From contig DATKNH010000082.1 in NCBI GenBank assembly GCA_035541455.1, forward strand, positions 1 through 62,282: a DNA stretch of 62,282 nt, in the 5' to 3' direction. The notes beneath the pieces are model-generated. The model ran no database searches, was not told where the DNA came from, and saw only the letters and a list, made by a program, of their open reading frames with translations. The DNA comes from Syntrophorhabdales bacterium (lineage in GTDB: Bacteria > Desulfobacterota > Syntrophorhabdia > Syntrophorhabdales > WCHB1-27). This document shows positions 1-62,282 of this stretch, in pieces. Position numbers and translations under genes: made by a program. Each line of letters begins with the position of its first letter. Position 1 is the stretch's first letter.

Positions 1-1
1 C

Positions 2-163
2 TCGTTGATCGTTAACGGCAAATCGATCAAAGAGATCAGCCACCAACTCTCGCTTGCCCGCCCAACCATAAGCACCTACCGCACGCGTATTCTCCAGAAG
101 ATGAAAATGAAATCTAATGCCGAATTGGCACGATATGCTGCAAAGCACGGCCTTGTTGATTGA
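2..163 (+). CDS. LuxR/NarL-type response regulator, C-terminal HTH (partial)
   Basis: Only the last 53 codons are in the window; the gene enters from the left edge. The peptide reads as a GerE/LuxR helix-turn-helix: the scaffold helix contains GKSIKEIS, the recognition helix follows as PTISTYRTRILQKM, and the tail KSNAELARYAAKHGLV is typical of NarL/FixJ regulators. Such domains bind short inverted repeats as dimers. The receiver domain expected upstream is outside the window. A perfect 8+8 palindrome lies just downstream at 186-203 and could be a target of this protein or a relative; that link is inference. Confidence 0.85.
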   Translation, partial: SLIVNGKSIKEISHQLSLARPTISTYRTRILQKMKMKSNAELARYAAKHGLVD

Positions 164-185
164 AAATAGAAAAGCCTCTTTTTTG

Positions 186-203
186 TAGTCGGACGACTAC
201 AAC
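186..203. promoter_or_regulatory. Palindrome, candidate operator
   Basis: TGTAGTCGGACGACTACA is a perfect 8-bp inverted repeat around a 2-nt centre. The 2-nt loop is too tight for an RNA terminator, which favours a protein-binding site. It lies between the stop of the LuxR-type regulator and the hydrolase start at 395. No convincing -35/-10 pair was picked out nearby. Confidence 0.4.
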
Positions 204-394
204 TCGGATGACATAATTCTACACAAAAAACGACTGGCGATTATTGAAAGCCGGTGCCTCTTTCCGTTACTATCGATTCAGGTTCTGTTTCGCATTTGGA
301 TCTAAATCGAAAAGGAGGTGAATGCGATTTCGTCAGCGGATGGGCAACTATGGTTTGCCTGGATAATGGAATGTCTAATGAAAGGAGCAATCAT

Positions 395-2104
395 ATGAAG
401 AAAACGATTTGCGCAATCGCTGTAATGGCTGTTTTTGGTCTGGTCTTTTTTCATTGCGCCACGCTTTTTGCCGCACCAGATACGTCAGCACCCATAAGAG
501 TCGTTGTCGTGTCCGGCAGTAATTACGAGATGGGCGTGCAGTATGGCGAGCAGGCAGCGGACCTTATCGCTGCCAATCGGGACGTAACCTGGCAGATACT
601 CGACAATGAAGTAACCGTCTTCAAAGGCGGCCCGCTCCTGGGTCACGACGGGGTACTCAAAGACATACAAGTCTGGACCTACTACATTGAGAAGTATGAC
701 CCTCAGATGAAGGAATGGCTCCGCGGGATATCAAAGGGATGCAAGAACAAGGGCGTCCATATCAGCTACGTTGACCTTATAGCGCTCATGGTTTTACCCC
801 AGGAACTATGGGCTCGCCCGGGCGCACCGTATCCCTCAGAAACCGGCGTGGCTTCCCTGCAGAACGAGAAGGCGACGGCTCTGGCCAAGGCGCGCACCGG
901 TAATCGCGCGCAGGCTTCCTGCACTTCCTTCGCAGCGACCGGAAACGCCACGCAGGACCATCAGTCAATGGTCTCCCTTACAACCGGATTCATCGAAGAC
1001 ATAAAATCGTTTGTTATTCTTATCGCGTTTCCAGATGAGGGCGAGCGTTTTATAGATTTGACCATGGCTGGTAGGATTGCAAGCAACACCGGTATGAATG
1101 ACAAGTTTGCCTGGATCATGACGGCTTCGGTAACCGATCCCAGGACACCCTGCGCCACAAACTGGGGAGTCACTTCAGAAGTCTACTTTCACTATATGCT
1201 GCAGTATGCTAAATCGCCCGCGGACGCAATGAAGTATCTGGACGCAACTCCCAAAGGAGGTGTGACAGGCATCTTTCTTTTTGCGGACAAATCGGGTGAT
1301 GTGTTTGCATACGAATGCAGCTATTGCGGCTGCCTGAAAAGGAAACCGGGCGATCTCGGAGAGAACAAAGACTTCGTTGCCACTACAAATGATTACAACA
1401 GCCCTGCGATGATACCCTACAGAATCCCTGCGGACTGGTTCCCGGACACTTACGTGCGGTACAACACCATTTTCAAGGAACTCTCTAATGCTCCACGTGG
1501 AACTATCGGCCTGGACTTTGCCAAAGCCGCATGGTTGTCCAACAAGTGGTACGATGCCGCAAAAAAGCAATGGAACACTGTAGTCCCCAACGACTTCTCT
1601 CAGCTTGACATGACTACCGATCCCCCTACCTCCTTCGTCTGCTACGTTCCCGGCAATAACTGCGAGGGCGGCGAGGGCCAGGTGATCCAATTTCCCGTGC
1701 GAAATACAACCTATCTCCAATCCGGGGGACCGGCGGGCACGTCAATCAAATATTACTGGCCGGACGATCCCAAACCGACCGGCGAATACACGAAGTGGCA
1801 GCTAAAGAATTCTATTGATAAAGTAGCCGGCGCTGCATCCGATGACGCCTGGGAAATGTTGCAGGCCGCTTGGTCTGCTTTCACTCGTAAGGCTTCTGGA
1901 TTAAATGCTGCTACTCGAAAGGAGCTCACGGATTTGCTCAGTGAGGCGACTGAGGCATGGTGGAAAGGCAGAATGGCAGAAGCGGCCGCGGAAAACACCT
2001 CTCACGGTCGCGACAAAGGGCAAGTATCTCTCTGGAGTACTGCACTTACCGACTATGCTACGGCACAGCTCTATTCTCAGATGGTCACGACGAAGCTGAA
2101 ATAA
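395..2104 (+). CDS. C45-family Ntn hydrolase / acyltransferase-like protein, secreted
   Basis: The 569-residue protein resembles C45 peptidases (acyl-CoA:6-aminopenicillanate acyltransferase / phospholipase B-like). These are N-terminal nucleophile enzymes that self-cleave to expose a catalytic cysteine. The early motif SNYEMGVQYGEQ is the family's usual G-x-x-YE-G-x-x-x-G region. The nucleophile is very probably Cys176 in QASCTSFAATGNAT, so cleavage would fall between Ser175 and Cys176. An N-terminal signal peptide (MKKTICAIAVMAVFGLVFF) suggests periplasmic location. I chose the ATG at 395 because AAAGGAG precedes it at good spacing and the signal peptide begins there; the frame is open further upstream (to 254) but without a signal-like start. 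Substrate unknown; amidase or acyl transfer is likely. Confidence 0.8.
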   Translation: MKKTICAIAVMAVFGLVFFHCATLFAAPDTSAPIRVVVVSGSNYEMGVQYGEQAADLIAANRDVTWQILDNEVTVFKGGPLLGHDGVLKDIQVWTYYIEKYDPQMKEWLRGISKGCKNKGVHISYVDLIALMVLPQELWARPGAPYPSETGVASLQNEKATALAKARTGNRAQASCTSFAATGNATQDHQSMVSLTTGFIEDIKSFVILIAFPDEGERFIDLTMAGRIASNTGMNDKFAWIMTASVTDPRTPCATNWGVTSEVYFHYMLQYAKSPADAMKYLDATPKGGVTGIFLFADKSGDVFAYECSYCGCLKRKPGDLGENKDFVATTNDYNSPAMIPYRIPADWFPDTYVRYNTIFKELSNAPRGTIGLDFAKAAWLSNKWYDAAKKQWNTVVPNDFSQLDMTTDPPTSFVCYVPGNNCEGGEGQVIQFPVRNTTYLQSGGPAGTSIKYYWPDDPKPTGEYTKWQLKNSIDKVAGAASDDAWEMLQAAWSAFTRKASGLNAATRKELTDLLSEATEAWWKGRMAEAAAENTSHGRDKGQVSLWSTALTDYATAQLYSQMVTTKLK

Positions 2105-2154
2105 GTGCGCACCGATCACTTACAGATGCGCGCGTCGATAAGCCCATTAACAAC

Positions 2155-2188
2155 AAGCTGCCGCTTCGATCGACCGAGGCGGCAGCTT
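2155..2188 (+). terminator. Strong hairpin between two hydrolase genes
   Basis: A perfect 10-bp stem (AAGCTGCCGC / GCGGCAGCTT) with a 14-nt loop lies 50 nt after the C45 hydrolase stop. No T-run follows, so it may terminate weakly or act as an mRNA-stabilising hairpin. Confidence 0.45.
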
Positions 2189-2292
2189 GCTCTGGTAAGG
2201 AGGTAAGTGTTGCATTGACACCTCTGGCCATAGCTGTTACCATCGAATCATTGAGCGCTGTTATCACAACGAAGATGTATCGGGAGGGAGAG

Positions 2293-2994
2293 ATGAAAAT
2301 CACAGTTTTGTTGTTTGCTGTTTTGATCTGCTGTTTCCAGACAGCCGCTTACGCCGCACCGCCGCCTGCATTCGTTCCGGAGAAAGGCAAGACGGCCCTC
2401 ATCGTGGTTGATATGCAGAATGACTTCGTGAGGGACGGCGGTATCCTCCAAACCAAAGCAGCGAAGGCCACATTGGGTGCCAACAAGAAACTCATAGACT
2501 ACTTTCACGCCAACAAGATGCCGGTTATCTACACGAGACTTGTCGATGTTAACGACAATCAAAGAGTCCGTCTCATGAAGGTTGGGCGCCCGGATGCGTT
2601 AAAAGCAAACGCCATTGTTCCGGGGTTCAAGAGGTTCTACCCGGACGTGCAGAAGGAGCTCGATTCGGCGGATGTGGTGGACGAGATCTACCCCGCAAAA
2701 GGGGACACTGTCATCGACAAGGATCTCTTCGACGCGTTCCAAGGGACAAACCTGGATATCACCCTCAAGGCGAACGGAATCCGGACAGTACTGGTCACCG
2801 GGACCGTAACGCAGATCTGCGTGGATTCGACAGGCAAAGGCGCTTTCAATAATGGCTATAACGCCGTGCTTATTTCTGATGCAATCTCCACCGATGCTTC
2901 GGAGCCTTACGTCAAGGAATTGCTGACTAATTTTGGAAGACTCTGGGGAAGGGTCATGACATCTGACCAGGCGATCCAGGAATTATCGCGCTGA
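2293..2994 (+). CDS. Isochorismatase-family cysteine hydrolase, secreted
   Basis: This 233-residue protein has a signal peptide (MKITVLLFAVLICCFQTAAYA) followed by a complete isochorismatase-like fold. The catalytic triad can be read: Asp40 in VVDMQNDF, Lys143 in VIDKDLFDAF, and Cys176 in GTVTQICVDST. Family members hydrolyse amides or vinyl ethers (nicotinamide, N-carbamoyl compounds, isochorismate); the true substrate cannot be told. The ATG at 2293 follows GGGAGGGAG; the frame is open upstream, but that stretch covers the intergenic hairpin and is not coding-like. It follows another exported hydrolase in the same orientation, so the two may act on related extracytoplasmic amides, which is inference. 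Confidence 0.85.
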   Translation: MKITVLLFAVLICCFQTAAYAAPPPAFVPEKGKTALIVVDMQNDFVRDGGILQTKAAKATLGANKKLIDYFHANKMPVIYTRLVDVNDNQRVRLMKVGRPDALKANAIVPGFKRFYPDVQKELDSADVVDEIYPAKGDTVIDKDLFDAFQGTNLDITLKANGIRTVLVTGTVTQICVDSTGKGAFNNGYNAVLISDAISTDASEPYVKELLTNFGRLWGRVMTSDQAIQELSR

Positions 2995-3134
2995 GTGTCA
3001 GTCGCCTCCGGAATAGATTCCCACGGGCAAGCTCTGGTACTTACGATATGCGTTCGCGCAAACATTGCATACATTCGCCCACGTTCAAAGCGTGGTGCTC
3101 TGCTGGCTCGCGCCGCCCGTAAGGAATCTATCCA

Positions 3135-3181
3135 GCGAGCACGGCTCGCGAGAGGGGGAGGCCGGGTACCCGCTTGCGGGT
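3135..3181. repeat. Hairpin-rich intergenic segment
   Basis: The 282-bp gap (2995-3276) between convergent genes holds no convincing gene. It contains two perfect short inverted repeats, GCGAGC-ACG-GCTCGC at 3135-3149 and ACCCGC-TT-GCGGGT at 3168-3181, in GC-rich sequence. It may serve both converging transcripts as a terminator or be a degenerate dispersed repeat. Confidence 0.35.
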
Positions 3182-3276
3182 GATGGCTTTGCCACTGGAG
3201 GGGGCGACGCCGAGCCCCAGCGATAGACCGCCTCTACTGGTTTCTCAGCACCACCTTCTTCATATAAGGCCGCAGG

Positions 3277-4293
3277 TCATTCGAAGAGAATCGTCTTGAT
3301 CTTCGCGAGGATCGCCTTGTCTGCCTTGGCGACCGCAGCAATCTCAGCGGCCAGTTCGTCACCAGTCGCCGGGTCTACCGTGACCTTCATTTTCGCGGCA
3401 TCGGCGAGGAATGCCGGGTCCCTCACCATGTCGTCGAAGGCCTTGCGCAGCATTGCCACGCGCTCCCTAGGGACGCCCGGAGGCGCAACGAAAGGCCGAG
3501 CGAAGTCATTCACAGCATGAACTCCGACCTCTACGACCTTTTTCTGCTCATCTGTCTTGGCGAACTCTATCAACCTCGGAACCTTTGGAAGTTCTTTGAT
3601 GGGCTTCGGAACAAACTGCAGTGCCACGAACACCTCGTCTGAATCGGGTTTGAGCCAGCTGGTTTTCGCGCTGTCCCAGCCTGGAGGTCCTCCTGCAACC
3701 TCTCCGCTCTCCATGGCAATGCGGATTTCGGTAGTGCCTTTGTAACCGGAGACGATCTGGAGTGGGAAGCCGATGTACTTCGCCATTCGCAGGGCACCCT
3801 CGGAGGAGTTCCCCTTTGACAGGCCACCCACTTTGACGGGCACGGGTGAGGCCCGCAGTTTCTCCGCGGAAGTGATGCCGCTCTTCTTGCTAAGTACTAG
3901 TACGACGTTGTCCTTGTAAGAGGCACCGATGAAATTGAACTTCTCACCGTCAAAGTCATAACCAGGCTCTCCCAGGAACTGTCCTAATATGAAACCACCG
4001 AGGATGTGGCCGATTGTGAGGCCGTCAGGCTTGGTCGCCGAATACAAATTCTTGATTTGGATAAGCCCCCCGGCTCCCGGGATGTTTTCGACAACGATGG
4101 TCGGCTTTCCCGGGATGTGGTTGCCCCAATGCCTGGCGACAATACGGGCCCACGCATCGTAACCGCCCCCCGGGGTTGTGCCCACCGTGATCCGGATTAC
4201 TTTACCCTCGTAATACGGAGCAGCAGCAAGATCTCCCACGGCAACTGCAATCAAAACCGACAGCATCATACATATCGACAGCACCTGCTTCAT
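3277..4293 (-). CDS. TctC-type tripartite tricarboxylate transporter binding protein
   Basis: A periplasmic solute-binding protein of the TctC family (about 338 residues). It has a signal peptide ending near LAAAPYYEGK, then the family block ITVGTTPGGGYDAWARIVARH and the VENIPGAGG loop that holds the carboxylate ligand. Such proteins deliver carboxylates to TctA/TctB. No permease is adjacent; the only tctBA pair in the window is 43 kb away at 46.2-48.2 kb, so this is an orphan receptor or partners a permease elsewhere. I prefer the ATG at 4293 (GAGG nine bases upstream); an in-frame ATG at 4308 is possible. Confidence 0.88.
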   Translation of the reverse strand: MKQVLSICMMLSVLIAVAVGDLAAAPYYEGKVIRITVGTTPGGGYDAWARIVARHWGNHIPGKPTIVVENIPGAGGLIQIKNLYSATKPDGLTIGHILGGFILGQFLGEPGYDFDGEKFNFIGASYKDNVVLVLSKKSGITSAEKLRASPVPVKVGGLSKGNSSEGALRMAKYIGFPLQIVSGYKGTTEIRIAMESGEVAGGPPGWDSAKTSWLKPDSDEVFVALQFVPKPIKELPKVPRLIEFAKTDEQKKVVEVGVHAVNDFARPFVAPPGVPRERVAMLRKAFDDMVRDPAFLADAAKMKVTVDPATGDELAAEIAAVAKADKAILAKIKTILFE

Positions 4294-4468
4294 AGGTTTT
4301 TTCCTCATCTCTCTTCACTCTTTGACATCACCCAAACCTATCCTCAACAGTTTGCAAGGTATTCGGCATATATATAACCTAAAATACTCCAATGTCACCT
4401 AAAAAATTATACGTCAGGCACAGCCTCGTTCCGGGTGGCAACCGTGGCACTGATGTTCGTTATTTTCA

Positions 4469-4498
4469 TTGACACCTTCACTAACTTTAAACTACATT
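4469..4498 (+). promoter_or_regulatory. Candidate sigma-70 promoter of the binding-protein gene
   Basis: A perfect TTGACA at 4469-4474 is followed after 18 bp by TACATT (4493-4498), a 4/6 match to the -10 consensus. It sits about 45 bp upstream of the ATG at 4545 in AT-rich sequence. Predicted by eye only. Confidence 0.4.
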
Positions 4499-4544
4499 GG
4501 AACGTAATTCCAAAAAACACATTGCGAGACAAGGGGGCACAACT

Positions 4545-5762
4545 ATGAGGCCTGGGAGCAGTAAATCGGTGTGGATTGGTCTTGCTTTATGCATTGGTCT
4601 CTTTTTTCTTTGGAGCGCAAACGCATCGGCCGCCGAGCAGCCGCCGATTAGAGTAGGGATACTCCTCCCCTATACCGGCGTGAACGCGCTGGCAGCGAAG
4701 CTGACGAATGACGGTGCAGAGTTATACTTCGACGAGATCGGCAGAAAGGCAGGCGGGCGCACCATCCAGATAGTCAAGGAGGATACCGAGCTTAACCCGA
4801 CTGTTGGCTTGACGAAAGTGCGGCGTCTGGTTGAAGAACAAAAAGTTAACTTCATCATAGGCCCTCTCAGCAGTGCCGTAGGTCTAGCCATTCACGATTA
4901 CATCCGCAGGCAGAAAGTAGTCCAGATAAACCCTGTTGCCACCGCGAAAGAATTGACCTCCCCGGATAAAGCGAGCGAAAACGTTTTCCGCGTGTGCGAG
5001 ACAGCCGACCAGAGCAGTTTTACCATGGGAAAATGGGTCTACAAGAATACCGCCTACCGCAATATGGTGCTTTCGTCCGCTGACTGGGCGGCAGGACATG
5101 ATTCGCTGGACGCATTTAAGGCGGGCTTTACGGAGGCCGGAGGGAAGATCCTGAAAGAAGTGTATCCCAAGATGGGCACCATGGATTTCGCGCCCTTCTT
5201 GAGCGTCATTGATGTCAAGGGTGCGGACGCGGTGTATACGTTCTATACCGGCACAGATGCTGTACGCTTCGTGCAACAGTATGAGGAGTTCGGGCTAAAG
5301 AAAAGGCTTCCCCTTCTCGGTCACAACGTCCTGACCGATGATCCCTATCTGGCAAGCATTGGAGACCCTGCTCTCGGTATCATCACGATCGGCCATTACT
5401 CCGCAGCCCTGGATACTCCCAAAAGCCGGGCGTTCGTAAAGGCGTACACCGCCAAATACGGTGAGCCCCCTTCCAGGTATGCTGAGTACGGTTACACCGC
5501 TGCGAATGTAATCGGAGCAGCAATTGCGTCCCTCAAAGGCGATGTTCAGGATCCCACCCGCGTAGCCAAGGAGGTCATGCAGATAGCGCCTAAGATCGAA
5601 ACCCCTGCGGGTCCGCTTGCTTTTGACAAGTATCACCAGAGGATCATGACCATGTACATACTGAAAGTGGAAAAAAAGGACGGAAAGCTGGTCAATGCTG
5701 TTATCGATAGAATACCAGGAGTAGCCCAGGCCGATGTCTGGAAATACTGGCAACACAAGTAG
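4545..5762 (+). CDS. ABC-type branched-chain amino-acid/amide substrate-binding protein (LivK-like)
   Basis: A 405-residue periplasmic binding protein, type 1 fold. The signal peptide covers about residues 1-30 (WIGLALCIGLFFLWSANASA) and the mature part starts IRVGILLPYTGVNA, the usual family opening. Later blocks (IIGPLSSAVGLAIHDY, YAEYGYTAANVIGAAI) also fit. These proteins bind branched-chain amino acids, amides or aromatic acids for LivFGHM-type importers. No permease or ATPase is nearby, so it is an orphan receptor, as often seen in Desulfobacterota. The ATG at 4545 follows AAGGGGG; an in-frame start at 4497 lacks a signal peptide at its beginning. Confidence 0.87.
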   Translation: MRPGSSKSVWIGLALCIGLFFLWSANASAAEQPPIRVGILLPYTGVNALAAKLTNDGAELYFDEIGRKAGGRTIQIVKEDTELNPTVGLTKVRRLVEEQKVNFIIGPLSSAVGLAIHDYIRRQKVVQINPVATAKELTSPDKASENVFRVCETADQSSFTMGKWVYKNTAYRNMVLSSADWAAGHDSLDAFKAGFTEAGGKILKEVYPKMGTMDFAPFLSVIDVKGADAVYTFYTGTDAVRFVQQYEEFGLKKRLPLLGHNVLTDDPYLASIGDPALGIITIGHYSAALDTPKSRAFVKAYTAKYGEPPSRYAEYGYTAANVIGAAIASLKGDVQDPTRVAKEVMQIAPKIETPAGPLAFDKYHQRIMTMYILKVEKKDGKLVNAVIDRIPGVAQADVWKYWQHK

Positions 5763-5808
5763 CTCGTACAGCATCTCCATCCGCCAAGCTTTTATTCATG
5801 ATTTGGAG

Positions 5809-6240
5809 TCACTTTTCGGGTACCACCTTGTATGTTCCTTTGCAGTGCTCGTCCACGAGGTATTGCTCAGGACTGTTTGTGTAAATGTGCGCCCATTGTG
5901 TGAAGTTGCTGTACACCTTCGAGGTGCCATCCCAATAGGTCACGGTCATCTGCAACGTGCGAAACTCTTCTCTAAAATCGCAGGCCAGCTGATCGAAGGT
6001 TATGATCTCCTTTTGCGCTGCCCCTTTCTTGAATACTCTTTTTCGCCACACCTGCAGGTATCGTTGAGGTGTTTCCAGTACCGCCTGTTTATCATAGTAA
6101 TATTCCGTTCCATCTCTCCCTCTCATGTACATGGTCCAGTTTCTTTCCGAGTCCTCTGCCGCGCCAGCGCGCAGCGCGCTTAGGCCAAGGATTAACTGCA
6201 CCAAGATAGCCACAGTCAATCCTCCGGATAGCTTCTTCAT
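5809..6240 (-). CDS. Secreted protein with surface-adhesin E-like domain
   Basis: A 143-residue protein with a signal peptide (MKKLSGGLTVAILVQLILGLSALRAGA cut to about residue 27). The mature part NWTMYMRGRDGTEYYYDKQAV followed by VWRKRVF and YSNFTQW resembles the small all-beta domain called surface-adhesin protein E. The name comes from Haemophilus protein E, but most bacterial homologues are uncharacterised envelope proteins. It is convergent with the binding protein upstream and divergent from the HtrA protease gene, both envelope related. Confidence 0.6.
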   Translation of the reverse strand: MKKLSGGLTVAILVQLILGLSALRAGAAEDSERNWTMYMRGRDGTEYYYDKQAVLETPQRYLQVWRKRVFKKGAAQKEIITFDQLACDFREEFRTLQMTVTYWDGTSKVYSNFTQWAHIYTNSPEQYLVDEHCKGTYKVVPEK

Positions 6241-6497
6241 ATACCCACCCTCCTTACCGTCTTGTCCGTCTCCGCTATGTTACCACAATCGCCAGGCAAC
6301 AGGGGAGCAAATCAAACGACGTGCAGCGTTGAACCGATGACTATTTTGGGATACTCTCCGACCCAGTACCGGAAGACTACATTCCTTTGCCATTGCTGGG
6401 AGCGCATAATAATCGGGCAGCGGTCGTTTCTGGCAAATCTTCCTTCACGGTCTTACATTAGTTGAAGTAGAATGCTTTGATGCACAGGAGGTGCACC

Positions 6498-7934
6498 GTG
6501 TCACTTTCTCTACTTCTGAATGGTCGTTCTTTGATCCTGCTTTTCTTCGTCGTCACGTTCATGGGGGGACCGGCTCTTCTGGTAGCGCCCTGTCCCTCGC
6601 AAGCAGCCCCTTCTGTTGATCTGAGTACAGCCATCGTGGAGATCGCAAAGAAGACCATCCCTGCCGTTGCCCATATCGAAGTAACCGAGCGCCAGGAAGT
6701 GGCAAACCCCTTTCTTCCCTTCGAGGGCGACCCTTTTTTCCGCTACTTTTTCGGTAATCCCAAGATGCCCAAGAAATTCAAGCGCGAGGTAAGGGGACTG
6801 GGGACCGGCATGATTATTGATGCTCGCGGCCATATCCTGACCAACTATCACGTGGCAGGCGGCGCGACAAAGATTGAGGTAGTCCTTGCCAATGGAAAGC
6901 ACTACCAGGCGAAGCTCGTTGGAGGAGACCCGAAAACAGACCTCGCAGTCATAGAGATCCCAACCAAGGAACAGCTTCCTTACGTAACCTTTGGAGATTC
7001 GGACAAGGTAGAAGTCGGCGAATGGGTGGTGGCCATAGGTCACCCGCGTGGTCTGGATCAGACCGTGACGCAGGGCATTATCAGCGCAAAGCACCGCCGC
7101 GGCATTACCGATCCGACGAGCTATCAGGATTTTTTGCAGACAGATGCCCCCATCAACCCGGGGAACAGCGGCGGCCCCCTTCTCAATTTGAGGGGTGAAG
7201 TGATCGGCGTCAATGCTGCGATTGCATCGGAGTCCGGAGGTTCCGAGGGAATCGGTTTCGCGATACCGAGCAACATAGCCCAACACATCAGCAAGCTACT
7301 GATCGCGCATGGCAAAGTCGAGCGAGGCTGGCTGGGGGTTGGCGTACAGGATCTCACTCAGGAACTTGCCAAATCGGCAGGTGTCGACACTCTCAAGGGC
7401 GCCTACGTGAGTGAGGTCGTCAAAGGAGGACCGGCCGAAAGAGCCGGTCTGAAAAAGGGCGACATTGTTGTTGCTTACCAGGGAAAGGAGATTGCGGACG
7501 CGAGTTCCCTCCGGAACGAAGCGGCCAATACACCCATAGGCAGCGACGCTCGTGTCACTATTCTGCGCGCCGGCAAAAAACATGACCTTACAATCCACAT
7601 CGGAAGCTTGCAGGAGGCGACCAAGATTCTGGCTGCCTCGCTCAAAGAGCGTTTGGGAGCTGAGTTTCGTGCTGTCACGCCCCAGGAAGTGAGCAAGTAC
7701 GGGCTTGAAAGCAACCAGGGCGTTGCGATCACACGGGTCGACGCGAAAGGGCCGCTGGGAGAGGTTGGTTTCGAACCAGGGGATCTCATCCTTCAGATTG
7801 AAGGACAAACAATCAGCAGCCTCGAGAATTTCATCGAGCTCGTCAGCTCATTAAAACCGGGCGTTCGTGTCACCCTGGTCGCGGTGGATCACAGGAGTGG
7901 CAACGCGGGTCAGGTGCAGGTAACAGTGCGATGA
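6498..7934 (+). CDS. degP: HtrA/DegP-type periplasmic serine protease
   Basis: A Do-like protease of 478 residues, the size usual for DegP/DegQ/MucD. The signal peptide is near residues 1-35. The trypsin-like domain carries the triad His118 (LTNYHVAGG), Asp148 (PKTDLAVIE) and Ser224 (NPGNSGGPLL). Two PDZ domains follow at about 270-360 and 380-475. The enzyme degrades or refolds misfolded envelope proteins as an oligomeric cage. The start is set by the ribosome site: AGGAGG at 6486-6491 lies 6 nt before a GTG at 6498; an upstream in-frame ATG at 6477 would put this site inside the coding region. Its stop is 2 bp from the stop of the convergent gene. Confidence 0.93.
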   Translation: MSLSLLLNGRSLILLFFVVTFMGGPALLVAPCPSQAAPSVDLSTAIVEIAKKTIPAVAHIEVTERQEVANPFLPFEGDPFFRYFFGNPKMPKKFKREVRGLGTGMIIDARGHILTNYHVAGGATKIEVVLANGKHYQAKLVGGDPKTDLAVIEIPTKEQLPYVTFGDSDKVEVGEWVVAIGHPRGLDQTVTQGIISAKHRRGITDPTSYQDFLQTDAPINPGNSGGPLLNLRGEVIGVNAAIASESGGSEGIGFAIPSNIAQHISKLLIAHGKVERGWLGVGVQDLTQELAKSAGVDTLKGAYVSEVVKGGPAERAGLKKGDIVVAYQGKEIADASSLRNEAANTPIGSDARVTILRAGKKHDLTIHIGSLQEATKILAASLKERLGAEFRAVTPQEVSKYGLESNQGVAITRVDAKGPLGEVGFEPGDLILQIEGQTISSLENFIELVSSLKPGVRVTLVAVDHRSGNAGQVQVTVR

Positions 7935-7936
7935 CC

Positions 7937-8221
7937 TCATTGGACCATTGTTGGAGGCGGCTCCACTATCCGGATCTCGCCGAAATTCTGTTCGTACCTG
8001 AAGAGGTTTTCTTCAAGAGCCTTCACGATGCGTTTCATGTGCCCCGGGGTCACGATGATTCGCGAGACAAGGTGGGCCCCATTGTGTGACTGAAGCAACC
8101 AGTCGATGGTGAATTCCTCCGGCCCATGCCCCACAATCATGCTGTTGGCGTATCGCCCTCTCGACAACTCGTCGGTCGTGTTGATCTGTATCTGTTCTGC
8201 TCCGCCTTTTCCTATGTCCAT
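7937..8221 (-). CDS. DUF3467 domain protein
   Basis: A 94-residue cytosolic protein without signal or membrane segment. The sequence ANSMIVGHGPEEFTIDWLLQ followed by RIIVTPGHMKRIVKALEENLFRYEQNFG matches the DUF3467 layout (EF-x-x-D-F motif, then a helix that begins SP/TPxHxKRxxxAL). Function is not known for the family, which is widespread in anaerobes. It is convergent with the htrA-like gene with only 2 bp between the stops, so each transcript must run into or end inside the other. Confidence 0.78.
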   Translation of the reverse strand: MDIGKGGAEQIQINTTDELSRGRYANSMIVGHGPEEFTIDWLLQSHNGAHLVSRIIVTPGHMKRIVKALEENLFRYEQNFGEIRIVEPPPTMVQ

Positions 8222-8428
8222 CCTCTCCTCCTCTGTTGATTGGGCGCTTTGGGCTCGATTATGTCACAAGGCCGGCATCCTCAATTGCACATGAGACTCT
8301 CCTTGATCGCAGAGGACTTACGGCTACCATCTCCACGTAAGCTGCTAGCTCTTGCGCCTTGCCTTCATCCTGTTTCCTGTTCGTTCCATGGTATAGTGAC
8401 CGGAGCAAGGCTTTGATAAGGATACGGT

Positions 8429-9208
8429 ATGGGTAGTCTACCATTTTTTATAAGAGCTACAGCTTTTTTCACACTATTTTTTGGTCTCCTCCTTATCGAG
8501 CAGATCGCACCTTATGCACCCACCGCTCAAAAAAAGTCTTTCAGGGTCATCTTTCACCTGGGACTGAACATCACCAATAGCGTAATCCTTTACCTGGTGA
8601 TGACCTGGCCCACAGTCGGCGCGCTCGTGTATTCACAGCACCATGCTCTAAGCATAGCGTCCCTGCTGGGACTCGGGGGCTGGACCGAGATCGTTGCAAC
8701 AGTCATTCTCCTCGATATCTGGGATTACTGGATGCATCGCGCGTTCCACAAGGTGCCGTTCATGTGGCGCTTTCACAGGGCCCACCACAGTGATATGGAA
8801 CTGGATGTGACTACGGCAGCGAGGTTCCACATCGGAGAGCTTATTCTCTCGGGTTGCTCCAAATGTCTGATGATTCTCTTTTGGGGGCCGTCACTCTGGG
8901 GATTGGTGGCTTTCGACCTTCTTCTCAACAGCGCGTCGCTCTTCCATCACAGCAATGTCGCCATACCGATGCGCTTTCAAGACAGGTTGGAAAGGCTGAT
9001 CGTCACTCCGAGGATGCACCGCTGCCATCATGCACTTTACCGCGCCTGCTTCAATACCAATTTTTCGACTATACTGAGTTTCTGGGACCGAATTTTCGCC
9101 AGTTATCGCTGGTCGAGGGATAAAGCCGAACTGGAAGTGATGGGCCTCTCCGGTCCACGCGGCGATGTAACAATGAAGATCAAACCCTTCCTTCTTACAC
9201 CGCTCTGA
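8429..9208 (+). CDS. Sterol desaturase / fatty acid hydroxylase family membrane protein
   Basis: A 259-residue integral membrane di-iron enzyme of the fatty acid hydroxylase superfamily. Histidine clusters expected to bind the two irons are visible: HRAFH, HRAHHSD, HHSN and HRCHH, in the right order, between about four hydrophobic segments. Family members hydroxylate or desaturate lipids using O2, which fits the oxygen-handling genes later in the window; substrate unknown. The ATG follows AAGGATACGGT. The upstream 200 bp hold no other convincing gene. Confidence 0.88.
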   Translation: MGSLPFFIRATAFFTLFFGLLLIEQIAPYAPTAQKKSFRVIFHLGLNITNSVILYLVMTWPTVGALVYSQHHALSIASLLGLGGWTEIVATVILLDIWDYWMHRAFHKVPFMWRFHRAHHSDMELDVTTAARFHIGELILSGCSKCLMILFWGPSLWGLVAFDLLLNSASLFHHSNVAIPMRFQDRLERLIVTPRMHRCHHALYRACFNTNFSTILSFWDRIFASYRWSRDKAELEVMGLSGPRGDVTMKIKPFLLTPL

Positions 9209-9211
9209 AGC

Positions 9212-9345
9212 AAATCCGAATATTCAATATTCAAATCCTAAACAAATTCCAATTCTCCAAACTCAAACAACAAAACACGGCGCGTCTTGAATTTTGGTCA
9301 TTCGATATTGTTTACGATTTAGATATTGGAGTTTAGAATTTCCTC
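9212..9345. repeat. AT-rich inverted repeat between convergent genes
   Basis: The gap between two convergent stops is an imperfect long inverted repeat built from AATTCCAA / CAAATCC-like words on the left and TTGGAGTTTAGAATTTCC-like words on the right. Such AT-rich palindromic spacers recur in many bacterial genomes. It could form a bidirectional terminator stem. A short piece of similar wording (GGATTTCGAGATTAGGATTT) occurs at 48241-48260. Confidence 0.5.
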
Positions 9346-9350
9346 TGGTG

Positions 9351-9827
9351 CTACTTAATCTCCTTTATCTCGACTCCTTCGTAGGTGTATCTCGGTTCAC
9401 CGTTCACTTTGTGGATCTTGGTATCGATTACTTCCAGTTTATCCCCTTTCGGCACCATCCAGAAATCTATGTCGAGCAGGTCCTTCCCGTCGGCAGATTT
9501 AAAATCGCTGCACGCAAAATAAACCGTCTGCCCGTCTTTCTGGAAGGTGCGCACAGGATCGTGAACTTTCACGAACGTGAGTTGCCAGTTCTTATTAAGT
9601 TTCTCATCCCTGACCATGAAGAAACCGCCGTGGGCTTTTGACATCTCCCTGGCATGGTCTTCAATGGCCTTCTTGACGGTGTCGGCGGTAATCGGTTTTC
9701 CCTTCTGCTCGACTTTTGACCCGGGATGTTCCACCGTCTTCCCCGGATGTTCCGCTGCATAAAGATGCGGGGATAAAAGAATGAGTGCACCCAACGCCAA
9801 AGCGATTCCGGCTGTCGCCTTTTTCAT
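9351..9827 (-). CDS. Small secreted protein of unknown function
   Basis: A 158-residue protein with a clear signal peptide (MKKATAGIALALGALILLSP...YAA). Residues about 25-45 repeat the word EHPGKTVEHPGSKVEQKGK, a short low-complexity linker. The rest (VRDEKLNKNWQLTFVKVHDP, then YFACSDFKS, then LLDIDFWMVPKGDKLEVIDTKIHKVNG) looks like a compact alpha/beta domain with one cysteine. I do not recognise a named family. It has its own AGGAGCCGTGCCATG-type start region. Periplasmic location is inferred. Confidence 0.65.
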   Translation of the reverse strand: MKKATAGIALALGALILLSPHLYAAEHPGKTVEHPGSKVEQKGKPITADTVKKAIEDHAREMSKAHGGFFMVRDEKLNKNWQLTFVKVHDPVRTFQKDGQTVYFACSDFKSADGKDLLDIDFWMVPKGDKLEVIDTKIHKVNGEPRYTYEGVEIKEIK

Positions 9828-9927
9828 GGCACGGCTCCTTGATTGTCGAAAATATTATGTAACGTAAGATAGGGACCGTGGGGCTATCTGTCAAGTAAGG
9901 GCCGGATGCCTAAGGGCCGGATGCCTT

Positions 9928-11073
9928 TCAGAAGACCCTCTTCAGAAGTTCGCTCGCTATGACTGCTTTTTCAACTTCCTTGGAGCCCTCATAAATCTCA
10001 ACGATTTTGGCATCGCGGTAGAATCGCTGGATATCGTACTCAGCGATATACCCATAACCTCCGTGGAGTTGCAGCGCTTCATTGGTCACGTAAACAGCAG
10101 TGTCTCCCGCATACCATTTTGCCATCGAGATGAGAGCAGCGTCGGCCTTACCTTTATCCAGAAGATAGGCTGATCTCCAGTAGAGGCCTCGCGCTGCCTC
10201 GACCCTCGTGGCCATTTCGGCGATCTTGAATTGCACCCCCTGGAGCCGTGCCAGCGTGCCGCCGAACGCCTTTCTCTGTTTCACATGAAAAATGGCTTTT
10301 TCGAGGGCTCCCTGGGCAACGCCGACTCCTTGAGCGGCCACGTGGTTGCGTGTCTTATTAAAGAAATCCATGAGCTGATAGAAACCACGGCCTTCCTGCC
10401 CTATGACATTTGTTACAGGTACTTCAACGCCGGTCAGATTGACTTCCGCGGTGTTTGCAGCCCTTATACCCATTTTGCCGTGTATCTTGGTCGCCTCGTA
10501 GCCGGGCATGGACGTCTCTATTACAATAATACTGAATCTCTTGTGCACATCCCGTTCCTCGGGATGAGTGAGAGCATAGACGAGCATGAAATGCGCCGTG
10601 CAGCCGTTGGAGATGAACATCTTGGAGCCGTTGATCACATACTTGTCTCCCTTTTTCTCTGCCCTGGTCTTAATCATGGTCACATCACTGCCTGCATCCG
10701 GCTCGGTGATGGCAAACCCGATGATCGCCTCACCTGCGGGGATCGGTGGCAGGTACTTCTTCTTCTGTTCCTTTGTTCCGAATGCCTGGATCATCTCGGA
10801 GCCGAAGCTGAGCGCGCACAGGCTCTGCCCGCAACCGGGGTCCACACGCCAGAACTGCTCTGTAATGAGGCTGTGTTCAAGGAATCCCAACCCTGAACCA
10901 CCATACTCTTCCTCGATAAAACTTCCGATGAAACCATTCTCGGCTGCACGTTTCCATATGGCAGGGTCGAACTCTTCCTTCTCATCAAATTCCTTTGCAC
11001 GATCCGTGAACTCCGCCTCTGCGAACTCCCGGGCCGCCTTGACGATATCTTTCTGTTCCGATGTAAGTTCCAT
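9928..11073 (-). CDS. Acyl-CoA dehydrogenase
   Basis: A 381-residue FAD-dependent acyl-CoA dehydrogenase of usual length. The N-terminal helical domain begins MELTSEQKDIVKAAREFAE. The FAD/substrate signature AITEPDAGSD is present, and the C-terminal QLHGGYGYIAEYDIQRFYRDAK block is followed by EIYEGSKEV, whose Glu is the likely catalytic base. It introduces a 2,3 double bond into acyl-CoA and passes electrons to ETF. Chain specificity cannot be read. No ETF or other beta-oxidation gene is adjacent. The start at 11073 is set by GGAGG seven bases upstream; a longer frame to 11112 lacks this. Confidence 0.92.
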   Translation of the reverse strand: MELTSEQKDIVKAAREFAEAEFTDRAKEFDEKEEFDPAIWKRAAENGFIGSFIEEEYGGSGLGFLEHSLITEQFWRVDPGCGQSLCALSFGSEMIQAFGTKEQKKKYLPPIPAGEAIIGFAITEPDAGSDVTMIKTRAEKKGDKYVINGSKMFISNGCTAHFMLVYALTHPEERDVHKRFSIIVIETSMPGYEATKIHGKMGIRAANTAEVNLTGVEVPVTNVIGQEGRGFYQLMDFFNKTRNHVAAQGVGVAQGALEKAIFHVKQRKAFGGTLARLQGVQFKIAEMATRVEAARGLYWRSAYLLDKGKADAALISMAKWYAGDTAVYVTNEALQLHGGYGYIAEYDIQRFYRDAKIVEIYEGSKEVEKAVIASELLKRVF

Positions 11074-11264
11074 ACTAACCTCCAAGAAAAGCAAATGCGC
11101 AGTGGGGTACATCGACGTGGCGCAGCTTTATTTTGATAGAGAGTTCGTCGGCATGTCAATAGATTTCCGTGAGGACGCCTTCATCCATGCACAAGTGCAT
11201 GATCCTCGGCGCCCGGGTAAGCATGTCTTTGACAGCCCATGGCTGCCGCGCTAGAATAGTCTTA

Positions 11265-11426
11265 ATGGAAGATGAAGAAAAAACAACACCGACAACATCG
11301 GCTCAAGACGAGTGGGTGAGAATGGATCCAGATCGGCCGGCCTACCAGAAATTGCACCTCTGTCTTTACCTTGCGGAACTTCCCGAGCTCACCACAAGCG
11401 AACCCGAAGCGAAGGGCTCCCGGTAA
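11265..11426 (+). CDS. Possible 53-residue acidic peptide
   Basis: The interval 11074-11499 (426 bp) has no firm gene. The best candidate is a short frame beginning MEDEEKTTPTTSAQDEW and ending SEPEAKGSR. It is hydrophilic, has no signal or known motif, and no Shine-Dalgarno sequence precedes the ATG. It could be spurious. I otherwise see only spacer sequence here. Confidence 0.22.
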   Translation: MEDEEKTTPTTSAQDEWVRMDPDRPAYQKLHLCLYLAELPELTTSEPEAKGSR

Positions 11427-11499
11427 GAGAAATCACGACACAAATGCTTTATATTATTCGTACGTGAGCTTCGAATAAGAAAAGCAAAGGAAGGTTGTC

Positions 11500-11742
11500 A
11501 TGAAGCAAGTAGTTGTTCTTTTTTGTTTGCTGCTTATGGCCGTTTCCGCAGCACCTGTATTGGCGTGCGATTGCGACACGGCAACCGGGATCCTCCTGGG
11601 AGTGCCGGACCGACTTCATCAGGCCTGGCCCAACGACCCGGAGCGCCAGAAAAACCGACCGAAAGATTCCGAGAACGGTCCCAAGCAGGAAGTGCAGCCA
11701 GCCAATCAGAACCCCCAATCCGGGGGAGAGAACAAGAAATAG
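11500..11742 (+). CDS. Small secreted protein, unknown
   Basis: An 80-residue protein with a good ribosome site (GGAAGG, 6 nt before ATG) and a hydrophobic leader MKQVVVLFCLLLMAVSAAPVLAC. The Cys-Asp-Cys right after the leader could make it a lipoprotein (VLAC is an imperfect lipobox) or a short metal-binding start. The remainder is hydrophilic and rich in Pro, Asn, Lys and Gln (PKQEVQPANQNPQSGGENKK), so probably unstructured. No family recognised. Confidence 0.55.
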   Translation: MKQVVVLFCLLLMAVSAAPVLACDCDTATGILLGVPDRLHQAWPNDPERQKNRPKDSENGPKQEVQPANQNPQSGGENKK

Positions 11743-11773
11743 CGATCCTCCCACAGCTTATCCGCTAAAAATA

Positions 11774-11876
11774 TTTACACATAATCCCTTTACATTGGAG
11801 AAAGCCTTGTAAATAGGGCTTCCGGCACTTTATTGTAAAATGTAAATAAAAATAGCAGCATAGTAACTTACTGTAA
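11774..11876. promoter_or_regulatory. Cluster of TTTACA/TGTAAA hexamers, candidate sigma-54 enhancer
   Basis: Upstream of the -24/-12 promoter, five copies of one hexamer occur in 73 bp: TTTACA at 11774 and 11789, TGTAAA at 11808, 11834 and 11841. The pair 11789/11808 forms an inverted repeat with 13-nt spacing, flanked by CCC and AGGG. TTACTGTAA, a further palindrome, is at 11868-11876. They lie about 105-220 bp before the promoter, the normal range for NtrC-type activator sites. Interpretation is inference. Confidence 0.4.
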
Positions 11877-11980
11877 TAATTACCTATTTAGCCTCCCGTA
11901 TACAATTTGTTATCGTAGTCCGTCTCCCGTGATTTTGGGTCTATGTACCTAAGTTGCTGAAATAATGTACTTTTACCTTG

Positions 11981-11996
11981 TGGCATTCTTATTGCT
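11981..11996 (+). promoter_or_regulatory. Sigma-54 (-24/-12) promoter
   Basis: TGGCATTCTTATTGCT matches the TGGCACG-N4-TTGCW consensus with the GG and GC elements at the exact required spacing; only the C and G after TGGCA differ. Transcription would begin near 12007, about 44 bp before the ATG at 12051. The surrounding 308-bp intergenic region (11743-12050) is AT-rich and carries no gene. Confidence 0.72.
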
Positions 11997-12050
11997 TTAT
12001 AGCTTTTCCATATGATGACACACGAAAAAAACCAAAAAGGAGAGCATATC

Positions 12051-13046
12051 ATGGAAAAGAAAGTGTTACTAATCGACGACGAGGCATCTTTGAGAAGGCA
12101 CGTGACCCTGGGTCTTATGCAACAAGGATACTACACCGAGCCGTGTGAGAATGGCATGAAGGGGTTGGAGACGCTCAACATGTTCAAGAGAAAGAACACC
12201 CCCCTGGACTGTGCCATAGTTGACGTGAGGCTCCCTGACATTGACGGTATCAAGCTACTGAAGGTGATAAAGCTGAACTATCCGCAACTGCCGGTCATTA
12301 TCATTACCGGCCACGGCGACGCCGCAGTAGAAGAGGCAGTGAAAGCAGAGCGGGCTGATGGCTACCTGGAAAAACCGTTCACGATGGAAGAGCTGACCGA
12401 GCTGCTCGAGCAGGTACCCACACCGGCGCCAGCGCCCAAGAAAGAAGAGACGACGGCCCCGGTTCAGTCGTACAGCGCGTACGCCCTGGTGACACTCGAT
12501 GCAAAGGCTGATATCCTTGAGGCATATCGGACCCTCTACTTCCAGGAGAACGTTCTGTACTGCGATGCCATCAGGGGAGACCACGACCTGATGCTTCTCC
12601 TGCAGGCTGAAACGCCCGAGGCGATTCGGGAAGTTGTCGATACGAAAATAAAGATGGTTAAAGGCGTGACCGATATAACGATGCTCAATGTGGATTCCCC
12701 CATGTTCGGAGAAAATGTGGTCGATATCATCGGCTCTGTTGATAAGGCTCTCGGCCGCGAAAAAGAAGAAGGTGAAGTTTACTCGAACCAGACAGCCCGG
12801 ACCAGGACGTCATCCTATGTGCTGCTCGAAATCGAAAAAGAGAAGCTCGCCAGCATCTACCCATCCCTCTACTTCGATGACCAGGTTGTGTACTGCGACT
12901 GCACAAGGGGCAAATACGACATCGTACTGCTCATGAAAGGCACGAGCTTCGCAGAGATCGGCAATATTGTCAAGAACAAGTTCAAGCAGATGGACGGCGT
13001 GCTGAGAGTGAAGGAATGGCCTATAATCACGCTCCTTGAGATGTAA
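12051..13046 (+). CDS. Receiver-domain protein with tandem RAM (Lrp/AsnC ligand-binding)-like domains
   Basis: The 331-residue protein starts with a full receiver domain (about 1-120): acidic pair Asp9/Asp10, phosphorylation site Asp58 (AIVDVRLPDIDG), Thr in IIITGHGD and Lys in YLEKPF. A Pro-rich linker (PTPAPAPKKE) leads to two similar domains, about 145-225 and 250-331. They share the words EAYRTLYFQENVLYCDAIRG and ASIYPSLYFDDQVVYCDCTRG and resemble the small-molecule-binding beta-alpha-beta fold at the C-terminus of Lrp/AsnC regulators. No DNA-binding motif is visible, so it may act by protein contact. AAAGGAG precedes ATG 12051. It is first behind the sigma-54 promoter and leads the electron-transfer operon. 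Confidence 0.8.
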   Translation: MEKKVLLIDDEASLRRHVTLGLMQQGYYTEPCENGMKGLETLNMFKRKNTPLDCAIVDVRLPDIDGIKLLKVIKLNYPQLPVIIITGHGDAAVEEAVKAERADGYLEKPFTMEELTELLEQVPTPAPAPKKEETTAPVQSYSAYALVTLDAKADILEAYRTLYFQENVLYCDAIRGDHDLMLLLQAETPEAIREVVDTKIKMVKGVTDITMLNVDSPMFGENVVDIIGSVDKALGREKEEGEVYSNQTARTRTSSYVLLEIEKEKLASIYPSLYFDDQVVYCDCTRGKYDIVLLMKGTSFAEIGNIVKNKFKQMDGVLRVKEWPIITLLEM

Positions 13047-13140
13047 GCCACTGAAAAGAAACAGGTTGACTAAGTTACTGTTGAGGTTGAGATAGAAATA
13101 GGGTAAAGTGAGATAAATCACAAGCTCCGAAGTAAGACGA

Positions 13141-13192
13141 AGGCTAGGCCGAGCGAGGACACCGCGAGAGGTGCCCTCCCTCGCCTCAGCCT
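13141..13192. repeat. Long imperfect hairpin before the nuoE-like gene
   Basis: AGGCT...GAGCGAGG pairs with CCTCCCTCG...AGCCT (about 14 of 20 positions), with an inner CACC/GGTG stem closing the loop. It lies inside the presumed operon, 94 nt after the receiver-domain gene stop and 28 nt before the nuoE-like start, so it may stabilise or separate mRNA segments. Confidence 0.5.
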
Positions 13193-13219
13193 CAATCTGT
13201 GTTGTAAGGGAGATACTTG

Positions 13220-13726
13220 ATGGCGACGAAAGAGCAGACTAAACAGGAACAGAGCGGCAACGGATTTTCCAATTTCAAAGTTGAGCTGTGGAAGTACCAG
13301 GGCGAAATGGGCGCCCTCATACCGCTTCTGCAGTCGGCCCAGGAAACGTACGGCTACATACCGGAATCAGCCATCGACCACATCAGCGAGGTCGTGGGTA
13401 TTCCGTCTGCTGACATCTACGGAGTCATCACCTTCTATTCCCAATTCCGGCTCAAACCGATGGGAAAGAATATTATCAAGATTTGTGATGGCACTGCCTG
13501 TCACGTAAACGCATCCACTGCCATACTGCGAACGGTCGAAGACGAGTTGAAGCTCGAAGGTGACGAGACAACGGAAGACGGGCTCTTCACCGTGCAGAAA
13601 GTTGCCTGCCTGGGTTGCTGCTCGTTGTCACCCGTGCTCATGATCAACGAAGAAACACACGGAAAGCTGACACCGAAAAAAGTCACACAGCTGCTCAAAG
13701 AATACCGCGAGGACTCGAAAGACTAG
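13220..13726 (+). CDS. NuoE/HndA-like [2Fe-2S] subunit
   Basis: A 168-residue thioredoxin-like ferredoxin of the 24-kDa complex I subunit family. The four cluster ligands are Cys89, Cys94 (CDGTACHVN) and Cys130, Cys134 (CLGCCSLSPV). The preceding helical domain (LIPLLQSAQETYGYIPE, then IPSADIYGVITFYSQF) is also standard. With the NuoF-like protein downstream it forms an NAD(P)H-oxidising module as in HndAC or HydBC. The ATG at 13220 follows AAGGGAGATACTTG. A TTG at 13217 is in frame but less likely. Confidence 0.9.
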   Translation: MATKEQTKQEQSGNGFSNFKVELWKYQGEMGALIPLLQSAQETYGYIPESAIDHISEVVGIPSADIYGVITFYSQFRLKPMGKNIIKICDGTACHVNASTAILRTVEDELKLEGDETTEDGLFTVQKVACLGCCSLSPVLMINEETHGKLTPKKVTQLLKEYREDSKD

Positions 13727-13814
13727 CGGCTTGATTTGAGTTTCAACCATATGAAAGACATTCAGATGTCGACTCTGAAAGAATTGAAGTTTTTTTACCA
13801 CGAGCGCAGCGAGT

Positions 13815-13961
13815 GTCGGTCGGACGTGCCAGGCCGGGATTCGATGGATTTCAAGGCGCAAGGAGCCGGGAACCGCAGGCTGTACTGATGTACGCCGAGG
13901 ATTCACGGTGACGCAGCAACGAAGAAAGGCGCGAAGCCCGTGTCCTGGGACGGACGGCGAC
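13815..13961. repeat. Dispersed hairpin repeat, copy A
   Basis: Most of the 276-bp gap before the nuoF-like gene is a structured repeat. Outer arms pair imperfectly (GTCG..CGT.CCAGG..CGGG.TTCG at 13815-13843 with its complement at 13932-13961). The core holds GTACTGATGTACG (13882-13894) followed by CCGAGGA, and GACGCAGCAACGAAG (13910-13924). The same two words recur in altered form in copy C (45033-45045) and copy D (54176-54200). The element is part of the mRNA leader of the nuoF-like gene. Confidence 0.6.
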
Positions 13962-14002
13962 CAGAAAAAGAAGAACCCAGAGATGAGCGCAGGAGAGCGA
14001 GA

Positions 14003-15769
14003 ATGAAGACGATCAAGGTAGGCCTAGGCACCTGTGGTGTATCCGCCGGCGCCGAAAAGACGTTTGAAGCGGTAAAACTGGAGATAGAGAAGCAGAATAT
14101 CCAGGTCGTGCTCAAGGAGACAGGATGCAACGGGATGTGTTTTCGCGAACCGCTGGTGGAAGTGATCGACGAGTCCAACCACTCGTTCCTGTACGGCGAT
14201 GTCACGCCGGAAAAGGCGCAACGCATCATGACGGAACACGTGCTCGGCAATACACCCGTGAAAGAGTGGGTCGTGCAGAACTCGGGGCCTTCCGGGGACG
14301 ACACTTTTTTCCAAAAACAGCGGAGGATCGTTCTCAGAAACTGCGGGGTCATCGACCCAAATTCCCTGGATGAGTATATAGCTGTCGGGGGCTACGAGGC
14401 CATCCAAAAAGTATTGAAAGAATACACGCCTGAACAAGTGATAGAAATCATCACCAACTCCGGCCTGCGCGGCAGGGGCGGCGGCGGATTCTTAAGCGGC
14501 GTAAAATGGAAGTTCTGCCGCCAATCACCGGGTGACAAGAAGTACATCATCTGCAATGCGGACGAGGGCGACCCCGGAGCTTTCATGGACCGCAGTACCC
14601 TGGAGAGCGACCCTCACTCGGTACTGGAAGGCATGATGATCTGCGCCTATGCCATCGGCGCCGACGAGGGCTATTTCTACGTCAGAGCCGAATACCCGAA
14701 GGCTGTGCAGCGGCTGAAGCATTCCATCAGGGAAGCACTCAGCAGAGGATTCCTCGGAAAGAAGATCTTCGGCTCTGATTTCAATTTCTCCGTGAAAATC
14801 AAAGAGGGCGCTGGTGCTTTCGTCTGTGGCGAAGAAACCGCGCTCATCGCGTCAATCGAAGGCAAACGGGGCATGCCGCGGTTCAGGCCCCCCTTCCCCG
14901 CAAACAAAGGCCTTTGGGGCAAACCCACGAACATCAACAATGTGGAGACGTTCGCCAACGTTCCCTGGATCATCATGAACGGAGCAGAAGCCTTTGCCTC
15001 CATGGGAACCGAGAACAGCAAGGGCACTAAAGTGTTCGCTCTCGCAGGGAAGATCGCACGGGGCGGGCTGGCCGAAGTTCCTATGGGCATCACCATTAAA
15101 GAGATCGTCTATGATATCGGCGGCGGCATAAAGGACGGCAAGAAGTTTAAGGCGGTGCAGATGGGCGGACCTTCGGGAGGATGCATCCCTGCTTCCATGG
15201 ACGACCTGCAGATAGACTACCAACAGATCAACAAGACAGGCGCCATCATGGGCTCCGGCGGCCTCGTCGTCATGGATGAGACCACGTGCATGGTCGACAT
15301 GGCCAAGTTCTTCCTCCGTTTCACACAGGACGAATCCTGCGGCAAATGTACCTTCTGCAGAATCGGCACAAAGCGCATGCTCGAGGTACTCGAGAGGATC
15401 ACCGACGGAAAAGGCAACGAAAAAGACATAGAGCTGCTCAGAGACCTTGCATATCAGATCAAGAATAATACCATCTGTGGTCTCGGACAGACAGCGCCAA
15501 ACCCGGTTCTCACCACCTTGAAATACTTCCCTGAGGAATATGAGGCGCATATACGCGAAAAGAAGTGCCCGGCCCACAGCTGCGCGGCGCTGGTCAGTTA
15601 CACGATAAGCCCTACTGCCTGTAAGGGATGCGCCATGTGTGTCAAGGCTTGCCCCTCCGAAGCCATTAAGGGAGAGAAGAAGAAGGCACACGAAATAAAT
15701 CCGGAGCTTTGCGTCAGGTGCGGGAAGTGCTATGAAACGTGCAAGTTTGATGCAGTGATTAAGGATTAA
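14003..15769 (+). CDS. NuoF/HndC-like flavoprotein, NAD(P)H dehydrogenase subunit
   Basis: A 588-residue protein with the domain order of HydB/HndC: thioredoxin-like ferredoxin (Cys11, Cys42, Cys46), the NuoF FMN and NAD(H) domain (RGRGGGGFLSGVKW and NADEGDPGAFMDRSTLE), an SLBB domain, a [4Fe-4S] site (ESCGKCTFCRIGT) and a C-terminal 2x[4Fe-4S] ferredoxin (CKGCAMCVKACP, CVRCGKCYETC). It oxidises NADH or NADPH, or reduces NAD(P)+, and passes electrons along its clusters. No hydrogenase follows; the partner is the large fusion protein downstream. The start is set by AGGAGAG ahead of ATG 14003; upstream frame is inside repeat copy A. Confidence 0.9.
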   Translation: MKTIKVGLGTCGVSAGAEKTFEAVKLEIEKQNIQVVLKETGCNGMCFREPLVEVIDESNHSFLYGDVTPEKAQRIMTEHVLGNTPVKEWVVQNSGPSGDDTFFQKQRRIVLRNCGVIDPNSLDEYIAVGGYEAIQKVLKEYTPEQVIEIITNSGLRGRGGGGFLSGVKWKFCRQSPGDKKYIICNADEGDPGAFMDRSTLESDPHSVLEGMMICAYAIGADEGYFYVRAEYPKAVQRLKHSIREALSRGFLGKKIFGSDFNFSVKIKEGAGAFVCGEETALIASIEGKRGMPRFRPPFPANKGLWGKPTNINNVETFANVPWIIMNGAEAFASMGTENSKGTKVFALAGKIARGGLAEVPMGITIKEIVYDIGGGIKDGKKFKAVQMGGPSGGCIPASMDDLQIDYQQINKTGAIMGSGGLVVMDETTCMVDMAKFFLRFTQDESCGKCTFCRIGTKRMLEVLERITDGKGNEKDIELLRDLAYQIKNNTICGLGQTAPNPVLTTLKYFPEEYEAHIREKKCPAHSCAALVSYTISPTACKGCAMCVKACPSEAIKGEKKKAHEINPELCVRCGKCYETCKFDAVIKD

Positions 15770-15846
15770 ACCAGGCTTGAGGTAAAGACGAGAGCTTGAG
15801 CACACATGAAGGGCACGAGTAAGAATCCAATACGGAGAAGGATGAT

Positions 15847-18800
15847 ATGGCTGCGAAACTAAAAGTTACGATCAATGGTAAAGAATATTCGGCCAATCCC
15901 GGTCAGACTATCCTCGAGGTTGTGAGGGAGCACCAGATCGACGACATCCCCACGCTCTGCTATGACCCTAAGCTCCCCCCTTACGGTTCGTGCTACCTCT
16001 GCGTGGTGGAAGTACAGGGACTCGAGAAGCTCGTTCCATCCTGTGCGAGTCCTGTTTCTGACGGAATGGTGATTCACACAGACAACGCCCGGATCAAGCA
16101 ATCGAGAAAAACCGCACTGGAACTGCTTCTCTCCAATCACTACGCCGACTGCCTTGGTCCCTGCACCCAGACTTGCCCGGCAGGTGTAGACGTCCAGGGC
16201 TACATCGCACTGATCGCGGCAGGAAAATACAGGGAAGCTGTCAAGCTGATCAAGGAGAAGAACCCCCTACCCCTTGTCTGCGGAAGGGTCTGCGTCAGGG
16301 AATGCGAGAACGCGTGCCGGCGTAACTTAGTAGATGAACGGGTGGGCATCGATTACCTGAAGCGGTACGCTTCAGACTTAGACATCGAAGATCCATGGGT
16401 ACCCGTAACACAACCTTCCAGCGGGAGAAAAGTTGCGATTATCGGGGGCGGGCCGGCCGGACTTACTTGCGCCTACTTTCTTGCTCTGAAAGGACATGCG
16501 CCCACAATCTTCGAACAGTCGCCGGCATTGGGCGGCATGCTCCGTTACGGCATCCCCGAGTACCGACTCCCGAAGAAGATGCTCGATAGGGAAATCAAGT
16601 GGATTACGGACCTTGGTGTGGACGTAAAAACCAACACTACCCTCGGCAAGGATGTCACAATCGAGTCCCTCAAGAAAAACGGCTTCGATGCCATCTTCGT
16701 AGCTATAGGTGCGCAGAAGGCCAAGGGTATGGGTCTTGACGGCGAAACAAAAGTTCCCGGCGTGATAGGGGGCGCCGACTTTCTGCGCAGCATGCAGGCA
16801 GCGACAGACGAAGGCAAGCCGAAAGTATTCGGCCGTGTAGTCGTGGTCGGCGGAGGCAACACCGCTATTGACGCTGCGCGCACATCGCTTCGCCTCGGTG
16901 CCGCAAAGGTGACCATCCTCTACCGGAGAACCCAGAAGGAGATGCCTGCCAATGAGATGGAAATCGAGGCTGCCATCGATGAAGGGATCGAGATGGTCTT
17001 TCTCTCAGCGCCAACAGCCATCGTCACAAAAGATGGCCGCTTGCGCGGGCTGCAGTGTATCCGCATGGAGCTGGGTGAACCTGATGCGAGCGGTCGCAGA
17101 AGCCCGGTTCCCATTCAAGGCTCCGAATACCTTCTGGAGTGTGATTTTGTCGTATCGGCAATAGGCCAGGATATTGAACTCGGAACTATCGCCGCCGACG
17201 GTCAGTTGAAGACAACGCGGTCGAAAGCCATTCAAACCAACAAGGCTACATTCGAGACGTCGATACCCGGGGTCTTTGCAGGCGGCGACGCAATCACAGG
17301 ACCGGCTGTGGCCATTGACGCTATAGCACATGGCAGGATGGCTGCCGAGGCAATCGACGGCTACATGCGGGAAGGAAAAGCTAAAACGGAGAGCGCAGGA
17401 TTCGTGAGCCGCAAGGAGAGCTTCGGAGACCTGGCCGAAAGCGATTTTGTGCAGTACCCGAAAATCACCAAAGAAAAGATGCCCGAACTGCCAGTTGCCG
17501 AGCGTATAAGGAATCTGGCGGAGGTTGAGGTCGGTTTTGCTGAGGCACAGGCGTACAACGAGGCGTCCCGCTGCCTTGAGTGCGGCTGCTCCGCCTACTT
17601 CGACTGCGCGTTGAGAAAGTATGCAACCGACTTTGGCGTCGATCTTACCAAGTTCGTAGGAGATGTCAGGAAATACAAAATTGACCGGGATCACCCGTTT
17701 ATAGCGCTCGATCCCAACAAGTGCATCTCCTGCGGCCGATGCGTGAGGACGTGCTCGGAGATACTCAAGATCTCCGCCCTCGGCTTCGTCTATAGAGGGT
17801 TTAAGTCCGTGGTGAAGCCATCCATGGAGAAAAAGCTTCTCCAGACTAACTGCATTTCGTGCGGGAATTGTATCGGCGCCTGCCCCACAGGTGCCATAAC
17901 GGAAAAAGTACCTTTCGCCAAGCCCGGGCCATGGACATCCGAGGAGATCGAATCCGTCTGCTCCTTTTGCTCACTCGGCTGCAACCTCAAATACAAGGTA
18001 TTCCACGATCACCTCTTTTCCATCGCGCCCACAAACGGCGCGTCGCACAACAAAGGCTACCTCTGCCCGAAGGGGAGGTTCGGCTACAGGTACATGCTCG
18101 ACGAATCCCGTCTTCTGAAACCCAAAATCAAGAAGAGAGGTGAATACAAAGAGGTGACGTGGAACGAAGCCCTCGACTATGCCGCAACCAAGGTCAAAGG
18201 GATCATTGAAGCCTACGGTTCAGGATCGGTCGCGGTCCTCGGATCGCCGCGCATGACAAATGAAGAGCTCTATCTCCTGCAGAAAATGGCGCGGGTCGGG
18301 CTCAAGACCAACAACATCGGCAGCTTCAGCAACCTGCTGAATGGAGTCGAGCAGGATGCGCTGGATGACATGTTCGGCATCACTACCTCCACGGCCACGA
18401 CAGATGATCTGGCGGGCGCAGACCTGATCCTGGTAGTGAATGCGGAGCTGTCGGAGGAAAGTCTCGTGGCTGAGCTTAAGATCAAGGCAGCACAGAGGAA
18501 CGGCGCGCAGCTGGTCACGGTCAGTTCTTCGGAGGTGGAGCTCAACAAATTCGCGGATCTCTGGATTGATGCAAAACGCGGCACGGTAACAGCCCTGCTG
18601 CAAGGCATGTCAAACACTGTCATCGGCAAGGGGCTGGCAGACACCGATTACATCAAGAAGAGAACCGAGGGCTTTGACGCATTCAAGGAATCGATTACAA
18701 ATCTGAACACCAGCGGTGTTTCCGAGCTCACAGGTGTGAGCAAAGAAAGAATTACGAAATTGTATGACCTCATAGCAAAGCCCGATCAGAAGATTATTGT

Positions 18801-19623
18801 CGTGTACAATATTGATTCGCTATGGGAGAAGTCGAGTAACGATCTCAGAGCAATAGGCAACTTCCTCTTGCTCACCGGGCGAATCGGCAAGCCGGGCAAC
18901 GGACTCATACTCTTGAGAGAGTATGCCAATTCCCAGGGGCTCTTCGATATGGGAGCAGACCCTCGTTATCTTCCCGGCCATATCCGCCCTGAAAATACAA
19001 AAGGCGTAAAGGATCTATCCTCGTTGTGGGGCGTTGATCTGACTCATATCTTCACACCTACTGACCTCAAAGAACAGCTGGAAGGAGACAGGATCAAGGC
19101 TCTTCTCGTATTCGGGGAAGATCCTCTGGCTGCGGCCCGCAACGTGAGGCTCACTGGCGGCATTGAATTTATGCTCGTACTCGATTATTTCATGACGCCG
19201 ACCGCCATGGAAGCAGACGTGGTGCTTCCCGCGTCGCTACCTATTGAGACCGGCGGCTCTTTCACTGCGTGCGACCGAAGGGTGCAGGAAACCAAGGCGA
19301 TATTTGCGCCACGTAGCGGGATGGAGAGCTGGCAGATAATCACGGGGCTCGCGAACAGGCTGGGCACCCCCTTTAAATACAAATCGGCAAAAGACGTAGC
19401 CTCTGAAATTCGCTCTGCAATTCCTGCCTACGGGGCTACGAAGTCAGGATTATTCTGGGGGCAGCCTATTTTTGAAAAAGGATTCATGACGCCAGACGGG
19501 AAAGCAAAGTTCAGCATTCTTAAGATAGATCTTTCCCCGTGCAGTGTCGAAAAGAAACAGTATGTCTCGTCAGAAAACTACTTCCGGACGAACGTCAAGG
19601 GCAGGCTGACGAGCCAAGCCTAA
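15847..19623 (+). CDS. Ferredoxin-GltD-molybdopterin oxidoreductase-like fusion (NuoG/SfrAB-like)
   Basis: This 1258-residue protein joins three units. (1) An N-terminal [2Fe-2S] ferredoxin (Cys38, 49, 52, 66). (2) A GltD-like NAD(P)H:FAD unit: cysteine-rich segment near 98-165, FAD site GGGPAGL near 199, NAD(P) site VVVGGGNTAID near 333, and GVFAGGDA near 474. (3) An FdhA/NuoG-like part: [4Fe-4S] motifs near 626 and 669, CSFCSLGCN near 705, then a molybdopterin-oxidoreductase domain to the end. The latter aligns with formate dehydrogenase at TNEELYLLQKMARVGLKTNN, but the Cys/Sec and His become Leu and Asn (NLLNGV). Formate chemistry is therefore unlikely. From memory, separate GltD-like and FdhA-like chains form SfrAB of Geobacter. 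Confidence 0.85.
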   Translation: MAAKLKVTINGKEYSANPGQTILEVVREHQIDDIPTLCYDPKLPPYGSCYLCVVEVQGLEKLVPSCASPVSDGMVIHTDNARIKQSRKTALELLLSNHYADCLGPCTQTCPAGVDVQGYIALIAAGKYREAVKLIKEKNPLPLVCGRVCVRECENACRRNLVDERVGIDYLKRYASDLDIEDPWVPVTQPSSGRKVAIIGGGPAGLTCAYFLALKGHAPTIFEQSPALGGMLRYGIPEYRLPKKMLDREIKWITDLGVDVKTNTTLGKDVTIESLKKNGFDAIFVAIGAQKAKGMGLDGETKVPGVIGGADFLRSMQAATDEGKPKVFGRVVVVGGGNTAIDAARTSLRLGAAKVTILYRRTQKEMPANEMEIEAAIDEGIEMVFLSAPTAIVTKDGRLRGLQCIRMELGEPDASGRRSPVPIQGSEYLLECDFVVSAIGQDIELGTIAADGQLKTTRSKAIQTNKATFETSIPGVFAGGDAITGPAVAIDAIAHGRMAAEAIDGYMREGKAKTESAGFVSRKESFGDLAESDFVQYPKITKEKMPELPVAERIRNLAEVEVGFAEAQAYNEASRCLECGCSAYFDCALRKYATDFGVDLTKFVGDVRKYKIDRDHPFIALDPNKCISCGRCVRTCSEILKISALGFVYRGFKSVVKPSMEKKLLQTNCISCGNCIGACPTGAITEKVPFAKPGPWTSEEIESVCSFCSLGCNLKYKVFHDHLFSIAPTNGASHNKGYLCPKGRFGYRYMLDESRLLKPKIKKRGEYKEVTWNEALDYAATKVKGIIEAYGSGSVAVLGSPRMTNEELYLLQKMARVGLKTNNIGSFSNLLNGVEQDALDDMFGITTSTATTDDLAGADLILVVNAELSEESLVAELKIKAAQRNGAQLVTVSSSEVELNKFADLWIDAKRGTVTALLQGMSNTVIGKGLADTDYIKKRTEGFDAFKESITNLNTSGVSELTGVSKERITKLYDLIAKPDQKIIVVYNIDSLWEKSSNDLRAIGNFLLLTGRIGKPGNGLILLREYANSQGLFDMGADPRYLPGHIRPENTKGVKDLSSLWGVDLTHIFTPTDLKEQLEGDRIKALLVFGEDPLAAARNVRLTGGIEFMLVLDYFMTPTAMEADVVLPASLPIETGGSFTACDRRVQETKAIFAPRSGMESWQIITGLANRLGTPFKYKSAKDVASEIRSAIPAYGATKSGLFWGQPIFEKGFMTPDGKAKFSILKIDLSPCSVEKKQYVSSENYFRTNVKGRLTSQA

Positions 19624-19675
19624 AGCCGGGAAGTAGGCTTGTGGCTTTATTCACAAAATGGTATAGTGTAGCCGC

Positions 19676-21748
19676 ATGCAGATGAGGGCGCGAAAAGAGG
19701 GCAGAGTCGTGAAGGCTACCCGAAGCCTTGAAGAAATCAACTACGATCTGCAGAAACGCGTCCAGGAGCTCGAGTGTCTCTACCGCATAAGCCCCGAGCT
19801 CGAATCTAACGCCGATCTCAAAGACAGACTCACCAATTCTATTGGGTACCTCCTAAAGGGCCTCCAGTATCCCGAAATCGCCAAAGCATCGATCTGGCTG
19901 GATGGTATCGAGTACTCAGCAGACGGCCCATCCACGTGCCAGGATAGCGTTAACGTTTTCTCATCCGACATCCTCGTTGAGGGAAAGGATAGAGGGAGAG
20001 TCGAAGTCTGCTACACAAAAAACGCCGATTTTCTTCCCGAGGAAAAAAAACTGATCAATGAGGTAAGCAGGAAGATTTCGAAATGGATTGAGAGAGAAGA
20101 ACTGCACTCCGAACTCCAAAAATATGTGCGCAGACTCGAGGAGTTGGTCGAGGAAAAGACGAGTGAGTTGGAGAAGTCCAAGAAGCGATATAAGGATCTT
20201 TTTGAGGACGCTCCTGTCCCTATGCTCTTTTCAAGATTCAACGGGGATATCATAAAGGCCAACAGAGCCTTCTACCAGTTGTTTGATTACCCCGAAGACG
20301 GCTCTGTCCATCTCAATTTCGTCAAGGATAAGCTGTACGAAGACATGGAGGCCAGGAAAACCATTTACAAGAAGCTCATGGAACAGGGCAGAGTCGACAA
20401 CTTCGAACTCGCGCTGCTCGATCGTAACGGGGCGCCCATTCCTGTCGCAGGCTCTTACATTTTTATCGACATCGACGGCGAGCGCTGCGTGGAATCTGTC
20501 TATAAAGACCTTAGACTGCGTAAGGAGCTGGAACAAAAGCTCATTGAGCAGAACGAAAATCTGGAGAATATGGTACGGACACGGACCCTTGACCTCGAAA
20601 ATCAGAAGGACCTCCTGATCAGAAAGAACCATGAGCTGATGACGCTTACTGAAAAACTGAGGGAGAGCAAGAGCAGAGTCCAGATTCTCTTCAATGCCAT
20701 CACGGACGCGGTGACGGTTATCGATCACGACCTGAATATCCTGATGTCGAACCAGAAAAACATCGGGAACAAGGGAAAATGCTACAAGAAAGTCTTTAAC
20801 AGGGAACAGCCATGCGACGATTGCCTTGTGGCACGGGTTTTTGAACAGAAAACCTCTGTCCGGCAGGAAAAAGAGATAGACGACGGACACTATCTGTTAC
20901 AGGCATACCCGATTCTCGACGCAAAAGGCAATGTTGAGGCAGCGCTTGAGATTTCCCGTGTGATCACAAAAGAGAAGAACCTTGAGCGGCAGCTTCTGCA
21001 GGCCGACAAACTCGCATCCCTGGGGCAGCTCGTTTCAGGCATCGGCCACGAGATCAACAACCCCAACACCTTCATCCGCGGCAACCTCTACATCATTCAG
21101 GAAGCGATGAACGACATTTTTCCTATCCTGGACCAGTACCATAAATCGAACCCGGACGCCAGGATAGCTCGCCTGGATTATGACATTTTCCGACAAAGCG
21201 TGCCTGTTCTCATTGAAGATATGGTGCAGGGCGCCAATCGTATCAAGGGTATTGTGGACGGTCTGCGGAAATTCGCAAAAAAAGATGAGGGCCTCCTCAA
21301 TGAAACAGTTAATATCAATACCATCACCGAAGCGTGCCTGCGGCTTGCCGACAACCAGATTCGGAGAACAGCCGATGTGAAAGTCAGCCTGGACCCGGGC
21401 CTGCCTTCGATCACGGGGAACTCTCAAAAGTTACAGCAGGTCATTGTCAACATACTGATCAACGCCTCCCAGGCCATCGACAAGCAACGCGGCACGATTC
21501 ACGTCATGTCCCAGTCTACGGACAAAGAAGTGGTGCTCAAAGTAAAGGACGACGGCAAGGGAATGGATGACCGCATCTTGAGACAGATTTTTGACCCCTT
21601 CTTCACCACAAAGCGTCACCAAGGCGGAACAGGGCTCGGTTTATCGATTGCGTATGGAATCATCAAGGAGCATCAGGGCCGCATAGAGGTGGAAAGCAAA
21701 GCAGGCATGGGAACAACCTTCAGCATCTACATCCCCAGAAACATCTGA
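19676..21748 (+). CDS. PAS-domain sensor histidine kinase (NtrB-like)
   Basis: A soluble sensor kinase of about 690 residues with no membrane segments. An N-terminal GAF-like region (about 20-150) is followed by a coiled coil, a PAS domain (about 180-300), a second coiled coil and a PAS domain with a cysteine motif (CYKKVFNREQPCDDC) that could bind metal or sense redox. The kinase core has H-box His458 (GQLVSGIGHEINNP), N-box VNILINASQAID, G1 DDGKGMD and G2 GGTGLGLSIAYGI. It most likely phosphorylates the NtrC-type regulator 8 bp downstream. The start is uncertain (ATG 19676, ATG 19682 or GTG 19709). Confidence 0.9.
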   Translation: MQMRARKEGRVVKATRSLEEINYDLQKRVQELECLYRISPELESNADLKDRLTNSIGYLLKGLQYPEIAKASIWLDGIEYSADGPSTCQDSVNVFSSDILVEGKDRGRVEVCYTKNADFLPEEKKLINEVSRKISKWIEREELHSELQKYVRRLEELVEEKTSELEKSKKRYKDLFEDAPVPMLFSRFNGDIIKANRAFYQLFDYPEDGSVHLNFVKDKLYEDMEARKTIYKKLMEQGRVDNFELALLDRNGAPIPVAGSYIFIDIDGERCVESVYKDLRLRKELEQKLIEQNENLENMVRTRTLDLENQKDLLIRKNHELMTLTEKLRESKSRVQILFNAITDAVTVIDHDLNILMSNQKNIGNKGKCYKKVFNREQPCDDCLVARVFEQKTSVRQEKEIDDGHYLLQAYPILDAKGNVEAALEISRVITKEKNLERQLLQADKLASLGQLVSGIGHEINNPNTFIRGNLYIIQEAMNDIFPILDQYHKSNPDARIARLDYDIFRQSVPVLIEDMVQGANRIKGIVDGLRKFAKKDEGLLNETVNINTITEACLRLADNQIRRTADVKVSLDPGLPSITGNSQKLQQVIVNILINASQAIDKQRGTIHVMSQSTDKEVVLKVKDDGKGMDDRILRQIFDPFFTTKRHQGGTGLGLSIAYGIIKEHQGRIEVESKAGMGTTFSIYIPRNI

Positions 21749-21755
21749 GGCGAGC

Positions 21756-23120
21756 GTGAACAAGATTCTCGTTATCGACGACGATCAGGCCGTTCTCAAC
21801 TACCTGAATATTTTCCTGCTGCAGACAGGCTCTTTCGATGTCACAACACTCGCAAACAGCACCAGGGCTTACGACCTGCTCAAGTCCAACCGCTATGATC
21901 TCCTGCTTCTGGATATGGACATGCCCGATGTCACCGGGATCGATATCCTCAAGAATGTCCAGGAAAATAATATCGACGTTGAAACAATCGTGTTGACAGG
22001 TGTCGAAGATATCGAGCTCGCGGTCTCGGCCATGAAGCTCGGGGCCCACGAGTACCTTGTAAAGCCGGTTGATAACGACCGGCTGCTCTCGCTCATCAAC
22101 AGCGTGCTGGAGAAAAGAAAAAGCCACAAGATCATCGACCAGGAAGTCACGGTTTCCGCCGATCTCAAATTTAAGGATGCCTTCAAGGACATCGTGACGC
22201 AGGATGAGAAACTGAACAAGATTTTCTCCATCGTTGAAAAGATGGCCCAGACGGACAGCAGCATTCTGATCTGGGGTGAAAGCGGCACCGGCAAAGAGCT
22301 GATAGCAAGAGCTGTCCATAAAATCAGCAAGAGAAGCAAGAACGGCTTCGTGGCGGTGAATGCCGGTACGTTTGCAAACGAACTCTTTGCTTCTGAGTTT
22401 TTCGGCCACAGCCAGGGCGCATTTACCGGCGCAAATTCAAACAAGAGAGGATTTCTGGAAGAGGCCGACAGGGGAACGCTCTTTCTGGACGAGATCGGAG
22501 AACTGGGTCTCCCCATACAGGTGAAGTTGCTCAGGGTCTTGCAGGAAGGCGAATTTTTCCGCCTCGGCTCCACAAAGAATCTGAAGGTGGATGTCAGAAT
22601 TATCGCCGCCACCAACAAGAATCTGCACGAAGAGATAAAAAAGGGGAATTTCAGAAAAGACCTTTTTTACCGCCTCAACATGAATTCGGTCTATCTGCCG
22701 CCGCTGAGGGAAAGAAAAGGTGACATTCCTCTTTTGTGCATGCATTTTCTGAAGAAGTTCTGCCTGTTGAACGATAAGAAAATAGATAAGATCACCGACC
22801 CTGCCATGCGGCTTCTTGCCAATTACGATTATCCCGGAAACGTCCGGGAACTGATGAACATCATCAACAGCGCGGTTATTGTTGAATCGACGAATGAGAT
22901 CAGAAAGAAATCGCTCCCCCACTACTTCCTCGAGGATTCGTCGGTGCTTTCCGACGCAGGTCCCATGGAAATGCCGCTCAAGACATTGGAGGATGTGGAG
23001 AAAAATCACATCAAGAAAATTTTGAGCTATACAAGCGGCAACAAAACAAAAGCGTCGCAGATTCTTGGCATATCAAGAGTCAACCTCATCGCGAAGGCAA
23101 AGAAGTACAAACTCGATTAA
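21756..23120 (+). CDS. NtrC-family sigma-54-dependent response regulator
   Basis: A 454-residue activator with the full NtrC layout. Receiver: acidic cluster at 8-10, phospho-acceptor Asp53 (LLLLDMDMPDVTG), Lys in LVKPVD. AAA+ domain: Walker A GESGTGKE, the sigma-54-contacting GAFTGA loop near 222-227, and Walker B GTLFLDEIGEL. C-terminal Fis-type helix-turn-helix: NKTKASQILGISRVNLIAK. It starts at GTG 21756 after GAGGCGAG and is surely co-transcribed with the kinase. The -24/-12 promoter at 11981 heads the same gene string, so this protein probably activates its own operon through the TGTAAA cluster; that link is inference. Confidence 0.93.
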   Translation: MNKILVIDDDQAVLNYLNIFLLQTGSFDVTTLANSTRAYDLLKSNRYDLLLLDMDMPDVTGIDILKNVQENNIDVETIVLTGVEDIELAVSAMKLGAHEYLVKPVDNDRLLSLINSVLEKRKSHKIIDQEVTVSADLKFKDAFKDIVTQDEKLNKIFSIVEKMAQTDSSILIWGESGTGKELIARAVHKISKRSKNGFVAVNAGTFANELFASEFFGHSQGAFTGANSNKRGFLEEADRGTLFLDEIGELGLPIQVKLLRVLQEGEFFRLGSTKNLKVDVRIIAATNKNLHEEIKKGNFRKDLFYRLNMNSVYLPPLRERKGDIPLLCMHFLKKFCLLNDKKIDKITDPAMRLLANYDYPGNVRELMNIINSAVIVESTNEIRKKSLPHYFLEDSSVLSDAGPMEMPLKTLEDVEKNHIKKILSYTSGNKTKASQILGISRVNLIAKAKKYKLD

Positions 23121-23284
23121 CCTCAAAATCTTCTCGACCGCACGCAGCAGAGCCCGTACACTAGGTGGCATCCTTGGCCTGCGCGCATACACAATTGCGG
23201 GCCCGCGCAGTGTTGCACTTTCCCTCATTGCCCGATGACATAGATTTCGAGAGTGATTACATTTCTGCAGAGGCAGTCTGCGAC

Positions 23285-26218
23285 ATGTCCAAACTCTCAC
23301 GCCGTCAGTTTCTTAAAGCAGCTTGCGTCGCAGGAACAAGCGCGCTCGTCGTCGGCTGCACTGACATGACGACAAGGCTGATCCCCTACGTGACTGCACC
23401 TGAAGACATTGTTCCGGGAGAGGCCACGTGGTACGCGACCACGTGCCGCGAATGTCCTGCGGGCTGCGGCTTACTGGCGAAGAATCGTGATGGCCACATC
23501 ATCAAAGTAGAAGGCAACCCCGCTCATCCGGTGAACACGGGCAAAGTATGTCCGCGCGGGCAGGCCTCTGTCCAGGGCATATATAATCCGGATCGCTATC
23601 CTCAACCCTTCACCAGAAACTCGCGCAACAAACTGACGCGTGCTTCGTGGAAAGATGCGGAGCAGATTCTCGTGCAAAAACTCATCCAGTTGAAACAGGC
23701 AAATAAGAAAGGTCGGATTGTTTTTCTTACCGGCCTTGTGACAGGAAGCCGAAAAGAACTGATCGGGCGATGGTCTTCGGCACTTGGCGGCGAGCACCTG
23801 ATGTATGAGCCCATCGCCTACGAAGTGCTGCGTAAAGCAAATCAGGTTGTATTCGCTAAACCTCTCATCCCGACCTATCGTATTGATCAGGCCGATTTCC
23901 TCCTCTCCTTCGGCGCCAATTTTCTCGAATACTGGATCTCAAATGTGCAGTTCACCCGTCAATTCGCCCAGTTCCATGAACCAAAGCCCGGCGGCGTCAA
24001 AAATATCTTCGTGTACGTAGGTCCTCGTCTTTCAATGACAGCGGCGAACGCCGACCACTGGCTTGGCGTGCCAGCAGGCACGGAATCTCTCGTGGCGCGA
24101 GCACTGCTCGGCATGGCCGCAAAACATGCACGGACTGGGCCAGGTCAGGAGATAACGCCTGATCTTCTTCAGACGCACACAGGAGTGAGTCCCGAGCGGC
24201 TCAGATTCATAGCGAATGAGCTGAGCAAAGCAAAGAATCCGCTCATTCTTTCGGAAGGTGCAACTTTCCAGGACCCGAACGCGTTCCAGACAGCAGTGGC
24301 TGCCAATATGCTGCAGTCGAACTCACCGTCACGAACCACTATTGATTGGGGAGATCCCGTCTCGCTCAGTGACGTGCTCTATGCAGCGCAAATGAAGGAG
24401 CTTACCGACAGGATGGCAAGCGGCGAAATAGACGTTCTCGCCATCGATAGCGCGAACCCGATCTTCCATCTGCCTGCATCGTGGGGCTTTGAGAAGGCGC
24501 TTCAACGCGTCCCGCTCATCGTCTCTTTTTCCTCCTATCCGGATGAGACAAGTTCTTTTGCACATATCATCATGCCGACCCACACCTTCCTCGAAAGCTG
24601 GGGTAATTACAGTCCGCGTTCCAGCGTGAATGGCGTGCTGCAGCCGGTGATGGGCCCGATGTTTGCGACCAGGTCCCTTGAGGACATTCTCCTGTCAACA
24701 GGCAAACAGTTTTCGGGTAATGAAGCATTTCCGGAAAAAGACGCGTATGATCTGGTCCGGAAGTTCTGGAGCAAAGGCGGGAAGGGACAGGCAGCTGCCG
24801 ATACTGACACCTTGTGGGAAGAGTACGTGCAGCGAGGAGGAGTATGGACAACCAGTAAGGATGAGTCCTCCGGTGCTCAAGCTGCAGCAGCCGGCCGCGG
24901 CGCAGCCGAATTCCGATTCTCTGCACTCCCTGAAATGCCTGCCGAAGGCTCTTTGAAAACGTGCGCTTTCATCACGTATCCGACAACCCAGTTCTTCGAT
25001 GGCAGAATGGCCAACCGGCCGTTTTTGGAAGAAATGCCCGACCCTATGACAATGGTACCCTGGGAAGGGTGGCTCGAAGCCAGTCCGCGTACAGCCGAGT
25101 TGCTCGGCGTGAAGCAAGGCGATATGCTCACGGTGCAATCGAGCAATGGCACGCTTGACGGTCCTGTATATATCTATCCCGGGCTTGTCGATTACGCTGT
25201 CGCCATGCCTTTCGGCCGCGGGCACAGCGATTCGTTCGGCCGATATGTTGCCGACGATAAGATCGGCAACCCTTTGCGGTTGATCTCCTCTCAAACTGAT
25301 GCTGCCGGCGGCCTGGTCTGGTCCATAGCTCCGGTTAGCCTGAAGAAGAAAGGCGGATTCATCGGCCTCGCCCGCGCTGACGGCAGCGGCTATCAGCACC
25401 AAAGGCGTCTCGCACGTGACATTTCATTGAATGAATTCAGAAATTCCACAGGCGAGAAGCCTGATATTGTGATGCCCCTTCCTGAAGGGTGGCGTGAAGA
25501 TGTTGATTTTTATCCGAAGCATCATCATGGCGACTACCGCTGGGGTATGGCAGTAGATCTGGACCGCTGCATCGGGTGCCAGGCATGTGTCGTCGCCTGC
25601 TATGCTGAGAACAATGTGGGGATTGTCGGCAAGAAGAATTTTCTCAAAGGGCGTGAGATGTCATGGATCCACATCGAGCGCTACTTTGAGCAGGATCAGC
25701 CCTTGGTGCGCTTCCTTCCGGTGCTCTGTCAGCACTGCGATGAGGCGCCCTGCGAATCGGTCTGCCCTGTGTTCGCTCCCAACCACAGCGAGGAGGGAAT
25801 CAACAATCAGGTGTATAACCGCTGCCTCGGAACACGGTTCTGTAACCAGAACTGCCCGTGGAAGGTGAGAAGGTTCAACTGGTTTACCTTTCATCATGAT
25901 AAGCCTCTCAACTGGCAGCTTAATCCGGATGTGACAGTGCGGGAAAAAGGTGTGATGGAAAAGTGTTCCTTCTGTATCCAGCGGATCTCTGACGCGCGAA
26001 CAAAAGCCATCAGCGAGCACCGTCTCATTCGCGATCTTGAATTTCAGCCGGCCTGCGCGCAGACGTGCCCTGCTGACGTTCTCGTATTCGGCAACCTGAA
26101 AGATCCGAATAGCCGCGTATCACAGTTGATCAGGCAGGCACGTACTTACCAACTGCTGGGCGGCCTCAACACGAAACCGGCAGTCTTTTATTTAAAGAAA
26201 ATTATCCACCAGGTTTAA
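23285..26218 (+). CDS. actB: Alternative complex III subunit ActB (molybdopterin-like + ferredoxin fusion)
   Basis: A 977-residue exported iron-sulfur protein. The Tat leader has SRRQFLK followed by CVAGTSALVVGC. The N-terminal two-thirds is molybdopterin-oxidoreductase-like with one [4Fe-4S] motif (CRECPAGC...CPRGQ). ActB proteins are known to lack the molybdenum cofactor. The C-terminal part has ferredoxin motifs CIGCQACVVAC, CQHCDEAPCESVCP, CNQNCPWK, CSFCIQRI and CAQTCPADV. This fused form is the hallmark of ActB. It relays electrons from quinol in ActC to cytochromes. The ATG at 23285 begins the Tat leader; a longer frame to 23165 lacks support. A GCGGGCCCGC palindrome at 23197-23206 lies in the 164-bp leader. 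Confidence 0.9.
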   Translation: MSKLSRRQFLKAACVAGTSALVVGCTDMTTRLIPYVTAPEDIVPGEATWYATTCRECPAGCGLLAKNRDGHIIKVEGNPAHPVNTGKVCPRGQASVQGIYNPDRYPQPFTRNSRNKLTRASWKDAEQILVQKLIQLKQANKKGRIVFLTGLVTGSRKELIGRWSSALGGEHLMYEPIAYEVLRKANQVVFAKPLIPTYRIDQADFLLSFGANFLEYWISNVQFTRQFAQFHEPKPGGVKNIFVYVGPRLSMTAANADHWLGVPAGTESLVARALLGMAAKHARTGPGQEITPDLLQTHTGVSPERLRFIANELSKAKNPLILSEGATFQDPNAFQTAVAANMLQSNSPSRTTIDWGDPVSLSDVLYAAQMKELTDRMASGEIDVLAIDSANPIFHLPASWGFEKALQRVPLIVSFSSYPDETSSFAHIIMPTHTFLESWGNYSPRSSVNGVLQPVMGPMFATRSLEDILLSTGKQFSGNEAFPEKDAYDLVRKFWSKGGKGQAAADTDTLWEEYVQRGGVWTTSKDESSGAQAAAAGRGAAEFRFSALPEMPAEGSLKTCAFITYPTTQFFDGRMANRPFLEEMPDPMTMVPWEGWLEASPRTAELLGVKQGDMLTVQSSNGTLDGPVYIYPGLVDYAVAMPFGRGHSDSFGRYVADDKIGNPLRLISSQTDAAGGLVWSIAPVSLKKKGGFIGLARADGSGYQHQRRLARDISLNEFRNSTGEKPDIVMPLPEGWREDVDFYPKHHHGDYRWGMAVDLDRCIGCQACVVACYAENNVGIVGKKNFLKGREMSWIHIERYFEQDQPLVRFLPVLCQHCDEAPCESVCPVFAPNHSEEGINNQVYNRCLGTRFCNQNCPWKVRRFNWFTFHHDKPLNWQLNPDVTVREKGVMEKCSFCIQRISDARTKAISEHRLIRDLEFQPACAQTCPADVLVFGNLKDPNSRVSQLIRQARTYQLLGGLNTKPAVFYLKKIIHQV

Positions 26219-26267
26219 AGAAAATGTTTAAGGTACAGCGTACCGCCACCCTTTTTTTCACGTCCGA

Positions 26268-26340
26268 GCGCAAAGCGCGGTCGTCCCAGTCCGCTGCCGC
26301 GGACGGTCGTCCAAGTTCGCTCATGAGCGAACGGACGTCC
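26268..26340. repeat. Three tandem hairpin units between actB and actC
   Basis: The 164-bp gap holds three consecutive palindromes: GCGC-AAA-GCGC (26268-26278), GTCCGC-TGCC-GCGGAC (26289-26304) and GTTCGCTCATGAGCGAAC (26315-26332). Each is followed by GGTCGTCC or GGACGTCC (26279, 26305, 26333), giving a 26-28-bp period. A short GGTAC-AGC-GTACC stem and a seven-T run at 26232-26258 precede them and may act as a partial terminator. Confidence 0.6.
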
Positions 26341-26382
26341 ATCGGCTTTCACTGGTCCCTGGACCCCGTATTTAGGTGATTC

Positions 26383-27726
26383 ATGGCTGGCGTTGATCCG
26401 GATACGAATGTGCGATTTGACCAGGTGAATGACGAGATCCTGCGGACTCTCGGTCCGCCTCCTCGCAGCTTCTGGGTGATCATCGGGTTCCTATTAATCG
26501 GTGTTATGCTCTGGCCTATCCCGTGGGGCTACCAGATTGCGACAGGGATGGGCTCGGCCGGTTACCGTCCATCTGTCATGTGGATCCTTTACATCGTCAA
26601 CTTTGTGTACTGGATCGCAATCGGCCACTCCGGGACATTTATCTCAGCGATCCTCTACCTCTTCCGCGCCCGTTTCCGCACCCCGATTTCGCGCGCTACT
26701 GAAGCCATGACGATCTTCTCGGTCTTCATTGCCGCCATGTTTCCCTTTGTTCATCTGGGCCGCGTTTGGATTTTCTACTGGATCCTGCCCTATCCGAACC
26801 ACCGCACGATCTGGCCTGATTTTCAATCACCTCTGATTTTTGATCTCCTCGCGGTCTCCACCTATTTCACCGTCAGTCTCGTCTTCTGGTATTCGGGACT
26901 TGTGCCGGACATCGCCGCTATACGTGACCGCGTGCGCGGCTTAAAACGAAAAATCTACGGCTATTTTTCCCTGGGGTGGTCAGGTACCGACCGTCAGTGG
27001 CATCACTACAGTACGTCCATCCTGCTCATGGCAGGTCTGGCCACGCCGCTGGTCATTTCCGTCCACAGCGTTGTCTCCTGGGATTTTGCGCTTGCTATTA
27101 TCCCCGGATATCACAGCACCATTTTCCCGCCCTACTTTGTGGCAGGCGCTATCCACCAGGGTATCGCGATGGTACTGGTGCTGCTCGTGCCGCTTCGAAA
27201 AATCTTTCGCGTGAAAAATATTATCACTGACCGTACGCTCGACCTGTTGGCACAGACCGATCTGCTTTTCGCTCTGGTCATCAGCTACACGTATTTAACT
27301 GAGCACTTCATGGCTGAGTACTCGGGCAACATCTTTGAGCGCCAGCAGTTTATGTTCCGCATGGTCGGCTGGTACTCTCCCGAGTACTGGATTATGACGA
27401 TCCTGAACGCAATCGTGCCGCTCGTCTTCTTCATCAGGCGCTGCCGCTACAGCCCCTTCTGGCTCATGACTGTGGGCGTCGCGGTACTGATAGGCATGTA
27501 CCTGGAGCGCTTCATCATTATCATCGGCTCAATGTCTCAGGACTTTCTGCCTTACCAATGGGGCTTTTATTGGCCCGGCTGGCTGGAGAGCTGTATCACA
27601 TTCGGCTCCTTCTGTCTTTTCTTTCTGTTGTTTGCACTCTTTGCGAAATTTCTGCCATCGATCTCCATCGCCGAGGTGAAAGAGGCGCTCAAACCCATGC
27701 GCGGAAAAAAGGAACCAACGCTATGA
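26383..27726 (+). CDS. actC: Alternative complex III membrane subunit ActC (NrfD/PsrC family)
   Basis: A 447-residue integral membrane protein with about ten transmembrane helices. Its sequence (HSGTFISAILYLFRARFRTP, then VVSWDFALAIIPGYHSTIFP, then YLEHFMAEYS-type segments) is typical of the NrfD-like quinol-binding subunit of alternative complex III. It should oxidise menaquinol or ubiquinol and hand electrons to ActB. AGGTGA precedes ATG 26383. It overlaps actD by 4 bp (ATGA), a sign of translational coupling. Confidence 0.9.
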   Translation: MAGVDPDTNVRFDQVNDEILRTLGPPPRSFWVIIGFLLIGVMLWPIPWGYQIATGMGSAGYRPSVMWILYIVNFVYWIAIGHSGTFISAILYLFRARFRTPISRATEAMTIFSVFIAAMFPFVHLGRVWIFYWILPYPNHRTIWPDFQSPLIFDLLAVSTYFTVSLVFWYSGLVPDIAAIRDRVRGLKRKIYGYFSLGWSGTDRQWHHYSTSILLMAGLATPLVISVHSVVSWDFALAIIPGYHSTIFPPYFVAGAIHQGIAMVLVLLVPLRKIFRVKNIITDRTLDLLAQTDLLFALVISYTYLTEHFMAEYSGNIFERQQFMFRMVGWYSPEYWIMTILNAIVPLVFFIRRCRYSPFWLMTVGVAVLIGMYLERFIIIIGSMSQDFLPYQWGFYWPGWLESCITFGSFCLFFLLFALFAKFLPSISIAEVKEALKPMRGKKEPTL

Positions 27727-28319
27727 CAGCCGAGGAGTATGGAGTGAGAGGCGAATCACCTGACCAGCGCAGATTACTGGCGATTTACAGCTACGTGGAC
27801 GATGTTGTGGGCGTCATCAAGACGTTGCGCCGGAAAAAGATCCGTATCGATGGGGTTTTCTCTCCAACCCGTTCCCGCGAGATGCAGGACGCCCTTGGCA
27901 AAGGTTGGAGCAACGTCGCATTCTTCACGTTGCTGGGCGGCCTTACCGGCGGTGTTGGTCTTATCTCGCTCGCTGTGTATGCCCACCTCAGTTTTCATCT
28001 GATCACGTGGGGCAAGCCGATCATTCCACCGGTACCCTGGGTAATTGTCTGTTTTGAAGGAACCATCTTATTTTCCGTCCTCTTCAGTTTTGTCGCGTGG
28101 GTCTTCCTGGGAAGACTCCCTGCGCCACACCTGCCGGCCGGCTACGATGAGATATTCTCGGGACACAAATTCGGCATTATGGTGCCTTACTCGGATGGAG
28201 AGCGGCAGGAGATTTATCGGATACTCGCTGATGGACAGGCTGACGAAATCCGTGACGTGAGCGCATCGGATCCACGCAAAGCAGTACTTGTAGCGGAGAA
28301 CTCGCGTGCAGGCTCGTAA
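27723..28319 (+). CDS. actD: Alternative complex III subunit ActD (DUF3341)
   Basis: A 198-residue protein with a cytosolic N-terminus and two central transmembrane helices (about 60-85 and 100-125). The opening block AIYSYVDDVVGVIKTLRRKKIRIDGVFSPTR split over its motif is the DUF3341 signature, and PAGYDEIFSGHKFGIMV follows the helices. ActD is a structural subunit of alternative complex III contacting ActC. The ATG at 27723 overlaps the actC stop. Confidence 0.88.
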   Translation: MTAEEYGVRGESPDQRRLLAIYSYVDDVVGVIKTLRRKKIRIDGVFSPTRSREMQDALGKGWSNVAFFTLLGGLTGGVGLISLAVYAHLSFHLITWGKPIIPPVPWVIVCFEGTILFSVLFSFVAWVFLGRLPAPHLPAGYDEIFSGHKFGIMVPYSDGERQEIYRILADGQADEIRDVSASDPRKAVLVAENSRAGS

Positions 28320-29526
28320 TCCCGACCAGCAGCTTGAATTCGCGAAAATACCAGCCGTGTGGCTCGCGATTTCTGCCCTTGCTGTTGTTGTGGGCGTGAT
28401 CACCTTTGTCGTCGCTCTCTCTGGCAATGCAGCACAGAGGGCATGGCAGGTATACCTGGTGAATTACCTGTTCTGGGTCAGCCTCTCGCTCGGCTCGGTT
28501 TTGTTTGTCGCTGTTCTGAACCTCTCAAAAGCGATGTGGGCCCGGCCATTCAAACGACTCGCGGAGTCTCTCGGCGCTTTTCTCCCTGTTGCTTTTGTGC
28601 TCTTCTGGGTAGTGTACGCCGGTCGCTCCCGCATTTTTTACTGGGTTTTAAACCCGCACCCGAAAAGACTTGTGTGGCTCAGCACCCCCTTTGTTTTTTC
28701 GAGGGACGGCTTTGCTTTGCTTGCCATGATCTTGCTCGCACTCGCGCTCATGTACTACTCTGTACGTTCTGACCGGCAGTGGTTGAAAGATCCATCAGAT
28801 GGCGCAAAATGGCAGGGCAGCTGGCGCGCGCAAATAATCCTTTCGCCGATATACGCTATCGTGTACTGCTATGGCCTGAGCCTCATCGGTTTTGATCTCA
28901 TCATGTCGCTCGATCCTGACTGGTACAGCACGCTCTTCGGCGCCTACTTCTTTACTGCAAGCTTTTATATCGCGCTTGCGGCTATTGCTCTTTTGCTCTA
29001 TCTCTCGCTCGCGCGATTCGGAATCGGGCGATTCATCCGTGAACGGCAGCTCCACGACATGGGCAAAATGATGCTCGGCTTCTGCCTTTTCACCGGCTAC
29101 CTTTTCTATGCGCAATTTCTAACGATCTGGTACGGAAACTTGCCTGACGAGGTGAAGTTCGTCATCATGCGCGTTAAGCTGGGACCCTACAACACACTGG
29201 CGTGGATCATTCTTGGGGCGATCTTTTTGCTTCCTTTTTTTACGCTGCTCTCTCGCAGAATAAAGGTGCACCCCGTACCAATGGCCGTGCTGAGCATCAT
29301 CATTCTGATCGGTATGTGGTTGGAGCGCTTTATCCTGGTTGTTCCCTCGACGTGGAAAACTGCCTCGGTGCCGCTGGGCTTTGTGGAAGTGCTGGTTACG
29401 ATAGGCTTTGCGGGCCTGGTAGCGCTGTGTCTGGCCCTGTACCTGAGGATGGTGCCTCTTTTTCCCGTCTCAGATCCTCTCTTTGCCAGATTCAAGGAAG
29501 AAGGGGAAACAGAACTGGAGCCTTAA
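28306..29526 (+). CDS. actF: Alternative complex III membrane subunit ActF
   Basis: A 406-residue polytopic membrane protein, about ten helices, homologous in layout to ActC. Segments such as YLVNYLFWVSLSLGSVLFV, VYAGRSRIFYW and GFDLIMSLDPDWYSTLFGAY are typical of ActF. It starts at GTG 28306 (GGAG eight bases upstream) and overlaps the end of actD by 14 bp. In known complexes ActC and ActF are paired membrane subunits. Confidence 0.88.
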   Translation: MQARNPDQQLEFAKIPAVWLAISALAVVVGVITFVVALSGNAAQRAWQVYLVNYLFWVSLSLGSVLFVAVLNLSKAMWARPFKRLAESLGAFLPVAFVLFWVVYAGRSRIFYWVLNPHPKRLVWLSTPFVFSRDGFALLAMILLALALMYYSVRSDRQWLKDPSDGAKWQGSWRAQIILSPIYAIVYCYGLSLIGFDLIMSLDPDWYSTLFGAYFFTASFYIALAAIALLLYLSLARFGIGRFIRERQLHDMGKMMLGFCLFTGYLFYAQFLTIWYGNLPDEVKFVIMRVKLGPYNTLAWIILGAIFLLPFFTLLSRRIKVHPVPMAVLSIIILIGMWLERFILVVPSTWKTASVPLGFVEVLVTIGFAGLVALCLALYLRMVPLFPVSDPLFARFKEEGETELEP

Positions 29527-29547
29527 CGATATGGCAGGTGTCGAAAA

Positions 29548-30087
29548 GTGAAGAGCGGGCGTGTCTGGATAGCGGCTGGAGGGCTTGCGTTCGCGTTCAT
29601 GCTTTTCTTCGGCTATATTTATCCCAAACAAATGATCGGGCCCGTTCAGCCAATTTACTTCAGCCATCGCATACATGCGGGGGTGAAGCAGATCAACTGC
29701 AGGTTCTGCCATCCCAATGTCGAGCGTTCGCAAGACGCGGGGCTTCCATCGGTCCAGAAGTGTTTCTATTGCCATGAATACATCATTCCTGATCATCCGC
29801 AAATCCGGGTTGAAAAGCAGCACCTGAGGACAAACACCCCTGTTCCGTGGAAACGAATTTTTTACACGCCAGATTTTGTTTTTTTCAGGCATCAGCCGCA
29901 TGTACTCTGGCAGAAGCTTGATTGCAGCAACTGTCACGGACACGTGGAGACGCAGGACCGGCTTCAACCGGTCGAGTTCCAGATGGGCTTTTGCATAACA
30001 TGCCACAGGAAGATGACTGATCCGGCTCGGTTGAAAGAGGGGCCGCTTCTGGCGCGCCTGGATTGCTGGCTGGCATGCCACAGATGA
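29548..30087 (+). CDS. actA: Pentaheme c-type cytochrome, ActA-like
   Basis: A 179-residue protein anchored by one N-terminal helix (WIAAGGLAFAFMLFFGYIY). Five haem-c attachment motifs are visible: CRFCH, CFYCH, CSNCH, CITCH and a C-terminal CWLACH with one extra residue (CxxxCH). Known ActA proteins are pentahaem cytochromes that take electrons from ActB. Usually actA comes first in the operon; here it follows actF. It begins at GTG 29548; an ATG at 29531 hits a stop after six codons. If the unusual last motif is not loaded, four haems would be carried. Confidence 0.83.
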   Translation: MKSGRVWIAAGGLAFAFMLFFGYIYPKQMIGPVQPIYFSHRIHAGVKQINCRFCHPNVERSQDAGLPSVQKCFYCHEYIIPDHPQIRVEKQHLRTNTPVPWKRIFYTPDFVFFRHQPHVLWQKLDCSNCHGHVETQDRLQPVEFQMGFCITCHRKMTDPARLKEGPLLARLDCWLACHR

Positions 30088-30160
30088 TACTGGGGAATCG
30101 AAGTGAGCAGTAAGCAGTGAGCAGACAGACAGCTCTCAGGGAAAGCGAGTAGATTAAGGC

Positions 30161-31762
30161 ATGGACAGGATTGACGTAACAGCAGACGAAGCTCTCGGTG
30201 GCAATTCGGATCCAAGTGGCCGCCCCAGCCTTCGGCCGGGTGCCCCAGTCGGCAGCGATCTGCTTTCGCCGGGCACCCGTGGTCCGGACTCTTTCCAGCG
30301 GGCACAAACAGCCCAACCACGGGTGGCAGGAGGAGAACGACGCAGCGACGGCGCAGCATCCTGTGAGGGCAACGAAAGTATACGCTTGGAGGCGGATTGC
30401 CACGAGGTGGTGAAGGGGTTCTTTTTGTCATCCGCGATCTGGTTCGTCATCTTCGCGAGCGGCGGGTTTATACTGGCCTCGTGGATGATCGCTCCCGAGC
30501 TCTTCCTCTACAAGAACATTTCGTGGCTCGTATTCAGTCGCGTGCGGCCTGTCCATACGAATGGCATGATATTCGGCTTTGTCGGCTCGGCACTTTTGGG
30601 AGCCATGTACTACTATATCCCGCACCTCACGAGAACGCCTCTCCGCAGCAAGGCCCTTGCGAGGCTGTGCCTCTGGTTATGGAATGCGGCTGTTGTTGCA
30701 GGAAGCATTACGCTGCTTGCCGGCTACAGTCAAAGCAGGGAATATGCAGAATACATCTGGCCGATCGACATCGGCGTGCTTATCGTATTTGCGCTCACGT
30801 TTTTCAACATGTTGATGACAGTCAGGGCGCGCAACGAAAAGATACTCTATGTTTCCATCTGGTACGCGCTCGCATCTCTCATTTTCATCTTCTGGATCTA
30901 TTTCTTCGGCAATGCAGTCTGGAATCCGAGTACCGGTGCAATCAAGGGGGGCGTACCCGATGGGATTCTAGCCTGGTTTTACGGCCATGGCGTGGTGGGC
31001 CTTTTCCTGACACCGCTTGCCGTGGGGCTAGCCTATTACGTGATACCGATCGCAACCCGGGGCCCTTTGTTCAGCCACACACTCTCGCTGGTTGGATTCT
31101 GGTCGCTCCTGATCTTCTATCCGCACATCGGGGGCCATCACCTGCTGCAGACCCCTATCCCTACATGGCTCAAAGTTGTTGCGGTGACAGGCTCCATCGG
31201 CATGCTCATACCGGTGCTCGTTGCGCTTTCAAACCTGTATCTGACATGCAGGGGCAGGTTTGAGGCTATCCACGCAGACATAGGCGCTAAATGGGTTTTT
31301 GCCGGTCTTGTCTGGTATCTGATTGTCTGCCTGCAGGGTCCGTTTCAGGCTCTTCCTATTGTACAGCGCATTACCCATCTCACAAACTGGGTAATCGGCC
31401 ACTCTCACATCGCAGTGCTCGGCTTTGCAGGATTTATCGGAGTCGGGGGCATCTACTTCCTGATACCTCGCGTCACCGGACGCCCCTTGTACAGCAGGAA
31501 GCTCGCAGACATCCAGTACTGGTTCCTTCTGGTAGGCCTCGCCGGTTTCTTCTTCGTTCTCACCATGGCAGGCCTCATCCAGGGCAATGCGTGGCTTAAC
31601 GGCGAGACCGTGTACCGAGTGTTGCCCGAGCTTCATCCCTACTTTATATTCCGTCTGCTCTTCGCGATGTTGATCCTCATCGGAGCCTTTGTCGGTCTGT
31701 ACAACATTTGGATGAGCCTCTATCGCACAACGCAAAAAGAAGACGAGGAGCCGCCACTATGA
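30161..31762 (+). CDS. ccoN: cbb3-like (C-family) cytochrome c oxidase subunit I
   Basis: A haem-copper oxidase core of about 12 helices. Visible ligands: low-spin haem His in RPVHTNGMIFGF, Cu-B His in WFYGHGVVGLFLT, the His pair in GGHHLLQTPIP, and haem histidines in IGHSHIAVLGF. The Tyr in FYPHIGGHH lies 44 residues after the Cu-B His, the position of the C-family active-site Tyr, which argues for an O2 reductase rather than an NO reductase. The helix VI signature GHGVV departs from the usual GHNAV. Residues about 13-81 come from an inserted repeat (copy B). A GTG at 30407 would bypass it (451 residues). It overlaps the next gene by 4 bp. Confidence 0.88.
   Translation: MDRIDVTADEALGGNSDPSGRPSLRPGAPVGSDLLSPGTRGPDSFQRAQTAQPRVAGGERRSDGAASCEGNESIRLEADCHEVVKGFFLSSAIWFVIFASGGFILASWMIAPELFLYKNISWLVFSRVRPVHTNGMIFGFVGSALLGAMYYYIPHLTRTPLRSKALARLCLWLWNAAVVAGSITLLAGYSQSREYAEYIWPIDIGVLIVFALTFFNMLMTVRARNEKILYVSIWYALASLIFIFWIYFFGNAVWNPSTGAIKGGVPDGILAWFYGHGVVGLFLTPLAVGLAYYVIPIATRGPLFSHTLSLVGFWSLLIFYPHIGGHHLLQTPIPTWLKVVAVTGSIGMLIPVLVALSNLYLTCRGRFEAIHADIGAKWVFAGLVWYLIVCLQGPFQALPIVQRITHLTNWVIGHSHIAVLGFAGFIGVGGIYFLIPRVTGRPLYSRKLADIQYWFLLVGLAGFFFVLTMAGLIQGNAWLNGETVYRVLPELHPYFIFRLLFAMLILIGAFVGLYNIWMSLYRTTQKEDEEPPL
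30198..30403. repeat. Dispersed hairpin repeat, copy B, inside the 5' part of ccoN
   Basis: A 206-bp element bounded by inverted arms: GTGGCAATTCGGATCCAAG at 30198-30216 and its complement with 3 mismatches at 30385-30403. Inside are CGGGTGCCC/GGGCACCCG and an overlapping, competing CACCCGTGGT/ACCACGGGTG pair. The words CCCAGCCTTCG and CGGCAGCGA are shared with copy C at the same relative positions. GACGCAGC (30339) and AACGAAAGTATACG (30371) match copy D. The reading frame of ccoN stays open through it. Confidence 0.68.
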
Positions 31763-32706
31763 GAATGAACCTGGGTCTCCTCGTCATCGGCGGGCTGGTT
31801 GTCTTTGCGGCCGTCCTCGGTATCGGCGTCATTCTCCCATGGATCACTGCTGTAGATCAGCCCTCGCAGATCTTCCGCGCGAGAACTCCGCTTGAGGAGC
31901 AGGGCCGTCTCATTTACATCAGCAACGGGTGCACGTTTTGCCACACGCAATTCGTGCGTTCCATTGATTGGGATCATGGTGCGCAGCGGATTGCACGCGC
32001 CGGTGACTACATACAGGACCAGCCGCACCTCCTCGGTACAGAGCGTACAGGACCCGATCTGTCGCAGGAAGGCGGCGAGCGGCCTGATGATTGGCACCTC
32101 GCACATTTCATTAATCCTCGTTTTACGCGGCCTGAATCACTGATGCCTTCATTTGAATTTCTCGGCATGGAGAAGATTAAAGCATTGATAGCATACAAGC
32201 AGTCACTCGGGTCGGAGCTTGCGGATCTGCGCATCACACGCCAACGATACTGGAAAAAGCTGGCCGTGGCAGCATACGAATCAGGCCCTGATAAGAACGT
32301 CGACTGGCTTCACGCGCAGGTTCCTGAAGGCTGGCGAAAGCTCGCCAATCCCTATCCGACATCGCAGGCATCTCTTACCCGCGGGAAGCGAATTTACGAG
32401 AGCTTCTGCATTGGATGCCACGGCCCCATAGGTGACGGCATGGGACCGGCCGCGAGATACCTGTATCCGCCACCACTCAATTTTACTATTCTGAACAGCA
32501 GAGGGGTTACCGGCGGGATCCTCTATTATCAGATCATGAACGGAATAACAGGCACCGGGATGATGTATTTCAAGAAGGATCTCGAATCCGAAAAGATTTG
32601 GGATGTGGGCAATTACGTTGCGGTGACGTTCATCGGCGAATCGGATGCAGGGAAATCGCCCGGCATACCCGCAGCATACGAAGTGCAACAGGGAGTCAAG
32701 CCATGA
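31759..32706 (+). CDS. ccoO: CcoO-like diheme cytochrome c subunit (CcoO/CcoP-type fusion)
   Basis: A 315-residue cytochrome with an N-terminal membrane anchor (LGLLVIGGLVVFAAVLGIGVILPW). The first haem motif CTFCHTQFVRS, then ERTGPDLSQEGGERPDDWHLAHFINPRF and a Met ligand in SLMPSFEFL, follow CcoO closely. A second cytochrome c domain carries CIGCHGPIGDGMG and resembles those of CcoP. The chain thus merges CcoO with a CcoP-like domain, and no separate diheme ccoP follows. It feeds electrons from the ActA/ActE cytochromes to CcoN. The ATG at 31759 overlaps the ccoN stop. Confidence 0.87.
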   Translation: MRMNLGLLVIGGLVVFAAVLGIGVILPWITAVDQPSQIFRARTPLEEQGRLIYISNGCTFCHTQFVRSIDWDHGAQRIARAGDYIQDQPHLLGTERTGPDLSQEGGERPDDWHLAHFINPRFTRPESLMPSFEFLGMEKIKALIAYKQSLGSELADLRITRQRYWKKLAVAAYESGPDKNVDWLHAQVPEGWRKLANPYPTSQASLTRGKRIYESFCIGCHGPIGDGMGPAARYLYPPPLNFTILNSRGVTGGILYYQIMNGITGTGMMYFKKDLESEKIWDVGNYVAVTFIGESDAGKSPGIPAAYEVQQGVKP

Positions 32707-32957
32707 TCTATTACTTCTCGTGGCTACTGCTCATGTTGGTCGGCCTCGTTGCGAGCGTCCTTTTATTTCTGTGGGCTTTGCAGTCAGGACAGTTCTCAGA
32801 GCAGGCGCGGGCGCGCTATCTGCCTCTCGTAGGCGAGGCACGGCCAACAAAGAGCGAACGAAAAAGTGCCGGGGAGCGATATGCCCTGACAGCACTGTTT
32901 GCCGGTGCCCTGTGCGCCTTCGTGGTAACGTTCCTTGTGGCGCTGATGAATAGATAG
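32703..32957 (+). CDS. ccoS: CcoS-like cbb3 oxidase assembly protein
   Basis: An 84-residue membrane protein. The first helix followed by LFLWALQSGQFSEQA matches the WAxxSGQF(D/E) signature of CcoS/FixS, which is needed for haem/copper insertion in cbb3 oxidases. Unlike usual CcoS, a second helix is present at the C-terminus (FAGALCAFVVTFLVALM). The ATG overlaps the preceding stop (ATGA). Confidence 0.7.
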   Translation: MIYYFSWLLLMLVGLVASVLLFLWALQSGQFSEQARARYLPLVGEARPTKSERKSAGERYALTALFAGALCAFVVTFLVALMNR

Positions 32958-32967
32958 GAGTAAAGCC

Positions 32968-33234
32968 ATGCGCTTTTTCTTTCTCCATGATTATCAGGAT
33001 TGGCTGCTATCCGTATTCCTCGGCATCGTGCTTGCGATACTTGTGTACCTCGCTTTTCGGAGCTACGGCTACGCCAGCAGGCGCGCTGGCGAGAAGGCCG
33101 AGGAAGTTTATCCCGATGGAATAATCGGCAAAAACTTTCCGACGACGCCCTTTATTCTCTTTCTCTATATTGGTTTTGTGGTGTGGGCAATCATCTATGT
33201 TATCTACATCGGAATAAAAGGCGGGCCTATATAA
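32968..33234 (+). CDS. Small two-helix membrane protein of the oxidase cluster
   Basis: An 88-residue protein with helices at about 12-32 and 60-82. Between them lies AEEVYPDGIIGKNFPTTPF. Layout and position suggest an accessory subunit taking the place of CcoQ or the CcoP N-terminal helix. Not confidently assigned to a family. AGGAG lies upstream of ATG 32968. Confidence 0.65.
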   Translation: MRFFFLHDYQDWLLSVFLGIVLAILVYLAFRSYGYASRRAGEKAEEVYPDGIIGKNFPTTPFILFLYIGFVVWAIIYVIYIGIKGGPI

Positions 33235-33250
33235 GAACGTGGAGTTTCTT

Positions 33251-33646
33251 ATGGAGAAGAAAGAAGAGCAGAAAGAACACGGCACGGCCACAGGCGACGA
33301 ACGCGAATTCAAACAGCTTATTGTTCGGGGCTGGTTGATCATCTGCGGTATGTCAGTGGCTTTTGCTCTTTACGGCGTTTTTGCTTTTTTCGCCATAGGG
33401 GATAAAGGTCCTCCGGGCTGGGACTTCGGCGGCGTTCAGGACATACCCGGCGGATCAGAATACTCCACGCATCCATTTCGGGATACAGCGGCGAAACCCG
33501 AGCCGCAGCATGTGAACCAGAGGCCTTCGGAGGCTGTCGTCGATCTTATTGGACCACCTCCTACAGCAGGAAAGCTGTTTGAGGGAGCAGAGCATGAAGG
33601 CCCCGGGGAAGGAGTCATGCGCGGTGAATACGGGCCTGGAACGTGA
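33251..33646 (+). CDS. Single-span membrane protein with Pro/Gly-rich periplasmic tail
   Basis: A 131-residue protein with an acidic/basic N-terminus (MEKKEEQKEHG), one helix (LIICGMSVAFALYGVFAFFAIG) and a hydrophilic tail rich in Pro, Gly and Glu (WDFGGVQDIPGGSEYSTHPF). No haem or metal motif. Unknown; its place between oxidase genes and actE suggests a small subunit or assembly factor. I chose ATG 33251 because GTGGAG precedes it by seven bases; a GTG at 33239 is in frame. Confidence 0.6.
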   Translation: MEKKEEQKEHGTATGDEREFKQLIVRGWLIICGMSVAFALYGVFAFFAIGDKGPPGWDFGGVQDIPGGSEYSTHPFRDTAAKPEPQHVNQRPSEAVVDLIGPPPTAGKLFEGAEHEGPGEGVMRGEYGPGT

Positions 33647-33667
33647 GTTAACAAATCAGGTGTATAT

Positions 33668-34162
33668 ATGGTTCGATTGCTGATAGTAATTCTTTTAACG
33701 ACAACGCTCGTTACCTTCGTCTCCTGCGACTATGCCCGCATGAGCGATCAGGAATCGGTCCGAACATGGGAAGACAAGATGCCGGATATGCCTAAGAACA
33801 CCATACCGGTGGCGGGTGGCTACGAGGTCCTCGCGCATACGGCAGATCCTTCAACTCTGAAGAATCAGGTACCGGCGACGCAACAAACGATCGAACGCGG
33901 AAGATTGGCATACAGCTATTTCTGTATTCAGTGTCACGGCGTGGAACTGAACGGCTTTGGGACCGTCGGGCAGAGCTTCTCTCCATTGCCCGCCGATCTC
34001 ACGTCGAGCGACGTCCTGGAACAATCAGATGGGGAACTGTACTACAAGATCAGGATAGGTTACAATCGGCATCCCTCACTCTTCGACACCATTTCGGAAA
34101 CAGATACGTGGTCAGTCGTGAACTACATGCGTGCTTTTAAGAGAGGAGCATCCAAACAATAA
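33668..34162 (+). CDS. actE: Monohaem cytochrome c lipoprotein, ActE-like
   Basis: A 164-residue lipoprotein (lipobox VTFVSC near residue 19-20) with a cytochrome c domain carrying CIQCHGVELNG. ActE in alternative complex III is a monohaem lipoprotein of similar size. Here it sits after the oxidase genes rather than beside actD/actF, so the act cluster appears split around the oxidase. It would pass electrons from ActA to the oxidase cytochrome. Its stop overlaps the next ATG by 1 bp. Confidence 0.8.
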   Translation: MVRLLIVILLTTTLVTFVSCDYARMSDQESVRTWEDKMPDMPKNTIPVAGGYEVLAHTADPSTLKNQVPATQQTIERGRLAYSYFCIQCHGVELNGFGTVGQSFSPLPADLTSSDVLEQSDGELYYKIRIGYNRHPSLFDTISETDTWSVVNYMRAFKRGASKQ

Positions 34163-34851
34163 TGGTCGATACAATCAATGTACTGGGACCCCTGATCGTC
34201 GGTTTTCTCGGCAGTTTCCATTGCCTGGGGATGTGCGGGCCGCTGGTGCTGGCCTATTCAGTCAATTTCTCAGCATCGGCTCGCGAATCAAACGAATGGA
34301 AAAGTGGCATCACGCACCATCTCGCTTTCCATTGCGGAAGACTGCTGAGCTATGGATTCCTCGGCGCTCTCGCAGCGGGCATGGTTTACGGCGCCGGGCT
34401 TGTTCCTTTCTTTGGCAGCTTCAGAAATATCGTCAGTGTGACCGCTGGAGCTCTCATGCTGCTTTTGGGTCTTGCCGTTATGCGTCTTGTTCCGCTTCGC
34501 CTGTCTGCCCCGGCTCCTTCCAGCCGCGGTACCGGCGCTTTAGTGCATCGCCTTATATCGTCCGCACGGCCCGCCTCAAAATGGCTCCTCGGGATGGGAG
34601 CCGGCTTCATGCCCTGCATGCTGCCGTGGGCCATGCTTATCAAAGCTGCATCCACCGGCGATATGCTGAAAGGCTTTTTCATTATGGTACTCTTTGGATT
34701 GGGAACGGTTCCGGCCCTTCTGCTTATAGGTGTATCAGCATCGATGCTCTCTGTGCGCACCAGACTTTTCGGTGAACATCTGGCCGGTCTTTCAATAGTG
34801 GCCATGGGCGCTATCCTGCTTTGGAAAGGGGCGAAACATTTTATCAGCTAG
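34162..34851 (+). CDS. UreH_2/TauE-SafE-like membrane protein, probable copper/oxidase assembly
   Basis: A 229-residue protein with about six helices. The N-terminal motif GSFHCLGMCGPLVLAY is the hallmark of the UreH_2-type membrane proteins commonly found beside ccoGHIS genes and labelled sulfite exporter TauE/SafE. A later GFMPCMLPWAML holds another cysteine. The His/Cys/Met arrangement in helices suggests metal transfer, probably copper for the oxidase, which is inference from context. It starts at 34162, overlapping actE. Confidence 0.78.
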   Translation: MVDTINVLGPLIVGFLGSFHCLGMCGPLVLAYSVNFSASARESNEWKSGITHHLAFHCGRLLSYGFLGALAAGMVYGAGLVPFFGSFRNIVSVTAGALMLLLGLAVMRLVPLRLSAPAPSSRGTGALVHRLISSARPASKWLLGMGAGFMPCMLPWAMLIKAASTGDMLKGFFIMVLFGLGTVPALLLIGVSASMLSVRTRLFGEHLAGLSIVAMGAILLWKGAKHFIS

Positions 34852-34870
34852 CACTCAAGTAATCGCTCAA

Positions 34871-37396
34871 GTGAATGCGGAACGTGCGGATGCGGACCGC
34901 GAACCAGCATGCGCTCTCTGTGGCCGCACGCTGGGACATGGGAGCATAGTCGAAAATGGGCATAATGGGCATGGGCAATCTCTGTCGTTTTGCTGTCCTG
35001 GTTGCCGGCATGTGTTTATACTGCTTTCTTCTGCGACGGGCGTTTTACCGGAGGACTTCCGCTCTACCGATCTGTTTCGGGCTTGTGTAAATGCGGGCAT
35101 CATCCCTGACCCGCACGCGCGGCGCAACCAAAATACCCCATCGAATGAGGACATCCCGCCGATACCCTTCACCATGAAGGTCGAAGGCATGTGGTGCCCT
35201 TCGTGCGCATGGGTCCTGGAAGAAGTGCTCAAGCGCTCTCCGGGAATTGCTGCAGTTTCGGTCAGTTTTGCGAGCGACGTAATTCAGGGGAAATATCTTC
35301 CCCATGTCATAACGCTTGAAGAGATTGCACGAATAAGCGAGAAGCTGGGGTACAGGCGCATAATCGATCAGGAAGAAGAGAGAAAGCATAAGAAGGAATC
35401 AATTATCCGGCTTTCTCTCTCGGCTATCGTGACTACAGAGGTCATGATGATCTCTATGGTGCTCGACGGAGGCTTCTTCACCACTTTCAGCACCAGTGAT
35501 GTGCGTTATCTTTCGTTGCCACTCCTGCTTCTCACCATACCGGTGGTGTTCTGGGCAGGTTACCCCATCCTCAAGAAAGGCTGGTATGCCCTCGTCAACC
35601 GATCGCCTTCCATGGACACGCTCGTTTCAGTAGCGGCACTTTCGGCATTTTTCTACAGCATGGTGCGTCTCTTGCAGAACAACATCCATCTCTATTTCGA
35701 TACTGCCGCAATGCTGGTTACGTTCGTTCTCTTCGGCCGTTACATCGAAACATGGTTGCGCGAAAAAGTACTTAGGAATCTGCGCGCACTTCACGAGCTG
35801 GGTCAGCAGAAGGTCAGACTCGCAGGCAGTAATAAACAATGGGTAACACCCGATGCGTTAACGCTTGATTCATGGTTTGAACTGACAGTGGGCGAGACAT
35901 TACCAGTGGACGCGGTTATCATCGAAGGGAAAGCGATGGTCGATCAGGCCATCATCACCGGCGAGCCCCGGCCGGTCATGAAAGCTTCCGGAGACGAGCT
36001 TCTTTCGGGAAGCACACTTCGATCGGGCACATTGATATTGCAGAAAAAAAGATCGGCAGTGGATAGCTTTGTCGGTCAGATTCTTTCACTCGTCGAGCAC
36101 GCAATAACATCCCGGATGCGCCAGGAACTCCTCGCGGATGCGCTGTCCCGCTTTTTTGTTCCGTCCGTTTTCGCACTCGCCACAGGTACGGCAATAGTAC
36201 TCTGGGTTGAAGGCTTCTCTTCGCAAGAGGTACTCATGCGTGTGCTTACCATTATGCTCGTGGCTTGTCCGTGCTCGTTAGGCATAGCCATGCCGCTCGT
36301 AAAAGTGGCTGTCGTTGGTGCAGCCCGGCGCCAAGGCATCATCGTTCGTGAGCCTGATGCCATCGAACGCGTGCGCAAGCTCGACATGCTACTCTTTGAT
36401 AAGACCGGGACTCTGACGGAAGGTACATTCAAGCTCCAGCAAATCGTAACAGTGAACGCGGCCTCCGAACCTGAAACACTCGCTCTGCTTGCAGCACTTG
36501 AGCGCCTCTCACCGCATCTCATTGCCCGGGAACTAGTGCGAGCGGCTGCCGAAAAAAAAGTGCCTCTTCTGGAAGCACATGATTTCGAAAGTTTCGAAGG
36601 CATGGGCGTGGCAGGTGCCGTAGAAGGTCTGAAGATATGCATTGGCAATCAACGATTGATGCAGGAGAAATCTTTACATGTGCCGGATGAACTACGGCTT
36701 CGCGCGGATGCGGCCGAGAAAGAAGGGTTCACTGCTGTCTGGTACGGTTGGCGCGCACAAGCACAAGGGCTTCTCCTTTTCGGTGACAGCGTAAAATCTC
36801 ACGCTCGAGAAACGATCGCCTGGCTGAAATCCAGGGGCATTGCTGTCTGGATCGTCTCAGGCGATGGCGCAGGCACCACGCAAGCGCTCTCGGACCAGCT
36901 GGGAGCAGATCACTGCGCAGGCGAAATGCTTCCGGCAGAAAAGGCGTCCCTCATAGTTGCGCTACAGGGCGCGGGGCACAGAATCGGCATGGTTGGCGAC
37001 GGTATCAACGATGCACCGGCAATCGCTCAGGCGGATGTGGGCTTCTCCATTGCTTCCACAAGCGATATTTCGCGGGAGGCATCCGACGTCACTCTGCTCA
37101 CGACCAATCCCGCTGCATTGATCTCCTTCTTCGATCTGTCAAGACGGGCATGGCGAGCACTGCTGCAAAACATGTTCTTTGCTTTTGCCTACAATGCCTG
37201 CGCATTGCCGGTTGCGGCAGCCGGTATGCTCAACCCGCTTATTGCGCTGTGCGCCATGTTTGCAAGCAGCCTCACGGTAACGGCGAACGCACTGAGAGTA
37301 TTTACACTCAAGAGTGCAAAGCTGGAGCGAGGCCGTAAAATGCACGAGGGGAAGTTATGGCTGAAACATTCACGAGCATTCACGGGGCAATCATAG
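34871..37396 (+). CDS. ccoI: CcoI-type copper-exporting P-type ATPase
   Basis: An 841-residue heavy-metal P1B ATPase. The N-terminus has a Cys-rich segment (CALCGRTLG, then FCCPGCRHVF) and an HMA-like domain with MWCPSCAW, as in CcoI/FixI. The core has the CPC metal site (ACPCSLGIAMPL), phosphorylation site DKTGTLTEG and hinge GDGINDAPA. The usual SEHP nucleotide motif reads SPHLIA, so the Pro after His is missing. It supplies periplasmic copper for the binuclear centre. The start is a GTG at 34871 with weak ribosome site, 19 bp after the upstream gene. Confidence 0.88.
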   Translation: MNAERADADREPACALCGRTLGHGSIVENGHNGHGQSLSFCCPGCRHVFILLSSATGVLPEDFRSTDLFRACVNAGIIPDPHARRNQNTPSNEDIPPIPFTMKVEGMWCPSCAWVLEEVLKRSPGIAAVSVSFASDVIQGKYLPHVITLEEIARISEKLGYRRIIDQEEERKHKKESIIRLSLSAIVTTEVMMISMVLDGGFFTTFSTSDVRYLSLPLLLLTIPVVFWAGYPILKKGWYALVNRSPSMDTLVSVAALSAFFYSMVRLLQNNIHLYFDTAAMLVTFVLFGRYIETWLREKVLRNLRALHELGQQKVRLAGSNKQWVTPDALTLDSWFELTVGETLPVDAVIIEGKAMVDQAIITGEPRPVMKASGDELLSGSTLRSGTLILQKKRSAVDSFVGQILSLVEHAITSRMRQELLADALSRFFVPSVFALATGTAIVLWVEGFSSQEVLMRVLTIMLVACPCSLGIAMPLVKVAVVGAARRQGIIVREPDAIERVRKLDMLLFDKTGTLTEGTFKLQQIVTVNAASEPETLALLAALERLSPHLIARELVRAAAEKKVPLLEAHDFESFEGMGVAGAVEGLKICIGNQRLMQEKSLHVPDELRLRADAAEKEGFTAVWYGWRAQAQGLLLFGDSVKSHARETIAWLKSRGIAVWIVSGDGAGTTQALSDQLGADHCAGEMLPAEKASLIVALQGAGHRIGMVGDGINDAPAIAQADVGFSIASTSDISREASDVTLLTTNPAALISFFDLSRRAWRALLQNMFFAFAYNACALPVAAAGMLNPLIALCAMFASSLTVTANALRVFTLKSAKLERGRKMHEGKLWLKHSRAFTGQS

Positions 37397-37827
37397 CGGG
37401 GCTCATAGCCGCCGGCATCTTCGCTGTTTTTGCCAGACTTTCAACGCTCAATGTTATGAACACCGTTCGCTACCTGAGCACCCTGTTCTCGTCTGAACCC
37501 AATGCAGCGCTGGGATGGTTTCTCCATTTCGCCATCGGATGCGTATTGGCGCTGATCTACGTAGCCGTCTGGAATATGGGCTTAAGACCATCCGATTTTT
37601 ACCTGTATAGTTTGATCGCTGGGATCGTGCACTGGCTGATCGCGGGGATTGTGATAGGCGCAGCCCCTGCGGTGCACGCGGGTATCCGCGCAGGTGCTGT
37701 TCCCGCTCCAGGAATCTACATGAGCAACATTATGGGCGTTTGGGGCTTCATCGCGGGCCTCACGGGCCATATTCTCTTCGGCTTTACCGTCATTTATTTT
37801 TACCAGTTCTTTTGTTTTTTTCGCTGA
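37357..37827 (+). CDS. Four-helix membrane protein, unknown
   Basis: A 156-residue protein with about four transmembrane helices (AIIAGLIAAGIFAVFA; FLHFAIGCVLALIYVAVW; LIAGIVHWLIAGIVIGA; VWGFIAGLTGHILFGF). No cofactor motif apart from scattered His (HWLIAG, TGHILF). It overlaps the end of the ATPase gene by 40 bp yet has its own GAGGGGAAG ribosome site, so it is translated with it. Function unknown. Confidence 0.68.
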   Translation: MAETFTSIHGAIIAGLIAAGIFAVFARLSTLNVMNTVRYLSTLFSSEPNAALGWFLHFAIGCVLALIYVAVWNMGLRPSDFYLYSLIAGIVHWLIAGIVIGAAPAVHAGIRAGAVPAPGIYMSNIMGVWGFIAGLTGHILFGFTVIYFYQFFCFFR

Positions 37828-37839
37828 GCGGAGATTAGC

Positions 37840-38790
37840 GTGAAAAAAGAGACTCTCCAGTCACGATCATTTCTATCGAATGTAAAACTCTTCCTGGCCC
37901 TCTCCCGTACGACCCACGGTTTATTGGACCTGGCCACGCCAGCGTTATCGGCTCTCCTCTGGCTCGGAGCGTTTCCTTCTCCCTGGATCGTGACCGTTGG
38001 TCTTCTCACTGCTTTTTCAGGATACACGGCTGTCTATGCGCTCAATGACCTTGTCGATTATCGGAGCGACATGGAACGCGTGCGTACTGGCGTTATAAAG
38101 GATGCTCGCGATTATCTCGACACGGTTTTCCTGCGCCACCCTATGGCTCAAGGAGCGCTCAGCTTTCGGAAAGGGCTTGTGTGGGCTGCCTTCTGGGCGC
38201 TGACAGCGCTGGTAGGCGCCTCACTGCTTGGTCCTGTATGCGCTCTGCTTTTCCTCGGAGGCGTTGTACTGGAGGCGACCTACTGCCTCATGCTGAAGGT
38301 AAGTTATCTTCGCGTGCTCGTGAGCGGTCTCGTCAAAACGCTCGGCGGCATAGCTGCTGTATTCGCTGTCGACCCAACACCGTCGCCTGTCTTCCTCCTT
38401 CTCCTCTTCCTGTGGCTCTTCTTCTGGGAAATCGGCGGCCAGAACCTGCCCGCTGACTGGCACGACATCGACGAGGATTCTGAACTGGGACACAAGACCA
38501 TCCCCGTCAGATGCGGCTCCAGGGTCACGTCTTCGCTTATTTTAATGTCACTGATCATCGCTGTCCTTCTCGGCATGTACATGCTTTCCACAGCCACCGG
38601 TCAATTTTCCATATTTTGTGCAGGAGGCAGTCTCCTGTTCGGGCTGGTTCTCCTTGCTGAGCCTGCTTACCAGGCCTGCCGCAGCGAATCGATGAGAGAC
38701 GTTGATACGCTCTTTGCCAAAGCAAGCCTCTATCCCCTTTCCCTGCTTGCCGTGCTGCTGGCGCACATGATATCATGGCAGATATCCTGA
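37840..38790 (+). CDS. UbiA-family prenyltransferase
   Basis: A 316-residue membrane prenyltransferase with about eight to nine helices. The two Mg-pyrophosphate motifs are visible: YALNDLVDYRSDMERV and ADWHDIDEDSELGHKTIPV. It attaches an isoprenoid chain to an aromatic ring (quinone route) or to haem (haem O). The second motif suits UbiA/MenA-type enzymes better than CtaB. Cluster position suggests it makes quinone or haem for the oxidase; the exact substrate is not resolved. GTG start at 37840; its end overlaps the next gene by 16 bp. Confidence 0.82.
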   Translation: MKKETLQSRSFLSNVKLFLALSRTTHGLLDLATPALSALLWLGAFPSPWIVTVGLLTAFSGYTAVYALNDLVDYRSDMERVRTGVIKDARDYLDTVFLRHPMAQGALSFRKGLVWAAFWALTALVGASLLGPVCALLFLGGVVLEATYCLMLKVSYLRVLVSGLVKTLGGIAAVFAVDPTPSPVFLLLLFLWLFFWEIGGQNLPADWHDIDEDSELGHKTIPVRCGSRVTSSLILMSLIIAVLLGMYMLSTATGQFSIFCAGGSLLFGLVLLAEPAYQACRSESMRDVDTLFAKASLYPLSLLAVLLAHMISWQIS

Positions 38791-39509
38791 TCACCATGAA
38801 AGAGATCGATGCAGAGACACTCTCCAGGAGCAACGGCAAAGAGGGGAACCCTGTCTACATAGCCTACAAAGGCAGGGTAATCGACGTCAGCAAAAGCAAG
38901 CTGTGGCAAACAGGCGTCCACATGGGGAGGCACGCTGCCGGCGCTGATCTCACTGCTGAGATAGAAGCAGCGCCGCACGGCCTCGACGTGTTGGACCGCT
39001 ATCCGGAGATCGGCTCTCTAAAACCAGCCACGCCGGCACAACGCCCAATGCCGGCGTGCCTTGTTACCCTGCTTACCCGCTATCCCATTCTTCGCCGTCA
39101 TCCGCATCCGGCCACGGTTCATTTCCCCGTCGCGTTCATGACAGGAGTTTCGGGATTCTACCTGCTCTACCTGGTTACCGGAGTGCCTTCGTTTGAGACC
39201 ACGGCGCTTCATTGTGCCGGTGCCGGAATTCTTTTTTCGCTGTTGTCCATGGCAACGGGCTTTTTTACCTGGTGGCTCAATTACCTCGCCAAACCTGTAC
39301 GCCAGGTAACGATAAAGATAGTTCTCTCCTGCATCATGCTTGCAGACGCGGTCGTCACCTTTGTGTGGCGCCTGTCGGCCCCCGCTATTCTCAACAGTTT
39401 CCAAGGGAGTGGGGTACTCTATTTGGTTCTTGTCTTTGCCCTCGGACCGCTTGCCATAACCATCGGCTATTTCGGCGGGACACTCACATTTCCGGTGGAG
39501 AAGAGATAG
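38775..39509 (+). CDS. Cytochrome b5-like domain fused to DUF2231 membrane domain
   Basis: A 244-residue protein. Residues about 1-80 resemble the short bacterial cytochrome b5-type domain: NPVYIAYKGRVIDVSKS, then TGVHMGRHAAGADLTAEIEAAPHG, whose His residues may ligate haem b. After a linker, four helices start at HPHPATVHFPVAFMTG, the DUF2231 signature, which also has conserved His. The fusion recurs in metal-reducing and syntrophic bacteria. It is last in the plus-strand cluster and may exchange electrons between quinone pool and haem proteins (inference). Confidence 0.78.
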   Translation: MADILITMKEIDAETLSRSNGKEGNPVYIAYKGRVIDVSKSKLWQTGVHMGRHAAGADLTAEIEAAPHGLDVLDRYPEIGSLKPATPAQRPMPACLVTLLTRYPILRRHPHPATVHFPVAFMTGVSGFYLLYLVTGVPSFETTALHCAGAGILFSLLSMATGFFTWWLNYLAKPVRQVTIKIVLSCIMLADAVVTFVWRLSAPAILNSFQGSGVLYLVLVFALGPLAITIGYFGGTLTFPVEKR

Positions 39510-39521
39510 CTCCGCACGACC

Positions 39522-40097
39522 TCATTTTTTTGCCAGGCCTGCACCAATGGAATGCGCCTTTCCGAGGTACCGGCCGATCCCGAAGTACGTGCGGTTACCA
39601 GGTATATACAAAAAGGGTTCTACCTTCTCGATTTCCAGTATTCCCTCTCCTGTAAGTACCGATTCCTCAGCCTTGACATCAAGGACTTCGCCGATGAAGT
39701 GCGTGTGGAGCCCCAGCTCGAGAACATGAAGAAGTTTGCACTCAAAGACGAGAGGGAACTCTGCCACGTAAGGCGCATCAACAACGTCGCTTCGCACCGG
39801 AGTCAGACCGGCAACCTGCCATTTGTCGGTATTCCTTCCGGAAGCGATACCAACATAATCGGTTTCCTTCACATACGCCATTGAGGGAAGACTCACTGTA
39901 AAGGCATTGCTCCCCTTAAGACTTCCATGTGTATAGGTTGCTTTCCTCAGCGAGATCCCGACACAGGGAGGATCAGAACAGCAGACTCCCGCCCAGGCCG
40001 CCGTCATCAGGTTCGGCCTGCCTTCTTTGTCGTATGTACCCACAACCCACACCGGCGTTGCACCCACTAAGATTTTCGGACCGAGTGATTTCTTCAT
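39522..40097 (-). CDS. Flavin reductase-like FMN-binding protein
   Basis: A 191-residue protein of the flavin reductase / flavoredoxin family. Blocks PVWVVGTYDKEGRPNLMTAAWAG split by its motifs, CCSDPPCVGISLRKATYTH and GSNAFTVSLPS fit the FMN-binding split barrel. Members reduce FMN or pass electrons from ferredoxin or NAD(P)H. The ATG at 40097 follows GGAGGTATCACA; the frame is open far upstream but runs antisense to the MFS gene and is not coding. Its stop is 12 bp from the convergent b5-like gene. Confidence 0.85.
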   Translation of the reverse strand: MKKSLGPKILVGATPVWVVGTYDKEGRPNLMTAAWAGVCCSDPPCVGISLRKATYTHGSLKGSNAFTVSLPSMAYVKETDYVGIASGRNTDKWQVAGLTPVRSDVVDAPYVAEFPLVFECKLLHVLELGLHTHFIGEVLDVKAEESVLTGEGILEIEKVEPFLYIPGNRTYFGIGRYLGKAHSIGAGLAKK

Positions 40098-40183
40098 TGT
40101 GATACCTCCGTTCGTTATGGGGCCGACCTTTGAATCTGTTGCTGCTTCTCGCGTGCCCGGCCTCCGACTGGCCTTGGAGTACA

Positions 40184-41383
40184 TCAACCCTTGCTTCGAC
40201 CGAGCAAGTGTGATTTGTACGCCGGCGGAATCAGAGCAGCACAGGCAAGAGGGATAAAAGCCATAACCATGAATGAAGCACGGGTCGAAGCGTGATCGAC
40301 CAGGAAGCCCATCAGAACCGGGCCAAAGGTTATCCCGAGGCAGTATACCGACTGATAGAAACCCATGGCGGTCGATTTCCTGCTGTCGTCGACATGCCTG
40401 ACCGCATTCGCCATGAGCGAAGAGATAAGTACCCCATTGGCCAGACCGGCAACGACCTGGAGAGGAAAGAAAGGAAGTACGGAAGCGGAGAAGGCGATAC
40501 CGATGCAATAGATTCCCAGAAGCAGGAAGGCAAGCAGGAGCACGTATGCGTCGCCCATCTTCCGGGCAGTCCTCGTCCCGACAAAATAGGAACCAGCCAT
40601 GGCTGCGGCGCTGAACAGCACCGCGAATAACGCAAGCTCCATTCCTGCGGCGCCAAGGTTTTTCGCCGTGCTGGTCGTAAAGGAGTACACGGTTCCGAAC
40701 ACCACGAGGTACGCAAGAGCGCACATTCCTGAGAAGAAAAGAAGCCTCTTCTCTTTCATGACAGTGACCAGACTTCCTACGCTGATGTTGAAACGGGCTG
40801 CCTCCCGTTCGTGCTTGATGAAGAGCGCAAGAGCACTGCCGATCACGCCTGAAATAAAACTCACCACAAAAAGTCCGCGGATGCCGACACGTTCAAAAAG
40901 AATGCCTCCGATGATAAATGCCGCAAATCTCCCGGCGTTCGTGAAGATATTTATTGTTCCGATGGCTTTAGCGCCTTCTGATTTTTCATAATAGGTCGCG
41001 TAGAGGACGGTAAAGGATATCCACGTCGATGAGGCTGCTCCCGAGGTGGCATTTGCAACGAAAAGCAGTAACGGTGAAGGCGAAATGATCATACCCAGAG
41101 ATGAGATCCCGGCGAGGAACGTACCGATCACGATGAACAATTTGTGATTTCTCACCATGTCGACAGTAATGCCCAGAGGGATCCTGAGGACGAGTTGTGT
41201 AATGCCATAGGCTCCTACAATGAGGCCGACTACCGTGCCTGTCATAGAGAGCGTGAAGAGATAGGGCGTCAGAAAAGGGATGTAGATATACTGCGCAAAC
41301 CAGAAGAATCCTGTAATAGCGCACAGGAGCGCCTTTCCGGCGGAAACATGAGACTTTTGGTTATGACGGCCCTCTTCCAGCAA
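40184..41383 (-). CDS. MFS transporter
   Basis: A 399-residue major facilitator with about 12 helices. The loop 2-3 motif appears as GITVDMVRNHKLFIVIG. The two six-helix halves are joined by a charged central loop (KHEREAARFNISVGSL). Substrate unknown. No in-frame ATG was found at the N-terminus; the frame starts with TTG at 41383, so the start is uncertain. It precedes the flavin reductase gene by 86 bp in the same direction. Confidence 0.82.
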   Translation of the reverse strand: MLEEGRHNQKSHVSAGKALLCAITGFFWFAQYIYIPFLTPYLFTLSMTGTVVGLIVGAYGITQLVLRIPLGITVDMVRNHKLFIVIGTFLAGISSLGMIISPSPLLLFVANATSGAASSTWISFTVLYATYYEKSEGAKAIGTINIFTNAGRFAAFIIGGILFERVGIRGLFVVSFISGVIGSALALFIKHEREAARFNISVGSLVTVMKEKRLLFFSGMCALAYLVVFGTVYSFTTSTAKNLGAAGMELALFAVLFSAAAMAGSYFVGTRTARKMGDAYVLLLAFLLLGIYCIGIAFSASVLPFFPLQVVAGLANGVLISSLMANAVRHVDDSRKSTAMGFYQSVYCLGITFGPVLMGFLVDHASTRASFMVMAFIPLACAALIPPAYKSHLLGRSKG

Positions 41384-41494
41384 AACATATCAAGCTACCA
41401 TATCCCGGCCTCAAGAAGCTACGTCCGCTTAGGGACGCGCGGGTAAAAAAGCGTACTCAGCCTGTCGCGCTTCAGACGCTAGAGATTTAAAACC

Positions 41495-41959
41495 TTATTT
41501 GGGAGGGAAGTTGGAAAGAATACCCTGCACAGCGTGCTTCAGATCCCCGGAGGCGGCATCGGTGTGAATGCTGCCGGAAGCGGTACCCCGCCAGACCAAT
41601 TCCTTCTTGTCTGCTTTGTACATGTTCAACGTGAGCATCCGGACCTGGTAACCATACTGAGCGTAACCGAGCTCGGGTTCGTAAGTGATGGCGATCAGCA
41701 GATCAGGCTGGTCGGCCACCCTGGTAAGGCCTTTCTGGCCAAGTACCTGATCCGCAAGAACCTGTACATTTGCTTCAAGGAGAAGGTCCTGTCCACCATA
41801 AAATACAGATGACGGTGTCCACATATAGCTTTTGAATCCGGAGAAACCTATCGCCGGCTCATAGGAATACTTGATGCTGGTACAGCTCCCCAGAAGCAGG
41901 GCAGTCGATAAGAGTGCCACTGCCAGTATCAGGCTATTTTTTTCTCTGGATCTGACCAT
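41495..41959 (-). CDS. DUF4136 lipoprotein
   Basis: A 154-residue outer-envelope lipoprotein (lipobox LLGSC) with the DUF4136 layout: TSIKYSYEPAIGFSGFKSYMW, then PDLLIAITYEPE and LVWRGTASGSI near the C-terminus. Family function is unknown. ATG 41959 is preferred over 41965, because GGAGG lies seven bases ahead of the former and one base ahead of the latter. Confidence 0.82.
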   Translation of the reverse strand: MVRSREKNSLILAVALLSTALLLGSCTSIKYSYEPAIGFSGFKSYMWTPSSVFYGGQDLLLEANVQVLADQVLGQKGLTRVADQPDLLIAITYEPELGYAQYGYQVRMLTLNMYKADKKELVWRGTASGSIHTDAASGDLKHAVQGILSNFPPK

Positions 41960-42118
41960 GATCATGCCTCCACCGGATGCTGAGATTCTGTCGCTTCTGA
42001 ATATTGTACAGCAGCCTTTAATTTCAGGTCAAGAATTGCAACTTTGTTTTTTCCTGCAAAGGCCAGTGAGTTACGCTCACGAAGTGCGGCCACTTTAGAC
42101 CGCAAATGGGTGTGGTGT

Positions 42119-42739
42119 TCATTCTATCTTTTGTGCCACGCCGAGGATGCCTACATACCTCACTTCCCATTCTGCAATGAGTGCCAGCTTCACCTCTTCC
42201 AGGGCAAACCTGAGATCAGCGCCTGCAAAACGATTCCGGCGGGGATGAACCAGGATATGGCGCGTAACAAAATTCTGATAGAGCGTGGGGTAAAGCTCTT
42301 CAAGAAAGTAGAATCCGCCTGCATGCAGCACGCGCGCCACTTCTCTGAGGGCAGCGAGCCAATCGGGAATATGGTGCAGAACACCGAAACCGAAAACAGC
42401 GTCCATTGAACCCGCGGGGTAGGGTAGCGCAAGCAGGTCTGCTGCACAGAGATGGATCCCCGCCAATTCCCCTTCCGTGAGATACGTTGATGCCTTTTGC
42501 ATCATCTCGAGATCCAGATCGGTGACGTGAAGGTCCGCTGGTTCGAATCTCTTCCTTATGAGACGCGCTCCTGCGCCGCGGCCGCAGCCCACCTCCAGCG
42601 CCCGCGCAAAGCCTCTCGCAGAGCACACCTTCGCCATCCAGCTTACTTCGAAGTACTGCTGCAGCACGCGTAGGGGAGTATTCACCGCAAGGCGCTCGCC
42701 CCAATTCAGCTTCGCCGATGTCTCTTCGGCTGTTAACAT
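42119..42739 (-). CDS. Class I SAM-dependent methyltransferase
   Basis: A 206-residue methyltransferase with the SAM motifs LEVGCGRGAGARLI (motif I), VTDLDLEMMQKA (acidic loop) and DAVFGFGVLHHIPDW (post-II). The C-terminal half (EELYPTLYQNFVTRHIL, HPRRNRF) is not assigned. Substrate unknown; its neighbour downstream in the genome is UbiE/MenG, but a 263-bp repeat-rich spacer lies between them. Confidence 0.82.
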   Translation of the reverse strand: MLTAEETSAKLNWGERLAVNTPLRVLQQYFEVSWMAKVCSARGFARALEVGCGRGAGARLIRKRFEPADLHVTDLDLEMMQKASTYLTEGELAGIHLCAADLLALPYPAGSMDAVFGFGVLHHIPDWLAALREVARVLHAGGFYFLEELYPTLYQNFVTRHILVHPRRNRFAGADLRFALEEVKLALIAEWEVRYVGILGVAQKIE

Positions 42740-42765
42740 CTTTTGCCCATTTAACTAATCCTCAT

Positions 42766-43002
42766 TTTTATCGCAGATAAGAGCGGATAAGAACTGCGAT
42801 AAAGGCGGATAGTTCCTTTTGACCGGAGCTGTGATAGAACGACATCTCCGGTCAACCCCGATCCCGCCGCGGCGGGAGTGTGGGGTACCTCGCGGGAGCG
42901 ACGAAGTGCGGAGAGCATTGCCGCAGTATCGCAATGCTGTCCACGGTATACTCATCTGCGAACATCTCTCTTTGCTTTCATCTGCGAACATCTGCGATAA
43001 AA
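42766..43002. repeat. 237-bp hairpin-array element with 13-bp terminal inverted repeats
   Basis: TTTTATCGCAGAT at 42766-42778 recurs as its exact complement at 42990-43002. Nested inside are TTGACCGGAG/CTCCGGTCAA (42819/42846), CCCGCCGCGGCGGG (42863-42876) and AGCATTGC/GCAATGCT (42914/42931). Subrepeats of the word ATCTGCGAACATCT lie near the right end. No coding capacity is seen. It fills nearly the whole gap and its right end abuts the ubiE-like stop. It resembles a MITE or REP cluster; the core GAGCGACGAAG recalls copies A-D only weakly. Confidence 0.65.
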
Positions 43003-43761
43003 TTATTGTCCCTTCTCAGCGCGATGGACTACCGCTATACCGTTCGTGAGTCGCTTATACGTCACGTTCGAAAAACCTATATTCCGCAGGATTCTCGAAA
43101 GTTCATCAGGAAGCGGAAAAAGGCGGATAGATTCGGGCAGATACGTGTACGCCTGGCGCGTCCCGGCCAGGAGCTGTCCCGCGAGAGGCATTATGACAAA
43201 GGAGTAGAAATGGTAAAGCGCCCTGAACCACGCAGGATCAGGTCTGGAAAACTCAAGGATAGTAAAACAGCCCCCTTTTTTGAGCACACGGTGCATCTCC
43301 CCGAGGCCTTTCTCCAGGTGGACGAAATTGCGTATCCCGAAGCCCACCATGACTGCATCAAAAGAATCGCCGGGAAAGGATATACGCTCCGCATCTCCCT
43401 GGACAAAGCAGACGCGCCCGGAAAGACCGTGCGCTGCAACCTTAACCTGTCCGAATTTCATCATCGCCCGGTTGATGTCGTAGACAGTGACGAGGCCTGC
43501 GTTGCCGACTATGTTGGCTGCAAGGAGTGCGAGGTCTGCAGTGCCGCCGCAGACATCGAGTACGAAATCGCCCGCCTTTATCCCTGACATACGCACTGCT
43601 CTCCTCTTCCACAGGTAATGCAGGCCAAAGCTCAAGACGGTATTCATCCAATCATACTTGGACGCGATAGAATCAAAGTGCTTGTCGACAAGCTCTCGCT
43701 TTTTAGCTTCGGAGACTTTTCTGAAGCCGAACGACACAGGCTTCTCTGGGGATTTATCCAT
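43003..43761 (-). CDS. ubiE: Demethylmenaquinone / ubiquinone C-methyltransferase
   Basis: A 252-residue enzyme with the UbiE/MenG signatures: SIASKYDWMNTVLSFGLHYLW at the N-terminus (split over the SKYDxMNxxLSxGxH motif), SAM site VLDVCGGTADLAL, and VGFGIRNF with LPDELSRILRNIGF near the end. It methylates the quinone ring in the last step of menaquinone (MenG) or in ubiquinone synthesis (UbiE). A quinone is needed by the alternative complex III of this window. It overlaps the upstream MFS gene by 8 bp. ATG 43761 is preferred to TTG 43767. Confidence 0.9.
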   Translation of the reverse strand: MDKSPEKPVSFGFRKVSEAKKRELVDKHFDSIASKYDWMNTVLSFGLHYLWKRRAVRMSGIKAGDFVLDVCGGTADLALLAANIVGNAGLVTVYDINRAMMKFGQVKVAAHGLSGRVCFVQGDAERISFPGDSFDAVMVGFGIRNFVHLEKGLGEMHRVLKKGGCFTILEFSRPDPAWFRALYHFYSFVIMPLAGQLLAGTRQAYTYLPESIRLFPLPDELSRILRNIGFSNVTYKRLTNGIAVVHRAEKGQ

Positions 43762-44920
43762 GGGCAACCGAAGGTTTTGACCGCGGGAGAAGAGCCATGA
43801 GAACAGCGCAGATCACCGGCAGGCAGGTAAGAGTCCACATGGTCGATGGGATTCCGTAGAGGTCAGCTATTTTACCGAGCAAAGGCGCTGCTGTCCCGCC
43901 AGCAGTGATGGAAAGGCCAAGGGTTACACCCGACGCGAACCCGATATGATTGGGCAGGTACCACTGCCCCATCACGATCACCGTACTGGAAGAGAGAAAA
44001 AGAATAAAGCCAATAGGTATCACTGCCATGGTAGCCAGCCGCGCATCACCCAGGAGCAGAAATACAGGCAGCACGAATGTCACGACGATAAGGCTGATCA
44101 GGACTATCCTGCGATAGCCGATCAGGTCCCCCAGCCTGCCGCCGAGCAGAGTACCGAACACGCCACAGGAAAAGTAGACGGTGAGTATGGTACCTGCAGC
44201 AGCGTTGGATTGGTGAAGGACATTGAGCCAATACAGCGGCAGGAAGGTATTAAGTCCGTAAAAGAGAACAGATCTGATAATAATCACTATCATGAGTATC
44301 GTAAAGGCCTTCCACTGGTCTGCCTCTTCTGCCCGCAGCGGGAGAGCGCCTGCCTCAGCTCTTTTCAGGTCCTCTTTCGACAGACGACTGATCATGGGCA
44401 CCAGGAATATGGCAGCTATGACTACAGGAAGAATGAGTAAAAGCGTACCCTTGAGACCGCACGCGAGAACGACGGTGGTGGTGAGTAGCGGTCCGGCTGC
44501 AAACCCGAGCTGCCCGCCCGTGGTAAATATGGCCATCCCGCTTGATTTGTTCTTACCGGCAACTCGATTCACGAGGCGGGCTGCTTCCGGATGGAAAGCC
44601 GCAAGCCCGATCCCGACCACTGCGACAACCGCAAAAATATACCAGTAACTGGGTGCTACACCGATCAGCGCGGTCCCGGCACCGGTAACCAGCATGCTCG
44701 CCGGTATAAGCCAAATCTTCGAAAGCCGGTCAGCAAAATGGCCAAAAAGCGGCTGCATGAGAGAAGAAAAAATGTTGGCGGCAAAAACGATACCCGCAGC
44801 AGCACTGTACGAAAGATGATACTGCACAATAAGGAAGGGAAGGAGGGCTGGCAGAGCCCCCTGGCTGATGTCGGTCGCCAGGTGTCCTATGCCAAGTATA
44901 ATGATACGCCGTCGCTGCAT
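43754..44920 (-). CDS. MFS transporter, fosmidomycin-resistance (Fsr)-like
   Basis: A 388-residue transporter with 12 predicted helices. The opening GIGHLATDISQGALPALLPFL is the Fsr-type signature, and FGHFADRLSK is the loop 2-3 motif. LAAFHPEAARLVNRVAG also fits. These proteins export small toxic compounds; the true substrate here is unknown. It is the first gene of a pair with ubiE. The intergenic space before it includes repeat copy C. Confidence 0.84.
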   Translation of the reverse strand: MQRRRIIILGIGHLATDISQGALPALLPFLIVQYHLSYSAAAGIVFAANIFSSLMQPLFGHFADRLSKIWLIPASMLVTGAGTALIGVAPSYWYIFAVVAVVGIGLAAFHPEAARLVNRVAGKNKSSGMAIFTTGGQLGFAAGPLLTTTVVLACGLKGTLLLILPVVIAAIFLVPMISRLSKEDLKRAEAGALPLRAEEADQWKAFTILMIVIIIRSVLFYGLNTFLPLYWLNVLHQSNAAAGTILTVYFSCGVFGTLLGGRLGDLIGYRRIVLISLIVVTFVLPVFLLLGDARLATMAVIPIGFILFLSSSTVIVMGQWYLPNHIGFASGVTLGLSITAGGTAAPLLGKIADLYGIPSTMWTLTCLPVICAVLMALLPRSKPSVAHG

Positions 44921-44953
44921 ACCTGTCCCGTATCCCTGTACACGTGGCCTATC

Positions 44954-45105
44954 TAGGGTTAATTAGAATTCATGGGCCCGACCCAGCCTTCGCCTGGATA
45001 CCCCGTGCGGCAGCGAGGAGCTTGCCGCAGGCGTACTAAAGTACGTCGAGGAAAAGAGCGACATAGCGACAACGACGGTATGCACGTGAAGGCTAATTAA
45101 CCCTA
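44954..45105. repeat. Dispersed hairpin repeat, copy C
   Basis: A 152-bp element with a perfect 13-bp inverted repeat at its ends: TAGGGTTAATTAG (44954-44966) and its complement (45093-45105). The core has CCCAGCCTTCG and CGGCAGCGA as in copy B, then GTACTAAAGTACG (45033-45045) and CGAGGA as in copy A. The right arm contains the TAG stop of the MBL gene. The AT-rich arms are unrelated to those of the other copies. Confidence 0.68.
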
Positions 45106-45915
45106 CGAGTAAAGGTGATAGAGTCGAGCTACTATCGCCCTATTCAATTCCGGCTCTGTCATTGGTGTATTAGGCTGTTTCGGGTAGGGGTCAGGCGAGC
45201 TTATTCTCTCACCGGCCTCTTCCACGCTCCAGCCCTTCTTGATGGCCGATTTCACCGCTTCAATCCACTGCTCCACAATACCGGACTGCTCCTTAAGGTA
45301 GTCTTTCTTGCAAAGCTCACCGTGCCCGGGGACCACAACCTCTACATCCAGTTCGCCGAGTTTTTTAAGAGATGCAATCCACTGTTCGGGTTGAGACTCG
45401 TGCAGCCATGATTTCTTCTTCTGAAATACGATATCCGTGGTAAAGACCGCTCGCTCCTCAGGAATATACACGCCAATACCACCGTCAGAATGGCCTGGCA
45501 GACGAAACAGTTTTATCGTATGATCACCCACATAAAGATCCGTGTTGTCAGTAATAGCAATATCCGCAAGCCTCACCCGGTATCCTTCCATGAGAGGTGC
45601 AGCTGCCGGATCCATATTCTTGACCGTATCGAGCACTCTGGCTAGAGGCACCTCCGCGAGTTTGTCCCTCGTTGCCTTGGAAGTAATCAGGACGCCGGGG
45701 AAGAAATGGCTGGTCTGCCAGTGATCGGGGTGCTCTTCGGTGTTGATGAGATAGCGTATCTCTCCCTTGCTGACAGCCTCGTTACGCCATTTTACCGCGT
45801 CCGTCGGTTTCATCGGCGTGTCGATCATGACCACCCCTGCCTTGGTGGTCACGAACCCCAGGTTGCATGCGGTCATGCCTGTCTCTACATAAAGATTCTT
45901 TGTAACCTGCAGCAT
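45103..45915 (-). CDS. MBL-fold metallo-hydrolase with altered metal motif
   Basis: A 270-residue metallo-beta-lactamase-fold protein. The metal motif normally HxHxDH reads EEHPDH (INTEEHPDHWQTSHF), so the first His is Glu. Other ligands look intact: His in RLPGHSDGG, Asp in AVFTTDIVF and His in VVPGHGE. The protein may bind a different metal, bind one metal tightly, or use Glu as ligand. Substrate unknown. Its stop codon lies inside the right arm of repeat copy C. Reading starts at the ATG of MLQVTKNLYVETG. Confidence 0.83.
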   Translation of the reverse strand: MLQVTKNLYVETGMTACNLGFVTTKAGVVMIDTPMKPTDAVKWRNEAVSKGEIRYLINTEEHPDHWQTSHFFPGVLITSKATRDKLAEVPLARVLDTVKNMDPAAAPLMEGYRVRLADIAITDNTDLYVGDHTIKLFRLPGHSDGGIGVYIPEERAVFTTDIVFQKKKSWLHESQPEQWIASLKKLGELDVEVVVPGHGELCKKDYLKEQSGIVEQWIEAVKSAIKKGWSVEEAGERISSPDPYPKQPNTPMTEPELNRAIVARLYHLYS

Positions 45916-46215
45916 CTTCTTTGTCTCCTTTCTCCGAGCTTCAGCGAACCGCTATGCCTCCTGGCACAGCATATCGAGCGAATGTAGCATACTGACCCAA
46001 CTCAGTCAACGGATTTTGTTGCAGGGATTTTGTTGCAGGTGTCCTTCAGGACATTCGCCCTGTGTCCGTTTTGCCGCTCATTTTCCTTGACAAGCATGTG
46101 TAAAAAGAGGATAAAGTGCGCAGGCTGCTTAGCCAATTGCAGAGGGGATCATAAAAGCGAAACCTGCAATGCGTATTCAACATCGTGCTCACATAACGGA
46201 CATCTGAAAATTACT

Positions 46216-46653
46216 GTGAACAGACTAAGCGGACTTGTAGTCTTTCTTCTCGGATTCGCGATCTTCTGGCAGGGCCGGAGCCTTTCCATTGGCACGCTGC
46301 ATGCGCCGGGGCCCGGCTTTTTCCCTGCGCTTATCGCCGGAGTGCTCGTCCTTCTCGCACTTATATTGATGATCGGGGGAGGGAAAAAGGAAGGCGAGGA
46401 AGATGCTGTTCCTTTTTCAGCCGTCCTAAGGATGCTGCTGCTCTTTGCCTCGCTCGTCGCCTATTTTCTCCTTCTGGAATATCTGGGCTTCGTCATCGTC
46501 AGTTTCCTTCTCATGTTTTTCCTGTTCTTCTGGGTGGGACGTCAGCGGTGGTATCTGGCCTTCTCGTCGGCTTTCGTCTGCATAGGCTTGGCATATCTTC
46601 TCTTTGAGGTGCTTCTTAAGAGTAATCTTCCGCGAGGCGTTTTCGGGTTCTGA
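46216..46653 (+). CDS. tctB: TctB-type small membrane subunit, tripartite tricarboxylate transporter
   Basis: A protein of about 145 residues with four helices: RLSGLVVFLLGFAIFWQ, GPGFFPALIAGVLVLLALIL, the pair around LLFASLVAYFLLLEYLGFVI, and LAFSSAFVCIGLAYLLFEVLL. The order and the HAPGPGFFP motif are typical of TctB. The start is uncertain; I take GTG 46216 because the first helix begins there. The frame extends to 46030 in Cys-rich, non-membrane sequence that contains a GGATTTTGTTGCAG direct repeat near 46014-46043. It is 2 bp from tctA. The rest of the 300-bp spacer (45916-46215) shows no gene. Confidence 0.8.
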   Translation: MNRLSGLVVFLLGFAIFWQGRSLSIGTLHAPGPGFFPALIAGVLVLLALILMIGGGKKEGEEDAVPFSAVLRMLLLFASLVAYFLLLEYLGFVIVSFLLMFFLFFWVGRQRWYLAFSSAFVCIGLAYLLFEVLLKSNLPRGVFGF

Positions 46654-46655
46654 CT

Positions 46656-48167
46656 ATGGAGTTGCTGCATAACCTTTATCTCGGTTTCAGTGTCACGCTC
46701 CTTCCGGTGAACCTTCTTTTCTGTTTTATTGGCGTTCTTCTCGGAACACTGGTGGGGGTTCTGCCTGGCCTCGGTCCTGCTGCGACGATTGCGCTTCTGC
46801 TGCCCATCACGTTCAGCCTGAGACCGGAAGCGGCAATAATCATGATCGCAGGGATTTACTATGGCGCGCAGTACGGAGGCTCCACCACATCCATCCTCGT
46901 CAACATACCCGGCGAGGCATCGTCCGTAGTTACCTGCCTCGATGGCTACAAGATGGCACGTCAGGGCAGGGCAGGGCCTGCACTGGGCATCTCTGCTTTC
47001 GGCTCGTTTATAGGTGGAACACTGAGCGTCGTGGGTCTGATGCTGCTTGGCCCTTTGCTTGCGCGTTTTGCTCTCAGGTTCGGTCCTCCCGAATACTTCG
47101 CGCTCATGTTCCTCGGTATCGTCATCCTGACGTTCCTTTCCAAAGGATCCATGCTGAAGTGTTTTATTTCAGCGGGACTCGGACTTTTTATAGGAACAAT
47201 AGGGATTGACACCATTTACGGAGTACAACGTTTTACTTACGGCACACTGACGCTGATGGACGGTGTGGGCCTCGTTCCTGTTGCGATGGGATTGTTCGGC
47301 GTAACCGAAGTGTTCGTTAACCTGGAACAGACAGAGGTCCGCGACATTTTCAAGAGCAAGATAAAAGGTCTCCTGCCCACACGAAAGGATTGGGCCGAGT
47401 CATTCGGTCCTATCATGAGAGGTTCTGTGATGGGCTTCTTTCTGGGCATTCTTCCGGGTGGTGGCGCTATTATGGCCTCTTTCGCTTCCTACGCCACAGA
47501 GAAACGTATCTCCCGCCATCCCGAGACTTTCGGTAATGGAGCGATAGCCGGCGTTGCAGGCCCTGAGACCGCCAACAACGCGGCCACGGGCGGCGCCATG
47601 ATCCCGCTTCTTTCTCTGGGTATTCCGTCCAATGTCATCATGGCCCTCTTGATAGGGGCGATGATGATCCACGGCATCAAGCCGAACGCCTTTCTGGTCA
47701 GTGAGCATCCGCAAGTCTTCTGGGGTGTCATCACGTCCATGTATGTAGGGAATGTTATTCTTCTGGTGCTCAACCTTCCGCTTATTCCCGTCTGGGTCCG
47801 GCTCCTTAAGATTCCCTACGGCATACTCTTCCCGCTGATCCTGCTCTTCTGTTTGATAGGCGTCTACACCGTGAATAACAACGCCTATGAAATCCTGATC
47901 ATGCTTATTTTCGGCGTGATCGGCTACGTGATGCGCAAGACGGGTTTCGAGCCCGCCCCCCTGCTCTTTGCCATGGTTATCGGTCCGATCATGGAAACAG
48001 CATTGCGCCAGTCATTGCTTGCTTCTCGCGGCAATTTCTCGGTCTTTTTGTATCGTCCGATCTCTGCGGTATTGCTTGGAGCAGCAGGTCTTATTTTACT
48101 GAGTTCGCTCATCCCCAGGGTGGGGAAACAGAGAGAGACCATCATCCAAGAAACCCCTGATGACTAA
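46656..48167 (+). CDS. tctA: TctA-type large membrane subunit, tripartite tricarboxylate transporter
   Basis: A 503-residue permease with about 12 helices. The N-terminal GTLVGVLPGLGPAATIALLLPITF and IAGIYYGAQYGGSTTSILVNIPGE blocks are TctA signatures, as is GPETANNAATGGAMIPLLSLGIPSN. It uses an ion gradient to import a carboxylate delivered by a TctC protein. No tctC is adjacent; the orphan at 3.3-4.3 kb is one possible partner. Confidence 0.93.
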   Translation: MELLHNLYLGFSVTLLPVNLLFCFIGVLLGTLVGVLPGLGPAATIALLLPITFSLRPEAAIIMIAGIYYGAQYGGSTTSILVNIPGEASSVVTCLDGYKMARQGRAGPALGISAFGSFIGGTLSVVGLMLLGPLLARFALRFGPPEYFALMFLGIVILTFLSKGSMLKCFISAGLGLFIGTIGIDTIYGVQRFTYGTLTLMDGVGLVPVAMGLFGVTEVFVNLEQTEVRDIFKSKIKGLLPTRKDWAESFGPIMRGSVMGFFLGILPGGGAIMASFASYATEKRISRHPETFGNGAIAGVAGPETANNAATGGAMIPLLSLGIPSNVIMALLIGAMMIHGIKPNAFLVSEHPQVFWGVITSMYVGNVILLVLNLPLIPVWVRLLKIPYGILFPLILLFCLIGVYTVNNNAYEILIMLIFGVIGYVMRKTGFEPAPLLFAMVIGPIMETALRQSLLASRGNFSVFLYRPISAVLLGAAGLILLSSLIPRVGKQRETIIQETPDD

Positions 48168-48203
48168 ATGGCCACTCTCCTTCACCCGATAGGCAGTATA
48201 CTC

Positions 48204-48227
48204 CACAATATTCCATCTTGGATTGTG
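48204..48227. terminator. Hairpin after tctA
   Basis: CACAATATTCCA-TCT-TGGATTGTG forms a stem of CACAA/TTGTG plus TCCA/TGGA, in the gap between tctA and the convergent Spy-like gene. An AT-rich stretch follows but no clean T-run. Confidence 0.4.
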
Positions 48228-48258
48228 ATGATATTCTTTAGGATTTCGAGATTAGGAT

Positions 48259-48675
48259 TTAGAACTTATCCTTTTCTCGGGGCGGTTTGAGGAACGCTCC
48301 CTCTCTCGCGTGGCGACGTCTCTCGAATCGTTCCCTCAGTTCGTCGAGCTTCTTCTTTTGCTCATCATTAAGCTCTTGTCTGATTTGCGAGAAGCCGTCA
48401 TCCATAATGCTATCTATTTCCGGTCGTCTCTGGAGAAAGTATTCACGGAGCTTCTCTTCTGTCTGCTCGACAATTTTTTGCACCGCGACTTTCTGCTCCT
48501 CCGTGAGGCTGAGATCCTTCGAGAGCCTTTTCATGATGAAAGCCGTTCTGCTGCCGTGCTCGCCCGGAAAGAAAGAATGGTGACGCTGGAAATAGAGCCG
48601 GGTGCCTACTGAGCCGACCAGAACACCGACGATGAACACGAGCGCTACCCCGACTATGAGCTTCCCTTTATTCAT
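48259..48675 (-). CDS. Spy/CpxP/ZraP-like periplasmic protein (membrane anchored)
   Basis: A 138-residue protein with an N-terminal anchor (LIVGVALVFIVGVLVGSVGTRLYF) and a helical body. Its LSLTEEQKVAVQKIVEQTEEKL and LNDEQKKKLDELRERFERRRH stretches are LTxxQ-type motifs of the Spy/CpxP/CnrR family, which buffer unfolded proteins or sense metals. It is the last gene of the minus-strand trio with an ECF sigma factor, so it may act as a sensor or target in envelope stress. Confidence 0.75.
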   Translation of the reverse strand: MNKGKLIVGVALVFIVGVLVGSVGTRLYFQRHHSFFPGEHGSRTAFIMKRLSKDLSLTEEQKVAVQKIVEQTEEKLREYFLQRRPEIDSIMDDGFSQIRQELNDEQKKKLDELRERFERRRHAREGAFLKPPREKDKF

Positions 48676-48684
48676 GCGCCCTCC

Positions 48685-49008
48685 TTATACCCCGAACAGG
48701 TGCACCAGTGCTGAGTCTTCCACCGCCGTTAGAACCAACTGCACGATATCATACTCAAAAAGCGCATTCATAGCGAATGAAAGAGCAGCGAGCACTGCCA
48801 TTAATAATGAGGTGGCAGGCGCAAGCCGCCAGACAAGATGCTCGAAGGTGGGCAGATACCCGGGCGCAGAGCTACAGGTACCCATGTGGCGGATGCGCAC
48901 CATGACGCTGTCCTGCCATTGCTCTCCCACTGGCAATCTTTCCTTCGCCCGGTATGCCTCCCGCAATATTCCTGTGAGCTTCTCCAGCTCCTTTCCGGAG
49001 AGTTTCAT
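48685..49008 (-). CDS. Probable membrane anti-sigma factor
   Basis: A 107-residue protein with a cytosolic N-terminal region (KLSGKELEKLTGILREAYRAKERLPV, then WQDSVMVRIRHMG) and one helix (LAPATSLLMAVLAALSFAMNAL). It overlaps the ECF sigma gene by 4 bp, the classic arrangement of an anti-sigma factor. No zinc (HxxxCxxC) motif is visible. The role is assigned mainly from position. Confidence 0.6.
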   Translation of the reverse strand: MKLSGKELEKLTGILREAYRAKERLPVGEQWQDSVMVRIRHMGTCSSAPGYLPTFEHLVWRLAPATSLLMAVLAALSFAMNALFEYDIVQLVLTAVEDSALVHLFGV

Positions 49009-49664
49009 GTATCACTCCTTTTGTGTTTGGCCGCCCCCGTGAGCAACGCCCGCAGCTTCTTGCGGGAGCGAAATAACCGCACTTTCACGTTTGCCGTGCT
49101 CCAGCCCAGAAGGATGGCAGCTTCCTTGAGAGAATGCCCCTCAAGATAGACCAGCTCAAGTACCATTCTGTCCTCAGCAGACAATCTATCCAGGGCCCAG
49201 TCCAACACTTCCCGAGCCTCCTTCTGCAGGCCCGCCTCATTGAAGGACCGGCTTGAGTTGTCGTACAGAGCCGCATTCAACCATGCTTCATGCTCTTCCG
49301 TGAGGGAACTCATCGGCAGTTCGCGGGACTTGTAATGCTCACGCCAGAAATCATAGCAGGTCCTGACCGCAATCACAGAGAGCCAATGGCCGAAGCTTTT
49401 GCCCTTGAATGTCGGCAATGACTGGAAGCTCCTCACGAATACGTCCTGCATCGTCTCTTCTATCTCATCGTAAGGTACATGTTTCTTAACGATGGCCAGA
49501 ACAATGTGCTGGTATCGTTTCATCAGGCTCTCAAAAGCGTTCACGTTGCCGGCGACAACCTGACGTATTATCAGTTCATCATCATCCGGACTGCGGCTGT
49601 CTATCACCACGCCGTACCTTTCAGTCTCATCGCAGGGCGCCTCGACTCTGCACGGCATAGCCAT
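49005..49664 (-). CDS. ECF-type RNA polymerase sigma factor
   Basis: A 219-residue sigma-70 family protein of the extracytoplasmic-function group. Region 2 reads FESLMKRYQHIVLAIVKKHV with EIEETMQDVFVRSFQSLPTFKG, and region 4 reads RLSAEDRMVLELVYLEGHSLKEAAILLGWSTANVKVRLFRSRKKLR split over its helix-turn-helix. It probably directs transcription of its own operon and of the divergent Spy-like gene at 50152. The trio sigma / anchor protein / Spy-like resembles a CnrYXH-type stress switch. Confidence 0.9.
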   Translation of the reverse strand: MAMPCRVEAPCDETERYGVVIDSRSPDDDELIIRQVVAGNVNAFESLMKRYQHIVLAIVKKHVPYDEIEETMQDVFVRSFQSLPTFKGKSFGHWLSVIAVRTCYDFWREHYKSRELPMSSLTEEHEAWLNAALYDNSSRSFNEAGLQKEAREVLDWALDRLSAEDRMVLELVYLEGHSLKEAAILLGWSTANVKVRLFRSRKKLRALLTGAAKHKRSDT

Positions 49665-49776
49665 GACAACCCCGTCTAAACCATTCTATCTGAATCGGTT
49701 TGACGCTTCAAACCACGAGTCCCGTCATCAAAGTTGAAGCGATTTCCATCTTCTCGAGATTCCGGCTCATTCGTCA

Positions 49777-49893
49777 TGTAACGTTACACAACGTGACATT
49801 ACGTGTGTCCTAACCTAAAGTCGCAAACCAAAAGAGAAAAGTTACAACAGTACGTCCAATCATGGTTGTAACCTTTTTCTAATCGCCCACGAC
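49777..49893. promoter_or_regulatory. Candidate ECF promoter and palindromes in the divergent region
   Basis: The 487-bp interval 49665-50151 separates the ECF operon from the second Spy-like gene. It has a perfect palindrome TGTAACGTTACA (49777-49788) and an inverted pair GTTACAAC (49841-49848) / GTTGTAAC (49865-49872). On the plus strand GTAACC (49868) is followed after 16 bp by CGAC (49890), the spacing and style of an ECF -35/-10 pair. The repeated GTAAC word on both strands suggests shared control. Confidence 0.4.
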
Positions 49894-49967
49894 TTAATGA
49901 AGTATATGGTCCAACGAGCGACAATATTCAACACCGAGATTACACATACCGGACCCTTCCGGCAATC

Positions 49968-50011
49968 GGGCGGTGACACCCCCCCAACCCTTATCGATAC
50001 CGTCACCGCCC
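49968..50011 (+). other. Leader hairpin upstream of the second Spy-like gene
   Basis: GGGCGGTGAC (49968-49977) pairs perfectly with GTCACCGCCC (50002-50011) around a 24-nt C-rich loop. It lies about 140 nt ahead of the ATG at 50152, within the presumed 5' untranslated leader if the candidate ECF promoter is used. No T-run follows, so attenuation is uncertain. Confidence 0.45.
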
Positions 50012-50151
50012 GTGCCGTCCGGCTTCGAGACCAAGAGGGCAGACCGCTCGCTTGGAAGATGCGAAGTCCCCGAAGGGGGGAAGCCCGTCCTTTAGGCTCG
50101 GAAGATGGAAGAGAAGAAAACGTACGATGGAATTCAAATAAGGAGGGAAAC

Positions 50152-50736
50152 ATGAAAACGTGGTCTCTGATTGCGGCTGTGCTATTCTCGACTTTTTTTG
50201 TGACCGGTGTCTTTGCAGCGCCGACTGATACAGGTCCGACGCCTCCCGGCCAGGCTCCTGTGGGTCAATACGCTACCCCCAAAGCTCCGCCTGGGCCTAT
50301 GCATGGCTGGCGCGGCCCTGGATTTGGAGCACGGCAGCGTATGGTATCCTACCTCGGCCTCACGCCGGAACAGATAAACAAGATGCGGGAACTGAGGGGC
50401 CGCTATCGGAACGAAACACACGACCTGAGGTATGATCTGGCTATAAAAAGAACGGAGATGCGAAAACTCTTTACAGATCCTAAGGTAAACGAAGCGACGC
50501 TCATGGCAAAGCAGAAAGAAATAAGCTCGCTGACACAACAACTCATGGACAAAAGAGCGCAGATGAAGATCGAGTGGAGAAAGATCCTTACAGCGGAGCA
50601 GATTCAGAAACTCGACAGTATTCTACCCGTAACCGGCCATCATGGAATGGGAGGCGGAATGGGTGACGGAATGAGACATGGAATGATGGCGCCGCATATG
50701 GGGTACGGCGGTATGGGACCAGGCCGCAGCGAATAA
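50152..50736 (+). CDS. Spy/ZraP-like periplasmic protein with Gly/Met/His-rich tail
   Basis: A 194-residue exported protein. The signal peptide ends near GVFA. The helical body has YLGLTPEQINKMRELRGRY and ILTAEQIQKLDSILPV, two LTxxQ motifs typical of Spy/CpxP. The tail is rich in His, Met and Gly (HHGMGGGMGDGMRHGMM), suggesting metal binding (copper or zinc). AGGAGGG precedes ATG 50152; the frame is open to 49897 but covers the leader hairpin. It probably belongs to the regulon of the divergent ECF sigma factor. Confidence 0.82.
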   Translation: MKTWSLIAAVLFSTFFVTGVFAAPTDTGPTPPGQAPVGQYATPKAPPGPMHGWRGPGFGARQRMVSYLGLTPEQINKMRELRGRYRNETHDLRYDLAIKRTEMRKLFTDPKVNEATLMAKQKEISSLTQQLMDKRAQMKIEWRKILTAEQIQKLDSILPVTGHHGMGGGMGDGMRHGMMAPHMGYGGMGPGRSE

Positions 50737-50834
50737 ACTGCTTCACCCGAAATGCAGCACCGGTAATATGCTATAATAATTTCCGGGCGCCGGTTGGCCG
50801 CGGTGCCCGGCGAAAGCATGACAAGGAGCTGCAT

Positions 50835-51995
50835 ATGACCAGTTCAGGTTGGTTGACGTTTGTTGGGTCCCGGAATGGGAAGCGCCGGCGCATTCTGATC
50901 CCACTGCTTGCCCTTCTTCTTCTCGTATCCTGCAAAACCCCTTTTCCACCAGAGCCTCAAAAGGGTGACGTACGGGTCATAGACGGTGTCGAGTATATCT
51001 ACGGTAAAAACCCGAAGTATATGCAAAATCCACAGGAACCGTTGTATGTGTGGCTGCGCAGAGATCAGTACGGACCTGATACACTCGATGATTTTGCATT
51101 TCGGGCACCGGTTCCCTCAGAAAAGGAAAATGCCCTGAAAGCAAGGCTTGACAAGCTTGAGGCCGAGTACAATAAGAAAATGGGGATACCTTCGCAGCCA
51201 ACTCCGCCCAAAGGGTCTGCGGCGGGTTCCGTCAGCACTGCTTCAATTGGAGGAGTCGCACGGCCCGGTTCGATCAATCCCGCTCCTAAATTGAAGCGTC
51301 GCGTGCTTGTTTTACCGATGGCTGGCGCGACTGATCCTCAATCCCAACAAATCGCTGAACGTGTCACCGCCAGACTCATAGTAAATCTGGAAAACACGGG
51401 CGTCATCCTGTGCATCGATCCCCAGTCCATAGGGTTTCGCGGTGACGTTGCTCAACCCACAGCCATGAGGGGCCTTGATGAAGTCCAGGGTATACAAGCC
51501 GTCGTGCAGGGCACTGTCTTTGACACGCCGGGCACTGCGAACAAGAAAATTTCATTTACTATCTACAATGCAGAAACAGGGTTGATTCTGAGGCAGTTAA
51601 CGGGAAATGGCGCTTTCCTGACAAAGGAGCAGGGCGCTACTTCTCCTGCAGAGAGCAACAAGGTGATAGACCTTGGCATCGAACCGATAGCGCAGGATAT
51701 TGCGAAAATCATCTCCTCGCTGGATTGGCACGCACGTGTTGCCTCGACACAACAGGGTAAAATTTTCATCAATGCAGGCAAGTTGTCCGGGCTGGAAAGA
51801 GGAGACACTCTCGAGGTCTATGCGTCCGGTGGTGAGGTTGTGGACGCGACAACCAAGACCTCCCTCGGAAAAATGAAGGGAGATTACAGGGGAGAAATTG
51901 AGGTCGTAGAGTTCGTAGGCGCAGATGCGTCGTTGGCGAGATCGAAGAAGGGAGACAAGTTTGCCCCAACCGATCTCGTCTACCTGGGCAAATGA
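50835..51995 (+). CDS. Lipoprotein with CsgG/FlgT-like domains
   Basis: A 386-residue lipoprotein (lipobox LLVSC near residue 33). A coiled segment (ENALKARLDKLEAEYNKKMG) and a Pro/Gly/Ser linker lead to a CsgG-like nucleotide-free alpha/beta region (RVLVLPMAGATDPQSQQIAERV, then VQGIQAVVQGTV). The C-terminal part QGKIFINAGKLSGLERGDTLEVY resembles the small C-terminal domain of the flagellar protein FlgT. An outer-membrane assembly role is possible. The start may be ATG 50835 or a later codon nearer the lipobox. Confidence 0.65.
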   Translation: MTSSGWLTFVGSRNGKRRRILIPLLALLLLVSCKTPFPPEPQKGDVRVIDGVEYIYGKNPKYMQNPQEPLYVWLRRDQYGPDTLDDFAFRAPVPSEKENALKARLDKLEAEYNKKMGIPSQPTPPKGSAAGSVSTASIGGVARPGSINPAPKLKRRVLVLPMAGATDPQSQQIAERVTARLIVNLENTGVILCIDPQSIGFRGDVAQPTAMRGLDEVQGIQAVVQGTVFDTPGTANKKISFTIYNAETGLILRQLTGNGAFLTKEQGATSPAESNKVIDLGIEPIAQDIAKIISSLDWHARVASTQQGKIFINAGKLSGLERGDTLEVYASGGEVVDATTKTSLGKMKGDYRGEIEVVEFVGADASLARSKKGDKFAPTDLVYLGK

Positions 51996-52058
51996 GTGCC
52001 ACGGGCGGTCTTCTAACACGCTCGACAAGAACAAACCCTATTTAGGACGGTGCTGCCT

Positions 52059-52781
52059 ATGAAAGACAAAAAGAATCTTCTTACCAGGAGCAACCTGCGG
52101 GATATAGTTATTATCTGTTCCTTCGTATCATCTGCGATCTTCAACCTTAGTGTCGCCGCTGAGGCTGTCGGTTTCTGCCTGCTTGCCATAGGTTGTTTTC
52201 TGCATATTGTCGCCAAAGGCGTGCTCATACGCAATGTGGTTCTTTGCGACAGGGGGATATACGCCATAGTCCGGCATCCTTACTATCTTGCCAATTACCT
52301 GATCGATTCAAGCTTCTGTGTTCTGAGTGGCAATCCTTACCTGATCGCAGCATATCCTCTTCTGTTTTTCTGGGCGTATGGGCCGACCATAAGGAACGAA
52401 GAAAAGTTTCTCGCTTCTAAATATCGCGATTCATTTCAGGATGACAGCTTCAATATTCCACAGGTGTTTCCGGATAGAGCTTCTTTAAAGGGTTGGAGAG
52501 GATTGTTCCAGGGTTTTTCTTTCAGCCGCGTTACGTTGAAGGAACGCGCAAGGGTAGCGAGGTTCTGCTCTGCGGGTTTCGCCATCATGCTCGTACAGGC
52601 AGTGAATCTGCGTCAACTAAGGCCCCTCTTTTATCCGACAAGAACCGATTACGACGAATTCTCGTTCATGGTACTCGCGGCTGTTTTTCTGCTGGTAAGT
52701 ATCGTCTTTGTGCTGATGGACCGCAGCTATCGCGCTGAAAGAGACAACCGATATTTAGATACAAAATCGCTTGCCCAATGA
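52059..52781 (+). CDS. ICMT/PEMT-like membrane methyltransferase
   Basis: A 240-residue membrane protein with about six helices. The stretch LCDRGIYAIVRHPYYLANYLIDSS followed by NEEKFLASKYRDSFQDD, here only partly quoted, is the SAM-binding signature of isoprenylcysteine carboxyl methyltransferase-like enzymes (RHPxY and E-x-x-L motifs). Substrate in bacteria is usually a lipid or unknown. ATG 52059 follows AGGACGGTG; a GTG at 52050 is in frame. Confidence 0.75.
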   Translation: MKDKKNLLTRSNLRDIVIICSFVSSAIFNLSVAAEAVGFCLLAIGCFLHIVAKGVLIRNVVLCDRGIYAIVRHPYYLANYLIDSSFCVLSGNPYLIAAYPLLFFWAYGPTIRNEEKFLASKYRDSFQDDSFNIPQVFPDRASLKGWRGLFQGFSFSRVTLKERARVARFCSAGFAIMLVQAVNLRQLRPLFYPTRTDYDEFSFMVLAAVFLLVSIVFVLMDRSYRAERDNRYLDTKSLAQ

Positions 52782-52867
52782 GACGATGCAACCGTGCTCT
52801 GGAAGAGTGGCAAACCCTCTGACGGATTATTATGTTAGTGGCAGATGAGACGGCCAGGGAGGTTAGC

Positions 52868-53293
52868 ATGAAGAAATCGATTCTTATCGTGCTGGTGCTT
52901 GCGCTTATTCTTTCCATAGGCTTGCCGCAACGCGCCCACGCTAACAGCTATTACTATAACAACTGGTGGGTGCCTGGTGCGGCCTTCTTTGGCGGTGCTC
53001 TGTTCGGCGCTGCTATCTCCCGTCCTTATCCCTATCCTTATCCGTACTATTATTACCCGCCGGCGCCTGTCTATGCTTATCCGGCGCCTGTCTATGCTTA
53101 TCCTCAACCCGTATATGCGTATCCGCCTCAGCAGCCCCAGGGCTACGTGTATCAAAGCCCGGCCTCGCCCTATGCGCAGGTACCTCAGGCACAGACCCAG
53201 CAGTCTACTCCAGGCGAATGGGTGACTGTTCCCGGCCAGTGGGTGGGCGACAAGTACGTCCAGTCCCACCAGATGTGGGTCCCGGCAAAGTAA
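52868..53293 (+). CDS. Tyr/Pro-rich secreted protein with YXWGXW-like end
   Basis: A 141-residue exported protein. After the signal peptide comes a Gly/Ala stretch and a Tyr-Pro repeat zone (PYPYPYPYYYYPP, then APVYAYPAPVYAYPQPVYAYP). The C-terminus GEWVTVPGQWVGDKYVQSHQ ends in MWVP, similar to YXWGXW motifs of outer-membrane-associated proteins. The repeat zone includes a direct duplication of 21 bp (GCGCCTGTCTATGCTTATCC-type unit at about 53064-53105). GGGAGG precedes the ATG. Confidence 0.72.
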   Translation: MKKSILIVLVLALILSIGLPQRAHANSYYYNNWWVPGAAFFGGALFGAAISRPYPYPYPYYYYPPAPVYAYPAPVYAYPQPVYAYPPQQPQGYVYQSPASPYAQVPQAQTQQSTPGEWVTVPGQWVGDKYVQSHQMWVPAK

Positions 53294-53295
53294 CA

Positions 53296-53395
53296 TTAGT
53301 CAACAGTCAGCAGTAGGCAGTAGGCAGTAGGAGAACGAAACATCGGTTAAGTGTTCGTTTTCGCTGTTACTGCTTACTGTTTACTTGCTACTAAC
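53296..53395. repeat. Inverted repeat between convergent genes
   Basis: A left arm of short AGTAGGC-AGTAGGC words followed by GAGAACGAAACA pairs imperfectly with a right arm of TGTTCGTTTTCGC followed by TTACTGCTTACTG. The element fills the space between the YXWGXW gene and the convergent znuA-like gene and likely ends both transcripts. AGCAGTAAGCAGTGAGCAG at 30102-30121 shares the wording. Confidence 0.6.
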
Positions 53396-54226
53396 GAAGG
53401 CTTTCAGCATCTGGTTCGTATTGTATTCGAATATGTCCGTGAGGCTTGCGGTATTCTCCACTCCCGGGAAATTTATTATCTGCACGTATTTGCATTTTGC
53501 GTTCTCCGCGATCGTTTTGGCGACGGGCGAATGGAGGATATCCACGACGACATCAGGCTTCTGGGCAACTGAATCGGCTATGACCTTTGGCGTTAATTCT
53601 CCTAAAGGAACAACCTGAACCACGTTAAGCCCGGCCCATGAAGAAAAAGCTCTGGCGTGCCAGTGCACCACGGCGCGCTTTCCGGCAACCGGAGCCAGCT
53701 TTGCTTTAAGTGCGCTAAGTGCTTGAAGGAAACCCTTTCCCCACGAACCTGCCTCCTTCTCTGTTTTCAGGGCGGCCGCAACGTTTCGCACCTGCGCGAT
53801 CAATGTTTCAGGCGAAAGAGTCGTATCGACCTGTACGGCAATAATTCCTCTGTCACGAGCGGTCTCGACAAGCCGGGACACCATCCTTTCATAGCCTGCA
53901 TAAACAACCACACGAGCGCCTTCAAGCTTCAAAAGATCTGAAGGTTTCAGGTCATATTCAGGCGGATGGCTCGCGTTTGCAGGCGTGAGCACTCTCACCT
54001 CAGTCGCGCCTGCAGCCCTTGCAATTGCACCGGTGAGGGATGTTGAGGCGACGACGACCTCTCCCGCCGCCGTCGCAACGGTTGACAACGTAAGAAGAGC
54101 CAGCGCGCTGAAAAAGAGCGCAAGCCCTTTATAATATTTCGTGGAAGGTTGATGCCGAGTCGGATTTGATCGGGCGACGCAGCAGCAACGAAGGTATACG
54201 GTTAAAGACGACTCGGCATCAAGCAT
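53381..54226 (-). CDS. znuA: ZnuA-like metal ABC transporter substrate-binding protein
   Basis: A cluster A-I binding protein of about 281 residues for Zn/Mn/Fe. The mature part starts EVVVASTSLTGAIARAAGATEVRVL. Likely metal ligands are His in ASHPPEYDLKPSD, His residues in VVHWHARAF and acidic residues in the last third; the His-rich loop typical of E. coli ZnuA is absent. The signal peptide (KGLALFFSALALLTLSTVATA) is preceded by about 35 residues encoded mostly by repeat copy D, and no usual start codon lies between the repeat and the signal peptide. The start is set at ATG 54226, overlapping znuB by 8 bp. Confidence 0.82.
   Translation of the reverse strand: MLDAESSLTVYLRCCCVARSNPTRHQPSTKYYKGLALFFSALALLTLSTVATAAGEVVVASTSLTGAIARAAGATEVRVLTPANASHPPEYDLKPSDLLKLEGARVVVYAGYERMVSRLVETARDRGIIAVQVDTTLSPETLIAQVRNVAAALKTEKEAGSWGKGFLQALSALKAKLAPVAGKRAVVHWHARAFSSWAGLNVVQVVPLGELTPKVIADSVAQKPDVVVDILHSPVAKTIAENAKCKYVQIINFPGVENTASLTDIFEYNTNQMLKAFVSSK
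54149..54222. repeat. Dispersed hairpin repeat, copy D, inside the 5' part of znuA
   Basis: A 74-bp element with a perfect 14-bp inverted repeat: TTGATGCCGAGTCG (54149-54162) and its complement (54209-54222). The core has GACGCAGCAGC followed by AACGAAGGTATACG (54176-54200), shared with copies A and B. The right arm contains the znuB stop and ends 4 bp from the znuA ATG, so the element is translated as the start of ZnuA. Confidence 0.7.
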
Positions 54227-55034
54227 GGCTGAACCCCCTGCCAAAGATCATACACACAGCAACGATGAGCGATGCCGCCAGTATGATTGTGGAACTCGCG
54301 GGCATATCAAAGCGGAAGGATACATAGAGTCCGCTCACACCCGATACAAGCCCGAAGAGCGAGGAAAGGATAAATGACTGTTTCAGGCTTCGGGCGATCA
54401 TGCCCGCTGCCATTGCAGGCAAAAGCACAAATGCATCAACCAGCAGCGCGCCGATCATACGCATCGACACTGCGATAGTCAGTCCCAGCATGAAAACGAT
54501 CAGATAGTAAAGCGCCTTCTCGGGGATGCCTACGGCGAGCGCTATCTCTCTGTCGTAGAGGATCGCCTGTATCTCTTTAAAAAAGAGGAAGATGATGCAA
54601 AGAACGAAGAGACTCACACCCCCAACGGCCACGAGGTCCCAGGCGGTGAGCGCGAAGATGTTACCCCAGAGGATGCTGAAGGCCTGAATAACGTTGATCT
54701 TGCCTTTGTAGAACAATATGAAGGATAAGGCTAGGGTCAACGTCATGAAATAACCCGATATAGTGCCCAGGCCTATCTTTGTTTTTTCAGATACCGGGCC
54801 CAGAGCCAGTGCAGAAAGTGCGCAGAGCAGCAGACCTGCCACCATGGGGTCTACCCTCAGAAAGAGGCCGAGTGCTCCTCCGAGCAACGCCACGTGCATC
54901 ATGGCAAAACGCAGCGGAATCAGGTTGAGCGAGATGATAAATACGCCGATCAGGGGAAAGGCTATCCCTGCAAAAAGGACCCCCATAAGGGCGTGCTGCA
55001 TAAAAGGAAAGCTGAGCGAGCCGAACCAGGTCAT
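54219..55034 (-). CDS. znuB: ZnuB-like metal ABC transporter permease
   Basis: A 271-residue ABC-3 family permease with about eight helices. LIPLRFAMMHVALLGGALG and the conserved ALLVDAFVLLPAMAAGMIARSL near the C-terminus fit the family. It forms the channel for zinc or manganese and is coupled to the ATPase by a 4-bp overlap at its start. Its stop lies in repeat copy D. Confidence 0.9.
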   Translation of the reverse strand: MTWFGSLSFPFMQHALMGVLFAGIAFPLIGVFIISLNLIPLRFAMMHVALLGGALGLFLRVDPMVAGLLLCALSALALGPVSEKTKIGLGTISGYFMTLTLALSFILFYKGKINVIQAFSILWGNIFALTAWDLVAVGGVSLFVLCIIFLFFKEIQAILYDREIALAVGIPEKALYYLIVFMLGLTIAVSMRMIGALLVDAFVLLPAMAAGMIARSLKQSFILSSLFGLVSGVSGLYVSFRFDMPASSTIILAASLIVAVCMIFGRGFSHA

Positions 55035-55720
55035 GTATTCTGCCTGATCAGCTGACTCTTTCCGTCTTTCAGAAGGTAAACCTTATTGCTGTACTGCTCG
55101 ACCCAGTAGGAGTCATGGGTCACGAGCAGGGTGGTGAGGCCCCTTTGCCTATGCAATCTGTAGATCGTCTCCATGATATCAGACTGCGAATCGGCGTCGA
55201 GATATGTAGTGGGCTCGTCAAGAAGCAGTATCGAGGGCTCCTGTGCAAGCGCGCGCGCCAGTGCCACCTTCTGCTGCTCGCCTCCCGAAAGCTCGTGGAT
55301 CAGCTTAGCCGCGAAACGCTGCATGCCGACGACTTCCAGAGCCTCTTGCGCTATGTCCCGGTCATCTCTGGATGGCTTACGCAGTAACCCTATTTTGCCG
55401 TAGCGCCCCATCAGCACTGCCTCATCCACGCGCATGGGGAAATGCCTGGAGGCAGACCGTTGCGGCACGAATCCCACTTCTTTTCGTACGCCGTTATTTC
55501 CATTGGCTGCGTGCCACAACTCCCGCCCCAGCATCTTTACCATACCCTTTGACGGGCGGAGCATCCCGTTGGCAACTTTTAAAAGGGTTGTCTTGCCTGT
55601 CCCGTTGGCACCCACCAGCGCGACGAACTCGTCGGGCTTTGCCTCAACGCTCACCCCCGAAAGCACCCATGCGTCTCCCAGTTTCACGTGGATATCGTAA
55701 AGCTCAATGGAATGATGCAT
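55031..55720 (-). CDS. znuC: ZnuC-like metal ABC transporter ATP-binding protein
   Basis: A 229-residue ABC ATPase: Walker A GANGTGKTT, Q-loop GFVPQRS, signature LSGGEQQKVALARAL, Walker B ILLLDEPT, H-loop VTHD. It belongs to the manganese/zinc/iron import group by context with the ABC-3 permease. The ATG shares one base with the upstream methyltransferase stop (TGATG). Confidence 0.92.
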   Translation of the reverse strand: MHHSIELYDIHVKLGDAWVLSGVSVEAKPDEFVALVGANGTGKTTLLKVANGMLRPSKGMVKMLGRELWHAANGNNGVRKEVGFVPQRSASRHFPMRVDEAVLMGRYGKIGLLRKPSRDDRDIAQEALEVVGMQRFAAKLIHELSGGEQQKVALARALAQEPSILLLDEPTTYLDADSQSDIMETIYRLHRQRGLTTLLVTHDSYWVEQYSNKVYLLKDGKSQLIRQNT

Positions 55721-56325
55721 CAGGCTTTCCTTCCTTCCGCGAGGAAGCGGCCTGGCTGGTTGATGAGTGAAATACCGGTGAGCCCAGATTTTTCCATGAG
55801 AAGCCGCAGCGCCTCAGCGTGCGGCAGGTGATCGCAGGCCACTGCACCGCCAATGTGCCCATGTAATCGGTTTATCTCTTCGGCACTCTTGAGATGGGCT
55901 ATGCCCACCTTCCCTCCCGGCCGCAGGACCCTGACCATCTCTAGAAGCGCCTTCTCTTTATCCGGAAAATGCGGGAAGGCAGCAAAGCAGGTCACACAAT
56001 CGAACTGGTGCGAACAGAAAGGTATCGATTCGACACTGGCATTCAAGAGCACTGCACCCGCAGATTGGCCTCGTTCTGCGGCGTGTTGCAACATCTTGAA
56101 TGAGAAGTCCATGGCAACGAGGCGACCGTTCCAGCCGATAATCTCGCGAAGGAATGGAAGAAGAACACCTGTGCCGGTGCCCACGTCGAGCACGGCATTT
56201 CCGACAGCCAGCCCGAATGAAGCCACCAGCTGTGATAGCCGCGCATGCTCTCCGACATCATGGAACCGTTTGTCCCACGACGCTGCATGACGATCAAAGA
56301 ATGTTTTCCTGTCTTCCTCTGCCAT
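55720..56325 (-). CDS. SAM-dependent methyltransferase at the head of the znu operon
   Basis: A 201-residue class I methyltransferase. SAM motifs: VLDVGTGTGVLLPFL, LVAMDFSFKMLQHA and FDCVTCFAAFPHF, followed by RVLRPGGKVGIAHL. The last third (HGHIGGAVACDHLPHAEALRLL) is rich in His with a Cys, as in methyltransferases often found beside zinc or corrinoid genes, so it may relate to metal supply. It is first in the operon and tightly coupled to znuC. Substrate unknown. Confidence 0.83.
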   Translation of the reverse strand: MAEEDRKTFFDRHAASWDKRFHDVGEHARLSQLVASFGLAVGNAVLDVGTGTGVLLPFLREIIGWNGRLVAMDFSFKMLQHAAERGQSAGAVLLNASVESIPFCSHQFDCVTCFAAFPHFPDKEKALLEMVRVLRPGGKVGIAHLKSAEEINRLHGHIGGAVACDHLPHAEALRLLMEKSGLTGISLINQPGRFLAEGRKA

Positions 56326-56351
56326 TTCAGGCCCGGCAAAAAATAAACCAC

Positions 56352-56397
56352 GAAGGCTGCGGTCTTCAGACCGAGCGCGCCTTCATGGCACCATGAA
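56352..56397. promoter_or_regulatory. Two palindromes in the znu / rod-protein divergent region
   Basis: GAAGGC..CGGTCT-TC-AGACCG..GCCTTC (56352-56384) is a stem with an internal bulge, and TTCATGGCACCATGAA (56382-56397) is a perfect 7+7 palindrome that overlaps its end. They lie 27 bp upstream of the methyltransferase-znuCBA operon. The second could be an operator for metal control; it does not look like the usual Zur box. Confidence 0.38.
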
Positions 56398-56473
56398 TAT
56401 ACGATTCCTTATAGGCGATTGTCAAGCGCCAGACCGGGGCTCAAGATTTCAGAAATCGGGACGATAATGAGAC

Positions 56474-56818
56474 ATGATCAGCGGGATCGGAGCATCACTG
56501 GCCGGTGTTGCAGCCTTCGAGAAAAAACTTTCTGCCACCGCAGAGAACATCGCCAACAGCAACACAAAGGACTATAAGAAAAGCGAGTCGGTGATCACGG
56601 AGGATGACGCCGGGTTGCCTGAGCTCAGCCTCAAGCGCATCGACACCCCGGGGCCCCTGGTTCAGGAATCAGACGGAACGATTTCAGAACAATCAAACGT
56701 GGACCTCGCCGAAGAACTGACCCAGAGCATTGTGGCGCAGAGAGGGTATGAAGCGAATATCAAGGCTCTTCAAACCCAAAATCGCATGCTGGGTACGGCA
56801 CTCGATATCTTAGTCTGA
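56474..56818 (+). CDS. Orphan FlgC-like flagellar rod protein
   Basis: A 114-residue protein. The N-terminus MISGIGASLAGVAAFEKKLSATAENIANSNT and the C-terminus SNVDLAEELTQSIVAQRGYEANIKALQTQNRMLGTALDIL, each cited here only in part by motif (ANSNT and RGYEAN), are those of axial rod proteins, most like FlgC but shorter than its usual 130-150 residues. No other flagellar gene lies in the window. It may be a leftover or serve another envelope structure. Its stop overlaps the end of the convergent gene by 9 bp. Confidence 0.78.
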   Translation: MISGIGASLAGVAAFEKKLSATAENIANSNTKDYKKSESVITEDDAGLPELSLKRIDTPGPLVQESDGTISEQSNVDLAEELTQSIVAQRGYEANIKALQTQNRMLGTALDILV

Positions 56819-57451
56819 TCTGTTCCGGCTGTTTCTCTGCGCTTGCGTGAAAGAAGAAGTTCTGTTGCCCTCCTGCGCGGTTTTGGGGTGATCCCTGTAG
56901 ACATCCTTCTGTAATGACTGCAAAGCCTTCTCCACAGCGGATACCGCAGTATCTTTGACACCGCCGCCTAAGTTCGCAGGACTTTCGCCCTTCACGTCGA
57001 CAGACCAGACGAGCTTCCCGTCCGGCACGCCAATCAGCCTGAGAGACAGGCGGGTATCGTTGATGAAATTGCCCTTATCCTGCGACAGCATTCCGACAAA
57101 TAGACCCTCCAGTCCGTACCGTTCCTGCAGCCTTCTGCGTGTGGTCTCAGGGAGGCTCTCATCGACACCGCGCCCCCATTGGCCCAGCATCTTGTCTACA
57201 TCCCAGTTAATTGTCACCACGTGAAAACCCATATCAACAAGGCCGCGGGAAAGACGGTCCGTAGCATTCTGCCCGGCTGAGAGATTACCCACTATCGTGG
57301 CAACCCCCACCCGTTTAGGAAATCCCGAAACCCAGATACGGTCTTTGTCTGCGAGCTTCGACGAAGCCATATTCAGGGCACAAGCTGCCGTAATTCCAAA
57401 CATAAGAAGGCCTATGAAGGGTCTCCAGGCAAATCGGTTTGCACCAGTCAT
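56810..57451 (-). CDS. LpoB/CsgG-like lipoprotein
   Basis: A 213-residue lipoprotein (lipobox ITAAC at about residue 24). The body (RVGVATIVGNLSAGQNATDRLS, then LQERYGLEGLFVGMLSQ, LSLRLIGVPDGKLVWSVDVKG, all quoted in part) has the alpha/beta layout of CsgG/LpoB-type proteins. These assist outer-membrane or cell-wall machines. The start is ATG 57451 with GGAGG seven bases upstream. The C-terminal tail RTSSFTQAQRNSRNRSD is polar. Confidence 0.62.
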   Translation of the reverse strand: MTGANRFAWRPFIGLLMFGITAACALNMASSKLADKDRIWVSGFPKRVGVATIVGNLSAGQNATDRLSRGLVDMGFHVVTINWDVDKMLGQWGRGVDESLPETTRRRLQERYGLEGLFVGMLSQDKGNFINDTRLSLRLIGVPDGKLVWSVDVKGESPANLGGGVKDTAVSAVEKALQSLQKDVYRDHPKTAQEGNRTSSFTQAQRNSRNRSD

Positions 57452-57541
57452 GGACGCACCTCCGTAGCATAACAAGCAAATATCGGGCCACGGACCATCT
57501 CAATTTACTTTTGGAGCCTGAGCAATTATAATACTCTAGCC

Positions 57542-58024
57542 ATGTTTGGTATAGGTATACCAGAACTCGTTATCATCGTCATCGTTGCCCTGCTTGTCGT
57601 CGGTCCTGCCAAACTGCCGGAACTGGCGCGCTCCATGGGGAAAGCGCTCGGTGAATTCAGAAGGCTTGCGGACGATGTCAAAGAAACCATAGAGCACGAG
57701 ATGGCCGAGGAGCCCCAAAAGGATGAGGTAAAACAGGCAGACGTACAAGTAGAAGAGCAGAAGCAGGTACAGCAGGAGGAGAAAATACAGGGGCGGCAGC
57801 AGGACGTGCAGAAGGGGCAAGAATCGCTCTTCAATGATCAGATGCTGTTAGCCGACGGCCACGTTGTCGCAGAACAGCCGGCCGACGTGACGCAGACGCA
57901 AGAGCAGAAAGCCGAAGGTGAAGCAGCGACTGAAGGCCAGCAGGTAGCTCTCGAGGACAAGAAAGAAGACTTAGCCGAAAAGATCGCCGAAGGTATCAGA
58001 ATAAATGACCCGCAGAAAACATGA
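57542..58024 (+). CDS. tatB: Twin-arginine translocase subunit TatB
   Basis: A 160-residue TatA/B family protein. It begins MFGIGIPELVIIVIVALLV with a membrane helix, hinge GPAKLPELARSMGKALGEF and a long amphipathic helix. The length, the Glu in PEL and the long charged, Gln-rich C-terminal tail suit TatB. It works with TatC to recognise twin-arginine precursors, such as ActB in this window. It overlaps tatC by 4 bp. Confidence 0.88.
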   Translation: MFGIGIPELVIIVIVALLVVGPAKLPELARSMGKALGEFRRLADDVKETIEHEMAEEPQKDEVKQADVQVEEQKQVQQEEKIQGRQQDVQKGQESLFNDQMLLADGHVVAEQPADVTQTQEQKAEGEAATEGQQVALEDKKEDLAEKIAEGIRINDPQKT

Positions 58025-58761
58025 TAGACGAGAAGAAACCCTTTTTTTCCCACCTCAAAGAGCTCCGCGATAGACTCGTTGTCTGTGTCATAGCCGTGGG
58101 TGTGGCGTTCATCATCACCTATGGGTTCAAAGAGAGGATCTTCGGATTCCTCATGCAGCCCTTTATTCAGGTGATGCCACCCGGAAGTTCCTTCATCTTC
58201 ACCAACGTCACCGAAGCCTTTATCACCTATTTCAAGATAGCCATTGTTGCGGCCATTTTTCTGGGCTCGCCCGTACTTCTCTATGAGATATGGATGTTTG
58301 TGGCACCGGGTCTCTATGAAAGCGAAAAAAATTATGTCTATCCCTTCATTATTTTCGGTAGCCTGCTCTTTGTTGCCGGCGCCCTTTTCTGCTATTACGT
58401 GGTGATGCCCGTTCTCTTCAGATTTTTCGTAGGGTATGCGTCAGAGTTTGTTGTGCCAATGCCTTCTCTCAAGGAGTACATGAGCCTGGCGCTCAAGATG
58501 CTCATCACGTTTGGTTTTATCTTTCTTCTGCCGCTTGTTGCCTACTATCTCTCCAGGGCGGGGATCATTAATCACCGCCTGCTCTCTTCGAAACGTCGCT
58601 ACGCGATTCTCGGCATTTTCGTTCTGAGCGCCATTATTACGCCGCCGGAAATGACAAGCCAACTCCTCATCGTCCTCCCTTTGATAGGGCTCTATGAAGT
58701 TAGCATCATTATTGCAAGAATATTCGGAAAGAAGAAGGCGACCCAGGAGACAACCGAGTAA
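58021..58761 (+). CDS. tatC: Twin-arginine translocase subunit TatC
   Basis: A 246-residue membrane protein with six helices. Signatures FFSHLKELRDRLVVCVIAVG, FVAPGLYESEKNYVYPFI and FGFIFLLPLVAYYLSRAGII are typical TatC blocks; the conserved HLxELRxR motif is intact. TatC binds the twin-arginine signal peptide. ATG 58021 overlaps the tatB stop. Confidence 0.95.
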   Translation: MIDEKKPFFSHLKELRDRLVVCVIAVGVAFIITYGFKERIFGFLMQPFIQVMPPGSSFIFTNVTEAFITYFKIAIVAAIFLGSPVLLYEIWMFVAPGLYESEKNYVYPFIIFGSLLFVAGALFCYYVVMPVLFRFFVGYASEFVVPMPSLKEYMSLALKMLITFGFIFLLPLVAYYLSRAGIINHRLLSSKRRYAILGIFVLSAIITPPEMTSQLLIVLPLIGLYEVSIIIARIFGKKKATQETTE

Positions 58762-58793
58762 GATTAAGGGGTAAAACGCCCGGGAGAAAAGTG

Positions 58794-60146
58794 ATGCCTC
58801 AACCTACCATTGTCATTCTCGCAGCCGGCAAGGGCAAAAGGATGCGCTCCAGAAAACCAAAGGTACTCCATGAGATCATGGGCAGGCCTATGATCGAGTG
58901 CGTGGTTGAAGCGGCCAGGCAGCTTTCCCCCTCAAAGATAGTTGTGGTTACGGGGCACGAGAGAGAGCTCGTGGAAGAGCGTCTCAAGAACGGGGAGCTT
59001 TTCTTTGCAGCACAGGAAGAACAGAAGGGCACAGCGCACGCGTTGCTTGTAGCGGAACCAATGCTGGATGCGACCGACATCCTGATACTTTATGGCGACG
59101 TGCCTCTCATCAAACCGGAGACGCTGCAGGCGTTCATTCAATTTTTTCGGAGCTCCCAGGGAGTTGCTTTCATGACGACCGAGGTGGATGATCCGGCGGG
59201 TTACGGCAGGGTCATCACGGACGGCGATGTGATCCGTGACATCGTGGAGGACGCGGATGCGGATGCATCACAAAAGAAGATACGGGAGATCAATACAGGT
59301 ATCTGCATGCTCAAGAAAGAGATGCTTCCGCTCGTGCGTGAGATCAAAAATGACAATGCTAAAAACGAGTACTATCTTACCGACATATGCAAAGTGGCGC
59401 GCACGCGTGGGATCACGGTCAGAGGGTATCATTACAACGATCCCCAGGAGGTGCTGGGCATCAACACCCGGAAGGAACTGCTGAACGCCAACCAGATCAT
59501 GCGGGAAAGAATCCTTGCACAGCACATGGACAACGGCGTGACCCTGGCCGGGGAAGGCATCTACATAGAATCTGACGTGCGTATAGGCCAGGACACGGTG
59601 ATTTTTCCCTTTTGTTTCCTGCGCGGCAAGACGATAGTCGGTGAAGGCGTGACAATCGGTCCCCATGTGGTCATCAACAACTCGGTTATCGGAGATGGTG
59701 TCACGGTCGAGCCCTTCTGTTCCCTCGACGGTCTCACTGCCGAGGCAGCAGTCGCCATCGGTCCTTTCGCCCGCATCAGGCCCACGACCGTGCTCAAAGA
59801 GCGGGTCAAAATAGGCAATTTCGTGGAAGTGAAAAACTCCGTCATTCAACCGAAAAGCAAAGCCAACCACCTCTCGTACATCGGTGATGCCGACATCGGC
59901 ACAGACGTTAACGTAGGGGCAGGCACTATCACGTGTAATTACGATGGCCGGAAAAAATACAGAACAACGATCGAAGACGGTGTCTTTGTGGGAAGCAACA
60001 CGGAGCTGGTCGCGCCGGTAAAGATCGGCAAAGATGCAACTATCGGCGCGGGATCAACCATCACACGTGACGTGCCTGAGGGCGCTCTGGCTGTAACCAG
60101 AGTAAAACAGAAGCATATAGAAGGCTACGCGAGGAGGAAAAAATAA
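58794..60146 (+). CDS. glmU: Bifunctional GlmU (UDP-GlcNAc synthesis)
   Basis: A 450-residue enzyme with an N-terminal uridyltransferase (ILAAGKGKRMRSRKPKVLH; later YGDVPLI) and a C-terminal left-handed beta-helix acetyltransferase built of hexapeptide repeats (GVTIGPHVVINNSVIGDG). The acetyl-transfer His region KSKANHLSYIGDADIG and the C-terminal GSNTELVAPVKIG are intact. It converts glucosamine-1-phosphate to UDP-N-acetylglucosamine for peptidoglycan and lipopolysaccharide. ATG 58794 follows GGGAG. Its stop shares one base with the glmS ATG. Confidence 0.96.
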   Translation: MPQPTIVILAAGKGKRMRSRKPKVLHEIMGRPMIECVVEAARQLSPSKIVVVTGHERELVEERLKNGELFFAAQEEQKGTAHALLVAEPMLDATDILILYGDVPLIKPETLQAFIQFFRSSQGVAFMTTEVDDPAGYGRVITDGDVIRDIVEDADADASQKKIREINTGICMLKKEMLPLVREIKNDNAKNEYYLTDICKVARTRGITVRGYHYNDPQEVLGINTRKELLNANQIMRERILAQHMDNGVTLAGEGIYIESDVRIGQDTVIFPFCFLRGKTIVGEGVTIGPHVVINNSVIGDGVTVEPFCSLDGLTAEAAVAIGPFARIRPTTVLKERVKIGNFVEVKNSVIQPKSKANHLSYIGDADIGTDVNVGAGTITCNYDGRKKYRTTIEDGVFVGSNTELVAPVKIGKDATIGAGSTITRDVPEGALAVTRVKQKHIEGYARRKK

Positions 60147-61963
60147 TGTGCGGCATAGTCGGTTACGTGGGACATGACCGGGCGTACCCGATCCTGATAG
60201 ACGCCCTGAAGAAGCTGGAATACAGAGGATACGATTCTGCAGGCATTGCCATCTGGCACGACGACAAGATCGAGGTTGCGCGCAAGAAGGGCAAGGTGGA
60301 TGAACTGCGCGAGATCTGCGCATCAGGTTTCGAAGGCAGTATGGGTCTCGCTCACACGCGCTGGGCAACCCACGGCACGCCGTCCGAGAGAAATGCTCAT
60401 CCCCATCGCGCAGGAGATGTGGTGGTCGTCCACAACGGCATCGTGGAAAATTACATAGAGCTGAAGGAAGAGCTGCGCAGGGAGGGTCACAAGTTTCTTT
60501 CAGACACAGACACCGAAGTGATCCCGCATCTCATAGCCAGCCGCCTCGACAAAGGTGCTGATTTCGTGGAGGCAGTGCGTTCGTCCGTGGCAGGTATGGC
60601 GGGATCGTACGCGCTCGGCATCATGCGGGAAAGAGACAGGATGCTGATCGCTGCCAAGAAAGAAAGTCCTCTTGTCCTCGGTGTCGGGGACGGTGAATTC
60701 TTCATTGCCAGTGATGCGCCTGCGCTGATCGGGAAAACAAATCGCTTCATTTTTCTTGAGGATAATGACATTGCGGTCATGCAGGACGGGAATTTACGTC
60801 TCATGGACGTGGAAGGCAAAGAAGTCGACAGAAAGATCCACGTTATCCATTGGTCCGGCGCCATGGCGGAAAAAGGCGGCTACAAGCATTTCATGCTGAA
60901 GGAAATTTTCGAGCAGCCCAGGGCCATCTCGGACACACTGATCGGGCGAGTCAAGGAAGAGCAGGGAGAAGTTGAATTTGAAGAGCTGAAGCTCCCGAAC
61001 CTCAAGCGCGTAAAACATATCTGGATGGTGGCGTGCGGCACATCCTATCACGCGTGCCTCATCGGGAAGCAGATGCTTGAAACCAATCTGCGCATACCCG
61101 TGGAGGTAGACATTGCCTCGGAGTTCAGGTATCGGGACCCCATCATGGGGCACGATGAAATGCTGATTCTGGTTTCGCAGTCGGGCGAGACCGCCGATAC
61201 GATCGCCGCGATGAAGGAGGGCAAACGCAGGGGCGCCTATGTTCTTTCCGTCTGCAACGTGCTTGGGAGCACGCTGGCGCGCGATGCGGATGGCGTGATC
61301 TTTACGCACGCAGGGCCGGAAATCGGCGTCGCGTCGACCAAAGCCTTTACCACGCAGGTGTCTGCGCTTTATCTTCTCATGCTCCACATGGGTAGAAAGC
61401 TCGGCATCATGGACAATGATGTGGTTCGTGAAAGGATAGCGGACATCAAAAAGATCCCGCACAAACTCCAGCTTCTCCTCGATGGTGCAGGCCAGATCGA
61501 AGAGCTTGCCCGGAAATACATGGGCTTCAAGAATTTTCTCTACCTCGGCAGGGGCATCAATTTCCCGGTCGCCCTGGAAGGGGCTCTCAAGCTGAAAGAG
61601 ATTTCTTACATTCATGCAGAAGCGTATGCAGCAGGCGAAATGAAGCACGGTCCCATCGCGCTTATCGATGAGGATATGCCGGTCGTTGTGGTCTCGCCTT
61701 GTGACAGCACCTACAAGAAGTCGTGCAGCAACATAGAAGAGGTGGTTGCCCGCAGGGGAAATATTCTGCTCTTCACGGACTCCGATATCCACGAAATGGC
61801 TCCGAAAGCAAATGTGATTTTTCAGGTGCCCGCTGTCCCTTACGACCTGCAGCCCATCATGTCAATTGTGCCTTTGCAACTGTTCGCGTACCACATAGCG
61901 AATCTGCTGGGGACGGATGTGGATCAGCCGAGGAATCTTGCGAAATCAGTGACCGTAGAATAA
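60146..61963 (+). CDS. glmS: Glutamine-fructose-6-phosphate aminotransferase
   Basis: A 605-residue enzyme with an N-terminal glutaminase (catalytic Cys after the initiator Met: CGIVGYVG; RWATHG; HNGIVENY) and two sugar isomerase domains (CGTSYHACL, SQSGETADT). The C-terminus reads DVDQPRNLAKSVTVE as usual. It makes glucosamine-6-phosphate, the first step toward UDP-GlcNAc. AGGAGG lies inside the glmU 3' end, so the two genes are coupled. No glmS ribozyme is possible in this overlapped leader. Confidence 0.97.
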   Translation: MCGIVGYVGHDRAYPILIDALKKLEYRGYDSAGIAIWHDDKIEVARKKGKVDELREICASGFEGSMGLAHTRWATHGTPSERNAHPHRAGDVVVVHNGIVENYIELKEELRREGHKFLSDTDTEVIPHLIASRLDKGADFVEAVRSSVAGMAGSYALGIMRERDRMLIAAKKESPLVLGVGDGEFFIASDAPALIGKTNRFIFLEDNDIAVMQDGNLRLMDVEGKEVDRKIHVIHWSGAMAEKGGYKHFMLKEIFEQPRAISDTLIGRVKEEQGEVEFEELKLPNLKRVKHIWMVACGTSYHACLIGKQMLETNLRIPVEVDIASEFRYRDPIMGHDEMLILVSQSGETADTIAAMKEGKRRGAYVLSVCNVLGSTLARDADGVIFTHAGPEIGVASTKAFTTQVSALYLLMLHMGRKLGIMDNDVVRERIADIKKIPHKLQLLLDGAGQIEELARKYMGFKNFLYLGRGINFPVALEGALKLKEISYIHAEAYAAGEMKHGPIALIDEDMPVVVVSPCDSTYKKSCSNIEEVVARRGNILLFTDSDIHEMAPKANVIFQVPAVPYDLQPIMSIVPLQLFAYHIANLLGTDVDQPRNLAKSVTVE

Positions 61964-61974
61964 TAAGGGACGGC

Positions 61975-61990
61975 TGACATTCAATTGTCA
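61975..61990 (+). terminator. Weak hairpin after glmS
   Basis: TGACA (61975-61979) and TGTCA (61986-61990) frame a 6-nt loop and are followed by ATTTTAAATAAA. A short stem with an A/T tail 12 bp after the glmS stop; it could be a weak terminator. Confidence 0.3.
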
Positions 61991-61995
61991 ATTTT

Positions 61996-62047
61996 AAATA
62001 AAGTCGTGTTTGTTCAAATAAAGTCGTGAAATTCAAATGAAGCCATG
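61996..62047. repeat. Three direct repeats before the last gene
   Basis: AAATAAAGTCGTG occurs at 61996-62008 and 62016-62028, and AAATGAAGCCATG at 62035-62047. The spacing of 20 and 19 bp is close to two DNA turns, so all copies face the same side of the helix. This layout suits cooperative protein binding. The region 61964-62249 otherwise has no convincing gene. Confidence 0.5.
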
Positions 62048-62249
62048 CAGGATGAGAACATCAACTCTGGTTTTTCTGTCAAAGAGGACAAGCGTCTTGC
62101 TTCTTCCTTACCGACTCATAAGGCGGTCGGTCGTTCTTTGACACAGAGCTCACTCGACCAAGAATTAGCTGGAAATAGACCAAATCTGATACAATCTATC
62201 CGATACAGCACGAAGAAGACTCTTAAATCAGTACTTTGGAGTTGATCGA

Positions 62250-62282
62250 GTGGCTACGGTGAAATCTGGGCGAAAAGTTTCA
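62250..62282 (+). CDS. Possible start of a gene cut by the window edge
   Basis: A GTG at 62250 with GGAG nine bases upstream opens a frame (MATVKSGRKVS) that runs off the right edge. Eleven codons are too few to assign a family. Confidence 0.35.
   Translation, partial: MATVKSGRKVS

Follow-up and report, generated by a model that had tools for sequence, protein, structure and literature searches.

The window, the whole stretch of 62,282 nucleotides that was analyzed, carries on its plus strand a StnC-like fusion gene whose reading frame runs uninterrupted from an ATG at position 15847 to a stop codon ending at 19623 (1258 amino acids). The Pfam profiles found were Fer2_4 (residues 3 to 80), Fer4_20 (104 to 181), and Pyr_redox_2 (195 to 496) in the N-terminal half and Fer4_Nqo3 (617 to 685), Molybdop_Fe4S4 (701 to 750), and Molybdopterin (PF00384, 755 to 1170; 130 bits against a cut-off of 24) in the C-terminal half. 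From the N to the C terminus, the protein consists of a [2Fe-2S] ferredoxin, a GltD-like [4Fe-4S]/FAD/NADPH unit, NuoG-type Fe-S domains, and a molybdopterin oxidoreductase-like domain. This is in good agreement with a first-pass annotation of this DNA, which had placed a ferredoxin, an NADPH:FAD GltD-like unit, and a molybdopterin oxidoreductase domain in one chain. The closest PDB sequences were those of Caldicellulosiruptor Nfn-ABC (9bov, 936 bits) and Sporomusa ovata StnC (8oh5, 832 bits), with E values down to 2e-280, far beyond chance.

The GltD-like FAD/NADPH unit with its adjoining cysteine motif spans residues 104 to 580 (16156 to 17586, plus strand; PF14691, PF07992) and harbors, in translation, an FAD motif (AIIGGGPAG) and a GxGxxA motif of the NADP(H) type (VVVGGGNTA). 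In the window protein, the ferredoxin, GltD, NuoG, and formate dehydrogenase (FDH)-like parts all keep their Fe-S ligands, which are invariant across the StnC set, as are the HxxxCxxxCxxxCP motif (His98, Cys102/106/110) and the CxxCxC motif (Cys576/579/581/587), neither of which is specific to Stn. An alignment of 82 sequences further showed that StnC Lys170, on the FAD-side cluster, and Arg239 are both kept (Lys172 and Arg233 in the window). Active FDH fusions carry both residues as well, and K170/R239 were therefore rejected as StnC markers.

Two genes precede the fusion on the same strand, giving the order stnA-stnB-stnC, as in S. ovata. The StnA-like protein (13220 to 13726, 168 amino acids; PF01257) is of the NuoE/HydC/HndA type, and its best PDB matches are Nfn/Stn and HydC-type chains (9n5u_C, 9bov_C, 8a6t_C, 7t2r_C, and 8oh5_A). 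The StnB-like protein (14003 to 15769, 588 amino acids; PF01512, PF10589, Fer4) is of the NuoF/HydB/HndC type and best matches 9bov_B (854 bits), 9n5u_B (849 bits), and 8oh5_B (847 bits). In the blocks compared, every cysteine from position 429 on and His516 match S. ovata StnB (8oh5_B); by sequence, the FMN site region, the Zn-site region, and the sites for the NuoF-type cluster, the extra [2Fe-2S] cluster, and the two C-terminal [4Fe-4S] clusters are present. These genes correspond to the HndA- and HndC-like neighbors that the annotation had named.

Upstream of stnA lies a gene for a 330-residue protein with a response-regulator receiver and an Lrp/AsnC ligand-binding (RAM) domain (12054 to 13046, plus strand; Pfam PF00072, PF01037), and homologues precede stnA in three other loci (L018, L019, and L096). 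Downstream of stnC, on the plus strand, are a PAS-containing histidine kinase identified by Pfam (19676 to 21748, 690 amino acids) and an NtrC-type sigma54 activator with a receiver (21756 to 23120, 454 amino acids; PF00158, PF00072, PF02954). A homologue of the kinase comes after stnC in 10 of the loci examined from the window clade, some of which are overlapping fetches of one locus, and one of the activator follows the kinase wherever the flank is long enough. A sigma54-like -24/-12 site, TGGCATTCTTATTGCT, with one mismatch to the consensus, is located at 11981 to 11996 (plus strand) and precedes the receiver/RAM gene by 73 bp. The window-wide count of such matches was not significant (28 versus 31 expected), and the support for the site is its conserved position, 73 to 81 bp before the first gene in all three loci with this region available: it recurs in L019 (one mismatch), a near relative of the window, and in L018 (no mismatch), which offers the more independent comparison. 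In the window clade, stnABC is flanked downstream by the PAS kinase and NtrC-type activator genes and upstream, where sequence is available, by the receiver/RAM gene with its sigma54-like promoter. This conserved arrangement predicts a dedicated, possibly autoregulated control of the transhydrogenase.

Adjoining the stn locus, a gene for a 1017-residue molybdopterin-like and Fe-S protein (23165 to 26218) is followed by one for a 447-residue membrane protein. The pair looks like the beginning of an operon for alternative complex III (Act).

The FDH-like domain of the fusion

The FDH-like domain (residues 701 to 1258; 17947 to 19620, plus strand; PF04879, PF00384) keeps its [4Fe-4S] ligands (Cys705/708/712/740) and the lysine beside this cluster. 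Where Sec/Cys-His would be expected, it harbors Leu831-Asn832 (18337 to 18342, plus strand), as the annotation had read it. Indeed, C386-H387 of R. capsulatus FdsA faces this Leu-Asn pair, while R587 faces Arg1024 (18916 to 18918, plus strand), the retained equivalent of the catalytic arginine; in the 82-sequence alignment, the window has SNLLNG in place of the motif CAR.[U/C]H (one PAR.UH) of the active homologues. The Mo-dinucleotide cap domain (PF01568) was not found in the window protein, while related active fusions scored 106 and 99 bits in the same scan, and the score for formate dehydrogenase alpha (TIGR01591) was 390 bits, below the cut-off of 666.

The annotation had named close characterized homologues with formate or other catalytic activity, or an alternative cysteine ligand, as evidence to the contrary. 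Neither turned up: the Sec/Cys-His pair is absent from all 48 full-length fusions with a dead domain described below, and no cysteine of the window domain aligns at or beside the Mo-ligand position. Outside the cluster, the domain has only Cys1142 and the unconserved Cys1232. The former is conserved in 11/11 members of the window clade and not outside it, and some 310 residues separate it from the ligand position; both were rejected as alternative ligands, being far from the catalytic position in sequence.

The domain nevertheless keeps 58% of the 98 columns that are invariant in active FDHs. An AlphaFold2 model (mean pLDDT of 79, the Fe-S segment and C-terminal tail being modeled with low confidence) gave a TM score of 0.86 to E. 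coli FdhH (1aa6) and of 0.75 to S. ovata StnC. In sequence and predicted fold, the domain resembles real FDHs more than it resembles the StnC relic, and because of the two TM scores the relic looks less eroded here than in S. ovata StnC. Across StnC proteins this domain is the least conserved part, while in active fusions it is the most conserved one, a reversal that fits relaxed constraint. An active formate dehydrogenase was rejected on the basis of the catalytic residues, the missing cap domain, and this reversed pattern.

Two classes of fusion and their phylogeny

We surveyed 395 genomes of the window's phylum and 299 of the phylum to which a Clostridium record belongs, together with loci from earlier searches, and recovered 82 distinct full-length fusions. 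Thirty-four of them have the motif CAR.[U/C]H (one PAR.UH) and the catalytic arginine; in most, the catalytic position is an in-frame TGA and the tail runs to about 170 residues, and the flanks scanned for the 34 (about 1.5 kb to several kb) contained no StnAB homologues. The other 48, including the window, are without both the Sec/Cys and the His, and their tail is short or missing. Where the flanks of these dead-domain fusions were examined, StnB lies directly upstream, and so does StnA where the flank reaches; for Firmicutes this linkage rests on L046 and published clusters, the flank scan having left out the Firmicutes-type L125 to L154. Within this group, the catalytic loop is deleted in Firmicutes-type StnC and of full length in the window clade. 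The fusions therefore form two classes, one with an intact Sec/Cys FDH and no StnAB in the flanks examined, the other with a dead FDH domain and StnAB.

The active class (class I; L059, L062 to L091, L031, L036, and L047) comprises Fd-GltD-FeS-FdhA proteins of about 1370 to 1390 residues with an intact Sec (in-frame TGA) or Cys site and a cap domain, which are probably NADPH-linked formate dehydrogenases or CO2 reductases. We found no description of them in the open-access papers searched, which is weak evidence. In L107 (1124 to 9861), a class I fusion lies directly downstream of genes for acetyl-CoA synthase/CODH beta, CdhD, and a pterin-binding methyltransferase, suggesting a role in the Wood-Ljungdahl pathway. 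Another, with Cys at the FDH site, is found on a large Photobacterium plasmid record (L047, 4989 to 9140).

In the FDH-domain tree, a starred branch with a support of 100 parts all real FDHs, fused or not, from all StnC domains. In the tree of the N-terminal 690 residues, an unstarred branch with a support of 93 puts all StnC on one side; within StnC, a Firmicutes-type clade (100, starred) stands against one that contains the window (99, starred). A tree of the GltD part did not resolve StnC monophyly, and a monophyletic active class could be neither established nor rejected (p-AU 0.395). Taken together, the FDH-domain and N-terminal trees are consistent with a single loss of catalysis in the StnC lineage. 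The window falls in a StnC branch outside the Firmicutes type, whose relic is less eroded and retains the loop and the catalytic arginine.

The two branches also differ around S. ovata C114, a residue near the Lys-ligated cluster. Of the 26 Firmicutes-type StnC, 20 have this cysteine, each time together with an isoleucine at the equivalent of window position 145, while all 22 non-Firmicutes StnC examined have Val or Ile at position 116 and a strictly conserved Cys at 145 (in the window, Val116 and Cys145; the latter at 16279 to 16281, plus strand). One Firmicutes-type protein, L136, shows the non-Firmicutes pattern, with Cys at 145. The two cysteines never occur in one protein, and the 34 active fusions lack both. 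This pattern was noticed post hoc and largely follows the two clades, so that it represents few independent events. C114 is not strictly conserved, and since published homologues lack it too (PMC10482914), it is not a defining Stn feature. We infer that C145 may substitute for C114; the mutually exclusive cysteines offer a simple mutational handle on the tuning of the Lys-ligated cluster.

Fusions of the Fd-GltD-FeS-FdhA (Sec) type, probably NADPH-linked, are still common in the window's phylum. StnC might derive from, or share a fused ancestor with, such a Sec FDH fusion; the joining of StnAB would have made the formate site redundant, and the FDH domain would have decayed to a scaffold, least so in the window branch, while a new cysteine beside the Lys-ligated cluster would have arisen at 114 in Firmicutes-type proteins and at 145 in the window branch. 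This scenario is tentative, and we give it somewhat less than even odds, but it would give the "non-functional" FDH domain of StnC a concrete history, and the active sister fusions are there to be assayed.

Assignment to StnABC and comparison with known systems

Because the best PDB matches of StnC and StnB are Nfn-ABC and StnABC chains, we assign the gene trio, with a probability of roughly 90%, to StnABC (Nfn-Bfu, Type 1 Bfu), an electron-bifurcating NADH-dependent Fd:NADP+ oxidoreductase. The gene order, the conserved cluster ligands of StnC and StnB, the loss of the FDH pair and cap, and the low conservation of the FDH-like domain also speak for this assignment. S. ovata StnABC has been characterized biochemically (PMC7483475) and structurally (PMC10482914) and placed in the Bfu family (Schut et al. 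2022, PMC9304861). The idea of a transhydrogenating or bifurcating complex of NADH, NADPH, and ferredoxin, put forward in the first-pass annotation, is thus supported, as the closest solved and assayed relatives, StnABC and Nfn-ABC (9bov), are of that kind. The full fusion, which the annotation took to be unusual, had already been published: S. ovata StnC combines the same parts in one chain, and its FdhF domain had been described as inactive. Against the assignment speak the non-specificity of K170/R239, the valine in place of C114, and the closeness of the FDH-like domain to real FDHs.

By homology, NADP(H) would exchange electrons with the FAD of the GltD-like part of StnC; these would travel along the StnC Fe-S clusters to the FMN in StnB, and StnA and StnB would distribute them to, or collect them from, NAD(H) and ferredoxin. 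A likely direction in an anaerobe would be Fd(red) + NADH + 2 NADP+ -> 2 NADPH. The C-terminal domain would be a non-catalytic relic devoid of Mo/W and is probably retained for assembly, since domain deletion and cluster mutants in S. ovata suggest so. Kumar et al. 2023 (PMC10482914) described the FdhF-like domain of StnC as catalytically inactive and its clusters as a non-functional branch that stability or assembly seems to require.

Could the FDH-like domain instead bind a Mo/W pterin and act on formate or another substrate via unusual ligands, as part of a molybdopterin enzyme coupled to NuoE/NuoF? The invariant columns that it keeps, including the catalytic Arg and the cluster-side Lys, its fit to FdhH, and the conservation of Cys1142 in the window clade would agree with such an enzyme. 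However, Sec/Cys and His are replaced by Leu-Asn at positions where relatives on the branch vary freely, the dinucleotide domain is absent, Cys1142 is remote and unconserved beyond the clade, and the domain is the fastest-evolving part of the protein, which leaves this reading very improbable.

Barely more probable is a non-bifurcating NADPH:acceptor oxidoreductase of the SfrAB type, an option also raised in the annotation, with NuoE/NuoF serving only as an NADH branch. The GltD and NuoG/FdhA-like parts of the fusion do resemble SfrB and SfrA, and isolated S. ovata StnC oxidizes NADPH with artificial acceptors (PMC7483475). This option fits less well, however: the window StnB keeps the extra cluster ligands that non-bifurcating NuoF homologues are reported to lack (Schut et al. 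2022, PMC9304861), StnAB precedes the dead-domain fusions wherever the examined flank was long enough, and SfrA and SfrB are separate chains. The complex was not placed in SfrAB, since it has the parts on one chain with adjacent NuoEF genes, nor in NfnAB, since no DHOD-B-like NfnA partner (PF10418) accompanies the GltD unit; PF10418 had no match on the window contig (C82) and matched on contigs C73, C16, C123, and C160.

On another contig of the window's genome, an NfnA-type protein is encoded beside a GltD-like one, and Stn and Nfn may coexist in this organism, unlike in acetogens, where they are reported to be nearly mutually exclusive (PMC7483475). The same genome (G000) contains StnABC-type modules in rearranged form, namely a NuoE-like gene, a NuoF-GltD fusion of 1050 residues, and a Sec-containing FdhA (C123, 102739 to 96395; L098, L099). 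On the same contig (87827 to 82466; L098), a NuoE-like gene is accompanied by a second NuoF-GltD fusion (1020 residues) and a 586-residue protein that, by its ends and an Fe-S match, looks like a [FeFe]-hydrogenase subunit. Additionally, a NuoE/NuoF/NuoG-like set (NuoG-like protein of 757 residues) adjoins an NfnA-type (PF10418) and GltD-like pair (C16, 26100 to 33000; L097) and is a possible further bifurcating complex.

The kind of enzyme and its fusion are already known; the main new points are the proposed evolutionary origin, the putatively relocated cysteine, and the conserved gene-control neighborhood. A characterized acetogen enzyme is hereby extended to a second and deep branch, made up of bacteria that are mostly uncultured. 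Like the window, S. ovata StnABC (8oh5, 8oh9) has the three-gene layout, the fusion, the Lys/Arg residues, the cluster ligands, and an inactive FDH-like domain. However, its StnC is shorter (1172 versus 1258 residues), and the window keeps the FDH loop and the catalytic Arg, has Val for C114 together with Cys145, and carries the receiver/RAM, kinase, and NtrC-type genes at its locus. Nfn-ABC of Caldicellulosiruptor saccharolyticus (9bov, 9bp5) is the best sequence match for the window StnC and StnB, but its FDH-like domain is more eroded, as in other Firmicutes-type members. Class I fusions (e.g., L059 and L107) share the domain order from the N terminus to the FDH domain and the Lys and Arg of the GltD unit; unlike the window, they have active FDH residues and the cap, no StnAB nearby where examined, and neither C114 nor C145. 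SfrAB and NfnAB share the GltD-like NADPH unit, the former consisting of separate chains with no NuoEF module and the latter having a DHOD-B-like NfnA partner.
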